From: Marinomonas vulgaris
Lineage (GTDB): Bacteria; Pseudomonadota; Gammaproteobacteria; Pseudomonadales; Marinomonadaceae
Length of the DNA stretch: 64,000 nucleotides
Direction of reading: 5' to 3'
NCBI RefSeq assembly: GCF_018145875.1
Contig: NZ_JAGSSV010000001.1
Location: 186,001-250,000 of the forward strand
Shown: positions 1 to 64,000 of the stretch, piece by piece
How the letters are laid out: each line of letters starts with the position of its first letter
Numbering within the stretch: the stretch's first letter is position 1
Position numbers and translations under genes: made by a program
The notes under the pieces: model-generated
What the model saw: the letters and a program-made list of their open reading frames with translations, nothing else
Databases searched by the model: none
What the model was told of the DNA's origin: nothing

Positions 1-237
1 GCCATTCCAGACGACTCAATGATGCCCGATGAGACATTTTACAAAAGTCGAGAGTTAGTCAAGTTAGAAGCCTGTTTAGATGGGCTTGATTCCCCTCGTG
101 CAGAAATGATTAAAGCCGCTTATTTAGAAGGCCTCTCTCGCCAAGAACTTGCTGAACACTTTCATCAGCCAATAGGAACCATAAAAACCTGGCTTCATCG
201 CAGCATAAAACAGCTGCAAGGGTGCATGACGTTATGA
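1..237 (+). CDS. ECF-type RNA polymerase sigma factor, C-terminal part (cut by window edge)
   Basis: The reading frame is open to base 1, so the gene begins before the window and only about 78 residues are visible. What remains is sigma-70 region 4. A helix-turn-helix (LSRQELAEHF, then IGTIKTWLHRSIKQL) of the kind that reads the -35 element is preceded by a short linker. In ECF sigma factors this domain follows region 2, which is missing here. The TGA stop overlaps the ATG of the next gene (ATGA), and that gene encodes an RskA-like anti-sigma factor. The pair is therefore probably a translationally coupled sigma/anti-sigma module. The exact ECF subgroup (SigK-like is likely from the partner) cannot be fixed without the missing N-terminus. 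Confidence 0.85.
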   Translation, partial: AIPDDSMMPDETFYKSRELVKLEACLDGLDSPRAEMIKAAYLEGLSRQELAEHFHQPIGTIKTWLHRSIKQLQGCMTL

Positions 238-995
238 ACAAAGACGACGAAGTAAATATTAACCTACAAGCAGCAGAATATGTGCTTGGCACACTCGACA
301 AAGCAGAACGCGCTTTTGTGGAAAACGCACGCCTGAACCGTCCAGAACTCCAACAAGCCATTAATCAGTGGCAAGGCTATTTCTCAGGGCTAAACGACTA
401 CAGCACAGAAGCAACCCCAAGAAGCGAATTGTTCAATGATATCTTGGCAAAGCTTGATCAACAGGATAGCAATTTAGAAAGTACGCCTAACATCACCACA
501 GCAATGGCTGCAGATAATATTATTGACTTACAAAGCATACGCAGGAAACTCAAACGCTGGCGACTAATAGCCATTAGCACCTCAGCCATTGCAGCGTGTT
601 TGGCTGTTTTTATGGTCGTCAAACCACCTGTTACCTTAAATGGCCAAAGCAATGCTCCTTTTGTTGCTGTGTTTCAAGCGGATGATAGCCAACCGGCTTT
701 TATTATGTCATTGGATATAAACACTCAGCAGCTGACTGTCCGTCCCGTCATGGCACAGGAACAAGCAGGTAAAACCTATCAGTTATGGATCAAATCTGAC
801 GATATTGGCCCTGCACCTAAATCGTTAGGTTTGCTTACCAATGTGTCCGCACCAATACAAAAACGCATTGGCTACGAAGCTGGAGTGATTCGTAACGCAA
901 CTTTTGGTATTAGCGTTGAACCCATGGGAGGATCACCAACGGGCTCCCCAACGGGGCCTGCTATTCATGGCAAACTTTACCCTACCGCCCTGTAA
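234..995 (+). CDS. Anti-sigma factor, RskA family
   Basis: A single-pass membrane protein of 253 residues, predicted to hold the upstream sigma factor inactive. The N-terminal cytoplasmic part (about 1-105) is helical and begins with an AAEYVLGTLDKAER-type segment usual for anti-sigma-K domains. A membrane helix lies around residues 108-128 (IAISTSAIAACLAVFMVV). The periplasmic C-terminus has the RskA hallmarks: a GKTYQLWIK segment and a glycine/proline-rich end (EPMGGSPTGSPTGP). I chose the ATG at 234 because it overlaps the sigma stop codon as ATGA. An in-frame ATG at 222 would overlap more. No zinc-binding HxxxCxxC motif is present, which fits RskA rather than ZAS-type anti-sigma factors. 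The signal it senses is unknown. Confidence 0.85.
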   Translation: MNKDDEVNINLQAAEYVLGTLDKAERAFVENARLNRPELQQAINQWQGYFSGLNDYSTEATPRSELFNDILAKLDQQDSNLESTPNITTAMAADNIIDLQSIRRKLKRWRLIAISTSAIAACLAVFMVVKPPVTLNGQSNAPFVAVFQADDSQPAFIMSLDINTQQLTVRPVMAQEQAGKTYQLWIKSDDIGPAPKSLGLLTNVSAPIQKRIGYEAGVIRNATFGISVEPMGGSPTGSPTGPAIHGKLYPTAL

Positions 996-1009
996 CTCAC
1001 ACTTTTGCC

Positions 1010-1048
1010 TGTGTCTTTGCGCTCTTATCATTTCATTACAAAGACACA
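1010..1048 (+). terminator. Inverted repeat downstream of the anti-sigma gene
   Basis: TGTGTCTTTG (1010-1019) and CAAAGACACA (1039-1048) form a perfect 10-bp stem with a 19-base loop, 15 bases after the anti-sigma stop codon. No clear T-run follows, so this may be a weak terminator, an mRNA stabiliser or an operator. The call is tentative. Confidence 0.25.
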
Positions 1049-1251
1049 TGTAAACCCAGTTTTGTTAACACAGTTACAAATGTCGCTAAAATGTATCTGT
1101 AAAAACTAAGCAGGTAACATACGCCTTACAAAATCCTATTTTTAATGTAACAAGACTACAAAAAGCTCATAGGCCTCATGTAAAACTCCTCTTAAAATAT
1201 TACTCATAGTTTGAATAGATAAAAATAAAGAGACAAAGAGAGGTACACACT

Positions 1252-1881
1252 ATGAGCATTTTCATCAAAACACTAAGCACATTGACGATTTTTCTTACGT
1301 TAAGCGGCTCTATTGCGGCAGAAAGCTTGTACAGCAACAACCCTCAATCTCGCATTATGGACTCAGACACGGATGGTGTCATCGACGCCCGTGATGTCTG
1401 CGCCAACACTATTCCAGGCACGGCTGTGGACAATTATGGCTGCAATAAAATCACCGAAAAACGCCTCACAGTGCAACTTAACGTACTGTTTGATTCCGGT
1501 GACGCTCAAGTAAAACCACGCTTTTATTCTGAGTTAAGAAAACTAGCGGTTTTTTTACAAGACAACCCAGCTACCTCCGCCGTCATTGAAGGTCATACAG
1601 ATAACACAGGATCGAATGAAGCAAACCGCTCTTTGTCACAGCAACGCGCTGATGCCATTGCAGATGTGTTAGTGGACAGCTTTAGAATTCACCAACACCG
1701 CATCAAAGGCATTGGTTACGGTGAAAACAACCCTGTTGATACAAACGAAACAGAAACCGGCCGTAAGAACAACCGTCGTGTCGTCGCTGAAGTCTTCGCC
1801 AAACAACAATCACAACCGCAACGTTGGACAGTATTTAGCGTTGATAAAAACCAAAACGTCGCATTGAATAACCAGTACTAA
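1252..1881 (+). CDS. OmpA-family outer membrane / peptidoglycan-binding protein
   Basis: 209 residues, exported. A signal peptide covers about residues 1-23 and ends near SIAAE. Residues 36-63 form a calcium-binding thrombospondin type-3 style motif (DSDTDGVIDARDVC...GC), and residues 70-180 are an OmpA C-terminal domain. Its peptidoglycan-binding signature is visible as EGHTDNTGSNEAN...LSQQRADA and GYGENNP...GRKNNRRV. There is no beta-barrel domain, so it probably bridges or associates with peptidoglycan in the periplasm. The start is supported by AGAGAGG about 10 bases upstream. It follows the sigma/anti-sigma pair after a 256-base gap rich in ATGTAA/CTGTAA motifs. Regulation by that sigma factor is possible but only inferred. 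Confidence 0.85.
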   Translation: MSIFIKTLSTLTIFLTLSGSIAAESLYSNNPQSRIMDSDTDGVIDARDVCANTIPGTAVDNYGCNKITEKRLTVQLNVLFDSGDAQVKPRFYSELRKLAVFLQDNPATSAVIEGHTDNTGSNEANRSLSQQRADAIADVLVDSFRIHQHRIKGIGYGENNPVDTNETETGRKNNRRVVAEVFAKQQSQPQRWTVFSVDKNQNVALNNQY

Positions 1882-1935
1882 TTTTATTCAACGTATTCAA
1901 TTAGATAGTGCTTGCTGATATGATAGATTTATTGT

Positions 1936-2012
1936 GTCCCCGTAGCTCAGCTGGATAGAGCAATCCCCTCCTAAGGGATAGGTCGCAGGTTCAAATCCCG
2001 CCGGGGACACCA
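1936..2012 (+). tRNA. tRNA-Arg (anticodon CCT)
   Basis: A complete cloverleaf with encoded CCA. The acceptor stem GTCCCCG (1936-1942) pairs with CGGGGAC (2002-2008). The anticodon stem ATCCC/GGGAT encloses loop CTCCTAA with anticodon CCT at 1970-1972, reading AGG codons. The T arm GCAGG-TTCAAAT-CCCGC is canonical, and CCA lies at 2010-2012. It stands alone, with no second copy of its 3' end nearby that would mark an integration site. Confidence 0.97.
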
Positions 2013-2029
2013 AAATTTAAAGTTAGCAG

Positions 2030-2437
2030 TTATTCTACTTCAACCAATTCGTAGCTATGTAGGATTTTCACACCACCTTTTTCCAACATCAAAGACGCTG
2101 AGCAGTATTCTTCTGCGGACAGTTTCACCGCACGAGCCACGACGCTTTCTTTTAACTTACGACCTGTTACCACAAAGTGCACTCGAATCTCGGTGAACAC
2201 GGCAGGCACCGCATCGGCACGATCGGCGTCGATTTGCGCGACACAAGAAACGACGTCTTGGCGTGATTTTTTAAGAATGCCAACCACATCATAAGAAGTA
2301 CAGCCGCCTAACCCTGCTAACAAAAGCTCCATCGGTCTTGGCCCTGCCAATTGGTTTCCGTCGATCTCGACTTTAAACCCCGACCCTGTTTCAGCAGTAA
2401 AATGCACATCTTCTTGCCAGCTCACACTTGTTTTCAT
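2030..2437 (-). CDS. OsmC/Ohr-family protein (YhfA-like)
   Basis: 135 residues. OsmC-fold proteins are thiol peroxidases or redox-related proteins whose two conserved cysteines reduce organic hydroperoxides. Both are visible: GGCTSYDVVG (Cys about 46) and EEYCSASLML (Cys about 112). The short N-terminus and the GPRPMELLLAGLGGC motif are typical of the YhfA subgroup, whose physiological role is not settled. The gene sits 20 bases after trpC on the same strand, so it is probably the last gene of trpGDC-osmC. In pseudomonads a CRP-family gene usually lies between trpC and this OsmC gene; it is absent here. Confidence 0.85.
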   Translation of the reverse strand: MKTSVSWQEDVHFTAETGSGFKVEIDGNQLAGPRPMELLLAGLGGCTSYDVVGILKKSRQDVVSCVAQIDADRADAVPAVFTEIRVHFVVTGRKLKESVVARAVKLSAEEYCSASLMLEKGGVKILHSYELVEVE

Positions 2438-2457
2438 AACGTCACCTTACCTATTAT

Positions 2458-3273
2458 TTAAGACTGAAACATTTCTGATAATTTTTCACCTGGGTTTTCT
2501 GCACGCATAAAAGCTTCACCAACGAGGAACGCGTGAATGTCTTTTTGGCGCATCAAGGCAACGTCTTCACGGGTATGAATACCGCTTTCGGTCACAATAA
2601 GACGATCAGAAGGCACATGGTTCATCAGCTCAAAGGTGTGATTCAAACTTAATTCGAACGTATGCAGATCTCGGTTATTAATGCCCAGCAGTTCGGTTTT
2701 TGTGTATTCAAGGGCCAAATCTAATTCTGGACGACTGTGTACTTCCACCAGCACATCCATGCCTAAATCACTGGCCATATTGTCCAGCTGCTGCAATTTT
2801 TCACCACTCAAACAAGCAGCGATAAGTAAGATGCAATCAGCACCAATGGCTCGAGCTTCTAACACCTGGTATTCGTCGACAATGAAGTCCTTACGAATCA
2901 CCGGCAATTTACAAGCGCCACGGGCTTCCACGAGAAAGTCTTCGTGACCTTGGAAAAAGTCACTGTCCGTCAACACAGACAAACAGGCCGCGCCGCCTTT
3001 TTCGTAAGATTTAGCAATATCAGCGGGCTTAAAAATTTCTCGCAGCACGCCCTTACTCGGTGACGCTTTTTTGATCTCAGCAATGACACCAGCTTTACCA
3101 ATAGCAATTTGATGGCGAAGCGCTTGAGCAAAGCCACGCGGGGCATTATGAACATTGGCCACAGACGCCGCGACTTCTAGATTTCCATATGGCGTGTGCG
3201 CTTTGCGCTCGGTAATTTCTTCGTATTTACGAGCTACAATATTCTTTAAAATAGTCGGTGTTTCTACTTGCAT
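2458..3273 (-). CDS. trpC: Indole-3-glycerol-phosphate synthase
   Basis: 271 residues. It converts 1-(2-carboxyphenylamino)-1-deoxyribulose 5-phosphate to indole-3-glycerol phosphate in tryptophan synthesis. The TIM-barrel landmarks are present: [10 protein letters not shown] with the catalytic Lys, [26 protein letters not shown] with the second Lys, [11 protein letters not shown] and VTESGI. It is monofunctional, not fused to TrpF. I chose the ATG at 3273 (MQVETP...), preceded by GGAG 9 bases upstream. Longer starts would add a non-conserved extension overlapping trpD. It follows trpD with a 20-base gap. Confidence 0.97.
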
Positions 3274-3293
3274 TGCGCTACCGCTCCTATTGA

Positions 3294-4334
3294 TTACAAT
3301 GAGTCTGAACTCATAAAACAACGTGTAAAACTGGCCAATTCCGACATTTTCACCTTAGCTGTGCCGCCACCAATCACGTCTTCTGCGATGGTTACGCCTT
3401 CTGCTAGGCTGTCGGCAATGCCAGACACATAAATGGCTGCCCCCGCATTGAGTGCTACAATATCTCTGGCTGGGTTGATCTTGCCTTTGCCTTCTAGGGC
3501 GGTTTTGATCAACGCCAAACTTTCTGCCGCATCGCCCGCTTGTAACGACTCTATAGACTGCAAAGGAATACCAAACTCTTCTGGGGAAATCGTATATTCG
3601 GTGATATCGCCGTCTTTAAGCTCGGCCACAAAGGTTGGGGCGGCAATACTGATTTCATCCAAACCGTCTTGAGAATGAACCACCATCACATGCTCACTGC
3701 CCAAGGCTTTTAGCACCTCAGCAATAGGGCGTACCCATTTTTGATCAAACACCCCCATCACTTGGCTTTTCGCATTCGCAGGATTCGTTAAAGGACCAAG
3801 TAGGTTGAAAATGGTGCGTGTTGCCATTTCTTTACGAGGTCCCATAGCGTGCTTCATGGCCGAATGATGATTAGGCGCAAACATAAAACCTAAGCCGATT
3901 TCTTCGACACACCGACACACTTGCTCAGCATCAAGGCCAAGGTAAATGCCCGCTTGCTCCAGCACATCGGCACTGCCCGACTTAGACGAGACTGAACGAC
4001 CGCCGTGTTTCGCGACCTTGCCGCCAGCCGACGCCACCACAAAAGCCGATGCGGTGGAGACGTTAAATAGACTACCGCCATCGCCTCCGGTGCCGCAGGT
4101 GTCGACCACGTGCTCAAGATCTAAGGTCACTTTACTGGATAAGGCTCTCATTACCTGCGCCGCCGCGGTAATTTCTTCAACGGTTTCGCCTTTCATGCGT
4201 AAGCCAATTAAAAACCCGCCTATTTGCGACGGTGTGGCTTTTCCCGTCATGATGTCTGTCATCACGGCTTGCATGTCGTCACCACTCAAATCTTGGCGCT
4301 CAACCACAGCCGCAATCGCCTGTTGAATATCCAC
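3294..4334 (-). CDS. trpD: Anthranilate phosphoribosyltransferase
   Basis: 346 residues, normal length. It transfers the phosphoribosyl group of PRPP to anthranilate, the second step of tryptophan synthesis. The PRPP-binding loop is CGTGGDGG (80-87), followed by NVSTASAFV and the anthranilate-site segment [15 protein letters not shown] (about 109-123). The Mg-binding DE pair appears in QDGLDEIS. It lies between trpG and trpC on the same strand. The 93-base gap before it holds repeated TTAATAC/GTATTAA motifs that can form alternative hairpins. Confidence 0.97.
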
Positions 4335-4377
4335 CCGCGTCTCCTATTTTTTTAAACCTTGTCGGTTAAAACCCGGC

Positions 4378-4416
4378 TTGTTAATACTGTGACTATTAAT
4401 ACGGTGTGTATTAACA
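4378..4416 (-). promoter_or_regulatory. Alternative stem-loops between trpG and trpD
   Basis: GTATTAAC at 4408-4415 can pair either with TTAATAC at 4396-4402 (7-bp stem, 5-base loop) or with GTTAATAC at 4380-4387 (8-9 bp, longer loop). Such mutually exclusive pairings could act in mRNA processing or in differential expression of trpG and trpDC. There is no direct evidence of function. Confidence 0.3.
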
Positions 4417-4427
4417 GTGTAAGAAAT

Positions 4428-5006
4428 TTATCGTGATAAGAAATTGGCTAGCAAGGCATGTCCGGCCTCGGTCAAGATGGACTCGGGATGAAATTGCACC
4501 CCTTCCACGTCCAGCGTTTTGTGCCTAAGCCCCATGATCTCATCGTTCTCGCCAGCGTCGTTTCGACTCCATGCGGTGACTTCAAGACAATCTGGTAAAT
4601 CCTCCGACGACACCACTAACGAATGGTATCGCGTCGCCGTTTGAGGGTTAGGTAATCCAGAAAAAACCGAGGTGTTATCGTGATAAATCAGCGATGTTTT
4701 GCCGTGCATGACATTTTTAGCACGAATTACCTTGCCACCAAAGACTTGCCCAATACTTTGATGGCCTAAACAAATACCTAAAACCGGAATACGACCAGAA
4801 AACGTTTCAATCGCCGCCAAAGAAATCCCCGCTTCATTAGGCGTACAAGGCCCTGGGGAGATCACCAAGTGAGAAGGCGCAAGACGCTCTATTTCATCAA
4901 GAGTGATTTCATCATTACGAAACACCTGCACATCCGCCCCTAACTCACGAAAATACTGCACAAGATTGTACGTAAAGGAATCATAGTTATCGATCATAAG
5001 TAGCAT
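4428..5006 (-). CDS. trpG: Anthranilate synthase component II (glutamine amidotransferase)
   Basis: 192 residues. This class-I amidotransferase supplies ammonia to the TrpE subunit for anthranilate formation. In many bacteria the same subunit also serves PabB in folate synthesis. The nucleophile Cys79 sits in [12 protein letters not shown], and the catalytic His/Glu pair is HPE near residues 173-175. [16 protein letters not shown] is the family N-terminus. It is first in trpG-trpD-trpC-osmC. No trpE is upstream of it or anywhere in the window, so the partner subunit must be encoded elsewhere. Confidence 0.95.
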
Positions 5007-5362
5007 GTAAGCTTTATCTCGTTGTCTTCATTAATTTTTTATTTAAAACAAGTTAACGCTTGCCCCTCACGATTTCCTGTTGTGCCATTGAGTGGACAAA
5101 AGGTCGTTGATTAAAAATTAAGGTGGAAGCAAATCAATAACTAAAAAAGGACATGAATAATGACACTCGGATATTTTATCACTTAATAGAAGCCTTTCAC
5201 ATTAGCTTGAATAGGTTCTGGTGGACTAATAAAGGTAAGACATTTGTTTAAAACAAAACACCAACTTTCCCGCCGTCTATTTAAGCGGGTCGGTTGATGC
5301 TTTTCTGCTTGGGGAATGGTGTGAAAAGAAAGGCACTTACAACTTAAATAATGGCTGAGCCG
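5007..5362. other. 356-base intergenic region upstream of trpG
   Basis: It should carry the promoter of trpGDC (minus strand) and the terminator of the minus-strand gene ending at 5363. I cannot place a convincing -35/-10 pair. On the plus strand it contains a 32-codon frame (5153-5251) with two adjacent Trp codons, and an imperfect hairpin at 5258-5322. No RNA gene is recognised. Confidence 0.5.
5250..5322 (-). terminator. Possible terminator of the DUF3726 operon
   Basis: Read on the minus strand, ACACCA (5322-5317) and TGGTGT (5263-5258) form an outer stem. TTCCC/GGGAA extends it, and CCCGC/GCGGG (5289-5285 with 5273-5269) forms an inner or alternative stem. A T-rich tail (TTTTGTTTTAAA, from 5258 down) follows. 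The large loop makes this a weak prediction. Confidence 0.3.
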
Positions 5363-6106
5363 CTACCCTGCTCCTAAGCTAGAAAGTAGGCTGTTCTCGA
5401 CCAAGATTCCCGCTCCTATGCGGTTTATGTCTTCCCAAAGCGCTTCAGTGATATCGATGCCTTGATTGACACTCTGGGTTTTGTTTTCTTCTACTTGGCG
5501 CGCTGAAATATGATAAGCCTTTCGATTACCATAGGAATTTTGCAAAGACGAGGTCAGATCAACACGAGAACTGCAGACGATCGTCAGGGACTGAAGATCG
5601 TCCCCATCGGTATGCAAATTAGTCAACGCTTGGCTATAACTCGGATATCTGGCATTCGCTTTAATCGCCGCGGTATGTTCAGTGACAGACGAGCCTTGGT
5701 TTTTCCAGTACGCCACTACACTGATGCCACGACGTCCACAATCCGTTAAGGCCTTCAAAATGAACTTTCTATTATGACAATTGTGAACCGTGATGGTCGC
5801 GATGCCGGTTTCCAACGCTTTTGCATGGGCAAGATCCACCGCGGCGGCAATGCAATTGAGTGCGCTGCGTCCATGACTATTAATCACCGCAGAGGTTTTG
5901 TCCTCATAAATAACCGTACTCAGAGGCTTGTCGGAGTCTATTTTGATGTATGGCAAGGCATTCAGAAGCTCTTGTAACCCATCTAAACCATGTTTTTCTA
6001 GCCACAAAACCATGTTGCTTGCGTCTTCATAGTTTCCCACAAAATATTCAGAAGCCTGAAAGCAGCGCTGCAGAGCACTTTTTAACTCATTCATTGATAT
6101 GTGCAC
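5363..6106 (-). CDS. DUF3726-like protein of unknown function
   Basis: 247 residues, soluble, no signal peptide. The N-terminus (MNELKSALQRCFQA, then ASNMVLWLEKHGLDGLQELL) resembles proteins annotated DUF3726. As I recall, these tend to lie beside Ldh-family oxidoreductases and imino-acid catabolic genes. I assign the family from memory of this N-terminal pattern only, and no function is known. The likely start is GTG at 6106, because AGGAG lies 7 bases upstream and overlaps the stop codon of the preceding gene. ATG at 6094 is the alternative. The gap to the upstream 569-residue gene is only 10 bases, so the two are surely co-transcribed. Confidence 0.6.
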   Translation of the reverse strand: MHISMNELKSALQRCFQASEYFVGNYEDASNMVLWLEKHGLDGLQELLNALPYIKIDSDKPLSTVIYEDKTSAVINSHGRSALNCIAAAVDLAHAKALETGIATITVHNCHNRKFILKALTDCGRRGISVVAYWKNQGSSVTEHTAAIKANARYPSYSQALTNLHTDGDDLQSLTIVCSSRVDLTSSLQNSYGNRKAYHISARQVEENKTQSVNQGIDITEALWEDINRIGAGILVENSLLSSLGAG

Positions 6107-6116
6107 GAAACGTCTC

Positions 6117-7826
6117 CTATTGTTTTGGTGCCAAAGGCATAAACCAATCATCATTAAATGTACCGCCGATATCCTCTAGTAAAGGGGCACCCTGATACAT
6201 GGTGTTTCGAACCCACAACTTCGACCGCGGATCAAATTTACTGACACCAAAAAACGCCAGTTTTGCTCTCAATAAATGCATAGGTAAGACATTTCGGTCT
6301 AAAAGATTGCCCTGAATGTCTCCGTACATGCAACGATTCATGCTTTGAATGCGTCTTACGATGCCTCGCAATTTAGGCGCGGCGACCATGAATCTGGCCG
6401 TTGTGTGTTCGGGGTTTTCCGCCACATAGGCACACAGTTGGTCGTAACATTTACGCACCGCGTAACCGACCCCTAACGCCATCTGCTTACTTTTACCCTG
6501 CTCTTTTTCAGCATTGCCTAGTCTCGGTTCCATTTTGTCTTCGGAGCGATACCAAAAGGTTTCTTTTGCACCTTCTTTGGTAAAATCTATATCCAATGCC
6601 CAACGATAACTCTGCTCGATCACTTCTTTTAAGGTTTGCACCGGCATCACAGGGTCAAGGTCTAAAAACTCTTCTTCGCAATGATGGTCTTCCAAGTCGT
6701 CTACTAACTCTGGATAAAGCTCTAGCAAAATCGATACGAGCAACTCTTGTGTTTGCAAAGAGCAATGCGCTTCTGACCAAGACATAAGCGAATCCCAACT
6801 ACTTACCTGCTGATGCTCGCTGCTTTGAAGTGCACTGAGCTCTTTTACCACTTGCAGATTATTTTGCGTTTGCCATTCGTCCTCGGTTTTGGTTTCTTGC
6901 GTGTGCTGAATACAGCGCGACAGGAGTTCTTCAAAATGACGTTGCACTCGGTGATCGATATAGCCCAAGGTTCTGACTCTTGCCAGCCCAAGTTCTCGCA
7001 TGGTGATCCACTGATTAATTAACACAGGATGGTTCACTAAATAGGGCGCCATCCCTAAGCCTGTTGAATTACCAATACCAAAATAGCGCTTAATATTTAC
7101 ATCCATAGGCGTAAAGGTTGTGGCAGATTTATGCTGGGCGATATGCTCGGCTTGAAAGAGGCTGAAGTTGCGTATCATGAAACACACAAACATTTCCGCA
7201 GAAAAGGGTCGTTCGAAATCTGGCCAGTTATGTTTCACTTTTTCCCAATCGGCCATACCCAGTTTGCCGCTACCATACACAGCCGTGGTGCGATACAAGT
7301 AGCCAATATCGGTGATTTTCTCTATGTCAGGCTGCTTTCCAGATGCAAGTTGATCGACAACGTAATCAAAATTTCTGGCACTGCGATTGGCGCGGGATAA
7401 TACAAATACTCGAGAGTCGACCCTACCCGCTTCTTGTTTTGGCACGTTCTGGCGCAGTCGCTCAAGATAAACAGAATCCACCTCGCCTTCTACCAAGGCC
7501 ATGGTTAAATCCCATTTTGTCGCGATAACACGATCGTTTCTTTCATCACTGGATAAGTAATTGGAAAAAATCACGAAGCTAAACACACCATGGGACGCTT
7601 TGATCCTATACACAAAGGTACCGTACCCCTCATGATCAAGATCAACGAGACTTGCGCTTATTTGCCAGCGCTCTCGCATTATGCGTCGCACAAGAATACG
7701 CATAAAACTCAAGCGACTTTGGTGCATCGAGCCCAATCGCTCCAGATTCATTACCAAATCAGGGCTTCGAAGCGGTAACGCATTACTCCCCCTAAGCGCT
7801 GCTCGGATCGTTGCAGAGGTTGTCAT
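6117..7826 (-). CDS. Conserved-looking protein of unknown function, 569 residues
   Basis: I do not recognise this protein. It has no signal peptide or membrane helix, so it is probably cytoplasmic. It is rich in charged and aromatic residues. There is a basic N-terminal part (RILVRRIMRERW), a glycine-containing stretch near the middle (KRYFGIGNSTGLGMAPYLVN, about residues 245-264), and an acidic segment (ELVDDLEDHHCEEEFLDLD, about 375-393). No ATP, SAM or FAD motif is obvious to me. The ATG at 7826 has AAGGA 8 bases upstream. It is first of a two-gene operon with the DUF3726-like gene and sits beside the LysR-ALDH-M19-BCCT-Ldh cluster, so a role in that pathway is inferred from position only. 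Confidence 0.75.
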   Translation of the reverse strand: MTTSATIRAALRGSNALPLRSPDLVMNLERLGSMHQSRLSFMRILVRRIMRERWQISASLVDLDHEGYGTFVYRIKASHGVFSFVIFSNYLSSDERNDRVIATKWDLTMALVEGEVDSVYLERLRQNVPKQEAGRVDSRVFVLSRANRSARNFDYVVDQLASGKQPDIEKITDIGYLYRTTAVYGSGKLGMADWEKVKHNWPDFERPFSAEMFVCFMIRNFSLFQAEHIAQHKSATTFTPMDVNIKRYFGIGNSTGLGMAPYLVNHPVLINQWITMRELGLARVRTLGYIDHRVQRHFEELLSRCIQHTQETKTEDEWQTQNNLQVVKELSALQSSEHQQVSSWDSLMSWSEAHCSLQTQELLVSILLELYPELVDDLEDHHCEEEFLDLDPVMPVQTLKEVIEQSYRWALDIDFTKEGAKETFWYRSEDKMEPRLGNAEKEQGKSKQMALGVGYAVRKCYDQLCAYVAENPEHTTARFMVAAPKLRGIVRRIQSMNRCMYGDIQGNLLDRNVLPMHLLRAKLAFFGVSKFDPRSKLWVRNTMYQGAPLLEDIGGTFNDDWFMPLAPKQ

Positions 7827-7906
7827 GATGTGTTCCTTTTATGTGATTCATCATTGTGTCGTGACGTTTATGATGGATTTTTTAAACTCTTTTTTGTCAC
7901 TATGAT

Positions 7907-7924
7907 TTGTCTGATTATAGACAA
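7907..7924. promoter_or_regulatory. Operator-like inverted repeat TTGTCT-N6-AGACAA
   Basis: A perfect 6-bp inverted repeat (TTGTCT, spacer GATTAT, AGACAA) lies 81 bases upstream of the 569-residue gene, in its promoter region. Its ATAGACAA half-site recurs in the 14-bp inverted repeat at 14240-14279 beyond the other end of the cluster. The geometry resembles GntR-family operators. No GntR gene is in the window, so the binder is unknown. Confidence 0.35.
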
Positions 7925-8012
7925 CGACCTGCATCATCCTTCAAAGAAACACACGGAATCAAATCAAAAGCACCTATCGTTTGATAAGAAACCCTTATTT
8001 TATGTATTGGTA

Positions 8013-8909
8013 TTATAAGGTGCCCATTTTTTCGATGGTAAAATCCAGAAAGGCCTGTGCTGGAGGGGTTAACGATTTGTTTTTTAAAAGCACTATACCA
8101 AGACGACGCACCACTTGAGGCTCGGCAAGGGGAATGAAGCGCAATGTGGTGCTGTCTTGAGGAAAAGCGTACCAGGGCAAGGTCGTAATACCCAACCCTG
8201 CTTCGATCATGGCAATCAGAGAAATCATGTTGGACACATAAAATTGCGACAATCCCAATAAGGCGCTCGCATCGCTGTCTTCCAGCAATCGAGACGTCCC
8301 ATTATTAATCAACCTATGGGATGTTAACTCTTCCCAGCACAAGGATGATTTCTGTGCTAACGGATGATCGATTGGACAAACAACGCCGATCTGATCCTGC
8401 CAAATAGGAATAAAATCCTTATCGCTGTGCTCTTCTTGATGAAATAAGTGGGCAATACCAAAGTCCACTTTTTGAGTCTCTACCATTTTCAGCACAGCTT
8501 CTGAATTATCATCAAAAAAGCTCACATGCAGGTCCGGTGTATGGGTAATAAATTCTTCAAGCAATTCGGGTAACACGCGACTGGCAATAGACGGAACCGA
8601 AGCAATTCGTAGGTGGCCGGCTTTGTGTTCAGACAACAACCTCATGTCTTCAGCGACCCTATCATGATGCTTAATAAGCTCTTTGGCTTTGGGTAAAAAA
8701 TACAAACCAAATGGCGTCAGCTCTGCTTTGGCCGTTTTCACATTACGTTTCTCAAACAAGCTTTCACCTAACTTGGTTTCTAAATCCCTAATGGAAAGAG
8801 ATATGGCAGGCTGAGTACGATGGGCTTTTTCCGCCGCCGCATGAAAGCCTTTCAACTCAGTAACCCACACAAAGTGGCGCAATTGAGTAATTTTTAAGTC
8901 TGGAAACAT
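8013..8909 (-). CDS. LysR-family transcriptional regulator
   Basis: 298 residues, the usual LysR length. The N-terminal winged helix-turn-helix (about 5-64) includes FHAAAEKAHRTQPAISLSIRDLETKLGESLF. The rest is a periplasmic-binding-like effector domain (about 90-295). It is divergent from the aldehyde dehydrogenase gene across a 93-base gap, the classic layout for a LysR protein that controls both itself and the neighbouring operon. The inducer is probably a substrate or intermediate of the pathway encoded at 9003-14217. No strong Shine-Dalgarno is visible before its ATG. Confidence 0.92.
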   Translation of the reverse strand: MFPDLKITQLRHFVWVTELKGFHAAAEKAHRTQPAISLSIRDLETKLGESLFEKRNVKTAKAELTPFGLYFLPKAKELIKHHDRVAEDMRLLSEHKAGHLRIASVPSIASRVLPELLEEFITHTPDLHVSFFDDNSEAVLKMVETQKVDFGIAHLFHQEEHSDKDFIPIWQDQIGVVCPIDHPLAQKSSLCWEELTSHRLINNGTSRLLEDSDASALLGLSQFYVSNMISLIAMIEAGLGITTLPWYAFPQDSTTLRFIPLAEPQVVRRLGIVLLKNKSLTPPAQAFLDFTIEKMGTL

Positions 8910-9002
8910 AATAAGAAACTCTTATCGGTTAATATTATTAATTAATTTTTGTTATGTAAAAATACCCCCTATTATTAATTCAACTTAACTTTGGAGGTCA
9001 AT
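8910..9002. promoter_or_regulatory. Divergent LysR / aldehyde dehydrogenase control region
   Basis: This 93-base AT-rich gap contains two direct copies of ATTATTAATT (8934-8943 and 8971-8980, 37 bases apart) and the palindrome TTAATTAA. A strong ribosome binding site GGAGG (8993-8997) precedes the ATG at 9003. The repeats are candidate LysR contacts. Confidence 0.45.
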
Positions 9003-10448
9003 ATGTCTGGTTCAATTTTTTGCAATTTCATCGCTGGTGAATGGGTAGAAGGAAACAAAGGCGCTGTGAACAACATCAGCCCAGCTGACAGCAAGGATAT
9101 CATTGGGCTTTATGCACAAGCAGACCAAGCGCAAACCGAAGCGGCTATCAGCGCCGCCAAAGCGGGCCAGCTGGAATGGCAAAAAAGTGGTTTAGAACAG
9201 CGCTACTCTGTTCTTATGGCCATTGGCGATGAACTGATTGCCCGTAAAGATGAATTGGGTGAACTCCTAGCCAGAGAAGAAGGGAAAACCTTGGCTGAAG
9301 GTGTGGGCGAAACCTATCGCTCCGGCCAATTTTTCCACTATTACGCAGCCGAAGTGCTACGACAAATGGGAGAAACCGCCGATTCCGTTCGACCTGGTGT
9401 TGACATCGAAACCCGCAGAGAGCCCGTTGGCGTGGTTGGCATTATCACCCCCTGGAACTTCCCAACGGCCACAGGCGCGTGGAAAATCGCCCCCGCTTTG
9501 GCCTTTGGTAATGCCATTGTGTGGAAGCCAGCAAACCAAGTGCCGGCTTCAGCATGGGCATTAACAGAAATCATTTCCCGTCAAAACCTCCCTGCTGGCA
9601 CCTTTAATCTGGTGATGGGTCCAGGCGCTGAAGTGGGCGATACCATGATTCACTCAAAAGGCATAAATGCGCTTACCTTTACCGGCTCCCTAGAAACCGG
9701 TCGCAAGGTCGCTGCTGCAACCGCAATGAACTTGGTGAAATGCCAACTTGAAATGGGCAGCAAAAATGCCTTGGTGGTGCTGGATGACGCGGATTTAGAC
9801 AATGCTGTTGAGTGTGCCGTTGGCGGCGCTTTTGGTGGCACAGGCCAAAAATGCACCGCGTCTTCTCGTTTAATCGTTACAGAAGGCATTCATGATCGTT
9901 TCGTTGACGCCATGATTGAACGCATGAAAAAGCTTGTTGTTGGCCATCCTCTTAAAGCAGGCGTTCACATTGGTGCCGTAGCAGATGCTCGCCAGATGGA
10001 GCAAAACCTAGCCTACCTAGCGTTAGCGAAAAAAGAAGGTGGCACCCTAGCCTACGGCGGCGACACACTTAAAGAAGATACCGATGGCTTTTTTATGCAG
10101 CCGGCGTTGTTCACCAACACCACCAATCAGATGACCATTAACCGCGAAGAAGCCTTTGCTCCTATTGCTTGTGTCATCAAGGTGAAAGATTACCAAGAAG
10201 CATTAGACACCCTCAATGATACCAACTTTGGTTTAACCGGTGGCATCTGCACTACCTCATTGCATTATGCAACTGACTTCAAGCGCAACGCAAAAACAGG
10301 TTGTGTCATGATCAACTTACCAACGGCCGGCACCGACTACCATGTTCCCTTTGGTGGCCGCAAAGACTCAAGCTTTGGTCCTCGTGAACAGGGCACTTAC
10401 GCCAAAGAATTCTACACCATCGTTAAAACGACCTATATTCGCGCATAA
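9003..10448 (+). CDS. NAD(P)-dependent aldehyde dehydrogenase, 2-oxoglutarate-semialdehyde type
   Basis: 481 residues of the ALDH superfamily. Catalytic residues are visible: Asn152 (TPWNFP), Lys175 (VWKPAN), Glu250 (LEMGSKN) and the nucleophile Cys284 (GTGQKCTASSRL). The LEMGSKNALVVLDDADLD and GAFGGTGQKCTASSR signatures are closest, to my recall, to 2-oxoglutarate-semialdehyde dehydrogenases of hydroxyproline, arabinose and glucarate breakdown. That specificity is an inference. The start ATG at 9003 has GGAGG 5 bases upstream; a TTG at 8991 in frame is less likely. It is first gene of a plus-strand run with the M19 homologue 12 bases downstream. Confidence 0.88.
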   Translation: MSGSIFCNFIAGEWVEGNKGAVNNISPADSKDIIGLYAQADQAQTEAAISAAKAGQLEWQKSGLEQRYSVLMAIGDELIARKDELGELLAREEGKTLAEGVGETYRSGQFFHYYAAEVLRQMGETADSVRPGVDIETRREPVGVVGIITPWNFPTATGAWKIAPALAFGNAIVWKPANQVPASAWALTEIISRQNLPAGTFNLVMGPGAEVGDTMIHSKGINALTFTGSLETGRKVAAATAMNLVKCQLEMGSKNALVVLDDADLDNAVECAVGGAFGGTGQKCTASSRLIVTEGIHDRFVDAMIERMKKLVVGHPLKAGVHIGAVADARQMEQNLAYLALAKKEGGTLAYGGDTLKEDTDGFFMQPALFTNTTNQMTINREEAFAPIACVIKVKDYQEALDTLNDTNFGLTGGICTTSLHYATDFKRNAKTGCVMINLPTAGTDYHVPFGGRKDSSFGPREQGTYAKEFYTIVKTTYIRA

Positions 10449-10460
10449 AGGAGCCGCATC

Positions 10461-11462
10461 ATGAATCATGCCTTTCATAACGACCTGATTGTGATCGATG
10501 GTTTACAGTATTCGAACTGGAGTAGAGAAATATTCAAACAGTTGCATGAAGGTGGCGTCACCATGGTTCATGCCACCATTGTTTATCATGAGAAAACACA
10601 AGAAACGCTTAAGCGCGTTGCAGAATGGAATCGTTTATTTGAAACCAATGCGGATCTTATTATGCCGATTCGTAGCACCGACGATATTCGCTTGGCAAAG
10701 CAATTAGGCAAGGTTGGCGTTATGTTCGGCGCGCAAAACTGCTCACCTATTGAAGACGATATCGGCATGATCGAAGTCATGCGTGAGCTCAATATGATGA
10801 TCATGCAGCTAACCTATAACAACCAAAGCCTGCTGGCATGCGGTTGTTATGAGGCAGAAGACAGCGGCGTTACTCGCTTTGGCAAACAAGCCATTCGTGA
10901 AATGAACCGCGTCGGCATGGTGATCGATATGAGCCACAGCGCAGAACGCAGTACGCTTGATGCCATAGAGATTTCTCAGCGCCCTATCGTTATCTCACAC
11001 GCCAACCCATTAAGTTTCCACCATGCGAAACGTAATAAATCCGATACCGTACTCAAGGCCCTGGGCGAATCTGGCGGTCTGTTAGGCTTCAGTCTTTACC
11101 CTTTTCATCTGAAAAATGGCCCAGATTGCACCTTGAATGATTTTTGCGACATGGTGGCCAGCACGGCGGATTTAATGGGCATCGATCACATCGGCATTGG
11201 TACAGACCTATGCCAAGAACAACCTGTCTCCGTACTTGAATGGATGCGTAATGGAAATTGGTCAAAAGAAATGGATTATGGCGAGGGATCAAAGTCCAAC
11301 GCAGACTGGCCAAAACCATTGAGTTGGTTCCGCGACAGTCGCGATTTTCCAAATATTACCAATGGGCTGCTTGATCGTGGTTTCAACAAAGATGAGGTCG
11401 CCAAAATCATGGGGCTAAATTGGTTGAACTTCCTCGATGATGCACTAAAGCCGATTCGCTAA
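10461..11462 (+). CDS. Peptidase M19 (renal dipeptidase) family homologue with altered metal site
   Basis: 333 residues, a TIM-barrel member of the M19 family, annotated by homology as membrane dipeptidase. It has no signal or lipoprotein sequence, so it should be cytoplasmic. Two zinc-ligand histidines are kept (His159 in DMSHS, His180 in ISHANP), as are the following Arg-Asn and Asp249 (GIGTD). However, the N-terminal HxD ligands of DGHxD are replaced (D-G-L-Q-Y, residues 13-17), and the bridging Glu is replaced by Gln92 (GAQN). A binuclear zinc dipeptidase is therefore doubtful, and it probably performs another hydrolytic or lyase reaction in this pathway. The start has AAAGGAG 7 bases upstream. 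Confidence 0.82.
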   Translation: MNHAFHNDLIVIDGLQYSNWSREIFKQLHEGGVTMVHATIVYHEKTQETLKRVAEWNRLFETNADLIMPIRSTDDIRLAKQLGKVGVMFGAQNCSPIEDDIGMIEVMRELNMMIMQLTYNNQSLLACGCYEAEDSGVTRFGKQAIREMNRVGMVIDMSHSAERSTLDAIEISQRPIVISHANPLSFHHAKRNKSDTVLKALGESGGLLGFSLYPFHLKNGPDCTLNDFCDMVASTADLMGIDHIGIGTDLCQEQPVSVLEWMRNGNWSKEMDYGEGSKSNADWPKPLSWFRDSRDFPNITNGLLDRGFNKDEVAKIMGLNWLNFLDDALKPIR

Positions 11463-11531
11463 TCAATGCAATCGCATTCAAAGGCAATACGTTTCTGACT
11501 TTCAGATAAACCAACGTTTCAGGAGATAACT

Positions 11532-13097
11532 ATGAAGAGTGCAAAAGAGGCAGATCTACCCAACAATGACGACCAAGCAAGCCGCACATCCGGCTTGCTT
11601 TATGGTGTCGACTTACCCGTTTTTTTCATCAGCGCAAGTGTCGTTTCCTTGTTTTGTATTGTCGCACTGTATGATATCAATCTGTTATCTACGTGGGTAA
11701 ACAGCGCTTTTGTCACCTCAACAAAGTACTTCGGAGCCTATTGGCAGGTATTGTTGTTACTGACCTTTGTGATTGGTTTATTTCTCAGCTTTGGTAGAAC
11801 CGGAAGAGTCGTTCTAGGTGGATTAAAAGCCCCTGAAATCTCTACCTTTCAGTGGATTTCTATCATCATGTGTACCCTGCTCGCCGGTGGCGGTGTGTTT
11901 TGGGCCGCAGCAGAACCAATGGCGCACTTCACGTCTCCTCCTCCGTTATTTGGCGGTGAAGCAGGAACCATAGACGCCGCCTACAATGCACTAGCGCAAA
12001 GCTTTATGCATTGGGGCTTCCTCGCTTGGGCTATTTTGGGCAGCCTGACTGGCATAGTGTATATGTATCTGCACTATGAAAAAGGCTTACCGCTAAAACC
12101 TCGTACACTTTTGTACCCTGTGTTTGGCAATCGCGTCATGACAGGGCCATTTGGTGCCATTGTCGATGCTTGCTGTGTTTTAGCCGTTGTGGCGGGAACC
12201 GTGGGGCCAATTGGCTTTCTGGGTTTACAGGTCAGTTTTGGCTTGGAAAAGCTGTTTGGTATTCAAAATGACTACTCAACTCAGCTGTTCATCTTGATTG
12301 CCCTGATTGTGATTTATACTCTTTCTGCGGTGTCTGGCGTGGCAAAAGGCATCCAGCTGATGAGTCGAATCAACGTCATTCTTGCGGTCGCACTTATGGC
12401 GTTTATTCTTTTATTTGGCCCAACCAGTTTTATTATTGATGGCTACATTCAAGGCTTTGGTCTTTATCTAGATAACTTCATTCCTATGGCTACCTTTCGT
12501 GGCGATCCAGGTTGGTTGAACTGGTGGACGGTGTTCTTCTGGGGTTGGTTCCTTGGCTACGGCCCTCTTATGGCGATGTTTGTCGCTCGTATTTCTCGTG
12601 GTCGTACCATTCGCGAAATGATTATATTGGTGTCCGTTGTTGCCCCCATCATTACCTGCTTTTGGTTCACGATTGTAGGCGGTAGTGGATTAGCCTTTGA
12701 ACTAGAAAACCCAGGCGTTATTTCCGAACCCTTTACCGGCTTTAACCTACCAGCGGCGCTATTGGCCATCACAGAACAGCTACCGATGGGCTTTTTAATC
12801 TCAGTGCTATTTCTAATCCTTACCACCATTTTTGTGGCAACCACAGGCGATTCCATGACCTATGCCGTGTCTATGGTGATGACAGGAACAGATCATCCCA
12901 AAAGTTCTATTCGTGTCTTCTGGGGCATTATTATGGGAGCAATGGCGGCCATTTTAATCTCGATTGGCTCTGGCGGCATTTCCGCTTTACAGTCTTTTAT
13001 CGTCATCACGGCCGTGCCGGTTTCTTTGGTCTTGTTACCTTCTTTATGGACAGCGCCACAAATAGCCAAAAAAATGGCCAACGACCAAGGTTTATAA
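11532..13097 (+). CDS. BCCT-family transporter
   Basis: 521 residues with about 12 membrane helices. The betaine/choline/carnitine transporter family imports zwitterionic or quaternary ammonium compounds. The signature FVARISRGRTIREM follows helix 8, and AAAEPMAHF matches the helix-3 region. The aromatic substrate box is altered. Where BetP-type carriers have a WAWWIAWAP-like run, this one has WGWFLGYGP, and the usual GMGIG glycine run is LAGGGVF. A substrate other than glycine betaine is suggested. It lies 69 bases after the M19 homologue with AGGAG at the right spacing, and gives the cluster its import step. Confidence 0.9.
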   Translation: MKSAKEADLPNNDDQASRTSGLLYGVDLPVFFISASVVSLFCIVALYDINLLSTWVNSAFVTSTKYFGAYWQVLLLLTFVIGLFLSFGRTGRVVLGGLKAPEISTFQWISIIMCTLLAGGGVFWAAAEPMAHFTSPPPLFGGEAGTIDAAYNALAQSFMHWGFLAWAILGSLTGIVYMYLHYEKGLPLKPRTLLYPVFGNRVMTGPFGAIVDACCVLAVVAGTVGPIGFLGLQVSFGLEKLFGIQNDYSTQLFILIALIVIYTLSAVSGVAKGIQLMSRINVILAVALMAFILLFGPTSFIIDGYIQGFGLYLDNFIPMATFRGDPGWLNWWTVFFWGWFLGYGPLMAMFVARISRGRTIREMIILVSVVAPIITCFWFTIVGGSGLAFELENPGVISEPFTGFNLPAALLAITEQLPMGFLISVLFLILTTIFVATTGDSMTYAVSMVMTGTDHPKSSIRVFWGIIMGAMAAILISIGSGGISALQSFIVITAVPVSLVLLPSLWTAPQIAKKMANDQGL

Positions 13098-13109
13098 CAC
13101 CTAAAAAAC

Positions 13110-13148
13110 ACCGTTAACATCAGCTTAGTACAGCGTGATGTTAACGGT
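13110..13148 (+). terminator. 13-bp inverted repeat after the BCCT gene
   Basis: ACCGTTAACATCA (13110-13122) and TGATGTTAACGGT (13136-13148) are perfect complements around a 13-base loop. A-rich sequence precedes the stem and TTT follows it, so it could terminate or attenuate transcription in either direction. Being 62 bases before the next start, it might instead be an operator or an mRNA-processing site. Confidence 0.35.
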
Positions 13149-13209
13149 TTGTAGAGTGAAACCCTGTATTTTCGGGCCATTTTTCCCACTTCAGACATTA
13201 GAGAAAACA

Positions 13210-14217
13210 ATGATTGATGAAAAAATACTTGTCTCATTAAAAGACATTGAACAAAACACAACGCAAGCTCTAATATCCCATGGCGCAGCCCCTTGGGTGG
13301 CAGCGGAGGTCGCAAAAGCGGTCAAACAAGCGGAAGCAGAAGGCAATCTTATATGCGGTCTGTTTTATTTAGACAGCTATTGCAAACAACTGGCGTCAGG
13401 CAGAGTGAAGGGTGCTGTTGATCCCATTGTCAGTCAGCCAAAAGGCTCAGCCGTTAAAGTCGATGCGCAACTGGGCTTCGCGCAAGCCGCTTTTGCTAAA
13501 GGCTTTGATAAGGCCGTTGAGTTGGCCAAATTAAACGGCACAGCGTCGTTGGCAATTTGTCATTCGCATACCTGCACGTCTATGGGCTATTTTACCGAGC
13601 AGATCGCAAAAGCCGGCTTGATCGGCATAGGTATGACCAACGCACCTGCTTGTGTGTCGCCTCCTGGCGCATCGAAAGCCGTGCTGGGCACCAACCCAAT
13701 TTCTATGGCGGTTCCATCAAAAGAAGGCGGTGTCGCGTTTAAATTTGATCAGTCAACCAGTGCGATTGCTATCGGCAAAATTCGTATTGCCGCAGCGGCA
13801 GGTGAAAAAATTCCTTTTGGTTGGGCTGTCGACAAAAACGGTGAACCGACTGACGACCCAGTCGCAGGGCTAGAAGGCTCGCTGGTTTCCGCTGGTGGCT
13901 ATAAGGGTTATGGATTTGGCTTAATGGCAGAAATACTGGCCGCGGCAGTGACTGGATCCAACAATAGCGTTGACGCGCCCGCACTTAAAACCACGGAAGG
14001 TGCGCCACACGACCTTGGTCAGTTTTATTTTTTACTCGACCCCACCCTGTATTCAGGTGATGCTTTTTGGGAAAGGTTAGAAACGTTACAACAAGCGGTA
14101 AACAGCCAAGAAAATGCTCGCCTACCAGGCTCACAGCCAAAAGAAGTCACAGAGGTTTTGATCAGCAAAACCTTATGGGATTCTGTTCTTAATAACCTGT
14201 GCCCAACGTCTACCTAG
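13210..14217 (+). CDS. Ldh-family (malate/L-lactate dehydrogenase type) NAD(P)H oxidoreductase
   Basis: 335 residues of the family that includes delta1-piperideine-2-carboxylate / delta1-pyrroline-2-carboxylate reductases, ureidoglycolate dehydrogenase and sulfolactate dehydrogenase. Family marks are a His in CHSHTCTSMGYF, TNAPACVSPPG, LGTNPISMAVP, the DQSTSAIAIGKI segment and PFGWAVDKNGEPTDDP. The substrate cannot be read from sequence. The company of a BCCT carrier and a semialdehyde dehydrogenase favours a cyclic imino acid. The ATG at 13210 fits the family N-terminus. The Shine-Dalgarno is weak (AGAGAAAA), and a hairpin precedes it. Confidence 0.88.
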   Translation: MIDEKILVSLKDIEQNTTQALISHGAAPWVAAEVAKAVKQAEAEGNLICGLFYLDSYCKQLASGRVKGAVDPIVSQPKGSAVKVDAQLGFAQAAFAKGFDKAVELAKLNGTASLAICHSHTCTSMGYFTEQIAKAGLIGIGMTNAPACVSPPGASKAVLGTNPISMAVPSKEGGVAFKFDQSTSAIAIGKIRIAAAAGEKIPFGWAVDKNGEPTDDPVAGLEGSLVSAGGYKGYGFGLMAEILAAAVTGSNNSVDAPALKTTEGAPHDLGQFYFLLDPTLYSGDAFWERLETLQQAVNSQENARLPGSQPKEVTEVLISKTLWDSVLNNLCPTST

Positions 14218-14239
14218 GCCCACAAAGAGCCCCATCCCC

Positions 14240-14279
14240 TTGTCTATACACCAACAGAACACCAGTGGTGTATAGACAA
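14240..14279. promoter_or_regulatory. 14-bp perfect inverted repeat after the Ldh gene
   Basis: TTGTCTATACACCA (14240-14253) pairs with TGGTGTATAGACAA (14266-14279) around a 12-base loop, 22 bases after the Ldh stop. No T-run follows, so it is a poor terminator. It shares the ATAGACAA half-site with the repeat at 7907-7924 and may be a binding site or a transcript-end stabiliser. Confidence 0.35.
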
Positions 14280-14417
14280 CTCGCTTTGAACAGCCACAAA
14301 GCCAAACGACCAAAACAGCGACAAATAAAGACAAGACTGTGCGAATAACACGCGTATCCGCACACCACAAAGCATGTTATCTTTACCTTAATTTTTGTAC
14401 TGTTTTAAGGATGCCCC

Positions 14418-15749
14418 GTGCACAGTCAAGTCGCTGATCTTATCGAAACCCTCATTCAAGACGAACTTTCTCCTGAGTCTGTTAATAGGGCTATTTCCGA
14501 ACTGACTCCTGACGATGTGGCACTGGCGCTTGAGTCCATCCCACTGACCCAACGCCGTCAGGCTTGGGAAAATATCAAACACGCCAACCGTCTCGATATT
14601 TTGGTCGAAATGCGTGGTGAGTCTCGTCAGCTGTTACTTAAAGAACTGGACGATACAGAAATCGAAGCTTTATTCACGGATGTTGACGCTGAAGACCTGC
14701 TCGAAATCACCGACTCCTTACCGGACCGTCTGGTCGATATCGCGCTCAATCAGATGGACAACAAACAGCGTGAATACTACCAACAAGGTATTGTTTACGA
14801 CGACGATGTCGTCGGCCGTTGGATCGATCACGAACTGCTCATTGCGTCCCAATCCATTCGTATTTCGGAAGCCATGCGACTGTTCAAAAAGCACATTCCG
14901 GATTACACCGACATGATCTATTTGGTGAATCGCACCGGCCGCTGGGTAGGCTGTGTCAAATTCGATCAACTGTTTAAAGCTCAAGGCCACGAGCCTATCT
15001 CCAGCTTGATCGACGAAGACTGTACCTTTATTCATGCCGATTCAGATTTGACCAAAGCGGCGGAAACACTAGAGCGCTCGGCCCTTTCAGCCCTGCCGGT
15101 GGTAGACGACAACCATATTTTGCTCGGTCGCTTTCATGCCGGTCTGGCCATGGAAACCTGGCGTTTGGAACACGAAGCACAACAGATGTCGACGGCCGGT
15201 TTGAACGAAGAATCTGACTTATTCGCGCCGGTTCAACGCAGTGCTGCCACCCGTGGTATCTGGTTAGGCATCAACTTACTGACGGCTTTTCTGGCGTCGG
15301 CGTTTATCGGAATTTTTGAAGGCACTCTGCAGCAGGTCGTGGCTTTGGCCGTGTTGATGCCTGTCGTGGCTTCTATGGGCGGCATTGCCGGTAGCCAAAC
15401 GCTTACCCTGATAGTACGGGGCTTGGCGCTTGGGCAAATCACCCGCAGTAACTTAAAATCTCTGCTATCAAAAGAGCTTAAAGTGGGCGGGCTCAATGGT
15501 ATTTTGTGGGCGATTGTCATTGGTGTGGTTACCCTCTGGTGGTTCGAAAGCCCCATGTTGGGCGCGGTCATCGGGCTGGCCATTATTGTTAACATTATTA
15601 TGGCGGCGTTGTCTGGGGTGTTGATTCCCGTGCTGCTCGACAAGCTGCGCATTGACCCAGCCTTGTCCGGCTCGGTGATTTTAACCACGGTGACCGACAT
15701 TGTTGGCTTTGTGGCCTTTTTAGGCTTGGGTACTTTATTGCTCATCTGA
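14418..15749 (+). CDS. mgtE: Magnesium transporter MgtE
   Basis: 443 residues. MgtE is a Mg2+-gated channel for Mg2+ (and Co2+) uptake in the inner membrane. The order is an N-terminal superhelical domain (about 1-125), a CBS pair (about 130-250) that senses cytosolic Mg2+, and five membrane helices from about 280 on. Those helices include MPVVASMGGIAGSQT, the conserved pore-region segment. The GTG start is chosen because AAGG lies 7 bases upstream and the nearby ATG is out of frame. No M-box riboswitch is evident upstream. It appears monocistronic. Confidence 0.93.
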   Translation: MHSQVADLIETLIQDELSPESVNRAISELTPDDVALALESIPLTQRRQAWENIKHANRLDILVEMRGESRQLLLKELDDTEIEALFTDVDAEDLLEITDSLPDRLVDIALNQMDNKQREYYQQGIVYDDDVVGRWIDHELLIASQSIRISEAMRLFKKHIPDYTDMIYLVNRTGRWVGCVKFDQLFKAQGHEPISSLIDEDCTFIHADSDLTKAAETLERSALSALPVVDDNHILLGRFHAGLAMETWRLEHEAQQMSTAGLNEESDLFAPVQRSAATRGIWLGINLLTAFLASAFIGIFEGTLQQVVALAVLMPVVASMGGIAGSQTLTLIVRGLALGQITRSNLKSLLSKELKVGGLNGILWAIVIGVVTLWWFESPMLGAVIGLAIIVNIIMAALSGVLIPVLLDKLRIDPALSGSVILTTVTDIVGFVAFLGLGTLLLI

Positions 15750-15827
15750 TCAAAATTACTCTTTCAGCAAAGCAGCAGTAATAACGAAACACTCTTAACA
15801 TTTAATAGACAGAAATAGAGAAATCGA

Positions 15828-16943
15828 ATGAATTGGGAAACAGTACAAGTGTATTTAGGCCTGGGCGACACCTCTATGCACTGGGTCGTTCGGGTTTTTT
15901 TGATCGTTTTAGGCACTTCAATTGTCAACTTTATTGTGACTCGTACCCTATTTCGACTTAATGAACAGCTCGAAAAAACCAAAACACCTTGGGATAATGT
16001 TCTTATTAATGCAGCAAAAAAACCCGTTGGTGCTTTTATTTGGTTAGCGGGTTTAAGCGTTGCGGCTGAAATATCAGGCAAAGAGCTCGACCCCGATTTT
16101 TCGTCGTTAATTCACTCTATTCGAGAAGTGGGCGTCATTGTTCTGCTCACTTGGTTTATTTTGCGCTGTATTTCAGAAAGTGAAAAAGCCCTAACCACTT
16201 CTAGCAAACTCGCCACTAGAATCGACTACACCACCGCCAGCGCGATCAGTAAATTGTTGCGCGCCTCTGTGGTCATCACATCGGCTTTGGTCGTTTTGCA
16301 AACAATGGGCTACAGCATTTCTGGGGTCTTGGCCTTCGGGGGGATCGGTGGTATTGCCGTAGGTTTTGCAGCGAAAGATTTGCTTGCCAATTTTTTTGGT
16401 GGGTTAATGGTGTACCTAGATAGGCCCTTTGCCATTGGCGACTGGATTCGCTCACCTGATCAAGACATCGAAGGCACGGTAGAACACATTGGCTGGCGTC
16501 AAACACGTATTCGGACTTTTCAAAAACGCCCGCTGTACGTGCCTAACTCGACTTTTTCATTAATTTCTGTGGAAAACCCATCGCGCATGACCCACAGACG
16601 CATCAATGAAACCATTGGTGTACGCTACGATGATTTCAGTTTGCTGCCGACCATTTTGGCCGACATCAAGAAAATGGTCGCCGATCACCAAGACCTAGAC
16701 ACAAACGAAACCTACATGGTGAATTTCAACCAGTTTGGCCCTTCGTCGTTGGACTTTTTCATCTATGTGTACACCAAAACCGTAGACTGGCGCACCTACC
16801 ATAATGTGAAACAAGATGTGCTTTTCAAAGCCATGCAAATCATTGAAGCGCACGGCGCCGAAGTCGCTTTCCCAACGCACACGGTCCACATGGCAGACGA
16901 CAGCCGTATGACACTGTCGCCTGAAAGATTACTCACTAAATAA
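15828..16943 (+). CDS. MscS-family mechanosensitive ion channel
   Basis: 371 residues with about four to five membrane helices in the first 190. The pore-lining helix is glycine/alanine rich (VLAFGGIGGIAVGFAAKDLLANFFGG), followed by the beta domain (FAIGDWIRSPDQDIEGTVEHIGWRQTRIRTF) and a cytoplasmic vestibule. The length and the extra N-terminal helices suggest the YnaI/YbdG-like class rather than MscS itself. It should release solutes on hypo-osmotic shock. It is convergent with gph: the stop codons are directly adjacent at 16943/16944 with no room for a separate terminator. Confidence 0.88.
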   Translation: MNWETVQVYLGLGDTSMHWVVRVFLIVLGTSIVNFIVTRTLFRLNEQLEKTKTPWDNVLINAAKKPVGAFIWLAGLSVAAEISGKELDPDFSSLIHSIREVGVIVLLTWFILRCISESEKALTTSSKLATRIDYTTASAISKLLRASVVITSALVVLQTMGYSISGVLAFGGIGGIAVGFAAKDLLANFFGGLMVYLDRPFAIGDWIRSPDQDIEGTVEHIGWRQTRIRTFQKRPLYVPNSTFSLISVENPSRMTHRRINETIGVRYDDFSLLPTILADIKKMVADHQDLDTNETYMVNFNQFGPSSLDFFIYVYTKTVDWRTYHNVKQDVLFKAMQIIEAHGAEVAFPTHTVHMADDSRMTLSPERLLTK

Positions 16944-17624
16944 TTAGACCAGCAACTCAGCCAAATCGTCCATCAAGACATCGGCGCCCAATGCGGCTAG
17001 ATCGATGCCTTGATGGTAACCATAAGTCACCAAGGCGCATTTGAAGCCCGCGTTTTTCGCGGCGTTGAAATCAGTGATGGAGTCGCCAACCATCAGGCAT
17101 TTTTCAGGCAAGGCTTCGATAGATTCACTGCAGTACAGCAGTGGCATAGGAGACGGTTTTTTCTCTTCGAGCGTATCGCCACCAAGTAACCAGCCAAACT
17201 GTTCCGTCAGTTCAAAATGATCCAATATTGGTTTCACAAACACACTGGGCTTGTTGGTGATCAAAGCAACCGGCACACCGTTGTGTTTTAAGGCTTTTAA
17301 CAAGGCTTTCACATTCGGGTATAAGGTGCTTTTGTCGGTCAAATGTGCTCGATAATGCAGCAAGAAAAGACGATACGCTTCTTCGTGCAAACCAGCATCT
17401 AAATGAGCCCATTCCAAAGCCTGATCAATCAGTTTTGTCGCTCCAAAGCCTATCCAGGTGCGCACACGTTCTTCGCCTGCTAAAGGCGCGCCCAGTTCTA
17501 CCAAAAAGGCATCTACCGCCCCCGCAATGTCAGGCACACTGTCCACCAGCGTACCATCAAGGTCCAAGCACACCAGCTCAGGCCAGCCCTCAAACCAAGT
17601 CGAAAAGTAACGTGGTGTTTTCAT
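16944..17624 (-). CDS. gph: Phosphoglycolate phosphatase
   Basis: 226 residues, HAD superfamily. It dephosphorylates 2-phosphoglycolate formed during repair of oxidised DNA ends. Motif I is DLDGTLVDS with the nucleophile Asp, the Thr of motif II is in ALITNKPS, and motif III/IV is GDSITDFNAAKNAG. Its ATG overlaps the TAA of rpe (TAATG), so the two are translationally coupled. In pseudomonad-like genomes the next gene after rpe-gph is often trpE; here the region continues with oppositely oriented mscS instead. Confidence 0.92.
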   Translation of the reverse strand: MKTPRYFSTWFEGWPELVCLDLDGTLVDSVPDIAGAVDAFLVELGAPLAGEERVRTWIGFGATKLIDQALEWAHLDAGLHEEAYRLFLLHYRAHLTDKSTLYPNVKALLKALKHNGVPVALITNKPSVFVKPILDHFELTEQFGWLLGGDTLEEKKPSPMPLLYCSESIEALPEKCLMVGDSITDFNAAKNAGFKCALVTYGYHQGIDLAALGADVLMDDLAELLV

Positions 17625-18295
17625 TAGCGTACACTCGCTAATTCTTTGCGCATGGTATCGATCACCGCTTTGTAGTCGTCTTTACCAAAAATAGCGGAGC
17701 CTGCTACAAAAGTATCGGCACCGGCTCGGGCGATCTCAGCAATGTTCTTTTCACTGACGCCGCCATCCACTTCCAGACGAATATCGTAACCGCTGGCATC
17801 AATCAGAGCACGGGCTTCACGCAGTTTGTCCAATGTACTTGGAATAAAAGACTGACCGCCAAACCCTGGGTTCACCGACATCAGTAACACCATGTCGACT
17901 TTATCCATCACATGCTTCAAGTAATGCAAAGGCGTCGCTGGGTTAAACACTAGACCCGCTTTACAACCACCGTCACGAATCATCTGCAAAGAACGATCAA
18001 TGTGCTCACTGGCTTCTGGGTGAAAGGTAATAATAGAAGCACCCGCCTCGATAAAGTCGCCAATCATGCGATCAACGGGCTTTACCATCAAATGCACATC
18101 AATGTCCGCCGTCACGCCATGCTTGCGCAGAGCTTTACAGACCATAGGCCCAATGGTTAGATTGGGGACATAATGATTATCCATTACATCAAAGTGAATA
18201 ATATCCGCACCTGATTTTAGTACGTTGTCGACCTCTTCACCCAGTCGAGCAAAATCGGCAGACAGGATGGAAGGGGCAATGAGAAAATCATTCAT
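17624..18295 (-). CDS. rpe: Ribulose-phosphate 3-epimerase
   Basis: 223 residues, a TIM barrel. It interconverts ribulose 5-phosphate and xylulose 5-phosphate in the pentose phosphate pathway. Family motifs are [31 protein letters not shown] with a metal-binding Asp, [17 protein letters not shown] and LEVDGGVS. I chose the ATG at 18295 (MNDFLIAPS), with GGAG upstream. Upstream of it is an 88-base gap shared with the divergent DUF3530-like gene. Confidence 0.96.
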
Positions 18296-18383
18296 ATCTA
18301 ACTCCAGCAGTGACACAATAAAGGCATTAAAATCAAACGTAGCCCCTATTTTACCAAGGCCTTTAATAGAAGTATTGAAAACA

Positions 18384-19370
18384 ATGAAGAAAATTCGCCC
18401 GCTACTTTGTGCCTCTCTCGCCTTGAACTGTTTGGCTACTTCAACCATGACTTGGGCAGAAGAAGCCGGTACGGCGGTCCCTTCAACCAATGACAGCGAC
18501 TCGCTTTATGCGTCCCCTCAACCCCAAAAAAGTCGTCTTGAAGCATTAACATCCTCTTTGTCTATTAGACGTCTCGACCACCAAATACAAACGTTAAACG
18601 CCGACGACACCCCTTTTCTTGCTCTTTATAAGGCCTCTGAAACCTCGTCGACCCAAGGCTGTGTGATTCTGTTGCATGGGGATAATCAACACCCAGATTG
18701 GCCCGATGCCATCGCGCCACTGCGCAATGCCTTACCCCAATACAGCTGGTGTACCTTTTCCATTGAAGTGCCCGATATTATCAAACGAGGACAAGCTATT
18801 AACACAACAGCCACGGCTGACAAAGAGGAAGGAGGAGAAGACACGGACAACGCACAAACGCCCACAGAGTTTGAACTGCCAGATCAAGCGGCGATTTTCG
18901 CCCGCATTCAGGCCACTATAGAGCAAGCTAACGCTCAAGACATGACGCAACTGATATTGTTAGGCTATCGAACCGGCGCCAGTTACGCGCTGACCTTTAC
19001 GGCGCAAAACCCAGACGCTACTCGGGCATTGGCGTTAATCGATATCGATGTGCCAAAACAACAAAACACCGACCCCGTATCAGAATACGAACTGGCTCAA
19101 CGCATTCGTCGCGTTAATCAGCCGGTTTTGGATTATTACGTGATGCGTTCGGGCAGCGAGCAATTTGCTACTTGGCGACAACAAGCCGCGAATCAAAGAG
19201 TGGCCGACAACGCCACTTACCTTCAATTAGACGCCTTGCCAGTTCCCTTATCGGGTGAGGAAAATAAAGCCACGCTGATTCAAACGGTACGAGGCTTTTT
19301 GAAACAACAAACAACACAAATCAATCAACGCAACACCCTTCCCAGCGTAGAAAAAGGGCTTTTTTATTGA
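18384..19370 (+). CDS. DUF3530-like exported alpha/beta-hydrolase-fold protein
   Basis: 328 residues. The N-terminal signal peptide ([18 protein letters not shown]..., cleavage near TWAEE) puts it in the periplasm. An alpha/beta-hydrolase core is visible: an oxyanion-type [12 protein letters not shown] segment (about 96-107) and a nucleophile-elbow region [12 protein letters not shown]. There the usual catalytic Ser position is not a clear GxSxG, so activity is uncertain. An acidic low-complexity stretch (about 150-170) interrupts the core. It is divergent from rpe and converges on djlA with only 5 bases between stop codons. The role is unknown. Confidence 0.7.
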
Positions 19371-19375
19371 CCATA

Positions 19376-20164
19376 TTACTTGCGGGTGTTCTTGATCAGC
19401 TCGTAAGCTGATTGGATTTCTTGAGTGCGCTCTTTGGCCAGTTCGATCATCTCGTCCGGTAATCCTTGCGCGCTGAGTTTGTCTGGGTGGTTTTTGCTCA
19501 TCAGACGGCGGTAGGCTTTTTTGATGTCAGCGTCGCTCATGTCTGGCGTAACGCCCAGCGCTTCATACGCTGCTTTGAGCAGATCTTTCGACCCCATGGC
19601 ATCGGCCGTAGAATAGCCTTTTCTAAAGTGCGCTTGCTGTTTCACTTGCGCATGCAAGGTTTCAAACTCGGCGACCGACACACCCAAATGGGCGCAAACG
19701 TGAGACACAAAAGATTTCTCTTCCACGCTAAAATGACCATCAGCGTAAGCCGATACTAAGAGCACTTCGATCAGGGTGCGAGTCAAGTCACCAGGGCCTA
19801 CCACGGTTTTGAAATTATCCAATACGGTGGTGAGATCAAAATTGGCCGACTTCCCTTCGATGAAGAGTTTTTTCGCTTGATCTTGCGCCGCTGGCGACAA
19901 CAGTAATCGCTGCATAACCGACTGCGCCAATTGAATTTCTGCTTCAGAAACTTGACCATCTGACTTGGCCAACCTTCCCATCAACAAAAACAAGGTGCGG
20001 AAAAAGGTTTCTTGTTGCTGACGAACATTAGCACGACCACGAGCACTGCCAAAAGCACCGCCCGACTGCTTTCTATCGATGAAATTACCAATTATAAAGC
20101 CAACAATGGCACCAAAAAAACCGCCTAAGATGTAGCCTAAAATGGCGCAAACAATTTTCCACAT
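19376..20164 (-). CDS. djlA: Membrane-anchored DnaJ-like co-chaperone DjlA
   Basis: 262 residues. The order is an N-terminal glycine-rich membrane helix (about 3-30), a central TerB-like helical domain (about 55-175) and a C-terminal J domain (about 197-262) with the HPD motif in KNHPDKL. DjlA stimulates DnaK ATPase from the inner membrane and is tied to envelope stress and capsule signalling in enterobacteria. It is divergent from lptD, a neighbourhood conserved in gammaproteobacteria (djlA-lptD-surA). Confidence 0.93.
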   Translation of the reverse strand: MWKIVCAILGYILGGFFGAIVGFIIGNFIDRKQSGGAFGSARGRANVRQQQETFFRTLFLLMGRLAKSDGQVSEAEIQLAQSVMQRLLLSPAAQDQAKKLFIEGKSANFDLTTVLDNFKTVVGPGDLTRTLIEVLLVSAYADGHFSVEEKSFVSHVCAHLGVSVAEFETLHAQVKQQAHFRKGYSTADAMGSKDLLKAAYEALGVTPDMSDADIKKAYRRLMSKNHPDKLSAQGLPDEMIELAKERTQEIQSAYELIKNTRK

Positions 20165-20230
20165 AAAGATATTTCTCCAGAATCGGTAGCCCCTGCAGGC
20201 CTGCTTAGATTATCATTTGTCGTATCACGT

Positions 20231-20257
20231 GGAACCGCTCGTAAAGGCAGTATCCGA
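20231..20257 (+). promoter_or_regulatory. Possible sigma-E-type promoter of lptD
   Basis: GGAACC (20231-20236), a 16-base spacer and TCCGA (20253-20257) resemble the extracytoplasmic stress (RpoE) promoter pattern. lptD is an RpoE target in E. coli. The implied start site near 20264 would favour the ATG at 20294 for lptD. The match is imperfect. Confidence 0.35.
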
Positions 20258-20293
20258 TTCGGACAATAATTATTGATGATAAGTATACCCTGC

Positions 20294-22546
20294 ATGGTTA
20301 AGCATTTACGCACCTACGCCTTATTTTTTCAAAGTCTTTGCATTCTACCTGTTGCACAAGCGCAAACCAATCAATGGGACTGGACGCCACGCGCTTCCCT
20401 CTCCACAGAGCAACAATCGCAACTCAATCAATACTGCCAAGGCGCTTACCTCGATCAATGGACCTCCACCAGCACCAAAGAAACCAAACTCGAAGCCGAT
20501 CTGATTTTTCGAGACAACAAGGGCGTGGTTCACCTAGAAGGTAATGCTGAAATCATCCAGCCATTGTCGACCCTCTCGGCCAACACCATAGACGGCATTC
20601 CGGATGACTACTATCGCGCCACCGGCGATGTCACCGTTCGCAGTAAAGATCAGCTTATTCGCAGTACAGACGGTTATATTTCCAACAACAGCAATCAGCC
20701 GACAGTATTTAATAACGCTAGCTTTTTAAATCATTCCTCAGGCGCTCGCGGCCAAGCCGATTTACTACTGCGCCGCCAAGATGGCGTGGTGTTTATCGAA
20801 GAAGGCTTTTTCACCACCTGTGAACCCAACGAAGAAAGCTGGGCACTGTACGGAAGCTCGATTGAACTGGACACCAATGAAGGCTTTGGTACCGCCAAAC
20901 ACGTGCAAATTCGCATTGCCGACGTACCTATTTTTTACTTCCCTTGGCTTAGATTCCCTCTTGATAACACCCGACAAACTGGCTTTCTTTTCCCTAGCTT
21001 TGGTTACTCTGGCTCCGATGGATTAAGCCTTTCCACACCGTTTTACTGGAACATAGCGCCAAACTACGACGCCACTTTCACGCCTCAATTAATTCAAGAA
21101 AAAGGCGCGGGGATGGATGTAGAACTTCGCCATCTGGGGTCTTACGGTGAAACCACTTACGAGCAGTCGACCTTTTTTGATGACGACGAAGGCGAACAGA
21201 CCTTACTTAAATTCGCCAGTGACCAGACCTTTAACTCGCATTTCAGTGCCGGTGTTTTGTACGAAAGCAACCCCACCGAAGACCTTTATCCAGAAGCCAA
21301 CAGTACCTCTATCGGTGAAAAAGACGATTACGAACGCAGCGTTTACGTCAGTGCCAATAACGGCAACCTCTTAAATAAAGTCACCTATTTAACGTACCAA
21401 ACACCGGATGATGATAACGACAAGCCTTTTGAATGGTTACCACGACTGGACAGCTCCTACCAATATACTCAGTCGTTTTTTGAGTACGACATTGACGCTC
21501 AATACACGGATTTTTATGATCCAGCAGAAGACGATTTTGATGGCCAGCGCACGGTGTTAAATCAAGATATTTCGCTCGATTTTAGCAACGCATGGGGCAG
21601 TATCTCACCGGGTGTATTGGCTCAATACCGTGATTACGACATCAACAGCTACACCACAGATCCAGACAGCACTACCTCTATCAGCCATTTTTCTACCTAT
21701 CTAGATTCGTCGGTCACCTTCGAGCGCAGCTTTGTTCACAACGACAGCGTTTGGCGTCAAACACTGGTGCCGAAGCTCAGCTATTTGCATTCTCCCTATG
21801 AAAATCAAGACGACATCCCTGATTTTGATGCCAGCGAGCCGACCATGACTTACTCGCAAGCCTTTAGCCATACGCGCTTTAATGGTAATGACCGAATTGG
21901 CGACACCGAGCAGGTCACCCTAGGGGTAGAAAGCCGTCTGTATGATGCAAACAATAATGAAAAATGGGCGTTTAAAGCGGGTCAAATCTATTATTTAGAA
22001 GACCGTTATGTTGATATTGATGACGACTCAAGTACAGATTCGCCCGTCGACGACGCCAACCAAAGTGATTTATTAACATCGGTCAGCTACAGCGGCAATC
22101 GTTACACACTCACCACCAACCTTAATTACAACCTAGGGGACGATGAAATCAACCTAGCGCAGTTGGTGGCGTCTATGGAGCCCGTGGACGATGTGAAAGT
22201 AAATTTGAGCTACCTGTATTCGATTAACAACACAGATTCAGACGACGACGCCAAACAAGCTAGCCTTGGCTCGGTGTTGCCGTTAAACCAAAATTGGAGC
22301 CTGTTTACCCAATACACCTACGATTTTCTACTGGAAGACTCGACCAAAGAAATCGTTGGTCTAGGGTATGAAAACTGTTGCATCAAGGTATCATTCAGCT
22401 ACCAAGATTGGCTCGACGATGACGATGTCTCAGACCGAGGCATCTTTTTACAATTTACCCTACGTGGTTTAAGCACGGCTGGTACCGCAAACAGCGAATC
22501 CAGTATTGCCGACACCTATTGGAACCAAGGAAACGTTGGATACTAA
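20294..22546 (+). CDS. lptD: LPS-assembly protein LptD
   Basis: 750 residues. It forms the outer-membrane translocon with LptE that inserts lipopolysaccharide into the outer leaflet. The signal peptide ends near VAQAQ. Residues to about 195 form the periplasmic OstA/LptA-like jellyroll (LEADLIFRDNKGVVHLEGNAEI), and the rest is a large beta-barrel. The four disulfide cysteines of the family are present: Cys in QYCQGAY, Cys in FTTCEPN, and the adjacent pair in YENCCIKV. The start is uncertain. ATG 20294 gives a typical signal peptide, ATG 20276 is 6 codons upstream, and neither has a good Shine-Dalgarno. surA starts 2 bases after the stop. Confidence 0.95.
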   Translation: MVKHLRTYALFFQSLCILPVAQAQTNQWDWTPRASLSTEQQSQLNQYCQGAYLDQWTSTSTKETKLEADLIFRDNKGVVHLEGNAEIIQPLSTLSANTIDGIPDDYYRATGDVTVRSKDQLIRSTDGYISNNSNQPTVFNNASFLNHSSGARGQADLLLRRQDGVVFIEEGFFTTCEPNEESWALYGSSIELDTNEGFGTAKHVQIRIADVPIFYFPWLRFPLDNTRQTGFLFPSFGYSGSDGLSLSTPFYWNIAPNYDATFTPQLIQEKGAGMDVELRHLGSYGETTYEQSTFFDDDEGEQTLLKFASDQTFNSHFSAGVLYESNPTEDLYPEANSTSIGEKDDYERSVYVSANNGNLLNKVTYLTYQTPDDDNDKPFEWLPRLDSSYQYTQSFFEYDIDAQYTDFYDPAEDDFDGQRTVLNQDISLDFSNAWGSISPGVLAQYRDYDINSYTTDPDSTTSISHFSTYLDSSVTFERSFVHNDSVWRQTLVPKLSYLHSPYENQDDIPDFDASEPTMTYSQAFSHTRFNGNDRIGDTEQVTLGVESRLYDANNNEKWAFKAGQIYYLEDRYVDIDDDSSTDSPVDDANQSDLLTSVSYSGNRYTLTTNLNYNLGDDEINLAQLVASMEPVDDVKVNLSYLYSINNTDSDDDAKQASLGSVLPLNQNWSLFTQYTYDFLLEDSTKEIVGLGYENCCIKVSFSYQDWLDDDDVSDRGIFLQFTLRGLSTAGTANSESSIADTYWNQGNVGY

Positions 22547-22548
22547 CC

Positions 22549-23799
22549 ATGAAGTTGCTTTCTTTATTACCCATTTTTTTTATGGCCCTAGTGCCGTTAC
22601 ACACGCTTCACGCCGCGCCCGTTAAAATTGATGGCATCTCCGCCATTGTCGACTCCACTCCAATTTTAGAAAGCGACATTCAAAGCCGTTTTCAGATCGT
22701 CAAAGACCGCATTCCTGGCGGCATAATGACGGACAACGTCCATCGCCAAATTCAAAACCAAATGATCGATGAGCTACTACAAGCCAATTACGCGCGCAAA
22801 GTGGGCATGAGAGCGTCTTCGACAGAAGTGGACAACGCCATTCTTGGCGTGGCTAAAAACATGAAATTGGATCTACAGGGTCTGAAAGATGTATTGGCGA
22901 GTAAAAACATCGACTATGGCCGCTACCGCCAACAAATCGAACAAGAAATTCTCATCAACAACATCAAACGAGACATCATTCGCAAACGCATCGTGATCTC
23001 AGAACAAGAAGTAGACGACTACCTCACCTCAGACACCAGCATCACCAAAGAGAAAGACGAAATTCACCTGCGTCACTTGATTATCCGTGCCAGCAACACA
23101 GAGCAGGCTCAGGCTAGAATTCAACAAATCGCGGACACTATTCAAACGGAAGACGATTTTATTGAGCAAGCCATTGCACATTCAGACGGCTCTTTTGCCA
23201 TCGAAGGCGGCGACTTGGGCTGGCGTCCAATTAACCAATTACCACCGTTGTTTGTTCGCGCCTTTGAAGGCCAAGACGGCCCTCTGATTGGCCCCTTACA
23301 AAGTAATGCCGGCATGCACTTGTTGTGGGTGATCGAAAAACGCTCTCCCAATGTCACCTTGCAGCAACAAACCAAAACTCGTCACATTCTGGTTCGCGCT
23401 AACGAAATTCGTAATCTAGAGCAAACCAAAGAATTGGCCGATGATTTATACAATCAACTGCAAAACGGTGCCGACTTTGCTCAATTGGCAAAAGAATACA
23501 GCGAAGACCAAGGCTCGACCATCCAAGGGGGTGATCTTGGCTGGGTAACACCCGGCACCATGGTGGCTGAATTTGAAAACCAAATGGATCAAACTAACCT
23601 AGGCGACATCAGCAAACCGTTTAAAACCCAGTTTGGCTGGCACATTCTGCAGGTCGAAGGCCGTCGTGAAGCAGACATCAGCGACAAAGTGAAGCGCGCC
23701 AACGCAGAACGTGCGTTAACCGCGCAAAAACAAGATTTGGTCTTGGGCAATTGGCTGGATGAATTACGCGCCGACGCCTTCATTGATATTAAGAAATAA
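22549..23799 (+). CDS. surA: Periplasmic chaperone / peptidyl-prolyl isomerase SurA
   Basis: 416 residues with a signal peptide (cleavage near LHAAPVK). The N-terminal SurA chaperone domain (about 25-165) is followed by two parvulin domains. The first runs from about 165 (HLRHLIIRAS...GGDLGWR), the second from about 275 (KTRHILVRAN...GGDLGWV...KTQFGWHILQV). It escorts outer-membrane proteins, including LptD, to the BAM complex. It begins 2 bases after lptD and precedes pdxA, the order known from enterobacteria. The ATG at 22549 gives a proper signal peptide. Confidence 0.96.
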   Translation: MKLLSLLPIFFMALVPLHTLHAAPVKIDGISAIVDSTPILESDIQSRFQIVKDRIPGGIMTDNVHRQIQNQMIDELLQANYARKVGMRASSTEVDNAILGVAKNMKLDLQGLKDVLASKNIDYGRYRQQIEQEILINNIKRDIIRKRIVISEQEVDDYLTSDTSITKEKDEIHLRHLIIRASNTEQAQARIQQIADTIQTEDDFIEQAIAHSDGSFAIEGGDLGWRPINQLPPLFVRAFEGQDGPLIGPLQSNAGMHLLWVIEKRSPNVTLQQQTKTRHILVRANEIRNLEQTKELADDLYNQLQNGADFAQLAKEYSEDQGSTIQGGDLGWVTPGTMVAEFENQMDQTNLGDISKPFKTQFGWHILQVEGRREADISDKVKRANAERALTAQKQDLVLGNWLDELRADAFIDIKK

Positions 23800-23845
23800 C
23801 ACTTTTTATCCGTAAAAAATGAAAAAACAGCACAAAGAGGATTTC

Positions 23846-24865
23846 ATGGTCAATCAACCGCATAAGGCTTCACCAATCATCGCGATTACTTCAGGCGAGC
23901 CTGCCGGTATTGGCCCTGACATCATTCTGAGCGCACTGAGCGAAACTCAATTTGAGGCCCGCTTGGTGGTACTCGCTGACCCACAGCTGCTGGCGGATCG
24001 CGCCCTCGCGTTGGGTATAGAGATAAACATCGCCTGCCTTGAAGAGGCGAGCCAAGTCGGCGAGCATCAGCAAGGTACTGTTTGCGTACTGCCGATTCCG
24101 CTCGCGACACCAGCAAAAGCCGGGGAACTGGATGTGGCCAACGCACCTTATGTACTCGATACTCTGCGACAAGCCGGAGAAGGCTGCATTGCAGGCCGCT
24201 TTGACGCCATTGTCACACCGCCCGTACATAAAGGGGTTTTGTGCGACACAGGCGTGCACTTTTCAGGTCATACTGAATTTTTCCAAGCACAATGTCAGTC
24301 CCCTCATGTGGTAATGATGCTGGCCACTGAGGCCATGAAAGTTGCCTTGGTTACGACTCATTTGCCTTTAAAAGACGTGTCTGACGCTATTACGGAACAA
24401 AGCATCAGTCGAGTGGTTCGAGCGCTGCATCAGGATTTACAGGCACGTTTTGGCATTGCACATCCGCGCATTTTAGTTTGTGGACTGAATCCTCACGCAG
24501 GGGAAGACGGCCATTTAGGCAAAGAAGAAATTGAGGTCATTACGCCGACGCTCGACGCCTTGCGCCAAGAAGGCCTCGATCTTATCGGCCCCTTGCCAGC
24601 CGATACCCTTTTCACACCAAAGTATTTAGACCACGCAGATTGCGCCTTGGCCATGTACCACGATCAAGGTCTACCTGTGCTAAAATATTCTGGTTTTGGT
24701 AACGCCGTTAACATTACCCTCGGCTTACCCATAATACGAACTTCTGTCGACCACGGCACAGCAATCGATTTAGCTGGCACAGGCAAAGCACACAACGGCA
24801 GCCTGAAAGTGGCCATTCAACATGCTATTAACATGGCAAATAACGCGAAAAAGTTTTCTAAATGA
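23846..24865 (+). CDS. pdxA: 4-hydroxythreonine-4-phosphate dehydrogenase
   Basis: 339 residues. It oxidises 4-phosphohydroxy-L-threonine with NAD in the DXP-dependent pyridoxal phosphate pathway. Motifs include TSGEPAGIGPDI, the metal-ligand histidines in SGHTEFF, NPHAGEDGHLG and YHDQGLPVLKY, and SVDHGTAIDLAGTG. The ATG at 23846 is preferred because AGAGG lies 5 bases upstream; an ATG at 23819 would add nine residues. The stop overlaps the rsmA start as ATGA, so translation is coupled. Confidence 0.95.
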   Translation: MVNQPHKASPIIAITSGEPAGIGPDIILSALSETQFEARLVVLADPQLLADRALALGIEINIACLEEASQVGEHQQGTVCVLPIPLATPAKAGELDVANAPYVLDTLRQAGEGCIAGRFDAIVTPPVHKGVLCDTGVHFSGHTEFFQAQCQSPHVVMMLATEAMKVALVTTHLPLKDVSDAITEQSISRVVRALHQDLQARFGIAHPRILVCGLNPHAGEDGHLGKEEIEVITPTLDALRQEGLDLIGPLPADTLFTPKYLDHADCALAMYHDQGLPVLKYSGFGNAVNITLGLPIIRTSVDHGTAIDLAGTGKAHNGSLKVAIQHAINMANNAKKFSK

Positions 24866-25662
24866 GCAAACCACAAGGCCATAAGGCCAGAAAAAGATTC
24901 GGTCAAAACTTCCTTCATGATCATGGTGTAATTCGTCGTATTGTGGCGTGCATTGGCCCTAAAAAAGGCCAACGCCTTGTCGAAATCGGGCCAGGTAAAG
25001 GCGCGCTCACCGAAGGCATCATCAGCGTCACTGAGCGCATGGATGTGGTGGAACTCGACCGCGATTTGATCCCTATTCTAAAAGTGAACCTATTTCGTTA
25101 CCCAGACCTCACGGTTCACGAAGCCGACGCCATGAAGTTTGATTTTCGATCTTTGAAAACTGACGAGCAGTCTATTCGAGTAGTGGGCAACCTGCCTTAC
25201 AACATCTCAACGCCGCTTATTTTTCACCTGTTAAGCCAAGCCGACGTTATTGAAGACATGCATTTCATGTTGCAAAAAGAAGTGGTTGACCGCTTAGCGG
25301 CGCGTCCAGGCGACAGTCTTTATGGACGTTTGAGTGTGATGGCGCAATATTACTGCGCCGTAGAATCTCTGTTTATTGTCGGGCCAGAGTCCTTTGACCC
25401 TGCGCCTAAAGTGGATTCCGCCATTGTCAGAATGACGCCTCACAAAGTCTTGCTGCATCCGGTGGACAACGTTAAAAAGCTCGAAGACATGGTTCGTGTT
25501 GGCTTTCAACAACGCCGTAAGACCTTACGCAACAACTACAAAGGAGTGCTGGACAATGACGACTTCGCGGCTTTGAGCATCGACCCGACTTTGCGCCCAG
25601 AAAGACTCGACGTGGAAGACTTCGTTCGCATCACGAATTACGTGCTTAAAAAGGAAGCTTAA
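24862..25662 (+). CDS. rsmA: 16S rRNA dimethyladenosine transferase (A1518/A1519)
   Basis: 266 residues, also known as KsgA. It dimethylates two adjacent adenines in helix 45 of 16S rRNA late in 30S assembly. The SAM-binding site is EIGPGKGALT (about residues 41-50), and the catalytic motif is NLPYNIS (about 112-118). The N-terminal FGQNFLHDHGVI is typical. It overlaps pdxA by 4 bases and abuts apaG with no gap, part of the conserved pdxA-rsmA-apaG-apaH string. Confidence 0.97.
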   Translation: MSKPQGHKARKRFGQNFLHDHGVIRRIVACIGPKKGQRLVEIGPGKGALTEGIISVTERMDVVELDRDLIPILKVNLFRYPDLTVHEADAMKFDFRSLKTDEQSIRVVGNLPYNISTPLIFHLLSQADVIEDMHFMLQKEVVDRLAARPGDSLYGRLSVMAQYYCAVESLFIVGPESFDPAPKVDSAIVRMTPHKVLLHPVDNVKKLEDMVRVGFQQRRKTLRNNYKGVLDNDDFAALSIDPTLRPERLDVEDFVRITNYVLKKEA

Positions 25663-26037
25663 ATGCAAAAATACGATGTCGTCGTTTCAGTTCGTACTGA
25701 ATATTTGGCCAAACAGTCAGCGCCAAACGAATCTCGCTATGTATTTGCTTACCACATATCCATCACCAACTGCGGAACAGAAGCGGCGAAATTGCAAACT
25801 CGCCACTGGGTCATTACCGATGGCAACGAACACATTCAGGAAGTGAGAGGCAACGGCGTCATCGGTGAATACCCCTACTTAACACCCGGCGAATCCTTCC
25901 ATTACACCAGCGGAACTGTCATGGAAACCGTGGTAGGAAGCATGCAAGGCAGCTATCGATTTATTGCCGACGATGGTATCGAATTTGATGCACCCGTACG
26001 CCCTTTTACCTTATCTGTTCCTAACCAAGTACATTAA
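25663..26037 (+). CDS. apaG: Co2+/Mg2+ efflux-associated protein ApaG
   Basis: 124 residues, a small beta-sandwich (DUF525 fold) protein. Its N-terminus (YDVVVSVRTEYL) and the core AYHISITNCGTE, RHWVITDGN, GVIGEYPYLTPGESFHYTSG are diagnostic. The biochemical role is poorly defined; cobalt resistance and nucleotide-binding roles have been proposed. The start codon follows the rsmA stop directly, and apaH begins 9 bases after it. Confidence 0.95.
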   Translation: MQKYDVVVSVRTEYLAKQSAPNESRYVFAYHISITNCGTEAAKLQTRHWVITDGNEHIQEVRGNGVIGEYPYLTPGESFHYTSGTVMETVVGSMQGSYRFIADDGIEFDAPVRPFTLSVPNQVH

Positions 26038-26046
26038 GGCACTCTC

Positions 26047-26874
26047 ATGGCAACCTATGTTATTGGCGACTTACAAGGTTGCCTAACGCCGCTGATGCAG
26101 CTCTTACAAGAGATTGAATATCAGCCGGAACAGGACACTTTATGGTTCGCAGGCGACCTGATTAATCGTGGTAGCGAATCCCTAGAAACCCTGCGCTTTA
26201 TCAAGTCTCTTGGGGATAAAGCCGTAGTCGTATTGGGCAATCATGATCTGCATTTGTTGGCGGTGTCCCATGGTCACGGCAAGCTGAAAAAAGGCGATAC
26301 ACTGGTGGATATTCTCACCGCCGCCGACCGTGATGATTTGATGGACTGGCTGTGCCACCAACCCTTGCTGCATTTCGATGCCTCTTTAAATGTGGTAATG
26401 ACTCACGCAGGCATTCCTCCCTGCTGGGATCTGGTCACAGCGCAATCCTTAGCAAAAGAAGTAGAAAGCACCCTTCAATCCGACCAAGTTGATGATTTTT
26501 TTGCCAACATGTATGGTAACAAGCCGAATTTATGGAATGACGCCCTAACCGGTCAAGATCGCTTACGAGCCATTACTAACTATTTCACTCGTATGCGCTT
26601 TTGTAATCCGCACAGTCAGCTCGATCTTAAATCAAAAGAAGGCGTCAATACGGCGGCCAACGGCTACGCGCCTTGGTTTACGTACCCAACGCAATTGCCT
26701 GAACCTTGCCATGTGGTGTTTGGTCACTGGGCCGCTTTAGAAGGCATCACTCAGCAAGACAGGATACACGCATTGGACACGGGTTGCGTTTGGGGAGGAA
26801 GTCTCACGGCATTGCGCCTTGAGGACAAACAACGATTTAGTACACCTTGCACCATTAACCGGAAAGAAAAATGA
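26047..26874 (+). CDS. apaH: Bis(5'-nucleosyl)-tetraphosphatase, symmetrical
   Basis: 275 residues. It hydrolyses Ap4A to two ADP and also removes nucleotide caps from RNA. The calcineurin-type metallophosphatase signature is clear: YVIGDLQGC, WFAGDLINRGS and VLGNHDLHLL, then GHWAALEG. The size matches E. coli ApaH. It overlaps glpE by 4 bases, which is not the enterobacterial neighbour and suggests a lineage-specific operon extension. Confidence 0.96.
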   Translation: MATYVIGDLQGCLTPLMQLLQEIEYQPEQDTLWFAGDLINRGSESLETLRFIKSLGDKAVVVLGNHDLHLLAVSHGHGKLKKGDTLVDILTAADRDDLMDWLCHQPLLHFDASLNVVMTHAGIPPCWDLVTAQSLAKEVESTLQSDQVDDFFANMYGNKPNLWNDALTGQDRLRAITNYFTRMRFCNPHSQLDLKSKEGVNTAANGYAPWFTYPTQLPEPCHVVFGHWAALEGITQQDRIHALDTGCVWGGSLTALRLEDKQRFSTPCTINRKEK

Positions 26875-27188
26875 CCTATACTTGTATCGATATTGCAGAC
26901 GCTTTACCCATCATTGAAAACAACGCCAATATAGTCGACATTCGCGACCTAACCAGCTTTCAAACCAGCCACATCACCAACGCTAAAAACCTGACCAATG
27001 ACAACGTACAAGATTTTATTGATAACAACGATAAAAATCAGCCTGTGGTTGTTTGCTGCTACCACGGCAACAGCAGTAAAGGCGCAGCAGAATACCTCGC
27101 GGCTCAAGGTTTTTCTGAAGTTTATTCGCTAAATGGCGGTTTTAGCCAGTGGAGCGTTATGTTTCCAGACCAATGTGAAATGGGCTAA
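26871..27188 (+). CDS. glpE: Thiosulfate sulfurtransferase GlpE (rhodanese)
   Basis: 105 residues, a single rhodanese domain. The active-site loop CYHGNSSKGAAEYL holds the cysteine that carries persulfide sulfur from thiosulfate to an acceptor such as cyanide or a thiol. NGGFSQW closes the domain. The length matches GlpE. In E. coli the gene lies in the glycerol operon; here it is inside the apaH-cca string, overlapping apaH, so any link to glycerol is lost. Confidence 0.9.
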   Translation: MTYTCIDIADALPIIENNANIVDIRDLTSFQTSHITNAKNLTNDNVQDFIDNNDKNQPVVVCCYHGNSSKGAAEYLAAQGFSEVYSLNGGFSQWSVMFPDQCEMG

Positions 27189-27197
27189 CACAATCTC

Positions 27198-28289
27198 ATG
27201 AACGCAGCTTATCAGGTCTATTTGGTTGGTGGTGCCGTAAGAGACAAGCTACTTGAACTGCCTGTTGTTGACCACGACTGGGTAGTCACAGGCGCCACAC
27301 CAGAGCAACTGGAGCAACAAGGCTATCAACAGGTAGGAAAGCAATTTCCGGTTTTTTTACACCCAAAAACCAAAGAAGAATATGCCCTAGCTCGCAAGGA
27401 AAAAAAGCAAGGCGAAGGCTACACTGGGTTTATTTGTGATTTTTCCCCAGACATCCGTTTAGAAGAAGATCTGGCGAGACGAGATCTCACTATCAACGCC
27501 ATTGCTCAAGACAGCCAAGGCCAGCTAATTGACCCTTTTCAAGGGCAACAAGATTTGCACAACCGCTGCTTGCGCCACGTGTCAGACGCCTTTGTCGAAG
27601 ACCCATTACGCGTATTGCGTGTTGCTCGCTTCGCCGCACGATTTCACGCATTTGGTTTTCATATCGCACCTGAAACACTGGCCTTGATGCAGACTATTAG
27701 TGCGTCAGGGGAGCTTGCCGCACTGAGCGCAGAACGCGTCTGGAAAGAACTCGAAAAAACATTGAACACACCTTATAGCGATGTTTTCTTTCGTGTATTA
27801 AACGAAGCCAATGCCTTGCCCGTGCTGTTTCCCGGCTTCGTTTGGCTAGACGCCTCTCAGACACAGGATGAACAACTTACTCTGACGCCAGCACAGCGCT
27901 GGGCCAGATTAACTCAGCACACGCCATTAGCTACATTGAGTGCACTACACGATCATTTGCGCACCCCAAACCAGTTTAAAACGCTGGCAGAACAAGTTCG
28001 AGACTTTCTTGAACACCAACACATCCCTATGAATGCATTGCGCTGGGAAGATTGGCTTAGCCGTGTTCATGCCATAAAAAAACCTCAACCCTTTTTAATA
28101 CTGGTCGAGGTTTTAAGCAAATTGACACACACAGAAATACAAGACTGGACCGCCCTGCGTAACGCCATCAGTAAAATTCAAGCGGCATCCTTGATCAAAC
28201 AAGGTTTGAGCGGCGCCGAATTAGGACAAGCTATCAAGCAGTCCCGTGTCGAAGCGCTGGACGCCACTTTATCGCCCTTTATTAACTAA
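27198..28289 (+). CDS. cca: CCA-adding tRNA nucleotidyltransferase
   Basis: 363 residues. It adds or repairs the 3' CCA of tRNAs. The class-II nucleotidyltransferase head is [12 protein letters not shown] and [13 protein letters not shown] with the catalytic aspartates. [15 protein letters not shown] is the sugar-selecting motif, and [16 protein letters not shown] and [12 protein letters not shown] form the neck. E. coli Cca is about 410 residues with a C-terminal HD phosphohydrolase domain. No HD motif is visible here, so this is the shorter form. It ends 14 bases from the convergent folB. Confidence 0.94.
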
Positions 28290-28303
28290 CTCTGTATTTT
28301 TTA

Positions 28304-28669
28304 TTAGTACATGATGGCCGATTTACGATGGATTTTTACGCCCACAGCACGAGCAGCAGGCACAGCACCGGGTTTACGCAATGTCAGCGTCACCGCATTG
28401 AGTTTAAAGTCGACAATAAGCTCATCGACCAGATTTTCTGCCAAGGTTTCGATCAATTCGAACTGACGCTCCGCACAAAAGCGCAAAATATGATTCGAGA
28501 TAGCCTCATAATCGAGTGTTTTCGACAGATCATCCGTCGCGGCGGGAACGCGATTATCGTGCTCCATCTCTAAGTCAAACACTAATTCTTGTTGAATCTC
28601 TTTTTCCCAGTCGTACACACCAATCACGGCTTGGGCTTTTAAACCTTCGATAAATACTAAATCTTTCAT
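28304..28669 (-). CDS. folB: Dihydroneopterin aldolase
   Basis: 121 residues. It cleaves 7,8-dihydroneopterin to 6-hydroxymethyl-dihydropterin in folate synthesis and epimerises the triphosphate-derived form. Conserved parts are FIEGLKAQAVIGVYDWEKEIQQ (catalytic Glu region), LDYEAISNHI and FELIETLAENL, and the C-terminal KPGAVPAARAVGVKI with the Lys. It starts 1 base after the tsaD stop, so tsaD-folB form an operon. The order rpsU/tsaD/folB is common in gammaproteobacteria, often with plsY. Confidence 0.94.
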   Translation of the reverse strand: MKDLVFIEGLKAQAVIGVYDWEKEIQQELVFDLEMEHDNRVPAATDDLSKTLDYEAISNHILRFCAERQFELIETLAENLVDELIVDFKLNAVTLTLRKPGAVPAARAVGVKIHRKSAIMY

Positions 28670-28670
28670 A

Positions 28671-29708
28671 TTAAGACGCCTTCAGTGGAGGTAATTCAGA
28701 CAAAGGCCAACGACCTCGAATGGACAAATTTAGACCAGAAGACTGACCATTAAGCAGACGCTGGGCACCGGCATAGGCAATCATGGCACCATTATCAGTA
28801 CAAAACTCTGGACGCGCATAGAAAACATGGGCTTGAATTTTCTTCAGCTGACTTTCCAGTTGTTCGCGCAAACGCTGATTAGCACTCACACCACCAGCAA
28901 TAATAAGCTGCTTCAATCCTTCGGCTTCTAATGCGCGACGACACTTGATCACCAAGGTATCGACCACCGCGGTTTCGAACGCTAACGCGGCGTCAGCTTT
29001 GAATTGCTCATCGCAACGATTTTCATCAAGCGCGGCATGTACAGACGTCAAAAAAGCCGTTTTTAGACCACTAAAACTGAAATCCAAACCAGGGCGATCC
29101 GTCATCGGACGGGGGAATTTTAATCCCGACTTAGCGTTACCTTGCTTTGCCAATGCCGCAATCTGAGGGCCACCTGGATAAGGTAAACCGATCATCTTAG
29201 CGGCTTTATCAAAGGCCTCACCGGCGGCATCGTCTAAAGATTGCCCCAACAATTTGTACTCACCGATACCATCGACACGAACCAATTGGGTATGTCCGCC
29301 AGACACCAATAAAGCAATAAACGGCATGGCGGGCTGAGACTCTTCTAACATGGGCGCCAACAAATGACCTTCCATATGATGAACCCCAAGCGCCGGAATG
29401 CCCAACGCATAAGCCATGGCACGACCAATGGTTGCCCCTGCCATAAGCGCCCCCACTAACCCTGGGCCACTGGTAAAGGCGATAGCATCTAGGTCGGTTT
29501 TTTTCATACCCGCTTCTTCCAGCACTTCGTCGATCAAGGGTAAGGTTTTGCGTACATGATCCCGCGAGGCCAGTTCTGGTACCACGCCACCGTATTCCGC
29601 GTGCTGAGCGATCTGTGAATAAATTTTGTGCGCCAGCAGGCCCTTGTCTGTATCATAAATGGCGATGCCGGTTTCATCGCAAGAGGTTTCTAATCCCAAT
29701 ACTTTCAT
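28671..29708 (-). CDS. tsaD: tRNA threonylcarbamoyladenosine synthase subunit TsaD
   Basis: 345 residues. With TsaB and TsaE it transfers threonylcarbamoyl-AMP to A37 of tRNAs that read ANN codons. Landmarks are [14 protein letters not shown], the iron-binding HMEGH (about residues 111-115), LVSGGHTQL, the nucleotide-binding [12 protein letters not shown] and [10 protein letters not shown]. The ATG at 29708 is the family start; an upstream extension lacks conservation. It is divergent from the rpsU operon across a 416-base gap. Confidence 0.97.
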
Positions 29709-30124
29709 CAGAATAATCTCATCAATAATGTGCGCGCATTGTACCTTATCTGCCCTCTTCAATGCAGCGTGAAACGCCACTTGATTCCATTTACCGGCAA
29801 ATCTGATTAGACAACACAAGACAAAGTGATTATAATGCGCGCGTTTTAAATGTTTAAATTAAAAGGCAGGTGATTTTTTCGTTTGGCGCATCGCTTCCAT
29901 TGCAAGCAAAGATGTTGATTCAAACACCCTCTTAAAAAATGAATACCGTTACAGACGCGACAAGAGTCTGTTCAGGGTTGGGCTTAGCCCAGAAAAATCG
30001 ATTCGTCATTGAATCTCACTCTGTTCAACAAAAGCGCGCTGTGAAAGCCCTGTGAATACGGGTATAGTTCACGCCGTTTTTGTGAATGCTTAAACTTTAA
30101 AAAATTAATATTGAAGGTAATAAC
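29709..30124. other. 416-base tsaD/rpsU divergent control region and rpsU leader
   Basis: It holds a near-consensus plus-strand promoter at 29807-29836 and then about 280 bases of leader before rpsU. The leader can form small hairpins: CAGAC/GTCTG (29952-29956 with 29966-29970), GGGC-TTA-GCCC (around 29980-29990), and GATTC/GAATC around 30000-30015. A second -10-like TATAGT lies at 30063-30068. No convincing small gene is seen. Confidence 0.5.
29807..29836 (+). promoter_or_regulatory. Sigma-70 promoter of the rpsU-dnaG-rpoD operon
   Basis: TTAGAC (29807-29812), an 18-base spacer and a perfect TATAAT (29831-29836) point toward rpsU. A G+C-rich GCGCGC stretch follows the -10, as in growth-rate-controlled promoters of ribosomal genes. 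The implied untranslated leader is about 280 bases. Confidence 0.7.
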
Positions 30125-30340
30125 ATGCCAGCTGTAAAAGTAAAAGATAACGAACCATTTGACATCGCTCTACGTCGCTTCAAACGCTCTTGTGAAAAAG
30201 CAGGCGTTTTGGCTGAAGTTCGTCGTCGTGAATGCTACGAAAAACCAACCACTCTTCGCAAACGTGCTGCTGCTGCTGCCGTTAAACGCCACGCGAAGAA
30301 AGTATCTCGTGAGCAGAAGAAATTCCAACGTTTGTACTAG
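30125..30340 (+). CDS. rpsU: 30S ribosomal protein S21
   Basis: 71 residues, basic, full length. S21 binds near the platform of the 30S subunit and helps initiation on natural mRNAs. The sequence [21 protein letters not shown] and the basic [15 protein letters not shown] tail are characteristic. It is the first gene of the macromolecular synthesis operon and is separated from yqeY by a strong terminator that should lower read-through to dnaG, as in E. coli. Confidence 0.98.
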
Positions 30341-30410
30341 GCCGACTTGCCCATTGGCAATTTGATCTACGCAAAAGTTTGCCTAAACACCTAGATGTTT
30401 AAGCGCAGAA

Positions 30411-30443
30411 AAGCGGCTAGTTTATGACTAGCCGCTTTTTTTT
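30411..30443 (+). terminator. Rho-independent terminator after rpsU
   Basis: AAGCGGCTAG (30411-30420) and CTAGCCGCTT (30428-30437) form a 10-bp stem with a 7-base loop, followed by a T-run to 30443. It sits between rpsU and yqeY-dnaG-rpoD. It probably acts as the partial terminator that sets S21 far above primase and sigma-70. Confidence 0.92.
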
Positions 30444-30528
30444 GCGGTGCTTTTTGATAATGTACTGCCTAAACAAGATTCACCAGTCACTAAACAAGAC
30501 ACCCTAACAAAGACCAAAGAGGCTCTTC

Positions 30529-30975
30529 ATGTCAGATTTAAAAAAACACATCTCAGACACCCTAAAAACCGCCATGCGTGCCAAAGAAAAACAGCGCGTT
30601 ACAGTCATTCGCACCATTTTATCTGAATGTAAAAAAATCGAAGTAGACGAGCGTATTGAACTTGATGACGCCCGCGTACTAGCGGTTCTAGACAAAATGA
30701 ACAAGCAACGCAAAGACTCTTACAAACAATTTATCGATGGTGGCCGTGATGACTTAGCCGCCGTCGAGCAAGAAGAAATGACCATCATCAGCGAGTTCCT
30801 ACCCACACCATTGACCGACGACGAAGTAGGCGAGATCGTAAAAGCCGCTATTGCACAAACAGGCGCCAGCTCTATGCAACAAATGGGCGCAGTGATGGCC
30901 ATCGTTAAACCTCAAGTGCAGGGCCGTGCCGACATGGCGCAAATCAGCAAACAAGTAAAAGCACAACTAGGTTAA
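30529..30975 (+). CDS. yqeY: GatB/YqeY domain protein
   Basis: 148 residues, equivalent to the tRNA-binding tail domain of the amidotransferase subunit GatB but free-standing. Visible family sequence includes LKTAMRAKEKQRVTVIRTI, KQRKDSYKQF, EEMTIISEFLPTPL and MGAVMAIVKPQVQGRADM. The function is not established; a tRNA-related role is presumed. It is inserted between rpsU and dnaG, common in many bacteria but not in E. coli. dnaG starts 4 bases after its stop. Confidence 0.92.
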   Translation: MSDLKKHISDTLKTAMRAKEKQRVTVIRTILSECKKIEVDERIELDDARVLAVLDKMNKQRKDSYKQFIDGGRDDLAAVEQEEMTIISEFLPTPLTDDEVGEIVKAAIAQTGASSMQQMGAVMAIVKPQVQGRADMAQISKQVKAQLG

Positions 30976-30979
30976 TACC

Positions 30980-32980
30980 ATGGCGGGACGCATTCCTGAT
31001 CAGTTTATTGACGAGCTCTTAGCTCGAACCGACCTAACCGATGTGGTTGCGTCTCGTATTAGTTTAAAAAAAACCGGGCAAAACTACAGTGCCCTGTGTC
31101 CTTTTCATAACGAAAAAAGCCCTTCCTTTAGCTTAAATCCAAACAAGCAGTTTTATTACTGTTTTGGCTGCGGTGCTGGCGGCAACGCCATTTCCTTTGT
31201 CATGGAATACGATCACCTTGATTTTGTTGACGCCATAGAAACACTGGCTAAAGACGCTGGTATGGAAGTGCCTCGCGAACAAGGTGCACCGGATCGTTAT
31301 GAGCAAAATGCCGAGTTATTAAAACGCTTATCTGAGAGTTCGCAATTTTATCAGCAGCAACTCACCCAGCACCCCGATAAGAAAAAAGCCACTGATTATT
31401 TATCGAAAGATCGCGGTTTATCGGGCCAAATCGCTAAAGTATTTGGCTTGGGTTATGCGCCACCTGGCTGGGACAACTTACTCAGAGCGGTTGGCACACG
31501 GGCAGAAAGCCAAGAACAACTTTTACTGGGCGGCATGCTCATCGAAAAGAAAGACCAACAAGGTCAATATTACGATCGCTTCCGTGATCGTATTATTTTC
31601 CCTATTCGCGACTCTCGCGGTCGCGTTATTGCGTTTGGCGGTCGCGCCTTTGGCGATGAAAAGCCCAAATACCTTAATTCGCCCGAAACCCCTGTTTTCC
31701 AGAAAAGCCAAGAGCTGTATGGGCTGTTTGAAGCCAAGCAAAATACGCCGATTTTGGATCAGATTCTTGTCGTCGAAGGCTATATGGATGTCATTGTGCT
31801 TGCTCAGCATGGCATCACCAACGCCGTTGCCACATTGGGTACCTCGGTCAACAGTCAGCACATCCGTAAGCTGTTCAAATTAGTCAGTAAAGTTGTGCTC
31901 TGCTTTGATGGCGACAAAGCCGGACGCGCGGCGGCCATTCGAGGCCTTGAAGCCTCTTTGCCTGTCATGCAAGATGAAAAGCAAATTCGTTTTCTGTTTC
32001 TACCAGACGGAGAAGACCCTGATTCTTTGGTTAGAAAAGAGGGAAAAGAAGCCTTTAACCATCGCCTTGAAGACGCCTCTTCCTTGTCTCATGTTTTATT
32101 CGAACACGCTCGCAACCAAGTCACACTAGGCGATGAAGAAGGCGAAGCGCAATTCGCCCGTAATGCCATGGAAATGATACAGCAAATCCCTAATGAGCTG
32201 ACGTTTCGCTCGGTGCTTATTCGTCAGCTCAGTGAACAGTCTGGTATCGACAAAGAAACCCTAAGTAACACGGTATTTAAAACTCGCCGACCAGCGCCCA
32301 GTACATCGGCTGATTCATACCCTACACCACAAGCACCCCATAATAACGATGAACACCCAAACCTAAGTCACTATGCCGATGAGCCCCCTGTTGGGGAGTA
32401 TGACGATTATCAGTCGTCTGCAGAACTTCCTTCTGCTTCAACTTACCAACACGCAACGAGCAGCATTAAAAAGCCGTTTGTCAAAAAGCCTTTCTCTGGT
32501 AAAAATGGCAAATTTTACAAAGATGAGCCCGCCCCGTTACCACCTGCCGCGCCAAGCATTGGCCGCATCAAACAAGCTTCTTTATGCTTACTCCTACACC
32601 CTCATATTGCGCAAAAAATTGACCTGCCTGACCCTATCGTTAACCAAGCCAACGAAGACTTACAAGTTTTTTGCAAACTGTGGAGATACTTCGCAAAACA
32701 CCCTAATAAAAACACGGGACATTTTTTAGGTGAGTCAACAGATAGCGCCACTATCGCCGCTGTTTACGCATTATTGAACCATAAAGATGCTGCAACGAAG
32801 CAAAAAATAGACAATGCACACCAAGAAGTTCTCGACATGATTTCCATGATGGAAAAAAATCTTGGTTTAAATAGCAGCATCGCACGGTTGAAAAGCAAAG
32901 GTAACGAGTCCATTAAGGATACTAGCAGTAAGCAAGAACTCAGAAACTTGATGGATTTAATTAGGCAAAAAAAACATTGA
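30980..32980 (+). CDS. dnaG: DNA primase DnaG
   Basis: 666 residues. It makes RNA primers for replication. The CHC2 zinc ribbon has Cys40, His43, Cys61 and Cys64 (LCPFHNEKSP...YYCFGCGAGG). The core polymerase domain contains the Toprim motif VVEGYMDVIVL and FDGDKAGRAA (about 258-345). A low-complexity linker rich in Pro, Ser and Tyr (about 430-530) leads to the C-terminal DnaB-interacting helical domain. It is longer than E. coli DnaG (581) because of this linker. It lies between yqeY and rpoD. Confidence 0.97.
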   Translation: MAGRIPDQFIDELLARTDLTDVVASRISLKKTGQNYSALCPFHNEKSPSFSLNPNKQFYYCFGCGAGGNAISFVMEYDHLDFVDAIETLAKDAGMEVPREQGAPDRYEQNAELLKRLSESSQFYQQQLTQHPDKKKATDYLSKDRGLSGQIAKVFGLGYAPPGWDNLLRAVGTRAESQEQLLLGGMLIEKKDQQGQYYDRFRDRIIFPIRDSRGRVIAFGGRAFGDEKPKYLNSPETPVFQKSQELYGLFEAKQNTPILDQILVVEGYMDVIVLAQHGITNAVATLGTSVNSQHIRKLFKLVSKVVLCFDGDKAGRAAAIRGLEASLPVMQDEKQIRFLFLPDGEDPDSLVRKEGKEAFNHRLEDASSLSHVLFEHARNQVTLGDEEGEAQFARNAMEMIQQIPNELTFRSVLIRQLSEQSGIDKETLSNTVFKTRRPAPSTSADSYPTPQAPHNNDEHPNLSHYADEPPVGEYDDYQSSAELPSASTYQHATSSIKKPFVKKPFSGKNGKFYKDEPAPLPPAAPSIGRIKQASLCLLLHPHIAQKIDLPDPIVNQANEDLQVFCKLWRYFAKHPNKNTGHFLGESTDSATIAAVYALLNHKDAATKQKIDNAHQEVLDMISMMEKNLGLNSSIARLKSKGNESIKDTSSKQELRNLMDLIRQKKH

Positions 32981-33038
32981 TATTTGCTTAAAAATCAGTC
33001 AAAAAATAACGGATTTGGTGGATGATATTGATTAATTT

Positions 33039-33047
33039 TGGTATAAT
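33039..33047 (+). promoter_or_regulatory. Extended -10 promoter before rpoD
   Basis: TGG directly before TATAAT (33042-33047) fits an extended -10 element (TGn-TATAAT). No good -35 lies at 16-18 bases. It stands 49 bases before the rpoD ATG, in the 115-base gap after dnaG. It would allow sigma-70 synthesis independent of the rpsU promoter. Confidence 0.6.
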
Positions 33048-33095
33048 CCGCGGCTTGCTAAACTCCCAAATGAATTTCTAACGATAGGTTGTCGA

Positions 33096-34934
33096 ATGCC
33101 AGACACTCAACAGTCACGTCTCAAAGAGCTGATCTCCAAGGGTAAAGAACAAGGTTACCTCACTTTTGCTGAAGTTAACGACCACCTCCCAGATGACCTT
33201 TCAGACCCGGAGCAAGTAGAAGAAATCATTGCCATGATCAATGACATGGGCATTACGGTTTCTGAAATTGCACCAGATAAAGATAACCTTCTTATGGAAG
33301 AAGGTGACTCTACCGATGAAGCAGCGGCGGAAGAAGCCGCCGCAGCGCTTGCTGCGGTAGAAGGCGATATTACTCGCACAACAGACCCTGTTCGCATGTA
33401 CATGAGAGAAATGGGAACCGTTGAGCTTCTAACTCGTGCAGGTGAAATCGCCATTGCTAAACGCATTGAAGAAGGTACCCGTGAAGTCATGGCAGCAGTG
33501 TCTTACTTCCCAGGTGCGGTAGATGTATTGCTTGATGCTTATGCGAAGGTACAGGAAGAAGAAGGTCGTCTCAGTGACATATTCAGTGGTTTCATCGACG
33601 GTGATGGCGAGGAACCCATTTTTGAAGAACTCGCTGTTGAAGAACCTGTTGTTGAAGAAGATGCGCTAGACAGCGATGACGACGATGATGATTCAGACGA
33701 TACCGAAGAAGAAACGGACAACGGTCCTGACCCAGAAGAAACCGCCCTTCGCTTCAACGATATTGCACGTATTTACAACGAGCTAAAAGTCTTGCTTGAG
33801 ACGAGCAACCGCCAAGATCCTGCGGTGCAGAGCAAACAAGAAGAACTCAGTATCAGCTTTGCTCCAATAAAGCTTGTGCCTAAATTGTTTGATGAGCTGG
33901 TTCATCGTGTTCGTTCGCGTATGGAAAAAGTTCGCGATCAAGAACGTCTTATTATGCAAGTGTGTGTTCGTAAATCTGGCATGCCACGCACTGAGTTTTT
34001 GAAACGCTTCCCAAGCAATGAAACGAACCAAGAATGGTTGAAAGAGCAGATCGAATCTGGTGCAAGCTATTCGGCTATGTTGGAAGAGAACGAAGCTGAG
34101 TTCATGCGTAGCCAACGCAAACTGCGTGCTGTAGCCAAAGAAACCGGTCTAACCATCGCAGAATTGAAAGAGATTAACCGTCGTATTTCTATCGGTGAAA
34201 CTCGAGCTCGTCGTGCCAAAAAAGAAATGGTGGAAGCCAACTTACGTTTGGTAATTTCGATTGCGAAAAAGTACACCAACCGTGGTCTGCAATTCTTGGA
34301 CTTGATTCAAGAAGGCAACATCGGTTTGATGAAAGCGGTAGATAAGTTTGAATACCGCCGTGGTTACAAGTTCTCTACCTACGCTACGTGGTGGATTCGT
34401 CAGGCGATTACTCGCTCGATTGCTGACCAAGCTCGTACCATACGTATTCCTGTGCACATGATTGAAACGATCAACAAATTGAATCGTATTTCTCGTCAGA
34501 TGCTACAAGAAATGGGACGCGAGGCGACGCCGGAAGAGTTAGCAGCACGCATGGACATGCCAGAGGATAAAATCCGTAAGGTATTGAAAATCGCCAAAGA
34601 GCCTATCTCAATGGAAACTCCTATCGGTGACGACGAAGACTCCCATTTGGGTGACTTTATCGAAGACGATGGTGCCGAGTCTCCAATCGACATCGCTACT
34701 ATTGAAGGCTTACGTGAGTCAACGACCATGGTATTGGCAGGCTTAACCGCCCGTGAAGCCAAGGTATTGCGTATGCGTTTTGGTATCGATATGAACACGG
34801 ATCACACACTTGAAGAAGTGGGTAAGCAATTTGATGTAACCCGTGAACGTATTCGCCAAATCGAAGCCAAAGCCTTGCGTAAATTGCGTCACCCAAGTCG
34901 CTCTGAGCATTTAAGAAGCTTCTTAGACGAGTAA
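33096..34934 (+). CDS. rpoD: Primary sigma factor RpoD (sigma-70)
   Basis: 612 residues, standard for gammaproteobacteria. Region 1.1 spans about 1-80 and region 1.2 starts at [18 protein letters not shown]. An acidic non-conserved insert (about 175-215, runs of Asp/Glu) follows. Region 2 includes [56 protein letters not shown], given here only as its landmarks AKKYTNRGL and WWIRQAI. Region 3 carries HMIETINKL, and region 4 ends [19 protein letters not shown] strong terminator follows, closing the operon. Confidence 0.98.
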
Positions 34935-34955
34935 TTGTTTACTGGCTTTACTAAG

Positions 34956-34983
34956 AAACCGCTGCTTTGTCAGCGGTTTTTTT
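34956..34983 (+). terminator. Rho-independent terminator after rpoD
   Basis: AAACCGCTG (34956-34964) pairs with CAGCGGTTT (34971-34979) around the loop CTTTGT, with a T-run to 34983. It lies 22 bases after the rpoD stop. Confidence 0.93.
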
Positions 34984-35249
34984 ATGCTTAAGATTTACCT
35001 AAGCGCCATAAAAAACCTTTTTAGAACAAGCATAAGCAACAAAACTGTCATACACTCTTATTAGAGTATGGATAAAGACAGTGAGGCAAAGCTTGCTACA
35101 AAACCATAATCACTACCCTCAATTTTTCCACTACACGCTTTTTTCATCTAATCGCGATACGCCTGCTTTCGCTTGTTACACACCACGCACTTCGTTCGTT
35201 TTTTCCTTTTTCAAAAGAGTCTTCATGTTGACAACAGGAGTTATTCCCT
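34984..35249 (+). other. Intergenic region upstream of the PhoH-family gene
   Basis: With the terminator just before it, this completes a 315-base gap without a gene. It should carry the promoter of the PIN-PhoH gene, but no convincing -35/-10 pair is visible. ACTCT-TATT-AGAGT (35054-35067) is a short inverted repeat. CTGTCAT at 35045-35051 resembles one half of a Pho box without a properly spaced partner. AGGAG at 35236-35240 is the ribosome binding site. Confidence 0.4.
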
Positions 35250-36656
35250 ATGAAAAAAATCTACGTTCTTGATACCAATGTTTTACTACACGACCCGCTG
35301 GCTATTTACGCTTTTGCAGAGCATAAAGTGGTCATTCCTATGACAGTGCTGGAAGAGTTGGACGTTATAAAGGACAGAAGAGACAAAGATGTCAGCCGTG
35401 AAGCTCGTGTCGCCATCAACACCATTGACAAAATTGTGGGTGACGCTTCGCCACGAGATTTGCAGGCGGGTGTTCCCATAAGCATGTTAGCCAACGAATC
35501 AGACGAAGCGGGCAACAAGCGCAGCGAAGGTACTCTGGCTATTTTTCCTGATCAACAAATTACTCTGACGGACAACATCCCCTTTTTGAACGGCAACCAT
35601 GATCATGCCAACGACAACCGCATCATTAATGTTGGGCTTAGCCTACAAGCTACACATCCGCGAGCTTCTGTTTGCCTCGTCACGAAAGACATTAACATGC
35701 GAATCAAGGCAAAAGGCTCAGGGCTAGAGCGCGTAGAAGACTACCGAAAAGATCGCGTACTGGACGATTTAGACCTAATGACCAAAGGATATATTCATTT
35801 TGAAGACAGCTTTTGGTCGACCATTGATAGCGTGAACACTGAGGCACATGGTCGTCATACCGTTCATGTGATTGATAAAACGCGTTTACCCAACTTGTAC
35901 TTAAATATGTTTGTCATCGACGATGAGGATTTTATCGGTTTTGTGGTGAATATAGATCAACAGCATGTGTATTTATTGGATGTAAACAAACAGCATTTAA
36001 TGAATCAAAATTTCTGGGGCATTTTGCCTCGCAATTTAGAACAAGCCATGGCGTTTTATCTGCTTCGTCACGATAACTCAGACATGATGGTAATGACAGG
36101 CCCTGCCGGTTCCGGTAAAACGCTACTGGCCCTCGCCTACGGCCTTCATGTGACAATGGAAGAAAAACGCTTCAACAAAATTATTGTCGCTCGATCAACA
36201 CCGCCTATGGCAGAAGACATTGGTTTTCTACCTGGCACAGAAGAAGAAAAAATGGCTCCTTGGCTGGCGGCATTTGATGATAATTTAGAGATATTGCATG
36301 GTGCTGATGAGCATTCTTTTAGCAGTATCGATTACGTTAAACAAAAAGCCAATATCCAGTTTAAGTCACTCAACTTCATGAGAGGACGCTCTTTTAATAA
36401 CGCTCTTATCATCATAGATGAAGCTCAAGGGCTGACTCAGTTCCAGCTAAAATCCATCGTTACTCGAGTGGGTAGCAACTCGAAAATCATTGTCCTTGGC
36501 AATCTCGCCCAAATAGACAATAAGTACATCACCCCGCTCACCTCAGGCCTGACTTACTTGGTCGAAAAATCAAAAGACTTTAAGTATGCCAGCGTTATGC
36601 ACGTTAATGGCATAGAACGCAGCCGACTTGCCGAGTTCGCAGAGGAAAACCTGTAA
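35250..36656 (+). CDS. PIN-domain PhoH-family ATPase (YlaK/PhoH2 type)
   Basis: 468 residues. An N-terminal PIN-like nuclease domain (about 1-150; first acidic residue in VLDTNVLLHD) is fused to a C-terminal PhoH ATPase domain (about 255-468). The Walker A is GPAGSGKT near residue 285, and the Walker B is IIIDEAQG near 386. PIN-PhoH proteins have been described as sequence-specific RNA helicase/RNases in some bacteria. The role here is likely RNA decay but unproven. It is monocistronic, with AGGAG 9 bases before the ATG, and ends at a bidirectional terminator. Confidence 0.92.
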   Translation: MKKIYVLDTNVLLHDPLAIYAFAEHKVVIPMTVLEELDVIKDRRDKDVSREARVAINTIDKIVGDASPRDLQAGVPISMLANESDEAGNKRSEGTLAIFPDQQITLTDNIPFLNGNHDHANDNRIINVGLSLQATHPRASVCLVTKDINMRIKAKGSGLERVEDYRKDRVLDDLDLMTKGYIHFEDSFWSTIDSVNTEAHGRHTVHVIDKTRLPNLYLNMFVIDDEDFIGFVVNIDQQHVYLLDVNKQHLMNQNFWGILPRNLEQAMAFYLLRHDNSDMMVMTGPAGSGKTLLALAYGLHVTMEEKRFNKIIVARSTPPMAEDIGFLPGTEEEKMAPWLAAFDDNLEILHGADEHSFSSIDYVKQKANIQFKSLNFMRGRSFNNALIIIDEAQGLTQFQLKSIVTRVGSNSKIIVLGNLAQIDNKYITPLTSGLTYLVEKSKDFKYASVMHVNGIERSRLAEFAEENL

Positions 36657-36695
36657 GGCCAGATGATCAGCATTTAGCTATTGCTTTAAGCAACA

Positions 36696-36727
36696 AAAAA
36701 GGGAAAGACCGAGGTCTTTCCCTTTTT
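36696..36727. terminator. Bidirectional terminator between the PhoH gene and eda
   Basis: AAAAAGGGAAAGACC (36696-36710) and GGTCTTTCCCTTTTT (36713-36727) are perfect complements with a 2-base centre and A/T tails on both sides. It serves the two convergent transcription units. Confidence 0.92.
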
Positions 36728-36774
36728 GAATCTCACGTTAGCCTGCTCTACTCTATCTTGAAAATAGGTTTACT

Positions 36775-37398
36775 CTAGGCAACAGACTTAGCCAATTCAG
36801 TAATTTCGTCCCACTTCCCTGCTTTCACAAGGTCTGTCGGCACAATCCAAGAGCCACCAACGCACAACACGTTAGGCAATGCCAAATACTCACGGAAATT
36901 ATCCGCGCCAATGCCGCCTGTTGGGCAGAATTTAATGTCTGGCAAAGGACCTCCGAATGCTTTCAAGGCTTTAACGCCGCCATTCACTTCAGCAGGGAAG
37001 AATTTAAAGCGATCGTAACCGTATTCCATGCCCAAAAGAATATCTGAAATCGTTGCCACCGCAGGCAAATAAGGCACATCGTATTCTTTACCAACAGCCA
37101 GTAAGTCTGCCGTCATACCTGGGCTAATAATAAACTGAGAGCCCGCCTCAATCGCTTGGATATATTGCGCACGGGAACATACGGTACCGGCACCAACAAT
37201 CGCTTCTGGCACCTCTTTACGAAGCGCAGTAATGGCCGCTAAACCTGCCGGAGTACGCAAGGTCACTTCAAGCACAGGCACGCCACCAGCAACTAAGGCT
37301 TTGCCTAATGAAACCGCTTGCTGAACATCATCCACAACAATAACAGGAACCACTTTGGTAGCAGTCATGACCTGTTCGGCAGTATAAGAAGTCGTCAT
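36775..37398 (-). CDS. eda: KDPG / KHG aldolase
   Basis: 207 residues. It splits 2-keto-3-deoxy-6-phosphogluconate into pyruvate and glyceraldehyde 3-phosphate, the last step of the Entner-Doudoroff route. The Schiff-base Lys is in RFKFFPAE (about residue 135). VLEVTLRTPAGL contains the catalytic Glu, and CPTGGIG binds phosphate. It is last in glk-zwf-eda, 19 bases after zwf. edd and pgl are not in the window, so 6-phosphogluconolactonase and dehydratase must be encoded elsewhere. Confidence 0.96.
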   Translation of the reverse strand: MTTSYTAEQVMTATKVVPVIVVDDVQQAVSLGKALVAGGVPVLEVTLRTPAGLAAITALRKEVPEAIVGAGTVCSRAQYIQAIEAGSQFIISPGMTADLLAVGKEYDVPYLPAVATISDILLGMEYGYDRFKFFPAEVNGGVKALKAFGGPLPDIKFCPTGGIGADNFREYLALPNVLCVGGSWIVPTDLVKAGKWDEITELAKSVA

Positions 37399-37417
37399 TA
37401 TGTTTTCCTTTTATTGC

Positions 37418-38893
37418 TTAATAATCGTGCCAGTTACGGCCATCTTTAATAGGTAATGCCATTGAAGCGGCAGGGCCCCATGATCCAGAAGCGTATTCTT
37501 TTGGACGCTCGCTGGTTTGGCTCCACGCCGACATAATACCGTCGACCCATTTCCATGCAGCCTCTACTTCATCGTAGCGCATAAACAAGGTGGCATCGTT
37601 GCGCATTACGTCCAGCAACAAACGCTCGTAAGCCTCTGGGCTGCGTTTATCATTAAAGGCTTCCGTGAGACTTAAATTCAAATCCACAGGCTGAAGGTTC
37701 ATGCCTTCACTGGCACCTGGTACTTTATTCATCACGGTTAACGAGATTTTTTCTTCTGGCTGCAAACGGATAATCAACTGATTGCGTTGCAACTGACGAT
37801 TACTCTCATCACTGAAAATACTGTGCGGTACCGCCTTGTATTGAATTACAATTTCAGAATAACGCTGCCCCAAACGCTTACCAGTACGCAAATAAAACGG
37901 TACACCTGCCCAACGCCAATTATCAATATCGGCGCGTAATGCCACAAAGGTTTCAGTTCTGGAATTCGGGTTACTGCCTTCTTCGTCAAAGTAACCTTTT
38001 ACATCTTTACCCTTGATCATGCCTTTAGCGTATTGGCCACGAACTGTCTTGGTATAAGCATTTGCTCCTGCAATAGGACGCAAGGCTTTTAATACTTTGA
38101 TTTTTTCATCACGAACAGAATCGGCGTCCATACGTCCCGGTGGCTCCATGGCCACCAAACACAACAACTGGATCAAGTGATTTTGTACCATGTCACGCAT
38201 GGCACCAGCATTATCGTAATAACCCCAACGCCCTTCTACACCCACAGTTTCCGATACGGTAATTTGCACGTTATCGATGTGAGCACTGTCCCAAAGAGGT
38301 TCGAACAGGGTATTACCAAAACGAATCGCCAACAGGTTTTGTACGGTTTCTTTGCCTAGATAGTGGTCAATACGAAACGCTTGCTGTTCGTTGAAGTTCT
38401 TCATTACTTCATCGTTGATGGCACGAGAAGACATCAAATCTCGACCAAGCGGCTTCTCCAAAACCACTCGCATGCGCTCGGCATTTAAGCCATGAGACGC
38501 TAACGATGAACATATTGAGCCAAATAGATCCGGTGAGGTAGCAAGGTAAAAAACCACATCGCGATTATCACCACCAATTTGATGATCGTTTAATCGGGAA
38601 AAATCGGTCTCTTGTTGAGCATCCACAGACACATAACTAAGGCGCTCTTTGAATCGTGGCCATGTTTTTTCATCGCCGACGCTAGAAGGTACAAACTCAT
38701 CAAGCGCCGCACGAATTTTTTCTTGGTATTCTGCGGTGCTGACTTCTCGTCGTGATGCACCAATAATACGCGTTGTTGGAGCAAGCAAACCATCCATATC
38801 CAAATGGTACAAAGCAGGCAGAAGCTTGCGCATAGCAAGATCACCACCGCCTCCAAAAATTACAACGTCACAGGCTTTTAAACTGGCCTTCAT
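37418..38893 (-). CDS. zwf: Glucose-6-phosphate 1-dehydrogenase
   Basis: 491 residues. It oxidises glucose 6-phosphate to 6-phosphogluconolactone with NADP or NAD. The dinucleotide-binding motif reads FGGGGDLAMRKLLPALY, where most members have GASGDL. The active-site signature RIDHYLGKE (about residues 176-184) is intact, with the catalytic His in the pair. It lies between glk and eda with 19-base gaps on each side, so the operon feeds glucose into the Entner-Doudoroff pathway. Confidence 0.97.
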   Translation of the reverse strand: MKASLKACDVVIFGGGGDLAMRKLLPALYHLDMDGLLAPTTRIIGASRREVSTAEYQEKIRAALDEFVPSSVGDEKTWPRFKERLSYVSVDAQQETDFSRLNDHQIGGDNRDVVFYLATSPDLFGSICSSLASHGLNAERMRVVLEKPLGRDLMSSRAINDEVMKNFNEQQAFRIDHYLGKETVQNLLAIRFGNTLFEPLWDSAHIDNVQITVSETVGVEGRWGYYDNAGAMRDMVQNHLIQLLCLVAMEPPGRMDADSVRDEKIKVLKALRPIAGANAYTKTVRGQYAKGMIKGKDVKGYFDEEGSNPNSRTETFVALRADIDNWRWAGVPFYLRTGKRLGQRYSEIVIQYKAVPHSIFSDESNRQLQRNQLIIRLQPEEKISLTVMNKVPGASEGMNLQPVDLNLSLTEAFNDKRSPEAYERLLLDVMRNDATLFMRYDEVEAAWKWVDGIMSAWSQTSERPKEYASGSWGPAASMALPIKDGRNWHDY

Positions 38894-38912
38894 TCTTCAT
38901 TCTCCAACTAAA

Positions 38913-39887
38913 CTAGGCTTTCGATACGAGATAAGAGGCATAACATGCACATCCCATCAGCCCTGGGTATTCTGACATCACGACAAACGTCGGAATGGGT
39001 GAAACAAACGCTTTCATACGGCCTTTGTCTTGCATGGCATCGCGAAAGCCACTTTTTAGAATTTCTTGTAAATAGCGAGGCACAATGCCCCCAGCAATAT
39101 AAACACCACCACGGGATTCCACAGACAGCACCAAATCACCGATAACACGCCCTAGGAAAACAAAAAACTGCTCTAAGGTCGCTATTGCTATCGGGTCGTT
39201 ACCGGCTTTAAGTGCTTCGCCAATTTCTGGTGCGCTGAGACGTTTTTCAATACCTTCTTGCCAAGCAAGTGCCTCATAAATATTTTCAAGCCCCATTCCA
39301 GATAAGACTCGCTCGGCGGACACACGATGATGACGTGCTCTTAGAAATGCCAGAATCTGGTCTTCCACTTCGTTGCACGCTGACAAATCAACGTGCCCAC
39401 CTTCACCTGGTAATACAATATTCGGACCATTATCCTGAGGGACAACACAGGAAACACCTAAGCCAGTGCCTGAACCGACCACCCAAGAGGGTGCTTTAAG
39501 GTCTACCTCAGAGTGCTCACCGACCACCACAACATCGTCTGGCGTGAGAATTTCCAAGCAATGACCAACAGCGTCAAAATCATTTAACAATGCCACGGCT
39601 TTGTTTTCGCCAAAATAAGATTGTATTTCGGCTCGAGTAAACTGCCATGGATTATTCGAAAAGCGAATCACAGCTTGATTAACAGGACCTGCAATGGCTA
39701 ATACGACAGCTTCAATATCTTTCATATCAACACTGCAGTCTTTTATGTAGTCTGCTGCGGCATCAAAAAAATTGCTGTAATTAGCACAAGAAAAGACTCT
39801 GACTTCTAAAGGCACGAACTGATGAAGGGGAACCAAAGCAAAGCGCGCATTAGTACCACCAAGGTCGGCAATTAAAGCATGGGACAT
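38913..39887 (-). CDS. glk: Glucokinase
   Basis: 324 residues, bacterial glucokinase of the E. coli type. It phosphorylates glucose with ATP. The N-terminal phosphate loop is LIADLGGTNARFALV. LNDFDAVGH holds the catalytic Asp, VVGSGTGLGVS is the second phosphate motif, GEGGHVDLS binds glucose, and GGVYIAGGIVPR is near the C-terminus. The ATG has AGGG 7 bases upstream. It is the first gene of glk-zwf-eda and lies 82 bases from a perfect HexR-type palindrome, so repression by HexR with release by KDPG is likely. Confidence 0.96.
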   Translation of the reverse strand: MSHALIADLGGTNARFALVPLHQFVPLEVRVFSCANYSNFFDAAADYIKDCSVDMKDIEAVVLAIAGPVNQAVIRFSNNPWQFTRAEIQSYFGENKAVALLNDFDAVGHCLEILTPDDVVVVGEHSEVDLKAPSWVVGSGTGLGVSCVVPQDNGPNIVLPGEGGHVDLSACNEVEDQILAFLRARHHRVSAERVLSGMGLENIYEALAWQEGIEKRLSAPEIGEALKAGNDPIAIATLEQFFVFLGRVIGDLVLSVESRGGVYIAGGIVPRYLQEILKSGFRDAMQDKGRMKAFVSPIPTFVVMSEYPGLMGCACYASYLVSKA

Positions 39888-39966
39888 AAAGGAACCCTAT
39901 GTGATTTTTTGAAATTTTACAACAAAATACAGCTAAAAAATACCGATAGGTAAAAATTAAACCATT

Positions 39967-39989
39967 ATGATGTAATTTAATTACATCAT
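39967..39989. promoter_or_regulatory. HexR-type operator upstream of glk
   Basis: ATGATGTAATT (39967-39977), a single central T, and AATTACATCAT (39979-39989) form a perfect palindrome. The core TGTAAT-TTA-ATTACA (39971-39985; AAA spacer on the minus strand) equals the published HexR consensus for gammaproteobacteria. It is 80-100 bases upstream of glk and just touches the stop codon of the upstream GGDEF gene. Confidence 0.8.
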
Positions 39990-41053
39990 TATCTAAGCTT
40001 GTTTAGAAACTTAAAGACTTTTGTCGGTACAGATCGTTTTCGATTATTTTTGTATTTGTAGAGGCGTTCGTCAGCAATCTTCAGCAAGTATTTGTAGTTG
40101 CTCGGCGCGTCAGAAATGACACTAGCACCACCATAACTAATAGTAATAGGTACAAGATTAGATTTATACCTCAACGGATTCGATTGCAGGTATTCTTGAA
40201 TGGATTCCGCCACCAATAAAGCTTGCTCGTAACTCTTTCCAGGCATCACAAAAATGAATTCGTCGCCGGCAAAGCGAAACGCCAAACCTTGTTTGTGCAC
40301 GTATTTTAATAAGCGTTTAGCAATGTATTCTAGTACCTCATCACCACAATTGTGGCCCAAGGTGTCATTGATCGATTTGAATGCATCGCAATCAATGAAA
40401 ACCACAGTCAAATCACGGTGTTGTGTTTTTGAACGTTGAAACTCTCGATCAAGCATTAACTCAAGCTGACGTCGATTAAGTAAGCCGGTCAGTGGATCTC
40501 GCGTGGCTAGGTATTCTAATTTTTCTCGTGCTGTTACATTACTTAAGCAGATAGAAATTTTTATCGCCAATTGATCCAGTAAAAAAGTGTCTTTTGTATC
40601 TGCATCGTAACGCGTGCTATCGGCATCCGCCTGACAAAATAATCCCACTAATTCGCCGTCTATGGTTAGAGGTGAAATCGCTACAGAAGACACAATATCG
40701 CGATATACGGAGGGAATAATTTCCCAGCACTGGCTAAGATTGGTGTTCAACAAAATGGTTTTATTGCTGGACTTCATTATGTCAATCATGGCGCGACGAC
40801 GAGTAAACAACACTCGGTCTCGCAAGTCTGGCATTTTTTCTAGACTTTCAATCAGGTGAGATAAAGGGGCTTCGTTGATCAAATTTACCCAAACATAGGG
40901 CACATTGAAGTGCTTTTGTACTTCCTTGGTTAAGGTTGAGACAAATTGATCACAACGTCCAATCGAAAGAATACAACGCTCGATTTCAAAAAACTTACGC
41001 GCAATTTCTTCGTTATGTCTCACATTATCAATCAATTCATTAATATCATGCAT
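39989..41053 (-). CDS. GAF-GGDEF diguanylate cyclase
   Basis: 354 residues, cytoplasmic. A GAF/DUF484-like sensor domain (about 25-170) precedes a GGDEF domain (about 178-345). The start DPLTGLLNRRQ (186-196) and the metal-binding Asp221 (FIDCDAFKSIND) are normal. The active-site loop reads AGDEF (262-266), not GGDEF. AGDEF enzymes such as Vibrio VCA0965 are known to be active. The RxxD inhibitory site is replaced by HKQG (253-256), so product inhibition is probably lost. I chose the ATG at 41053; a GTG at 41098 would add 15 residues. It is probably separate from glk, as the HexR palindrome touches its stop. Confidence 0.9.
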   Translation of the reverse strand: MHDINELIDNVRHNEEIARKFFEIERCILSIGRCDQFVSTLTKEVQKHFNVPYVWVNLINEAPLSHLIESLEKMPDLRDRVLFTRRRAMIDIMKSSNKTILLNTNLSQCWEIIPSVYRDIVSSVAISPLTIDGELVGLFCQADADSTRYDADTKDTFLLDQLAIKISICLSNVTAREKLEYLATRDPLTGLLNRRQLELMLDREFQRSKTQHRDLTVVFIDCDAFKSINDTLGHNCGDEVLEYIAKRLLKYVHKQGLAFRFAGDEFIFVMPGKSYEQALLVAESIQEYLQSNPLRYKSNLVPITISYGGASVISDAPSNYKYLLKIADERLYKYKNNRKRSVPTKVFKFLNKLR

Positions 41054-41281
41054 GCACTCTGCCCTATCGCACCCTTGTCTCGCAGGCTCTACTCTCACAA
41101 AACGTCCACTTACTAAACAAGATAACCAACTTATGATGCACTCATAGTACGATGCTTAATCAGTTTGAGCCACACATTGAGAGCAAATTGCTCGCTATCG
41201 ATGCAAATAGTTGCCTGTTTTCGTTAAGAAAAAACTCACCGTGCCGATAGATTGGTCATGGACAACATCACAGGCACTAAG

Positions 41282-41605
41282 ATGAATATTAGAGACATTG
41301 TTGAAACTCAGGTCACCCAGAGTAGCCAAGCGGGCAAAGCGGTGTCTGGCAATGCACACTTTGCTTTGTTGATGAGTTTGTTTAGTCAGCCAGGTCCAGC
41401 GATTATAGACACACAGGATACGTTAAGCGCCCATCAACCCCATGCCCTCACGCGCCCCATGCAATTTTCACACAGCATCAGCGACAACCCAGTAGCAAAC
41501 ATTGCATTACTAAAAGCGCTGAGTTTAGAGCCTCTCGCTGAGGGTCCAGCTTACCAATACGATGCGGTAGAAAACTTAGAGCAACAAATTAGTCTTCGAG
41601 TCTAG
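41282..41605 (+). CDS. Small protein of unknown function, 107 residues
   Basis: Not securely recognised. The pattern QAGKAVSGNAHFALLMSLFSQ near the N-terminus (residues about 16-36) faintly recalls VC2046/SO_2500-type small proteins of marine gammaproteobacteria. I would not assign it on that alone. There is no signal peptide or membrane helix. ATG 41282 is chosen for the AGG 7 bases upstream; ATG 41258 is possible. Its TAG stop shares the CTAG sequence at 41602-41605 with the stop of the convergent DUF3080-like gene. Confidence 0.5.
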   Translation: MNIRDIVETQVTQSSQAGKAVSGNAHFALLMSLFSQPGPAIIDTQDTLSAHQPHALTRPMQFSHSISDNPVANIALLKALSLEPLAEGPAYQYDAVENLEQQISLRV

Positions 41606-42633
41606 TCATTCGGATAAATAGACACAGCACAGCGACCAAAGAGATCACTCCACTGCCTTGCATGATATTGTGACGCCGCTTGATAGCGCCTCCACACACT
41701 GTCAGCATGTGTTAATGAGAACTGATCGAGAAAAACCGCCATGTCTTTGCTTAAAGGCGAGCTAAGATCAGCCAATTGATTTAATAGCGGCAACACTTGA
41801 TAAGCACTTTGATTGATTCGCCCCATGTAAGGTTGAATACTTTGCACGTAATGCACTTCAAACTGCTGTTTTAGATACGTCATGGGCGCACCGCACACTT
41901 GCGTGTCTAACGCCGCAACGCCTTTTCCAACCAACTCTAAATACCGCGTAAGTTGAGCCAAAGAATACAGTAGTCGCCCTGCGTACTCACTGTTCATCAG
42001 CACTTTTAAGTCCTCTTCAAACACAGAATGGGGTACTGCAGGCAGGCTCTGTACATTCAACCCAATGTCGACTAAACGCGTCAAACTGCTCAATAATTCT
42101 TGTTGTTCCGCCGTAGAGAAGGTGAGCGGGATAAACCCGTTGGATAGACTAAAAAACGCTTCACTTTCTGCGCCATTAAACACGGCGTTACCCAGTGCTT
42201 TTGGCAATTCCTCACGTTTTTGTTCTGCAACTGCAGCAAGCTCTTTAGATAACGCCGCGTCTGTTATTTCGCACGATTCAATGGCACGAATAATGTCGAG
42301 CTCATACAAAAAGCGCTGACTGTCTGGCATGACTTTACCAAGGATGCTGTTTTTCTGGCCGGCCACAAACCCCACATCGCATTGCTGCAATGATAAAAAA
42401 TCTAACAAGCCGATATCAAACTGTGTGAGCGCTTGTTGTCGATAACGAGAGGTAGGCAAACTCACTGGCATCACTTTTGCTTCAGGAGTCAGTGAAAGAA
42501 GCGCAGAACGATTTAAATCTGTCAGATATTGTGACAAAACCGCTTCTGCCTTAAAACGCACATCACAACCACTCATTGCTGCGAGTATAATGCCGCACAA
42601 CAGAATCCATGAGAAAAAAGGTCTTATTAACAT
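41602..42633 (-). CDS. DUF3080-like lipoprotein
   Basis: 343 residues. The N-terminus has a lipoprotein signal: a hydrophobic stretch ILLCGIILAAM followed by the lipobox MSGC, with lipidated Cys about residue 24. The protein should therefore be anchored to a membrane in the periplasm. The remainder is helical and Leu/Gln rich without enzymatic motifs. The family assignment (DUF3080) rests on length, lipobox and general composition and is moderate. ATG 42633 gives the best signal peptide; ATG 42648 is an alternative. Its start codon overlaps that of the divergent thioesterase gene (CATG). Confidence 0.65.
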   Translation of the reverse strand: MLIRPFFSWILLCGIILAAMSGCDVRFKAEAVLSQYLTDLNRSALLSLTPEAKVMPVSLPTSRYRQQALTQFDIGLLDFLSLQQCDVGFVAGQKNSILGKVMPDSQRFLYELDIIRAIESCEITDAALSKELAAVAEQKREELPKALGNAVFNGAESEAFFSLSNGFIPLTFSTAEQQELLSSLTRLVDIGLNVQSLPAVPHSVFEEDLKVLMNSEYAGRLLYSLAQLTRYLELVGKGVAALDTQVCGAPMTYLKQQFEVHYVQSIQPYMGRINQSAYQVLPLLNQLADLSSPLSKDMAVFLDQFSLTHADSVWRRYQAASQYHARQWSDLFGRCAVSIYPND

Positions 42634-43045
42634 GAACAAGCTACTCATCCAAAAACGCGAAGAACTTTCTGAAACTCGCGTTGCAAAAATGGTCTTCCCA
42701 GCCACAACCAACCATTACGACACTTTATTTGGTGGTATTGCTCTGAAATGGATGGACGAAGTGGCTTACATCGCCGCAATGCGCTTTTCCCGAAAAACCA
42801 TGGTGACTATATCAACGGAACAAATAGATTTTAAACACCCTATTCCTTCCGGTATTTTAGTGGAACTCATTGCCCGCGTTGTACACGTCGGTCGCACATC
42901 TTTAAAAGTCGAAGTGAGCATCTTTTTAGAACAACTAGACAGTGACGACAGAACAAAAGCGGTGACGGGGCATTTCAACTTTGTTGCGGTGGACGATGTC
43001 ACACGTAAACCTACCCCCATATTCAATGAAGAAGTTACGGCTTAA
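42632..43045 (+). CDS. Acyl-CoA thioesterase, hotdog fold (YciA/BACH type)
   Basis: 137 residues. It hydrolyses acyl-CoA thioesters. The hotdog signature MVFPATTNHYDTLFGGIALKWMDEVA carries the catalytic region (quoted as landmarks NHYDTLFGG and WMDEVA). TISTEQIDFKHPIPSG is the second conserved block, and VHVGRTSLKVEV the third. ATG 42632 is preferred, with AAGG about 10 bases upstream. An in-frame upstream extension lies inside the divergent gene and is not family-like. Its start codon overlaps the start of the DUF3080-like gene on the other strand. Confidence 0.85.
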   Translation: MNKLLIQKREELSETRVAKMVFPATTNHYDTLFGGIALKWMDEVAYIAAMRFSRKTMVTISTEQIDFKHPIPSGILVELIARVVHVGRTSLKVEVSIFLEQLDSDDRTKAVTGHFNFVAVDDVTRKPTPIFNEEVTA

Positions 43046-43088
43046 AAGCAACATCAGATTGCATTAAACACACATCATTCAAAAATAG

Positions 43089-43120
43089 CGACCAGTGGCG
43101 TATTTTGAAGCCACTGGTCG
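43089..43120. terminator. Hairpin between convergent thioesterase and LPP20 genes
   Basis: CGACCAGTGGC (43089-43099) pairs perfectly with GCCACTGGTCG (43110-43120) around a 10-base loop. On the minus strand the stem is followed by CTATTTTTG, so it best terminates the LPP20-family gene. The plus-strand tail is weak. Confidence 0.55.
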
Positions 43121-43145
43121 TGATTGATTCACTCGCTTGGCGCTA

Positions 43146-43742
43146 TTAATTAGTGCGCTTAGCAATCTCTGCGGCTAACTCATCAAAGCTCTTTTCTGAC
43201 TCAAGCTTTTGGAATAACGCCGCTTCATTTCTCATGGATGAACGCAGAATACTTTCAGCGGCTTCTTCCGCTTCTGCAGGGTTCAACCCAACAAGAACCA
43301 CCAAACCGCCTGTCGGCGTTGGCATTTGTCTGATTACTTTAGAACCAATCAACTCTTGCTCTGTAACTTGTTTAGTCACCACAGTATTAACTCGATCGAC
43401 CGTTTCCGCATCGCCCGCGCCTGTGGTTTCCACATACTGTTTCACCATGTTTTGCAGGTCGAGGTTCAGCACTTGCGCCAGCTCAACTCGAGCCGCCGTC
43501 GCCGCCATTTGTTTCATGTAGTTTGGACCTGCCGCTGATTTTTCACTGTAACCTACAGCCGACAAAGCCACCCCATCCATTGGTGCGCCACAGACCCAGC
43601 TTGGCGCCGGTTGGTTGGAACCATCAGCAAACACACAATCCGGAATCGCAGCAACAGGCGCAGCGGGTGTGTTCAACACTTCTTTACTACATGCCACTAA
43701 GGCGATACTTGTGACCAGTAAACTAACCAGTTTAAATTTCAT
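43146..43742 (-). CDS. LPP20-family lipoprotein
   Basis: 198 residues. A lipoprotein signal peptide ends in the lipobox LVAC (Cys about 18), so it is lipid-anchored. The body, with PSWVCGAP, LSAVGYSEKSAAG, AATAARVELAQVL and a GGLVVLVGLNP strand, matches the LPP20 family, first known from a Helicobacter outer-membrane lipoprotein. The biochemical role is unknown. It is a single gene flanked by hairpins on both sides. Confidence 0.8.
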   Translation of the reverse strand: MKFKLVSLLVTSIALVACSKEVLNTPAAPVAAIPDCVFADGSNQPAPSWVCGAPMDGVALSAVGYSEKSAAGPNYMKQMAATAARVELAQVLNLDLQNMVKQYVETTGAGDAETVDRVNTVVTKQVTEQELIGSKVIRQMPTPTGGLVVLVGLNPAEAEEAAESILRSSMRNEAALFQKLESEKSFDELAAEIAKRTN

Positions 43743-43819
43743 CTTATTCCCTTTCGTTAAAACCCTTGTAAAAAACTATTGCGGTATAAATTTAGTGTAA
43801 TGCACAGATCCTAATTAAA

Positions 43820-43851
43820 CACAAAAAAGGGCGCTATATATAGCGCCCTTT
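43820..43851 (-). terminator. Rho-independent terminator after pnp
   Basis: A perfect 26-base palindrome (AAAGGGCGCTATA / TATAGCGCCCTTT, 43826-43851) is followed on the minus strand by a T-run (TTTTTTGTG). It lies 22 bases after the pnp stop. Confidence 0.85.
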
Positions 43852-43872
43852 ACAATCAAATTACACGAGTCA

Positions 43873-45981
43873 TTACTCAGTGTAAGATGCTTTTTCTTCT
43901 TCTGTCACATCTTTCATAGACAACTTGATACGGCCACGCGCATCAACATCTAATACTTTAACGATAACGTCTTGACCTTCTGAAAGGAAGTCAGTCACAG
44001 CACGGATACGCTCTTCAGCGATCTGAGAAATGTGAACCAAACCATCTTTACCTGGCAAGATATTAACGAAGGCACCAAACTCAGCAAGGCGAACCACTTT
44101 ACCTTTGTAAAGTTTATCTACTTCAGCTTCTGCTGTGATTTCGTGGATTTTCAGCAAAGCGGCATCAGAAGAGGCTTTGTCAGCCGCGTAGATACGAACC
44201 GTACCGTCGTCATCAAGGTCAATAGACGCACCCGTTTGCTCAGTAATGGAACGAATCATCGCACCACCTTTGCCGATAACGTCACGGATTTTTTCAGGAT
44301 CGATTTTGATTGTCGCCATAGATGGCGCATTTGGAGACACTTCAGGACGAGCATAACCAATGACCTGAGCCATTTCGCGAAGGATGTGTTTACGCGCTTC
44401 CATTGCTTGGCTTAGGGCGATATCCATGATTTCTTCATTGATACCTTCGATTTTAATGTCCATTTGCAGTGCTGTGATACCTTCTTCGGTACCCGCTACT
44501 TTAAAGTCCATATCGCCAAGGTGGTCTTCGTCACCCAAGATATCGGTTAGTACAGCAAAACCATCGTCTTCTTTGATCAGACCCATGGCAATACCAGCCA
44601 CTGGTGCTTTAAGAGGAACACCTGCGTCCATCATAGACAAAGACGCGCCACATACAGACGCCATTGAGCTTGAACCATTTGATTCAGTGATCTCAGAGAC
44701 GATACGAATGGTGTATGGGAATTCATCTTCAGATGGTAATACGGCTTGAACACCACGACGTGCTAGACGGCCATGACCGATTTCACGACGACCGACACCG
44801 CCCATACGACCACATTCACCGACAGAGTATGGAGGGAAGTTGTAGTGCAACATGAAGCTGTCTTTGCTTTCGCCAGCCAAACCATCAGACATTTGCGCAT
44901 CACGGCTAGTACCTAGAGTACAAGTCGCAATCGCCTGAGTTTCACCACGGGTGAACAAAGCCGAACCGTGAGTTTTGCTCAACAAGCCCACTTCCACGTT
45001 GATTGGACGAACGGTTTTGTTATCACGACCATCGATACGTGGCTGACCGTCGATAACACGACGACGTACCGTACGTTTCTCAAGTTTCGCAAAAGCACCA
45101 GTTACGTCAGCTTCTGAGAATTCACCTTCTTCAGTCACTAGCGCTGCAACCGCTGCTGCACGTACTTCGCCTAGTTTCGCGTAACGAGCCATTTTTTCGC
45201 TGATACCGTACGCTTCTTCGATTTGTGCTGCGTAGCCTGTTGCTAGTGCTTCAGTTAGTGAAACATTAACCGCTTCAGCTTCCCATTCCCAACGAGGCTT
45301 AGCGCACTCAGTTGCGAACTCAGAAATTGCCGTGATAGCCGCTTGCATTTCTTTGTGTGCGTAAAGTACCGCACCTAGCATTTCGTCTTCGGTAAGCTCT
45401 TGCGCTTCAGACTCAACCATTAGGACGGCGTCTTTTGTGCCCGCAACAACCATGTCTAGCAAAGAACCGTCTAGATCAGCGTAGCTTGGGTTAAGAACGT
45501 AGCCAGACTCATCGTTGAAGCCAACACGTGCTGCACCGATAGGGCCATTGAATGGGATGCCAGAAATAGTCAAGGCAGCAGACGTTGCCAACATAGCCGC
45601 GATGTCAGCGTCTAGGTTAGTGTTAGTCGACATAACAGTACAAACAACCTGTACTTCGTTCATGAAACCTTTTGGAAACAATGGACGAATAGGACGGTCA
45701 ATAAGACGAGAAGTCAGTGTTTCTTTTTCAGAAGGACGACCTTCACGTTTTAAGAAGCCACCTGGGATTTTACCAACTGCGTAAGCACGCTCTTGGTAAT
45801 GAACAGATAATGGGAAAAAGTCTTGACCAGGTTTAGCTGTTTTTGCGCCAACAACGGTCGCAAGCACTTGTGCATCACCAATAGTACAAAGTACCGCACC
45901 CGTTGCTTGACGAGCAATGCGGCCGGTTTCTAGTGTTACGGTATCGTTACCGAACTGGAAAGTTTTTGTCGTAATACTCAC
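43873..45981 (-). CDS. pnp: Polyribonucleotide nucleotidyltransferase (PNPase)
   Basis: 702 residues, full length. It degrades RNA 3' to 5' with phosphate and is part of the degradosome. Two RNase PH domains flank a helical domain: the first begins near [13 protein letters not shown], the second near [25 protein letters not shown]. They are followed by a KH domain ([16 protein letters not shown], about 565-580) and an S1 domain ([21 protein letters not shown], quoted as [12 protein letters not shown]) at the end. It is downstream of rpsO, with a terminator and a long leader hairpin between them, as in E. coli. Confidence 0.98.
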
Positions 45982-46010
45982 ACGTATTCCTTTTCATTTA
46001 AAAAATTCTT

Positions 46011-46111
46011 CTCCCAAAGACCTCTTTTAAAGCCAGTACTCATATATGTTCTTTGTGTTTCACGGTTAGCTGCGAAAAAACACATATGAAGTACAGGCTG
46101 TCCCTTGGGAG
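46011..46111 (-). promoter_or_regulatory. Long hairpin in the pnp leader (putative RNase III / PNPase autoregulation site)
   Basis: Several blocks pair in nested order. These are CTCCCAA (46011-46017) with TTGGGAG (46105-46111), AGCC (46031-46034) with GGCT (46096-46099), and GTAC (46036-46039) with GTAC (46091-46094). Inside them, CATAT (46041-46045) pairs with ATATG (46084-46088), and TGTGTTT (46054-46060) with AAACACA (46078-46084). This gives a roughly 100-base irregular stem just upstream of the pnp start, as in E. coli, where RNase III cuts the leader and PNPase then represses its own mRNA. Confidence 0.6.
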
Positions 46112-46117
46112 GGCAAT

Positions 46118-46147
46118 AAAAAAGGGCCATAATGATTTATGGCCCTT
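46118..46147 (-). terminator. Terminator between rpsO and pnp
   Basis: On the minus strand AAGGGCCATAA (46147-46137) pairs with TTATGGCCCTT (46132-46122) around a 4-base loop, followed by a T-run. It starts 9 bases after the rpsO stop and probably allows partial read-through to pnp. Confidence 0.85.
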
Positions 46148-46155
46148 CTTCAGTC

Positions 46156-46425
46156 TTAGCGACGTAGACCTAGTTTTTTGATCAAACTAGTGTAACGAGC
46201 TGCATCTTTACGCTTTAGGTAATCCAACAATTTACGACGTTGGTTTACCATGCGGATTAAACCGCGACGAGAATGGTGGTCATGGATATGAGCTTTAAAG
46301 TGACCTTGAAGACCTTCGATGTTCTTAGTCAACAATGCTACTTGAACTTCAGGAGAACCAGTGTCACCTTCCGCTACTTGAAACTCTTTAACCAATGCTG
46401 CTTTTGATTCTGCAGTTAATGCCAT
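46156..46425 (-). CDS. rpsO: 30S ribosomal protein S15
   Basis: 89 residues, full length. S15 binds 16S rRNA helices 20-22 early in assembly. Visible signature: [30 protein letters not shown] and [13 protein letters not shown]-like [16 protein letters not shown]. The start is preceded by GGAG 10 bases upstream. The 111-base leader between truB and rpsO can fold into a pseudoknot that likely serves S15 autoregulation. Confidence 0.98.
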
Positions 46426-46443
46426 AATCTTTATCTCCGATGT

Positions 46444-46493
46444 AATATGCTATTTAAAAATAAAGGATAGCCGAGCATATTTTCAGTTATCCT
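46444..46493 (-). promoter_or_regulatory. rpsO leader pseudoknot (putative S15 operator)
   Basis: In mRNA order: AGGATA (46493-46488), AATATGCT (46481-46474), TATCCT (46469-46464), AGCATATT (46451-46444). The first pairs with the third (6 bp) and the second with the fourth (8 bp), a crossing H-type pseudoknot that ends 18 bases before the ATG. E. coli rpsO mRNA uses a pseudoknot at the same place to trap the ribosome when S15 is in excess. Confidence 0.65.
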
Positions 46494-46536
46494 AGATGAG
46501 CAAGTTTACCACTCTTTTTCGCAGAACTCACTGCTA

Positions 46537-47463
46537 TTATAGAGAGAACTCACTGGTATTCACCAATCGATAAGGGCGCAGATTCGCGCCTTTTATTTGG
46601 CCTAATCCTAAAAATCGCTGGGTACCATGGTCGAACATTCTGACAACTGTCTCATTCTCCAACGGCACAGGGCTTGATACCGTACGGCCAAACATCATAT
46701 TAAGCGTGTCTGCCTCAGGTAGATCCACCTTTTCGAAATGCTCCACAGCAGTATCCATAGAGATCAAGTGGGAATCTAAAGCCTCATAACCTTGCTCCGC
46801 AATGACTTCAAACTCTTCTAATGTCATCATATTTTCCGGCGAATACCCTGCCGTGGAAATCCGATGCAAAGAATAAAGATGAGCGCCACAACCGAGGGCC
46901 TCGCCTATATCCTCACCAATGGTGCGAATATAAGTGCCTTTAGAGCACTGAATATCGAGCGTTATCGTATCTTGTGTTCGCGACACCAAGGTCAAATCAG
47001 AAATAGTCACATGACGACGCTTGCGCTCAATAACAATACCTTGGCGGGCATATTCGTAGAGAGGCTTGCCTTCGTGTTTTAGTGCGGAGTACATAGGTGG
47101 GATTTGTTCTATTTCACCACGAAATCGATCTAACACGACCTCCAGTTCAGCATCACTTAATGAAGGTATCGACTCTTCGGTTAGAACATCGCCTTCACGA
47201 TCACCTGTTGTGGTGCGTTTTCCCAACTGAATGCAGGTTAAATAACGCTTATCGGCATCCAATAAATATTGAGAAAACTTGGTTGCATCACCCAGACACA
47301 AGGGCAACATACCGGTTGCTAAAGGGTCAAGCGCCCCAGTGTGACCCGCTTTTGCCGCTTGATAGAGACGACGGACACGCTGTAACGCTTGATTGGAACT
47401 TAATCCTATTGGCTTATTCAGTAGAACAATACCGTCTACTGAACGCCATTTTGCCTTTGTCAT
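46537..47463 (-). CDS. truB: tRNA pseudouridine-55 synthase
   Basis: 308 residues. It converts U55 of the T loop in all elongator tRNAs to pseudouridine and acts as an RNA chaperone. The catalytic Asp is in HTGALDPLATGMLP. GIVLLNKPIGLSSN is the N-terminal motif, and CSKGTYIRTIGEDIGEALG is quoted as its core YIRTIGEDIG. It follows rbfA by 9 bases in the nusA-infB-rbfA-truB-rpsO string. Confidence 0.97.
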   Translation of the reverse strand: MTKAKWRSVDGIVLLNKPIGLSSNQALQRVRRLYQAAKAGHTGALDPLATGMLPLCLGDATKFSQYLLDADKRYLTCIQLGKRTTTGDREGDVLTEESIPSLSDAELEVVLDRFRGEIEQIPPMYSALKHEGKPLYEYARQGIVIERKRRHVTISDLTLVSRTQDTITLDIQCSKGTYIRTIGEDIGEALGCGAHLYSLHRISTAGYSPENMMTLEEFEVIAEQGYEALDSHLISMDTAVEHFEKVDLPEADTLNMMFGRTVSSPVPLENETVVRMFDHGTQRFLGLGQIKGANLRPYRLVNTSEFSL

Positions 47464-47472
47464 ACGAACCTT

Positions 47473-47862
47473 TTACTCGCCTTCGTTACCGTTTTTGGTC
47501 TCATCATCACGAATCGCTTCGTCAATCAGAGCCGACATGCGCGAGCCATTAACGACACTTTGGTCATAATGAAAACGCAAATGCGGCATAACACGAAGTT
47601 TCACTTCTTGTGCTAAACGACGACGCAAAAAGCCTTTCGCACTGTCCAGTGCCGCTTGGTTTTCAGCCAGCACTTCTGGCTGATCGTCTTTGCCTAAAAC
47701 AGTGTAATAAATATCCGCATAGCCTAAATCTTTGGCTACACGCACTTCATTAACTGTTACCAACCCCAAACGCGGGTCTTTTACTTCAAACTGGATTAAG
47801 GACGCCAGCTCCTTTTGGAGCTGGTCACCAATCCGACTAGTACGACTAAATTCGCCTGCCAT
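47473..47862 (-). CDS. rbfA: 30S ribosome-binding factor RbfA
   Basis: 129 residues, a KH-like fold. It binds the immature 30S subunit at helices 1 and 44/45 and helps 16S rRNA maturation, above all in the cold. The N-terminus EFSRTSRIGDQLQKELASLI and the motif VKDPRLGLVTVNEV are diagnostic, and LRVMPHLRFHYD closes the core. It lies between infB (12-base gap) and truB. Confidence 0.96.
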   Translation of the reverse strand: MAGEFSRTSRIGDQLQKELASLIQFEVKDPRLGLVTVNEVRVAKDLGYADIYYTVLGKDDQPEVLAENQAALDSAKGFLRRRLAQEVKLRVMPHLRFHYDQSVVNGSRMSALIDEAIRDDETKNGNEGE

Positions 47863-47874
47863 GATCTTGCCTTA

Positions 47875-50442
47875 TTAAAGCGTACGCGCTACTTCGACGG
47901 TTTCAAAAACCTCGATCTTATCGCCTACTTTGACATCGTTGTAGTTTTTCACACCGATACCACATTCCATACCACGGCTTACCTCACTCACGGCGTCTTT
48001 AAAGCGACGCAATGACTCAAGTTCACCTTCGTAAATCACAACATCATCGCGCAATACACGAATCTGCTTGCTACGATAAACCGTGCCTTCAATTACCATA
48101 CAGCCCGCAATCAAGCCAAACTTAGGTGAACGGAAGATATCACGCACTTCAGCCGTACCCTTGATGTCTTCACGAAGATCCGGTGACAACATACCAGACA
48201 AGGCGGATTTCACGTCGTCGATAATGTTATAGATGATGCTGTAGTAACGAAGGTCGATACTTTCGCGCTCAATGAACTGCTTAGCAGAGGTATCGGCACG
48301 AACGTTAAAACCAAAGATAACCGCATCAGAGGCCAAAGCCAAAGTAGCGTCGGTTTCCGTAATACCGCCTACACCGCTAGACACAACGTTCACTTTAACT
48401 TCGTCTGTGTTCATGTCTGTTAAAGACTTGATCAAGGCTTCAAGTGAACCACGTACGTCAGCTTTTAATACTACGTTTAGAGTGCGAACTTCGTCTTTGC
48501 CCATTTCAGAGAACAAGTTCTCCAATTTAGCAGAATGTTGACGAGCAAAGCGTACTTCACGGTATTTGCCTTGGCGGAAGTTAGCTACTTCACGAGCTTT
48601 ACGCTCATCCGCAACGACGATGAATTCTTCACCGGCTTCTGGTGTACCATCAAGACCCAAGATCTCAACTGGAATCGAAGGACCCGCAGCATTGATCGCT
48701 TTGCCTGTTTCGTCCAACAAAGCACGAACACGACCCATTTGAAGACCGGCCAATACGATATCGCCTTTCTTCAAGGTACCGTTTTGTACAAGCAAGGTCG
48801 CAACCGAACCACGACCACGGTCAAGACGCGCTTCCACCACCACACCTTTGGCTGGTGCACTAGGAACGGCGGTCAATTCCAATACTTCTGCTTGAAGCAA
48901 TAAGGCTTCCAACAGCTCATCAATACCTTCGCCCGATTTAGCCGATACGCCAACGAACTGGATGTCGCCACCCCATTCTTCTGGCACAACTTCTTGAGCA
49001 ACCAATTCATTTTTAACGCGATCAATGTCCGCGCCTTCTTTGTCGATCTTCGTCATGGCAACAACCATAGGTACGCCCGCTGCACGTGCATGCTGGATCG
49101 CCTCAATGGTTTGTGGCATAACGCCGTCGTCTGCGGCACACACAAGAATCACGATATCAGTAGATTTAGCACCACGAGCACGCATGGAGGTAAACGCCGC
49201 GTGTCCAGGTGTGTCTAGGAAGCTAATCATGCCATGAGGTGTTTCTACATGGTAGGCACCAATGTGCTGGGTAATACCGCCAGACTCGCCAGCCGCAACA
49301 CGTGTCGTACGAATGTAGTCAAGCAAAGAGGTTTTACCATGGTCAACGTGACCCATTACAGTTACCACAGGGGCGCGTTTGATCGCTTCACCTTGGTAGT
49401 CAATCGCTTCGATCATGTCGTTTTCAACGGCATTTTCATCGATAAACTTCACTGTATGGCCCATTTCTTCCACTACTAAGGTGGCCGTATCACGGTCAAT
49501 AGTTTGGTTGATGGTCGCCATAGCACCCATTTTGAACATGATCTTGATAACTTCAGCGCCTTTCACCGCCATTTTCTCAGCAAGATCCGCTACCGTAATG
49601 CTTTCAGGTAAAGCCACTTCGTGAATCATTTTGGCTGTCGGCTTCTGGAAACCATGCTCTTGTTTAGACGGTTTCTTACCTTTACGACCAAGTTTACCGC
49701 GACGGGTAAATTCGTCTTCATCATTTACGTTAACGCGCGTATTACGTTTGTTATCTGGGTTAACACGACCACGAGGTTTGTCTTTGTCATTATCGTGTCT
49801 TGCTGGACCCTTTTTGCCTTTCGGTGCCACGGTGGATTTTTTATTATCCATTGCTGGTTGAGAGACTTTTTTAGACGCTTTAGGCTTCGGTGATTCCACG
49901 GGTTGTGCCGCTCCTGTATCGGAAACATACTGCTCCGTTTCATTGACCGCGCCAGCATCCGCTGCGGCTGCTTTCACCGCTGCTTCTTGACGCGCTTTTT
50001 CTTCAGCTTCTGCTTTCGCTTTCGCTGCCTTCTCTTCTTCTTGCTTACGCTCAGCTTCTACACGAGCCGCTTCTAACGCGGCACGCTCTTGCTCTTCTGC
50101 AAGACGCTTCGCGAGCATCTCTTCTTGTTTACGTGCTTCTTCGCTAATTTCATCGCGTTTCACGTAAGTGCGTTTTTTCTTCACAGCAACGTTAACTGTT
50201 TTACCGCCATCACCGCGAGACAAGGTGCTATTTGTCTTGCGCTGTAAGGTAATGCGTTGACTGCCTGATGCTTCTTCGCCATGTTGACGTTTTAAGTAAT
50301 TCAACAATGTTTGTTTTTCTACTTCAGAAACTTCTTGGTCTGCTCTTGTTTGAGGTAAACCAGCGTCTTTCATCTGAGTTAGTAGCTTATCAACTGGTGT
50401 ATCCACCACTTGAGATAGTATCTTTACGGTTTGAACTGTCAT
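47875..50442 (-). CDS. infB: Translation initiation factor IF-2
   Basis: 855 residues. It delivers initiator tRNA to the 30S subunit and promotes subunit joining. An N-terminal IF2_N subdomain (about 1-55) is followed by a Lys/Glu/Ala-rich coiled region with runs of [14 protein letters not shown] type. The second IF2_N domain comes at about 275, then the G domain: GHVDHGKT (G1), DTPGHAAF (G3) and TKID (G4). Most IF-2 have NKID at G4; Thr is tolerated in other GTPases. C-terminal domains II-IV are complete. The ATG has AAGGGGG upstream. Confidence 0.97.
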
Positions 50443-50468
50443 TAAGTTCCCCCTTATGTACTCAGATT

Positions 50469-51959
50469 TTATTCAGATTCAGCAAACCAAGGCGCACGAG
50501 CTGTCAATATTAGGCTCCCTGCACGCTCTTCTGTCATACCGTCTACTTCTAGCAATTCATCAACTGACTGTTCGGCTAAGTCTTCCATGGTGATTACGCC
50601 CATTGAAGCCAAAACAAGAGCAAGATGATTGTCCATCCCGTCCATTTCCAGTAAATCAGCGGCTGGCTTAGCGCCTTCTAGTTGCTGCTCAGCCTGAAGC
50701 GCTTGATTCAACAAGGCTTCTTTTGCTCTTGAACGAAGTTCGGTGACTAAATCTTCATCAAATCCGTCAATATCTAACATTTCTTCCATTGGGATATAGG
50801 CCACTTCTTCTAATGAAGTGAATCCCTCTTCAACCATCTGAATGGCCAGATCGTCATCAATATCCAATCCGTTCACAAAGACATCGATCCATTTTTGTGA
50901 CTCTTCTTGCTGCTTAGCTTGCGCATCTTCGCTGGTCATGACATTTAATGCCCAACCAGTCAAAGCAGAAGCAAGGCGAACATTCTGGCCGTTACGACCG
51001 ATCGCTTGAGCCAGGTTGTCACTCTTCACAGCAACATCCATGGAGTGAGCGTCTTCATCAATAACGATAGAATCCACTTCTGCAGGCGCCATAGCATTGA
51101 TAACAAGCTGCGCAGGATTATCATCCCAAAGTACGATATCCACTCGCTCGCCATTCATTTCATTCGATACAGCTTGGACTCGTGCACCACGCATGCCCAC
51201 ACAAGCGCCAATCGGATCAATACGACGATCATTGGTCTTCACCGCAATTTTAGCTCGTAAACCTGGGTCACGAGAAGCACCACGAATATCGATAACCTCT
51301 TCAGAAATTTCTGGCACCTCAAGACGGAACAGCTCGATCATGAATTCAGGTGCATTACGCGAAAGAATCAATTGCGCACCACGACTGTCTTCACGAATTT
51401 CTAGCAACAGGGCACGAATTCGATCATTCATTCTGAAGCTTTCGCGAGCAATAAGCTGATCCTTTGGCAGGGTCGCTTCGGCGTTTTCACCAAGATCAAT
51501 AATTAAACTATCGCGGGTGACCTTCTTCACTTGACCGTGAACTAATTTGCCCACTTTTTCAGTGTACAGAGCTACCATTTTCGCACGTTCTGCTTCACGT
51601 ACTTTTTGTACAATCACTTGTTTGGCCGTTTGTGCCGCGATACGACCAAACATTTCAGACTCTACTTCTTCTTCGTAGATCTCACCGATACCAACACCAA
51701 GATTTTGCTCTTCAGAATCGTCTATGGTCAATTCCGATGCAGGTGCAGAGTAATCTTCGTCTGCAACAATATTCCATTGACGGTATGTTTTGTAATCACC
51801 AGTACGTTGGTCGATAGAAACACGAATCAACGCGTCTTCTTCAAAACGGCGCTTGGCAGCACTTGCTAAGGCAATTTCAACAGCTTCAAAAATGATTTGT
51901 TTTGGCACATCTTTTTCGTTGGAAACCGCTTCTACTACCAAAAGAATTTCTTTGCTCAT
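50469..51959 (-). CDS. nusA: Transcription termination/antitermination factor NusA
   Basis: 496 residues, normal length. It binds RNA polymerase and modulates pausing, termination and rRNA antitermination. The order is the N-terminal polymerase-binding domain (about 1-125), S1 (about 135-200, [20 protein letters not shown]), and KH1/KH2 (about 230-345, including [14 protein letters not shown] and [13 protein letters not shown]). Two C-terminal acidic helix-hairpin-helix repeats (about 365-490, [14 protein letters not shown] and [14 protein letters not shown]) follow. It starts downstream of rimP by 27 bases, with GAGG before the ATG. Confidence 0.98.
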
Positions 51960-51986
51960 CCTTTTAGCCTCTCTTTAAGGTTATTT

Positions 51987-52448
51987 TTAAAATTGTGGAA
52001 CAACGTTTGCTTTATCAATTAAATCGATAGGCAACAAGTATTCTTCTTGGTCTACTCGAATCACAATATCTTCGCTCTCAATACCCATAAGCTGCCCTTT
52101 AAACTTTCGACGACCATCAAAAGGAACACGCAAACGCAAAGACACAATAGAACCAACGTAGGCTTGATATTGCGCCAAACTAAACAAAGGGCGATCCAAA
52201 CCTGGTGACGACACTTCTAGGTTGTATTCGCCCGTAATGGGGTCTTCAACATCTAGAATAGAACTGACTTGACGGCTTACTCGAGCACAATCTTCAACGT
52301 CAATGCCTTTCTCGTCATCCGTTTCTATAAAAACACGAAGCACAGAGTCTTTACCTAATGAAAGGTACTCCATCCCCCAGAACTCAAACCCTAATCCTTC
52401 AACGACTGGTCGAATAAGTTCTTCTAAAATCGTATATTTTGCTGACAA
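51987..52448 (-). CDS. rimP: Ribosome maturation factor RimP
   Basis: 153 residues with a TTG start. RimP helps 30S assembly around the pseudoknot region. Visible motifs are LIRPVVEGLGFEFWGMEYL, GIDVEDCARVSRQVSSIL, YNLEVSSPGLDRPL and the C-terminal Sm-like domain with FKGQLMGIESEDIVI. No ATG fits. TTG at 52448 has GGAG 7 bases upstream and gives the family-typical N-terminus, whereas an in-frame TTG at 52502 lies inside a terminator. It heads rimP-nusA-infB. Confidence 0.93.
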   Translation of the reverse strand: MSAKYTILEELIRPVVEGLGFEFWGMEYLSLGKDSVLRVFIETDDEKGIDVEDCARVSRQVSSILDVEDPITGEYNLEVSSPGLDRPLFSLAQYQAYVGSIVSLRLRVPFDGRRKFKGQLMGIESEDIVIRVDQEEYLLPIDLIDKANVVPQF

Positions 52449-52487
52449 TCGTTTTCTCCGAAAACTTATTTTATAAAACGCAGAAAC

Positions 52488-52507
52488 AAAAAACGGGCTC
52501 AAGGCCC
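52488..52507 (-). terminator. Second hairpin with T-run between tRNA-Leu and rimP
   Basis: On the minus strand GGGC (52507-52504), loop CTTGA, GCCC (52498-52495), then G and six T residues (52493-52488). It is a short but G+C-rich stem. With the terminator at 52543-52561 it separates the secG-tRNA transcript from rimP. Confidence 0.55.
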
Positions 52508-52542
52508 ATCTTCATTTTGAACAGTACAAGGGTACAGATAAT

Positions 52543-52561
52543 AAAAAACCCCATATAGGGG
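52543..52561 (-). terminator. Terminator after tRNA-Leu
   Basis: On the minus strand CCCC (52561-52558), loop TATAT, GGGG (52552-52549), then TTTTTT (52548-52543). It ends the tpiA-secG-tRNA-Leu transcript. Confidence 0.75.
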
Positions 52562-52702
52562 CCTCAAACACTTGCCTCAAAACTTGAGGAAGTACCCTTC
52601 TAACGAAGGCTATTGCTCTGACACTCATTGCACATCGGTGGAAAAACCCATCTCTGCTCAATATTCCAGCATCATACACACAAAACGACATTAGTTCAAG
52701 AT

Positions 52703-52788
52703 TGGTGCGGATGGGGGGACTCGAACCCCCACGAGCATAGCTCACCACCCCCTCAAGGTGGCGCGTCTACCAATTCCGCCACATCCGC
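52703..52788 (-). tRNA. tRNA-Leu (anticodon GAG)
   Basis: 86 bases with encoded CCA (52705-52703). The acceptor GCGGATG begins at 52788 and pairs with CATCCGC. The anticodon stem CCACC/GGTGG encloses TTGAGGG with anticodon GAG (52754-52752), reading CUC/CUU. A long variable arm (class II) and a T loop GTTCGAGTC are present. It lies just downstream of secG, the position also occupied by tRNA-Leu in E. coli. Confidence 0.97.
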
Positions 52789-52852
52789 AAATCTTTTCAC
52801 TCAAATGTCAGGGCATAATCAAATCGTACACCCAACACGACAACACAAAAAT

Positions 52853-53209
52853 CTATTCTGTTACCGGCAAATCCGATGTACTTCTCTGGTTCGTACCTAA
52901 ATCTGGTAAATCAACAGAGCCATCTACTTGAGTGGCTGATGGCACGAAATCCAAAGCACCTGATACACTTTTCGCTTGTTCACTAGCAAAAAAAGCCAAA
53001 CCAAAACTTGTTAAGAAGAAAACTAAAGCAAACACTGCTGTCATCTTCCCAAAAAAACTACCGCTGCCTTGACTACCAAACACAGTTTGAGAAGCACCAC
53101 CACCGAAAGAAGCGCCGGCATCAGCACCTTTACCTTGCTGCAATAGAACAAGCGCAATAATAGCGATTGCCGCTAGCACATGCAAAACTAAAATAAGTGA
53201 TTCCATCAA
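52853..53209 (-). CDS. secG: Protein-export membrane protein SecG
   Basis: 118 residues with two membrane helices (about 4-24 and 53-72). SecG is the small third subunit of the SecYEG channel and assists SecA cycling. The family pattern LVLLQQGKGADAGASFGGGASQTVFGSQGSGSFF is visible as the landmarks QQGKGADAGA and TVFGSQGS. Its start codon immediately follows the tpiA stop (53210), so it is co-transcribed with tpiA, and a tRNA-Leu lies downstream. Confidence 0.95.
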   Translation of the reverse strand: MMESLILVLHVLAAIAIIALVLLQQGKGADAGASFGGGASQTVFGSQGSGSFFGKMTAVFALVFFLTSFGLAFFASEQAKSVSGALDFVPSATQVDGSVDLPDLGTNQRSTSDLPVTE

Positions 53210-53959
53210 TTAACCTGCTGCTTTTACTATCTCTAAAAATTCTTTTGCATCGAGTGATGCACCACCCACAAGAGCACCATCTACATCAGGCATTGCAAAC
53301 AATGCTGAGCTGGTTGACGCTTTTACGCTGCCACCATACAAAATCTGTACACGCTGCGACACAGTATCTGACATTGCAGCCAAAAACGCTCTTATTGACT
53401 GGTGCACTTCTTGCGCTTGCTCTGAACTTGCCGATAAACCCGTCCCTATTGCCCAAACTGGCTCATAAGCAATCACAAGTTTATCAAAAGATTCAATTCC
53501 AATAACATCAATGACTGCTTGAAGTTGTCGCGTACACACTTCAAGCGTCTTATCTGACTCACGCTCAGATAAGGTTTCACCTATACATAACATAGGCGTT
53601 AGCCCACTATCTAAAACAGTTTTTACTTTAGTGGCAACTAAATCGTTTGTCTCAGCGTACAAAGAGCGACGCTCTGAGTGCCCCAACAAAACATATTTCA
53701 CCCCAAAGTCACTTAACATAGAAGTAGAAACTTCCCCAGTATAAGCACCTTTTTCTTCTTGGCTGACATTTTGAGCAGCCAACACCAAATTACTCTCTGC
53801 AATTTTATTTGATACGGCAGAGAGGTAAGGAAATGAAGGAGCAACAACCACTTCCGAATTAGAATCTTTCATCTTTAATAAGCCATCTAACAAGACATTA
53901 ATGGACTCTAAAGAGCCATTCATTTTCCAGTTACCGGCTACTATCTTTTGACGAATCAT
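53210..53959 (-). CDS. tpiA: Triosephosphate isomerase
   Basis: 249 residues. It interconverts dihydroxyacetone phosphate and glyceraldehyde 3-phosphate. Catalytic residues are Lys12 (AGNWKMNG), the His in LLGHSERR (about 95) and the Glu in AYEPVWAIGTG (about 165). YGGSVKA and GALVGGASL bind phosphate. It lies between glmM (87-base gap) and secG. The glmM-tpiA-secG order is typical of the pseudomonad/marine gammaproteobacterial cluster. Confidence 0.97.
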   Translation of the reverse strand: MIRQKIVAGNWKMNGSLESINVLLDGLLKMKDSNSEVVVAPSFPYLSAVSNKIAESNLVLAAQNVSQEEKGAYTGEVSTSMLSDFGVKYVLLGHSERRSLYAETNDLVATKVKTVLDSGLTPMLCIGETLSERESDKTLEVCTRQLQAVIDVIGIESFDKLVIAYEPVWAIGTGLSASSEQAQEVHQSIRAFLAAMSDTVSQRVQILYGGSVKASTSSALFAMPDVDGALVGGASLDAKEFLEIVKAAG

Positions 53960-54046
53960 ATTCTAACCCCTAAATTCGAGGCGCTCATTCTATGGAATGA
54001 GCGCTATTGTTTCAAGCATTTATTTGGCTACACTTTCAAAAGAACT

Positions 54047-55393
54047 TTATTCCGCAATTTTTGATGCAACAACTGCTTCCACTTCAGACACAAGATAGTC
54101 TACAAGTTCGTCTACGGTTTTATCGTCTCGACCTTCGACCATCACACGAATCAGCGGCTCGGTTCCAGAAGCTCTCAGCAATACGCGCCCCAACCCATTG
54201 AGTCGCTCGTTAGCAACAGCGATGGCTTTTTGCAACGCAGGCTCTTCATTGGGCACAAAACGCTTTGCAACACGAATATTTTTAAGCTTTTGAGGAAATT
54301 TCACCAACCCTTTCAGCAGCTCATCTAAAGACTTACCCTCTTCCACCATGGCTCTTAACACCTGAAGCGCTGCTACGATCCCATCCCCTGTCGTCGTAAT
54401 AGATCGACATACAATATGACCCGATGGCTCTCCGCCTAACACCCAGCCATGTTGCATGAGTTTCTCGTTTACATAACGATCCCCTACTGCGGCACGACTA
54501 AAACCAATCCCGGTTTCTGAAAAAGCCAATTCCAGGCCAAAGTTACTCATCAGTGTGCCAACAACACCACCACTAAAGCGACCCGTCTGCATCAAATGGT
54601 TTGCAATGATATAAAGAATGTCGTCGCCATCACGAACCACGCCGTTGCGATCAACCAATATCAGCCGATCTCCATCACCATCTAACGCAATACCGATATC
54701 CGCTTCTTCAGCCAACACATTCTTGCGAAGCAGTTCAGGCTTAGTCGCGCCACTAAACTCGTTAATATTTAATCCGTCTGGGTTTACACCAATGGAGATA
54801 ACTTCTGCACCGAGCTCTGAAAACACACGAGGCGCAACGTGGTAAGTCGCCCCATCGGCACAGTCAACGACTATCTTTAAGCCACTTAACTGCAAACCAA
54901 TGGGAAACGTGCCTTTACAATACTCGATGTAACGCCCTGCAGCGTCATCAATGCGGCGAGCTCGGCCAATTCGATCCGAATCAACAACAACCATTGGTTG
55001 CTCTAAAAAATACTCAATGCGCTCTTCTAGTTCATCTGAAATCTTGCCGCCTTCTGCAGAGAAAAACTTAATGCCGTTATCAGTATAAGGGTTATGAGAG
55101 GCACTAATGACAATACCTGCGCTAGCTCTAAAAGTACGAGTTAAGTACGCGATGGCAGGCGTAGGCATGGGGCCAACCAGTCGAACATCCGCACCTGCCG
55201 CCACAATACCGGACTCCAATGCGGATTCGAACATATATCCCGATACTCGAGTATCTTTGCCTATAAGGATCTTTTTATCGCGTTCTTTAAACACTTGCCC
55301 GGCAGCCCAGCCCAGTTTAAGCATAAACTCTGGTGTTATCGGGGTCGTTCCCACTTTTCCACGAATTCCATCTGTACCAAAATATTTACGCAT
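54047..55393 (-). CDS. glmM: Phosphoglucosamine mutase
   Basis: 448 residues. It converts glucosamine 6-phosphate to glucosamine 1-phosphate for peptidoglycan and LPS precursors. The N-terminus [11 protein letters not shown] is typical. The phosphoserine is Ser99 in [13 protein letters not shown], the Mg site is [10 protein letters not shown], sugar specificity lies in GGEPSGHIV, and [15 protein letters not shown] binds phosphate. Its ATG overlaps the folP stop (TAATG), so the two are coupled, as in E. coli folP-glmM. Confidence 0.97.
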
Positions 55394-56226
55394 TAACCCT
55401 CTCTCTCAATCCGATACATGAGCTCAAGCATCTCTACATGAGACTTCACATCATGCACTCTAAAAATTCGTGCGCCTTTAGCATAAGTAGCTGCATTTGC
55501 GCCCATTGTGCCGTACAACCTTTCACTTACCGGTGCGTTCAACACATCGCCAATCATGGTCTTGCGGGAGACACCAATCAACACCTCAAAACCTAAATCG
55601 CGAAAATGACGAGTGTGTTTCAAAAGACTTAAATTATGAGCTAACGTTTTTCCAAAACCGATGCCTGGGTCCAGCAAAATAGCGGATCTGTCTATACCGA
55701 CAGACTCACAAGCAGACACGCGAGACAACAAGTAATTCGTCACCTCATCCACCACAGACACATAATCTGGTTGATGCTGCATGGTTTGTGGGGCGCCTTT
55801 CATGTGCATCAGACAAACCGGCAAATTAGTCATAGCAGCCGCTTGCAAAGCACCCTCGCGCTCAAGCGCACGAACATCGTTTATCAATCCAGCACCCAAT
55901 TTAGCACCTTGTGTCATAACATCTGCTGTACTGGTATCGATCGAAACAATAATATCAAAACGCTGCTTTATGGCTTCAATAACAGGAAGGACGCGATCAA
56001 GCTCTTGCTGAACACTGACTGGCTGAGCACCTGGGCGAGTAGACTCTCCACCAACATCTATAATGCTAGCACCTTCGCCAATCATTTTTTCGGTTTGAAA
56101 AAGAGACGCCTCTAGAGACGAAAAAGACCCGCCATCTGAAAACGAGTCTGGAGTGACATTCAATATCCCCATCACTTGGGGGCGGGACAAGTCGAGCGAC
56201 TTGTCCCCAAACAACATTAAGGACAT
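55393..56226 (-). CDS. folP: Dihydropteroate synthase
   Basis: 277 residues, a TIM barrel and the sulfonamide target. It condenses p-aminobenzoate with hydroxymethyl-dihydropterin diphosphate. Conserved loops are [27 protein letters not shown], the VSIDTS strand, [26 protein letters not shown] and a C-terminal RVHDV with the Arg/His pair. It lies 24 bases after ftsH and overlaps glmM by one base. Confidence 0.97.
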
Positions 56227-56250
56227 AAAATAACAGAATCCTATTTTTTG

Positions 56251-58185
56251 TTATTCGCTAACCGGTTTAGCGGCTGGCTCCACACCTTCACCTGCGTCAG
56301 TCGCATCTACAACCACTTCCGCGTCTGCGTCATCCGATTTAGGTGCATTACCTTTATCAGACCAACCTTCAGGTGGAGACGGTTTTTTGCCATCCATAAT
56401 TTCTTTAATTTGCTTGGCATCAATCGTTTCGTATTGCATCAGGGCTTCAGCCATAACATCTAACTTAGATCGGTTATCCTCAAGAATCTGAGTCGCTGTT
56501 TTGTAGCATCGTGTAATGATGTCTTGAACTTCAGAATCAATAGTTTTACCAGTTTCAGGTGAGAAATAGTTAGCTTTACTTCCCGTAGGACCAGAAATAT
56601 AGCTACCACTGTTGTCGTCTTCTTCGTAAGCAAACGGCCCAAGTTTTTCAGACAAGCCCCATTTGGTCACCATGTTACGAGCAATACTGGTCGCACGTTC
56701 AATATCATTGGATGCACCGGTAGATACCCCATCAAAGCCATGTATTAACTCTTCTGCGATACGACCACCATACAAACTACATACCTGACTTTCTAAGCCA
56801 ATCTTACTAACACTGTATTTGTCCTCTTCAGGCAAATACATGGTCACACCCAGAGCACGTCCACGAGGGATAATCGATACCTTATAAACAGGGTCATGTT
56901 CTGGCACTAAATAACCAATAATGGTATGACCGGCTTCATGATAAGCGGTATTGAGCTTCTCTTTTTCGCTCATTACCATGGTCTTGCGTTCCGCACCCAT
57001 GAGGATTTTGTCTTTCGCCAACTCAAGCAATTCCATGTTCACCAAACGACGATTAGAGCGAGCAGCAAACAACGCCGCTTCGTTAATCAAGTTTGCTAAA
57101 TCCGCACCAGAGAAACCTGGCGTACCACGAGCAATGTTTTTTGGCTCAACATCGTCATCACAAGGTACTTTGCGCAAATGCACTTTAAGAATCTGTTCAC
57201 GACCACGAATATCAGGCAAACCTACTTGCACCTGACGGTCAAAGCGACCAGGACGCAATAATGCAGGGTCTAATACGTCAGGACGGTTAGTCGCCGCAAT
57301 AACGATAATACCTTCATTGCCTTCAAAGCCATCCATTTCAACCAATAATTGGTTCAACGTCTGTTCGCGCTCATCGTTACCGCCGCCCATACCGGAACCA
57401 CGATTACGACCTACCGCATCGATCTCATCGATAAAAATGATGCAAGGTGCATGTTTTTTCGCCTGCTCGAACATATCACGAACACGAGACGCACCCACAC
57501 CCACAAACATTTCCACAAAATCAGAACCAGAAATGGTGAAGAATGGTACCTTCGCTTCGCCAGCAATGGCTTTTGCCAACAAGGTTTTACCTGTACCTGG
57601 AGGACCGCACATCAAGATACCACGAGGAATCTTACCACCTAAGCGCTGAAACTTACTTGGCTCTCTAAGGAAATCAACCAGCTCTTCTGTATCTTCTTTT
57701 GCTTCATCACAACCAGCTACATCAGCAAAAGTTGTTTTAATCTGGTCTTCAGGTAACAAACGCGCTTTGGATTTACCAAAGGACATAGGGCCGCCTTTAC
57801 CACCGCCACCACCTTGCATTTGACGCATGAAAAACATGAAAATGGCAAGAATAAGAAGGATAGGAAAACTAGCAACCAGCAACTGTGTCCAAATGCTTTG
57901 CTGTTCAGGCATACGGCCTTCAACAACGACATTGTTGCTTAGCAAGTCGTCCATAATTTTTGGATCAGCCGCCGCAGGACGAACGGTTTCAAACGTATCA
58001 CCACCAGTACGACTACCACTAATGGTATAGCCATCTACGATAACTTTCGCTATACGACCATCCTGCACTTCTTTCACAAATTCGGAATAAGAAATCCGAT
58101 TTGTATCAGGCGCAGTGTTAAAGTTATTGAACACGGTTAGCAGCACAGCAGCAATGACCAACCACAACAGTATATTTTTCAGCAT
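56251..58185 (-). CDS. ftsH: ATP-dependent zinc metalloprotease FtsH
   Basis: 644 residues, anchored in the inner membrane by two helices (about 5-22 and 97-117) with a periplasmic domain between. The AAA+ module has Walker A GPPGTGKT (about 191-198), Walker [12 protein letters not shown] and the second region of homology [17 protein letters not shown]. The zinc site is HEAGH (about 410-415). It degrades membrane and regulatory proteins such as sigma-32 and LpxC. I use the ATG at 58185 ([10 protein letters not shown]), which aligns with known FtsH starts; a GTG at 58200 would add five residues. It follows rlmE. Confidence 0.97.
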
Positions 58186-58254
58186 ATCGTTCAAGAGCAC
58201 ACCTCTTAACGGTTATTTAAAATGTTACTGGCTATCATACCAGAACACGTCCTA

Positions 58255-58875
58255 TTAACCTTTGTATTGTCTTCCTAATAAGTAAACTTCACGACTTCTT
58301 GCTCGTGATGCATCTGGTTTACGCGTAATCACTGACCCAAACTGGGCTCTCATGGTTTTAAGGTACTCTTCAAAACCCTCCCCTTGAAACACTTTCACCA
58401 AAAAATTTCCACCTGGACGCAACACTTGTGCTGCCATATCCAAAGCAAGCTCTACCAGATACATGGCTTGTGGCTGATCAGAAGAACTGTTACCACTCAT
58501 ATTGGGGGCCATATCTGAAATTACAAGATCTGCTTTCTCTTCGCCAATTTCAGCTAAAATAGCTTCGTACACATCTTGCTCTGTAAAGTCACCCTGAACA
58601 AAACTGACGCCTGGTAGAGGCGCCATTTCCAAAATATCTGAAGCGACAATCGTACCTTTGTCACCGACCAGTTTCGCCGCGACCTGAGACCAACCACCTG
58701 GCGCAGCACCTAAGTCTACAATACGCATAGCAGGACGAAACAGTTTATCCTTTTCATTGATCTCGATAAGCTTGTAACTGGCTCGGGATCGGTAACCATC
58801 TTGTTGGGATTTTTTGACATACGGATCGTCAAAATGTTCCTTCATCCAATTATTACTACTTTTTGATCTTGCCAC
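58255..58875 (-). CDS. rlmE: 23S rRNA 2'-O-ribose U2552 methyltransferase
   Basis: 206 residues, also called RrmJ or FtsJ. It methylates U2552 in the A loop of the 50S subunit at a late assembly step. The SAM motif is [15 protein letters not shown]. The catalytic K-D-K set is near SRASYKL (Lys), SDMAPNMSG (Asp) and FLVKVFQG (Lys). The start is GTG at 58875; nearby ATG codons are out of frame. It is co-oriented with ftsH (69-base gap) and divergent from yhbY, the conserved arrangement. Confidence 0.96.
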
Positions 58876-58974
58876 GTTTTCATCATACCTAAATCAGTCA
58901 ATATTCCGCTATAATATCGCTTAACCTCTTAAGCCTCCAATAAAGAGGGTCAACTAATATGAGAAAATTTAACT

Positions 58975-59277
58975 ATGAGCCTTACAAACGCCCAAAAAAA
59001 GCAGTATCGCCTAATCGGACACGCACTTAATCCAGTCGTTATGATTGCGGGCAATGGATTAACAGAAACCGTGCAGGTCGAAATAGACCGAGCTCTTGAA
59101 GATCACGAATTGATCAAGGTGCGTATTAGCATCATGGATCGTGACGTTCGCACTGCGCTTATTGCTGAAATCAGCAAAATCATGAAATGTGAAACCGTGC
59201 AAACCATTGGTAAAGTAGCGCTTTTTTATCGTGCGGCGTTAGAACCCAACCCAAAACTGTCTAATTTACTTCGCTAA
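58975..59277 (+). CDS. yhbY: Ribosome assembly RNA-binding protein YhbY
   Basis: 100 residues, a CRM (chloroplast RNA splicing and ribosome maturation) domain. It associates with pre-50S particles. LTNAQKKQYRLIGHALNPVV and the GxxG-type loop AGNGLTE are visible, as is the strand pattern ELIKVRISI. It is transcribed away from rlmE. A TATAAT lies at 58910-58915 in the 99-base gap. An ATG at 58959 is out of frame. Confidence 0.93.
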   Translation: MSLTNAQKKQYRLIGHALNPVVMIAGNGLTETVQVEIDRALEDHELIKVRISIMDRDVRTALIAEISKIMKCETVQTIGKVALFYRAALEPNPKLSNLLR

Positions 59278-59319
59278 GCCGTACATCAGCCATCGGCACA
59301 AAAACGAAACAGCATGATG

Positions 59320-59353
59320 AGATAGTCTTTTTTGATTAAAAAACAGACTATCT
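59320..59353 (+). terminator. Hairpin after yhbY
   Basis: AGATAGTC (59320-59327) pairs with GACTATCT (59346-59353). The stem can continue through TTTTTT/AAAAAA with a 2-base bulge. The T-run is inside the stem, so termination strength is uncertain. Confidence 0.35.
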
Positions 59354-59412
59354 CTAAATTCTTAAGCAGATCAGCCGATACCTTAAAAAGCCCATTTTAA
59401 GGAGTCGTAATC

Positions 59413-60249
59413 ATGATTTTTGTCGAGGCGATTAATAAAACCATTACCCAGCCTAATGGGAAAAAATGGCTAACTAAAAATAAATATCGCCCAGCTGGCC
59501 ACCATCAAGACTCGGTTGAGCTCAGCTCTGCCGCCCATGAAGTGAAAGAAATATTTCTTGATAGCGAAGAAAGCACTCCCTTAACCGCTTCATCTAGTAT
59601 TTTTGCAAATCTGGTCGAGCACGTGCTTAGTCATGTTTTTAACGACAGCCTACACCTTCATTCTCCTGAAGAACTGATGTTAGATCAGAAAAGCTGGGCT
59701 TTATTTCTACAAGTCCCTCCTTCTAATGAAACCAACAACAAGTCACCAAGCTACCTGACACCGGAAGGATATAAGCCGCCTATATCTAAGCAGCTTATTT
59801 TTCACATTCCAGTGAAGCCTTTTTACGGCAACACATTAGACATGACCTTGTTAATGTCATCCCACAACGGCTCCCCTAAACCACCCGAGTTCTTTGCGAC
59901 CCACCCCAAAGAAACCACACTGCCCATTTTACGAACGCCATATTCTCCAGAATTTCTTGCCCAGCAAACCAGTCATTTTCATATTTTTCTCGACCAAGAT
60001 GGAGAGCCCGACCAATTATCTCCCCTTTATAGTCATGTAAACCAAAGTCGACTCACCGAACAAAATACATCCCCTAATATCACAGGTCTGAGAGTGTGGC
60101 GTGCCAAAAAAAATATTCTTACCCCGGCGGTATTAGGTGATAACCGCATTGGCTTATTATTTGTTGGTCACTATTCCCCTTTAACGGGCAACACCATCAG
60201 CGAGGAAACTCGCTCAAGGCAAGCCAACAACCTTTACACCAAAGCCTAA
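59413..60249 (+). CDS. Protein of unknown function, 278 residues
   Basis: Not recognised. It has no signal peptide or membrane helix. The composition is rich in Pro, Ser, Thr and His, with many loops and little obvious repeat structure. A SSIFANLVEHVLSHVFND segment (about 60-77) could be a helix. There is a good ribosome binding site (GGAG, 8 bases before the ATG), and it is closed by a terminator, so it is probably a real single gene. It sits between yhbY and erpA with no functional hint. It may be lineage-restricted. Confidence 0.6.
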   Translation: MIFVEAINKTITQPNGKKWLTKNKYRPAGHHQDSVELSSAAHEVKEIFLDSEESTPLTASSSIFANLVEHVLSHVFNDSLHLHSPEELMLDQKSWALFLQVPPSNETNNKSPSYLTPEGYKPPISKQLIFHIPVKPFYGNTLDMTLLMSSHNGSPKPPEFFATHPKETTLPILRTPYSPEFLAQQTSHFHIFLDQDGEPDQLSPLYSHVNQSRLTEQNTSPNITGLRVWRAKKNILTPAVLGDNRIGLLFVGHYSPLTGNTISEETRSRQANNLYTKA

Positions 60250-60310
60250 AACCATCTGGCCAAATTCTTATTACTAAAAGTAAAGATTTCTTTCAGTTTT
60301 CATGGGCATA

Positions 60311-60346
60311 AAAAAAGCCTCTCACCATCACTGGTGAAAGGCTTTT
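60311..60346. terminator. Bidirectional terminator between the unknown gene and erpA
   Basis: AAAAGCCT-C-TCACC (from 60313) pairs with GGTGA-A-AGGCTTTT (to 60346), with one internal mismatch and A/T tails on both sides. It separates two convergent genes. Confidence 0.85.
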
Positions 60347-60373
60347 ATTGTCTGAAATTGCTTAACAAGAAAA

Positions 60374-60721
60374 TTAGATGCTAAAGCTCGCACCACAACC
60401 ACAGGTTGAAGTGGCGTTAGGGTTTTGCACCACAAAACGAGAGCCTTCTAGATTCTCTTTGTAATCCACCTCTGAACCTACAAGGTACTGAAAGCTCAAC
60501 GGATCGACAACCAAGGTCACACCATTGCGCTTTACTTCCGTATCGTCTTCTTGATGTTCTTCGTCAAATGTAAAACCGTATTGGAAGCCGGAGCAACCAC
60601 CACCGGTTACATAAACACGTAACATCAACCGATCGTTTTCTTCTTCTTCGATCAAAGATTGCAGCTTTGCTGCTGCCGCATCGGTAAACTCAATAGGATC
60701 AATCGATTCAACCATACTCAT
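60374..60721 (-). CDS. erpA: Iron-sulfur cluster insertion protein ErpA
   Basis: 115 residues, A-type carrier. It delivers Fe-S clusters to target proteins such as IspG/IspH. The three ligand cysteines are in [11 protein letters not shown] (about 43) and STCGCGASF (about 107 and 109). It is closer to ErpA than to IscA in having the acidic stretch [12 protein letters not shown] and an N-terminal extension. It stands alone, 68 bases upstream of the end of prfC. Confidence 0.92.
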
Positions 60722-60789
60722 TTCAACACCAATAAACTATTTTAATAGATGGATTATCTGCTTATCCTAGTATTTTAGTCAAGTATTGA

Positions 60790-62376
60790 TCAATGCTCAC
60801 GAGTAGAACGGAAGCGAACCTGAGGCCACTTTTCTTCCGCCATCATTAAATTTACTCGCGTTGGCGCCAGATACGTTAAATGACCGCCGCCATCAATGGC
60901 CAAATTATCGCGGCATTTATTTTTGAATTCTTCAAACTTCTTAGGGTCGTCACACTCTACCCAACGAGCTGTGTTCACATTGACAGGCTCATAAATGCAT
61001 TCCACCTTGTATTCGTCTTTCAAGCGGTACGCGACCACTTCGTACTGCAATTGCCCCACCGCGCCTACAATGAGTTCATTGTTACGCTGCGGCATAAACA
61101 GCTGAGTAGAGCCTTCTTCTGACAATTGCTGAAGGCCTTTTTGTAGCGCCTTCATCTTCATCGGATCTTTTAAACGTACGCGACGGAACAGCTCTGGGGC
61201 GAAGTGAGGAATACCGGTAAATTTTAGCTCTTCGCCCTCAGTGAAGGTGTCGCCGATCTGAATCGTACCGTGGTTGTGCAAACCGATGATATCGCCAGAA
61301 AACGCTTCTTCTACACCTTCTCGGTCACCCGCCGTAAAAGACACAGCATCCGTTACCTTAATATCTTTTCCAAGACGACAATGACGCATCTTCATGCCAC
61401 GTCGATAAGTGCCTGAACAAACACGCATAAAGGCAATACGGTCACGGTGTTTTGGGTCCATATTGGCTTGAATTTTAAACACAAAGCCAGAAAACTTCTC
61501 TTCTAAAGCGGAGACTTTGCGGCCGTTAGTATCACGATCAATCGGAGACGGCGCCCATTCAACGAACCCATCCAGCATTTCTCGAACACCAAAGTTAGAC
61601 AAAGCCGTACCAAAAAATACCGGCGTTAGCTGCCCCTCAAGGTAAGCCTCTAATTCGAACTCATGACTCGCACCGCGCACTAACTCTATCTCGTCGACAT
61701 AGGCTTCCCAGTCATCACCCAGCAAGGCTTTGGCTTCATCTGAATGCAAACCTTCGATACGAACATCGTCCATCAAGGTATGCCCTCGACCCCGAACAAA
61801 CACATGAATGGTGTCTGTATACAGGTTGTAAACGCCTTTAAAAAAGTCGCTCATGCCAATTGGCCAAGTAATCGGTGCCGCTGCAATTTTCAGCACACTT
61901 TCCACTTCGTCTAACAAATCGATTGGATCACGAATATCGCGGTCCATTTTGTTAATAAACGTCAAAATCGGCGTGTCGCGAAGACGACAGACATCCATCA
62001 ACTTAATGGTTCGATCCTCTACCCCTTTGGCACCATCAATAATCATCAACACGGAATCGACAGCGGTCAGCGTACGGTAAGTATCTTCCGAGAAATCTTC
62101 GTGCCCAGGGGTATCCAGCAAATTAACCATACGGTCTTTGTAGGGAAACTGCATCACCGAAGAGGTGATCGAGATACCACGCTGCTGCTCCATTGCCATC
62201 CAGTCGGATGTGGCATGCTTATCACCCTTGCGCCCTTTAACAGAACCTGCGGTTTGAATGAGCTGCCCGAGTAATAGTAGCTTTTCGGTAATGGTGGTTT
62301 TACCGGCATCTGGGTGCGAGATGATAGCAAAGGTGCGTCGAGTGTTGATTTCGTTGATAAATTCTTGGTTTGCCAT
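60790..62376 (-). CDS. prfC: Peptide chain release factor 3
   Basis: 528 residues, a translational GTPase. It recycles RF1/RF2 from post-termination ribosomes. G motifs: SHPDAGKTT (G1), [10 protein letters not shown] (G2), [14 protein letters not shown] (G3), FINKMDRD (G4). [14 protein letters not shown] is the RF3-specific insertion near switch I. The C-terminal domains are complete. It is a single gene on the minus strand with a 216-base upstream gap. Confidence 0.97.
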
Positions 62377-62592
62377 GTATAAGTTCTTTTAGTTTGTACT
62401 CGGATCTGTACACTTTTTTGGAAGCACTTTGTAAAATCAGTTCTTCGTGGGGTGTTGTCCGTCGTGTGAATTATAATCGGCGACTATTCTCGCTGATCTC
62501 AAGGTTATACACAATCACAGATACACCAACGACTGAAACAAGACGAAAACACCCTAGTCTAAAGCACCTTTCAAGCGTAAAAACTGAGACCA
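62377..62592. other. 216-base gap between prfC and the EamA gene
   Basis: It should hold the prfC promoter (minus strand) and the 3' end of the EamA transcript. I see no clear terminator, repeat or small gene. Confidence 0.4.
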
Positions 62593-63489
62593 TTAACCTT
62601 TGGCTTGCAACAGTAAACACACCATGATCAAAACAATGCCAATCCAGCCAAGTACTGGAATAAACTCCCCCACGACAATCACAGCCAATGCGGCTGCCAC
62701 CACAGGTTCAAATAAAGTCAGAACGTTGGCATTACTGGCTTTGACATAGCGCAGGCCAAAACCAAAAGCGATGTAACCCAAGCACATAGGAACTAATGCC
62801 ATGTAGCTGACTACCAAGATATTAGTAACAGAAGAAAACAAGTTATCGCCGGTGAAAACCAAAGTCGGTAACAGCAACATCGCTCCCAAGCCAAAAATAA
62901 TACCCATGGCGCTTTGCGAACGCACACCGTCGCTGATCATGGCTTTTGCTCCCCACGAATAGCCAGCATACGTTAGCCCTGCGAGCAGCCCCAACATAAC
63001 CCCCACTTCTCTAGAATTTAATGTTGTATGAGCTTCTGCAGAAGGTTCACTGAACACCAGTAGCGCAATACCAATGAGCCCAATAACCAAACTCATTAAC
63101 CAACGCCGAGAAACCATATTATGTTTGCTAAATAGACACTCTAATAGCACTGAAAAAAATGGCGCTGAAGCGATGGAAATCACCGTACCTATGGCCACGC
63201 CGGCCAATTGCATCGACGAATAAAATGTCAAGGGGTAAATAGCAAGCGCCAAGGCACTTAACACAATATTGGCTTTATGTTGGCGCAAACGACAAACATC
63301 CAGCCCAAAGTGCCTAACAGCCAAGCAGGCTTGAATCACACCACCAACGCCCATAGAAAAAGCACCGATGGCCAAAGGACTAATGTTTGGCGCAAAACTC
63401 GCAACCGTACCCGTGGTTCCCCATAGAACAGCGGCAAACAAGATAGACAAACTGCCATATTGATATTGTGTTAATTGAAACATCGCCAT
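62593..63489 (-). CDS. EamA-family (DMT) transporter
   Basis: 298 residues with about ten hydrophobic helices in two EamA repeats. The first begins LSILFAAVLWGTTGTVASFAP (quoted as LFAAVLWGTTG), and the second includes LAGLTYAGYSWGAKAM. The C-terminal LTLFEPVVAAALAVIVVGE is the usual family ending. Drug/metabolite exporters of this type often release amino acids or similar small molecules; the substrate is unknown. I use the ATG at 63489, with AAGG 6 bases upstream. The adjacent AraC-type regulator on the same strand is a likely controller. Confidence 0.85.
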   Translation of the reverse strand: MAMFQLTQYQYGSLSILFAAVLWGTTGTVASFAPNISPLAIGAFSMGVGGVIQACLAVRHFGLDVCRLRQHKANIVLSALALAIYPLTFYSSMQLAGVAIGTVISIASAPFFSVLLECLFSKHNMVSRRWLMSLVIGLIGIALLVFSEPSAEAHTTLNSREVGVMLGLLAGLTYAGYSWGAKAMISDGVRSQSAMGIIFGLGAMLLLPTLVFTGDNLFSSVTNILVVSYMALVPMCLGYIAFGFGLRYVKASNANVLTLFEPVVAAALAVIVVGEFIPVLGWIGIVLIMVCLLLQAKG

Positions 63490-63604
63490 AATAACCTTAC
63501 TGTTCATGTACACTCGATGAAAAACTCTAGTCAAATAATAACTAACAAAAGAGTAGGAGTATTTGCAGAAAAGACGTAAAAACAGTCTGGACAGACGATT
63601 TAAG

Positions 63605-64000
63605 TCAAGCTCTTGAAAAAGCCCGTGGGGAAACACCAAAATACAAAGAAAAACGACGACTAAACGCGGATAAATCGGTATAACCGACTTTTTCAGCAAT
63701 TAAAACAACAGGCCAGTCAGTGTGCGTGAGTAAAGCCTTCGCCTTCTCCATACGTTGTTGAATAATATATTGATAAACACTCAAGCCTACACATTCTTTA
63801 AAGCGCTTTTTAAACTGTGTAGGGCCCAAAAAAGCCGCGGCTGCAAGCACTTCAATACTGAGCGATTGATCAAGTTGCTCTGAGATAATTGTCTGCGCAG
63901 AACGAATACGAGAGTCCAGTGCTCCTGTTGTGTCTTGCTGCTCTAGCAACTGATAAAACATAGTAGCTACTAAAAACTCGAGACCGCTATCAACTTGATG
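63605..64000 (-). CDS. AraC-family transcriptional regulator, C-terminal part (cut by window edge)
   Basis: The frame is open through base 64000, so the gene starts beyond the window; about 131 residues are visible. They contain a complete AraC DNA-binding domain: the first helix-turn-helix is SIEVLAAAAFLGPTQFKKRFKECVG (landmark FLGPTQFKKRF), the second IAEKVGYTDLSAFSRRF, ending FGVSPRAF. The last visible N-terminal part would belong to a sensor domain, perhaps GlxA/DJ-1-like, but that cannot be judged. It lies 115 bases before the EamA transporter on the same strand and is its probable regulator. Confidence 0.88.
   Translation of the reverse strand, partial: HQVDSGLEFLVATMFYQLLEQQDTTGALDSRIRSAQTIISEQLDQSLSIEVLAAAAFLGPTQFKKRFKECVGLSVYQYIIQQRMEKAKALLTHTDWPVVLIAEKVGYTDLSAFSRRFSLYFGVSPRAFSRA

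Follow-up and report, generated by a model that had tools for sequence, protein, structure and literature searches.

A Peptidase_M19-family protein with an altered metal site in a probable homarine catabolic operon of Marinomonas vulgaris

Genes at the locus

The window, that is, the whole stretch of 64,000 nucleotides of Marinomonas vulgaris DNA that was analysed, carries the gene of an M19-like protein, which lies among the genes of a LysR-type regulator, an aldehyde dehydrogenase (ALDH), a BCCT-family transporter, an Ldh_2-family reductase, a DUF3726 protein and a protein designated H569 (Table 1). The match of the ALDH to the alpha-ketoglutaric semialdehyde dehydrogenase profile of NCBIfam reached 481 bits, below the cut-off of 770. 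The start codon listed for the Ldh_2 gene may lie upstream of the true start. H569 was found to match no profile of Pfam or NCBIfam, and its model (pLDDT 86.6) gave no convincing whole-chain fold match in the PDB, the best Foldseek E being 0.11 and the best VIA Z 4.3. It is a candidate new ring-opening enzyme; no oxygenase was recognised in the cluster. DUF3726 weakly matches the N-terminal part of Ldh_2 (26.3 bits, below the cut-off), and this resemblance suggests that it may have a reductase-like origin. A search of the open-licence literature for DUF3726 found nothing.

Table 1. Positions in the window of the operon genes and of the active-site codons of the M19-like protein.
Feature	Coordinates	Strand	Evidence
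DUF3726 protein	5363..6154	-	PF12525 68.5 bits; overlaps H569 end by 38 bases as listed
H569, 569-aa protein without family match, core cluster member	6117..7826	-	pLDDT 86.6; co-occurrence
LysR-type regulator, divergent	8013..8909	-	Pfam HTH_1 + LysR_substrate; 27/28 neighbourhoods
Aldehyde dehydrogenase	8991..10448	+	NCBIfam best match alpha-ketoglutaric semialdehyde dehydrogenase; 28/28 neighbourhoods
M19-like amidohydrolase, window-type ('LQY') clade	10461..11462	+	333 aa; PF01244 275.3 bits, model pLDDT 90.1, fold match
Leu-Gln-Tyr (codons 15-17) replacing His-x-Asp metal ligands	10503..10511	+	Alignments, census
Gln (codon 92) replacing bridging Glu	10734..10736	+	GliJ profile alignment, census
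Tyr (codon 119) replacing LTHN-motif His	10815..10817	+	Grouped and GliJ alignments
Cys-Tyr-Glu, codons 129-131	10845..10853	+	Grouped alignment, conservation count
His metal ligand kept, codon 159	10935..10937	+	GliJ alignment, census
His metal ligand kept, codon 180	10998..11000	+	GliJ alignment, census
Catalytic Asp kept, codon 249	11205..11207	+	GliJ alignment, census
BCCT-family betaine/carnitine/choline transporter	11532..13097	+	PF02028 516 bits
Ldh_2-family reductase, at RidA place of nearest relatives	13135..14217	+	PF02615 267 bits

Family, fold and active site of the M19-like protein

The sole Pfam family in the M19-like open reading frame (ORF) is Peptidase_M19 (PF01244), which scores 275.3 bits (cut-off 26); NCBIfam gave no match. 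An AlphaFold2 model based on an alignment of 26 rows reached a pLDDT of 90.1. The nearest solved protein is 2I5G, an 'amidohydrolase' of Pseudomonas aeruginosa (246 bits), on which the model superposes with Z 48.1 and an rmsd of 1.7 Å over 323 residues at 36% identity; the fold also matches that of GliJ (5LWZ, Z up to 39.1) and of human DPEP1 (1ITQ, Z 38.8, 1.9 Å, 302 residues). Taken together, the Pfam score, the model and these fold matches describe a full-length M19 barrel. The M19-like protein has in common with DPEP1 and GliJ the fold (Z 38.8-39.1), the two His, the catalytic Asp and an Arg at position 191, but the HxD motif, the bridging Glu and the His of the LTHN motif are replaced in it.

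An earlier, sequence-only reading of this DNA had given the gene, which encodes 333 aa, its correct position and frame and the correct residues D13-G14-L15-Q16-Y17, Q92, H159, H180 and D249, and the superposition on DPEP1 that it had proposed as a check yielded a dipeptidase-type barrel over the whole length (Z 38.8). Its claim that HxD and the bridging Glu are lost agrees with the profile alignment, in which the Glu of GliJ (G-I-E-G) falls on Q92, and so does its claim that His159, His180 and Asp249 remain, as the two His and the Asp of GliJ fall on these residues. Alignment with 20 further M19 sequences from the order showed D-x-H-x-D in the motif-keeping proteins where the M19-like protein has D-G-L-Q-Y; the HxD motif is also absent in 7 of these 20. 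The three losses on the earlier list of ligands stand, but a fourth change in the active site, from the His of the LTHN motif to Tyr119, had been overlooked. The column of Tyr119 is His in 72% of the 72 members with HxD and Glu, is part of LTHN in the GliJ alignment and corresponds, as we assume, to His152 of DPEP1. The full binuclear dipeptidase set of HxD, Glu, His, His and Asp is thus not found: L-Q-Y and Gln92 are present, while His159, His180 and Asp249 are kept. That the binuclear site cannot take its usual form had been concluded before and still holds. As the gene also lies among metabolic enzyme genes and a transporter gene in what looks like a catabolic operon, a repurposed reaction, which the earlier reading had called plausible, is the best reading.

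Two further residues set this type of site apart. Cys129 is present in 97% and Glu131 in 100% of 39 proteins of the LQY type, both are present in all 11 proteins of the LII type, and neither occurs in any of the 72 HxD/Glu members; judged from the alignment, they are candidates for a replacement third ligand or for acid-base catalysis. R191 is present across all five groups compared and is presumably equivalent to Arg230, which binds the substrate in DPEP1.

Conservation of the altered site was followed in 86 window-type proteins, made up of the query, the best 80 among the matches listed on named contigs and five from small genomes. In this sample (best 80 among the matches listed, five and the query), all 86 proteins share Q92, C129, E131, H159, H180, R191, D249 and C251, and 85 of the 86 share L15 and Y17. 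Two peptide patterns were used to find the 80, one of which contains Y119, so the 86 of 86 also counted for Y119 in this sample partly reflects the search; Y119 is invariant as well in 29 window-type proteins found independently of that pattern. The dN/dS against one relative is approximately 0.04, at a dS of 2.4, which approaches saturation; two further pairs had reached it. Because the altered site is conserved and dN/dS is low, the M19-like protein is best regarded as a working enzyme. Conservation of the altered site and dN/dS rule out chance, sequencing error or decay as its origin.

Distribution of the altered site in the M19 family

The census comprised 110 of 122 M19 places, aligned from 249 genomes of the phylum. 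The 12 rows that were omitted are window-type or PA5396-type proteins of the own order, some of them already part of another alignment, and would merely have enlarged the Gln class. HxD and Glu were found together in 62 of the 110 proteins, His without Asp but with Glu kept in eight, and neither His nor Asp, with Gln in the place of Glu, in 37; one protein, cut short by an internal stop, was omitted from the tree. Two census proteins (L211 and L214) have another pattern, in which the His of HxD is kept, Glu is changed to Leu and the first metal His to Gln, possibly a PvdM-like arrangement as we assume. The 20 further M19 proteins of the order comprise 10 with HxD and Glu, three with His only and Glu, and seven of the Gln class.

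Among the 110 census and 20 order sequences, there was none with the His of HxD together with Gln92, and none with this His lost and Glu kept. The loss of the HxD His and the change from Glu to Gln are therefore always paired, which points to a coupled loss that defines a large subclass. The earlier reading had implied that the loss was singular, and in this it erred: the same state is met in 37 of the 110 proteins across the phylum, and 2I5G has both motif changes. As the alignments have it, the altered site characterises a large subclass, for which the structure of one relative has been solved. A unique event in the Marinomonas lineage was considered as well and is ruled out by the census (37 of 110).

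When the ligand columns were removed before tree building, the 39 LQY proteins formed one clade (support 1.0), whose sister is a clade of 11 LII-type proteins (1.0), with a joint support of 0.993. The M19-like protein falls within its own clade of 39 and outside the LII (PA5396/2I5G) clade. The best split gathers 63 of the 70 Gln-class leaves with a support of only 0.652; the remaining seven are placed elsewhere, close to the 'Hx plus Glu' group. None of the 70 Gln-class census proteins has lost either His ligand, the Asp or R191. 2I5G and its LII relatives have the same motif losses (D-G-L-I-I and G-F-Q-N) with His, His and Asp kept; the LII type differs from the M19-like protein in forming a separate clade, 2I5G itself being outside the tree sample, and in its dgcAB context. 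We take 2I5G to be of the PA5396 type, with its gene beside dgcAB.

The own genome has a second M19-like gene on contig C55 (L001), which belongs to the LII group, is also without HxD and Glu, and is followed with a short overlap by an ORF of 186 residues. In Vibrio natriegens and P. aeruginosa, a gene predicted to encode a dipeptidase stands ahead of dgcAB, according to the part of the source available (PMC12093977), and the L001 pair may correspond to this pair of dipeptidase and hypothetical protein genes. Among the matches listed from the open-licence literature, no function was found for the dgcAB-linked dipeptidase gene and no description of the coupled-loss subclass. The same literature gave no match for PA5396 together with dipeptidase, and for a mononuclear M19 site it returned two papers, both on other amidohydrolases; 2I5G was mentioned in none of the papers listed for it. 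Genes of the Gln subclass carry the name 'membrane dipeptidase' in public records.

Conservation of the operon

Gene order was compared in 28 neighbourhoods, consisting of the window, 20 of the 26 other genomes of the order with a whole window-type gene, and seven plasmid records. A conserved operon was found that comprises LysR, ALDH, the M19-like protein, a betaine transporter, H569, DUF3726 and either Ldh_2 or RidA, in which ALDH and H569 occur in 28 neighbourhoods, LysR and DUF3726 in 27 and BCCT in 23. The same core is present in annotated records of Pseudomonas, Ruegeria, Aminobacter, Roseateles and Phaeobacter, with a BCCT or a glycine-betaine-type ABC transporter, and in Caballeronia and Vibrio records the operon genes were found by similarity search.

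Of 293 genomes from the order, 28 carry the M19-like gene, complete in 27 and as a fragment in one, and H569 was found in exactly these 28, a count that ignores kinship. Similarly, 385 alphaproteobacterial genomes include 50 with a window-type M19 (threshold at least 425 bits), 53 with H569 and 48 with both, kinship again being ignored; two of the 50 are without H569, and five of the 53 are without a clear window-type M19, one of which (G865) has a diverged adjacent copy. For the best 80 window-type loci among the matches listed, H569 lies within reach of 62, ALDH of 59 and DUF3726 of 58. The other 18 of these 80 have no detectable H569 nearby, some of them being contig ends, and in the seven of the 18 that were inspected the copies stand in other surroundings. 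Window-type ('DNLQY') M19 genes without the surrounding operon were observed at L119, L140, L147 and L149.

Small genomes contain reduced versions of the cluster. L318 and L320 are genomes of 1.20 and 1.32 Mb, each a single contig and 99% complete, in which, of the catabolic genes searched, the M19-like gene, H569 and DUF3726 alone form a local cluster, and no ALDH was found near this trio. L318 has a match to the alpha subunit of the N-methylglutamate dehydrogenase (Mgd)/sarcosine oxidase type upstream, at the edge of the stretch, and L320 has a distant ABC-ATPase match. The remaining small-genome loci have ALDH, Ldh_2 and an ABC transporter (L319), Mgd-type genes (L321), or an ABC transporter with DUF3726 not detected (L322).

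RidA and Ldh_2 exclude one another: RidA only is found in 16 of the 28 neighbourhoods, Ldh_2 only in nine, neither in three and both in none (p 3e-5, ignoring kinship). The Ldh_2 gene of the window directly follows the transporter gene, and RidA occupies this place in seven near relatives (L068-L074); three of the nine Ldh_2 genes (L084-L086) sit elsewhere in the cluster, and for two of these the identity to the query is no more than 36-37%. Such exclusion and exchange are as expected if both proteins act on one imine.

Probable assignment to homarine catabolism

The homarine operon is reportedly named homABCDER in the 2026 work of Ferrer-Gonzalez et al., with N-methylglutamate and glutamate as products, and it is also said to occur in SAR11. 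We assume that homABCDER stands for five enzyme genes and a regulator, which would match the gene number of the operon described here. Compared by description, the two are also alike in their presence in Ruegeria pomeroyi and, if the four-subunit genes near the cluster encode Mgd, in a link to that enzyme.

Mgd takes part in homarine catabolism, as stated in the available part of one paper (PMC13390433, citing Ferrer-Gonzalez et al., 2026), and R. pomeroyi, its strain not noted, removes homarine within hours, as given in an excerpt of another (PMC12817926). R. pomeroyi SZCCDBG043 (L102) was found to have LysR, ALDH, M19, H569, DUF3726, Ldh_2 and a BCCT of 29% identity. The megaplasmid of R. 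pomeroyi DSS-3 is absent from the records that match H569, the one Ruegeria record there being that of TM1040.

In 6 of 27 neighbourhoods, counted by matches to at least the alpha and beta subunits, the cluster has genes of the four-subunit sarcosine-oxidase/N-methylglutamate-dehydrogenase type nearby, and genes of the Mgd/sarcosine-oxidase type, the two not being distinguished, lie near it in two of five small genomes. An alpha-subunit match was found near 10 of the 80 loci (best 80 among the matches listed), two at 26% identity and two (L137 and L149) at loci without H569. Public records name the neighbouring four-subunit genes sarcosine oxidase, from which Mgd was not told apart by sequence here. 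Two alpha-subunit matches of nearly full length are present in the own genome; one of them belongs to a set that adjoins purU, folD and an ammonium-transporter-like ORF, as well as an ORF resembling the glutamate-synthase-like subunit of N-methylglutamate synthase, all named by eye. The links to Mgd-type genes, combined with the reported role of Mgd in homarine catabolism, point to the homarine pathway, and the operon is likely a homarine (N-methylpicolinate) catabolic operon, which has probably already been published.

Proposed reaction and alternatives

The reading that we favour, with a probability of roughly 0.4, is that the M19-like protein is a single-metal (beta-site) amidohydrolase derived from M19 dipeptidases, which would deformylate an N-formyl-N-methyl enamine in homarine catabolism. 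More generally, cleavage of a carbon-nitrogen bond, and not the digestion of peptides, is its most likely activity. The carbon skeleton of homarine consists of five ring carbons and a carboxyl; the carboxyl and the alpha carbon that bears both it and the nitrogen are retained in N-methylglutamate. As N-methylglutamate is one carbon shorter than homarine (three further carbons versus four), C6 must leave. H569 and DUF3726 would open the homarine ring between C5 and C6 to give an N-formyl-N-methyl enamine that carries an aldehyde at C5, and ALDH would oxidise this aldehyde, C5 oxidation being suited to a semialdehyde-type ALDH. The M19-like protein would hydrolyse the N-formyl bond of 2-(N-methylformamido)pent-2-enedioate to formate and the enamine/imine of 2-oxoglutarate, and Ldh_2 would reduce the imine to N-methylglutamate. 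In relatives, RidA replaces Ldh_2 and would hydrolyse the imine to 2-oxoglutarate and methylamine.

In the trigonelline pathway (tgn) of Acinetobacter, a pyridinium ring is likewise cleaved between C5 and C6 to an N-methylformamide whose aldehyde is oxidised before hydrolysis; the chemistry proposed here is analogous, but no tgn-type oxygenase was recognised in the cluster. The open-licence literature searched yielded nothing useful on trigonelline. Formyl removal would be an amide hydrolysis beside an alpha-carboxylate, on a dehydroamino acid, and DPEP1 itself is a dehydropeptidase. The loss of residues around the amino end of the dipeptide, with the Arg kept, would fit an acyl group as small as formyl.

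The beta site of the M19-like protein would be formed by the two His and the catalytic Asp that are kept, the HxD motif of the alpha site, the bridging Glu and the LTHN-motif His being replaced. Presence of the beta-site His/His and Asp together with absence of the alpha-site motif is also the state of E. coli NagA, presented in the accessible text as a beta-mononuclear N-deacylase in which QxN replaces HxH (PMC6016474). OngB and D-aminoacylases are further beta-mononuclear N-deacylases in the portion of a second source that was available (PMC12017989). All of these have two His and Asp in common with the M19-like protein and belong to other families of the superfamily. In beta-mononuclear sites, the third ligand is given as Glu or Cys in the same portion (PMC12017989), whereas the M19-like protein has Gln in that place, with Cys129 and Glu131 as candidates by sequence; this counts against the single-metal reading, as does OngB, which keeps and needs HxH (PMC12017989). 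Mycobacterial NagA is also described, in the part at hand, as requiring both metals (PMC6016474), so that an enzyme deprived of its alpha site may well be inactive. The absence of ALDH from the local trio of two small genomes counts against the proposed route as well, as do the lack of a recognised oxygenase for the ring opening, the window-type M19 genes without H569 and the H569 genomes without a clear window-type M19, and the three Ldh_2 genes that sit elsewhere in the cluster.

An unlikely though plausible alternative is that the M19-like protein is a homarine-pathway hydrolase of another bond, whose substrate, such as a lactam or a hydrated dihydropyridine, would be opened at its ring nitrogen. 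Many members of the amidohydrolase superfamily act on cyclic amides, and a local trio with H569 and DUF3726 but without ALDH in two small genomes would suit such an early step. However, cutting a lactam between N1 and C6 keeps C6 and leaves a chain of six carbons against the five of N-methylglutamate, and the semialdehyde-type ALDH would be left without a role.

It is likewise unlikely that the kept barrel houses a non-hydrolytic or metal-free pathway enzyme such as a tautomerase, isomerase or lyase. The loss of three ligands and of a further active-site His, and the weakness of Gln as a ligand, speak for it, and metal-independent amidohydrolases are a recognised subset in the text available of one source (PMC12017989). 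The retention of His/His, Asp and R191 in all 70 Gln-class census proteins and in 86 of 86 window-type proteins (best 80 among the matches listed, five and the query) instead suits a metal hydrolase.

That the operon degrades another N-methylated compound or several, for example another betaine, and not homarine, is improbable. In its favour, the transporters are annotated to family level only (BCCT or glycine-betaine-type ABC), and sarcosine oxidase is the annotation of the four-subunit genes nearby. Against this, the number of enzyme genes and the regulator match those that homABCDER reportedly has, and the cluster is present in R. pomeroyi and in genomes of 1.2-1.4 Mb, as is reported for the homarine operon. 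Mgd-type genes also lie near the cluster, and Mgd has a part in homarine catabolism in the passage cited above.

It is very improbable that the M19-like protein is a normal binuclear dipeptidase whose second site is restored by other side chains, such as Cys129 and Glu131. That these two residues are nearly always kept and occur in 0 of 72 HxD/Glu members speaks for it, but four active-site positions have changed together and the operon context is the catabolism of a small compound, not of peptides.

Implications for the M19 family

Homarine is a widespread algal osmolyte. The naming of such genes as 'membrane dipeptidase' hides a different active site and a probable step of homarine breakdown, and the coupled loss of the HxD His and Glu offers a simple rule for re-annotating part of the M19 family. 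For the deformylation reading, the exchange of Ldh_2 and RidA gives a testable prediction for the intermediate. A wider proposal, which we consider doubtful, is that approximately one-third of proteobacterial M19 proteins constitute a beta-mononuclear Gln/His/His/Asp class that acts on N-acyl dehydroamino acids or N-formyl-N-methyl amino acids in betaine and pyridinium catabolism, placed here behind a ring opener of new fold made up of H569 and DUF3726. If this were true, the class would inherit the dehydropeptidase chemistry of the M19 family.
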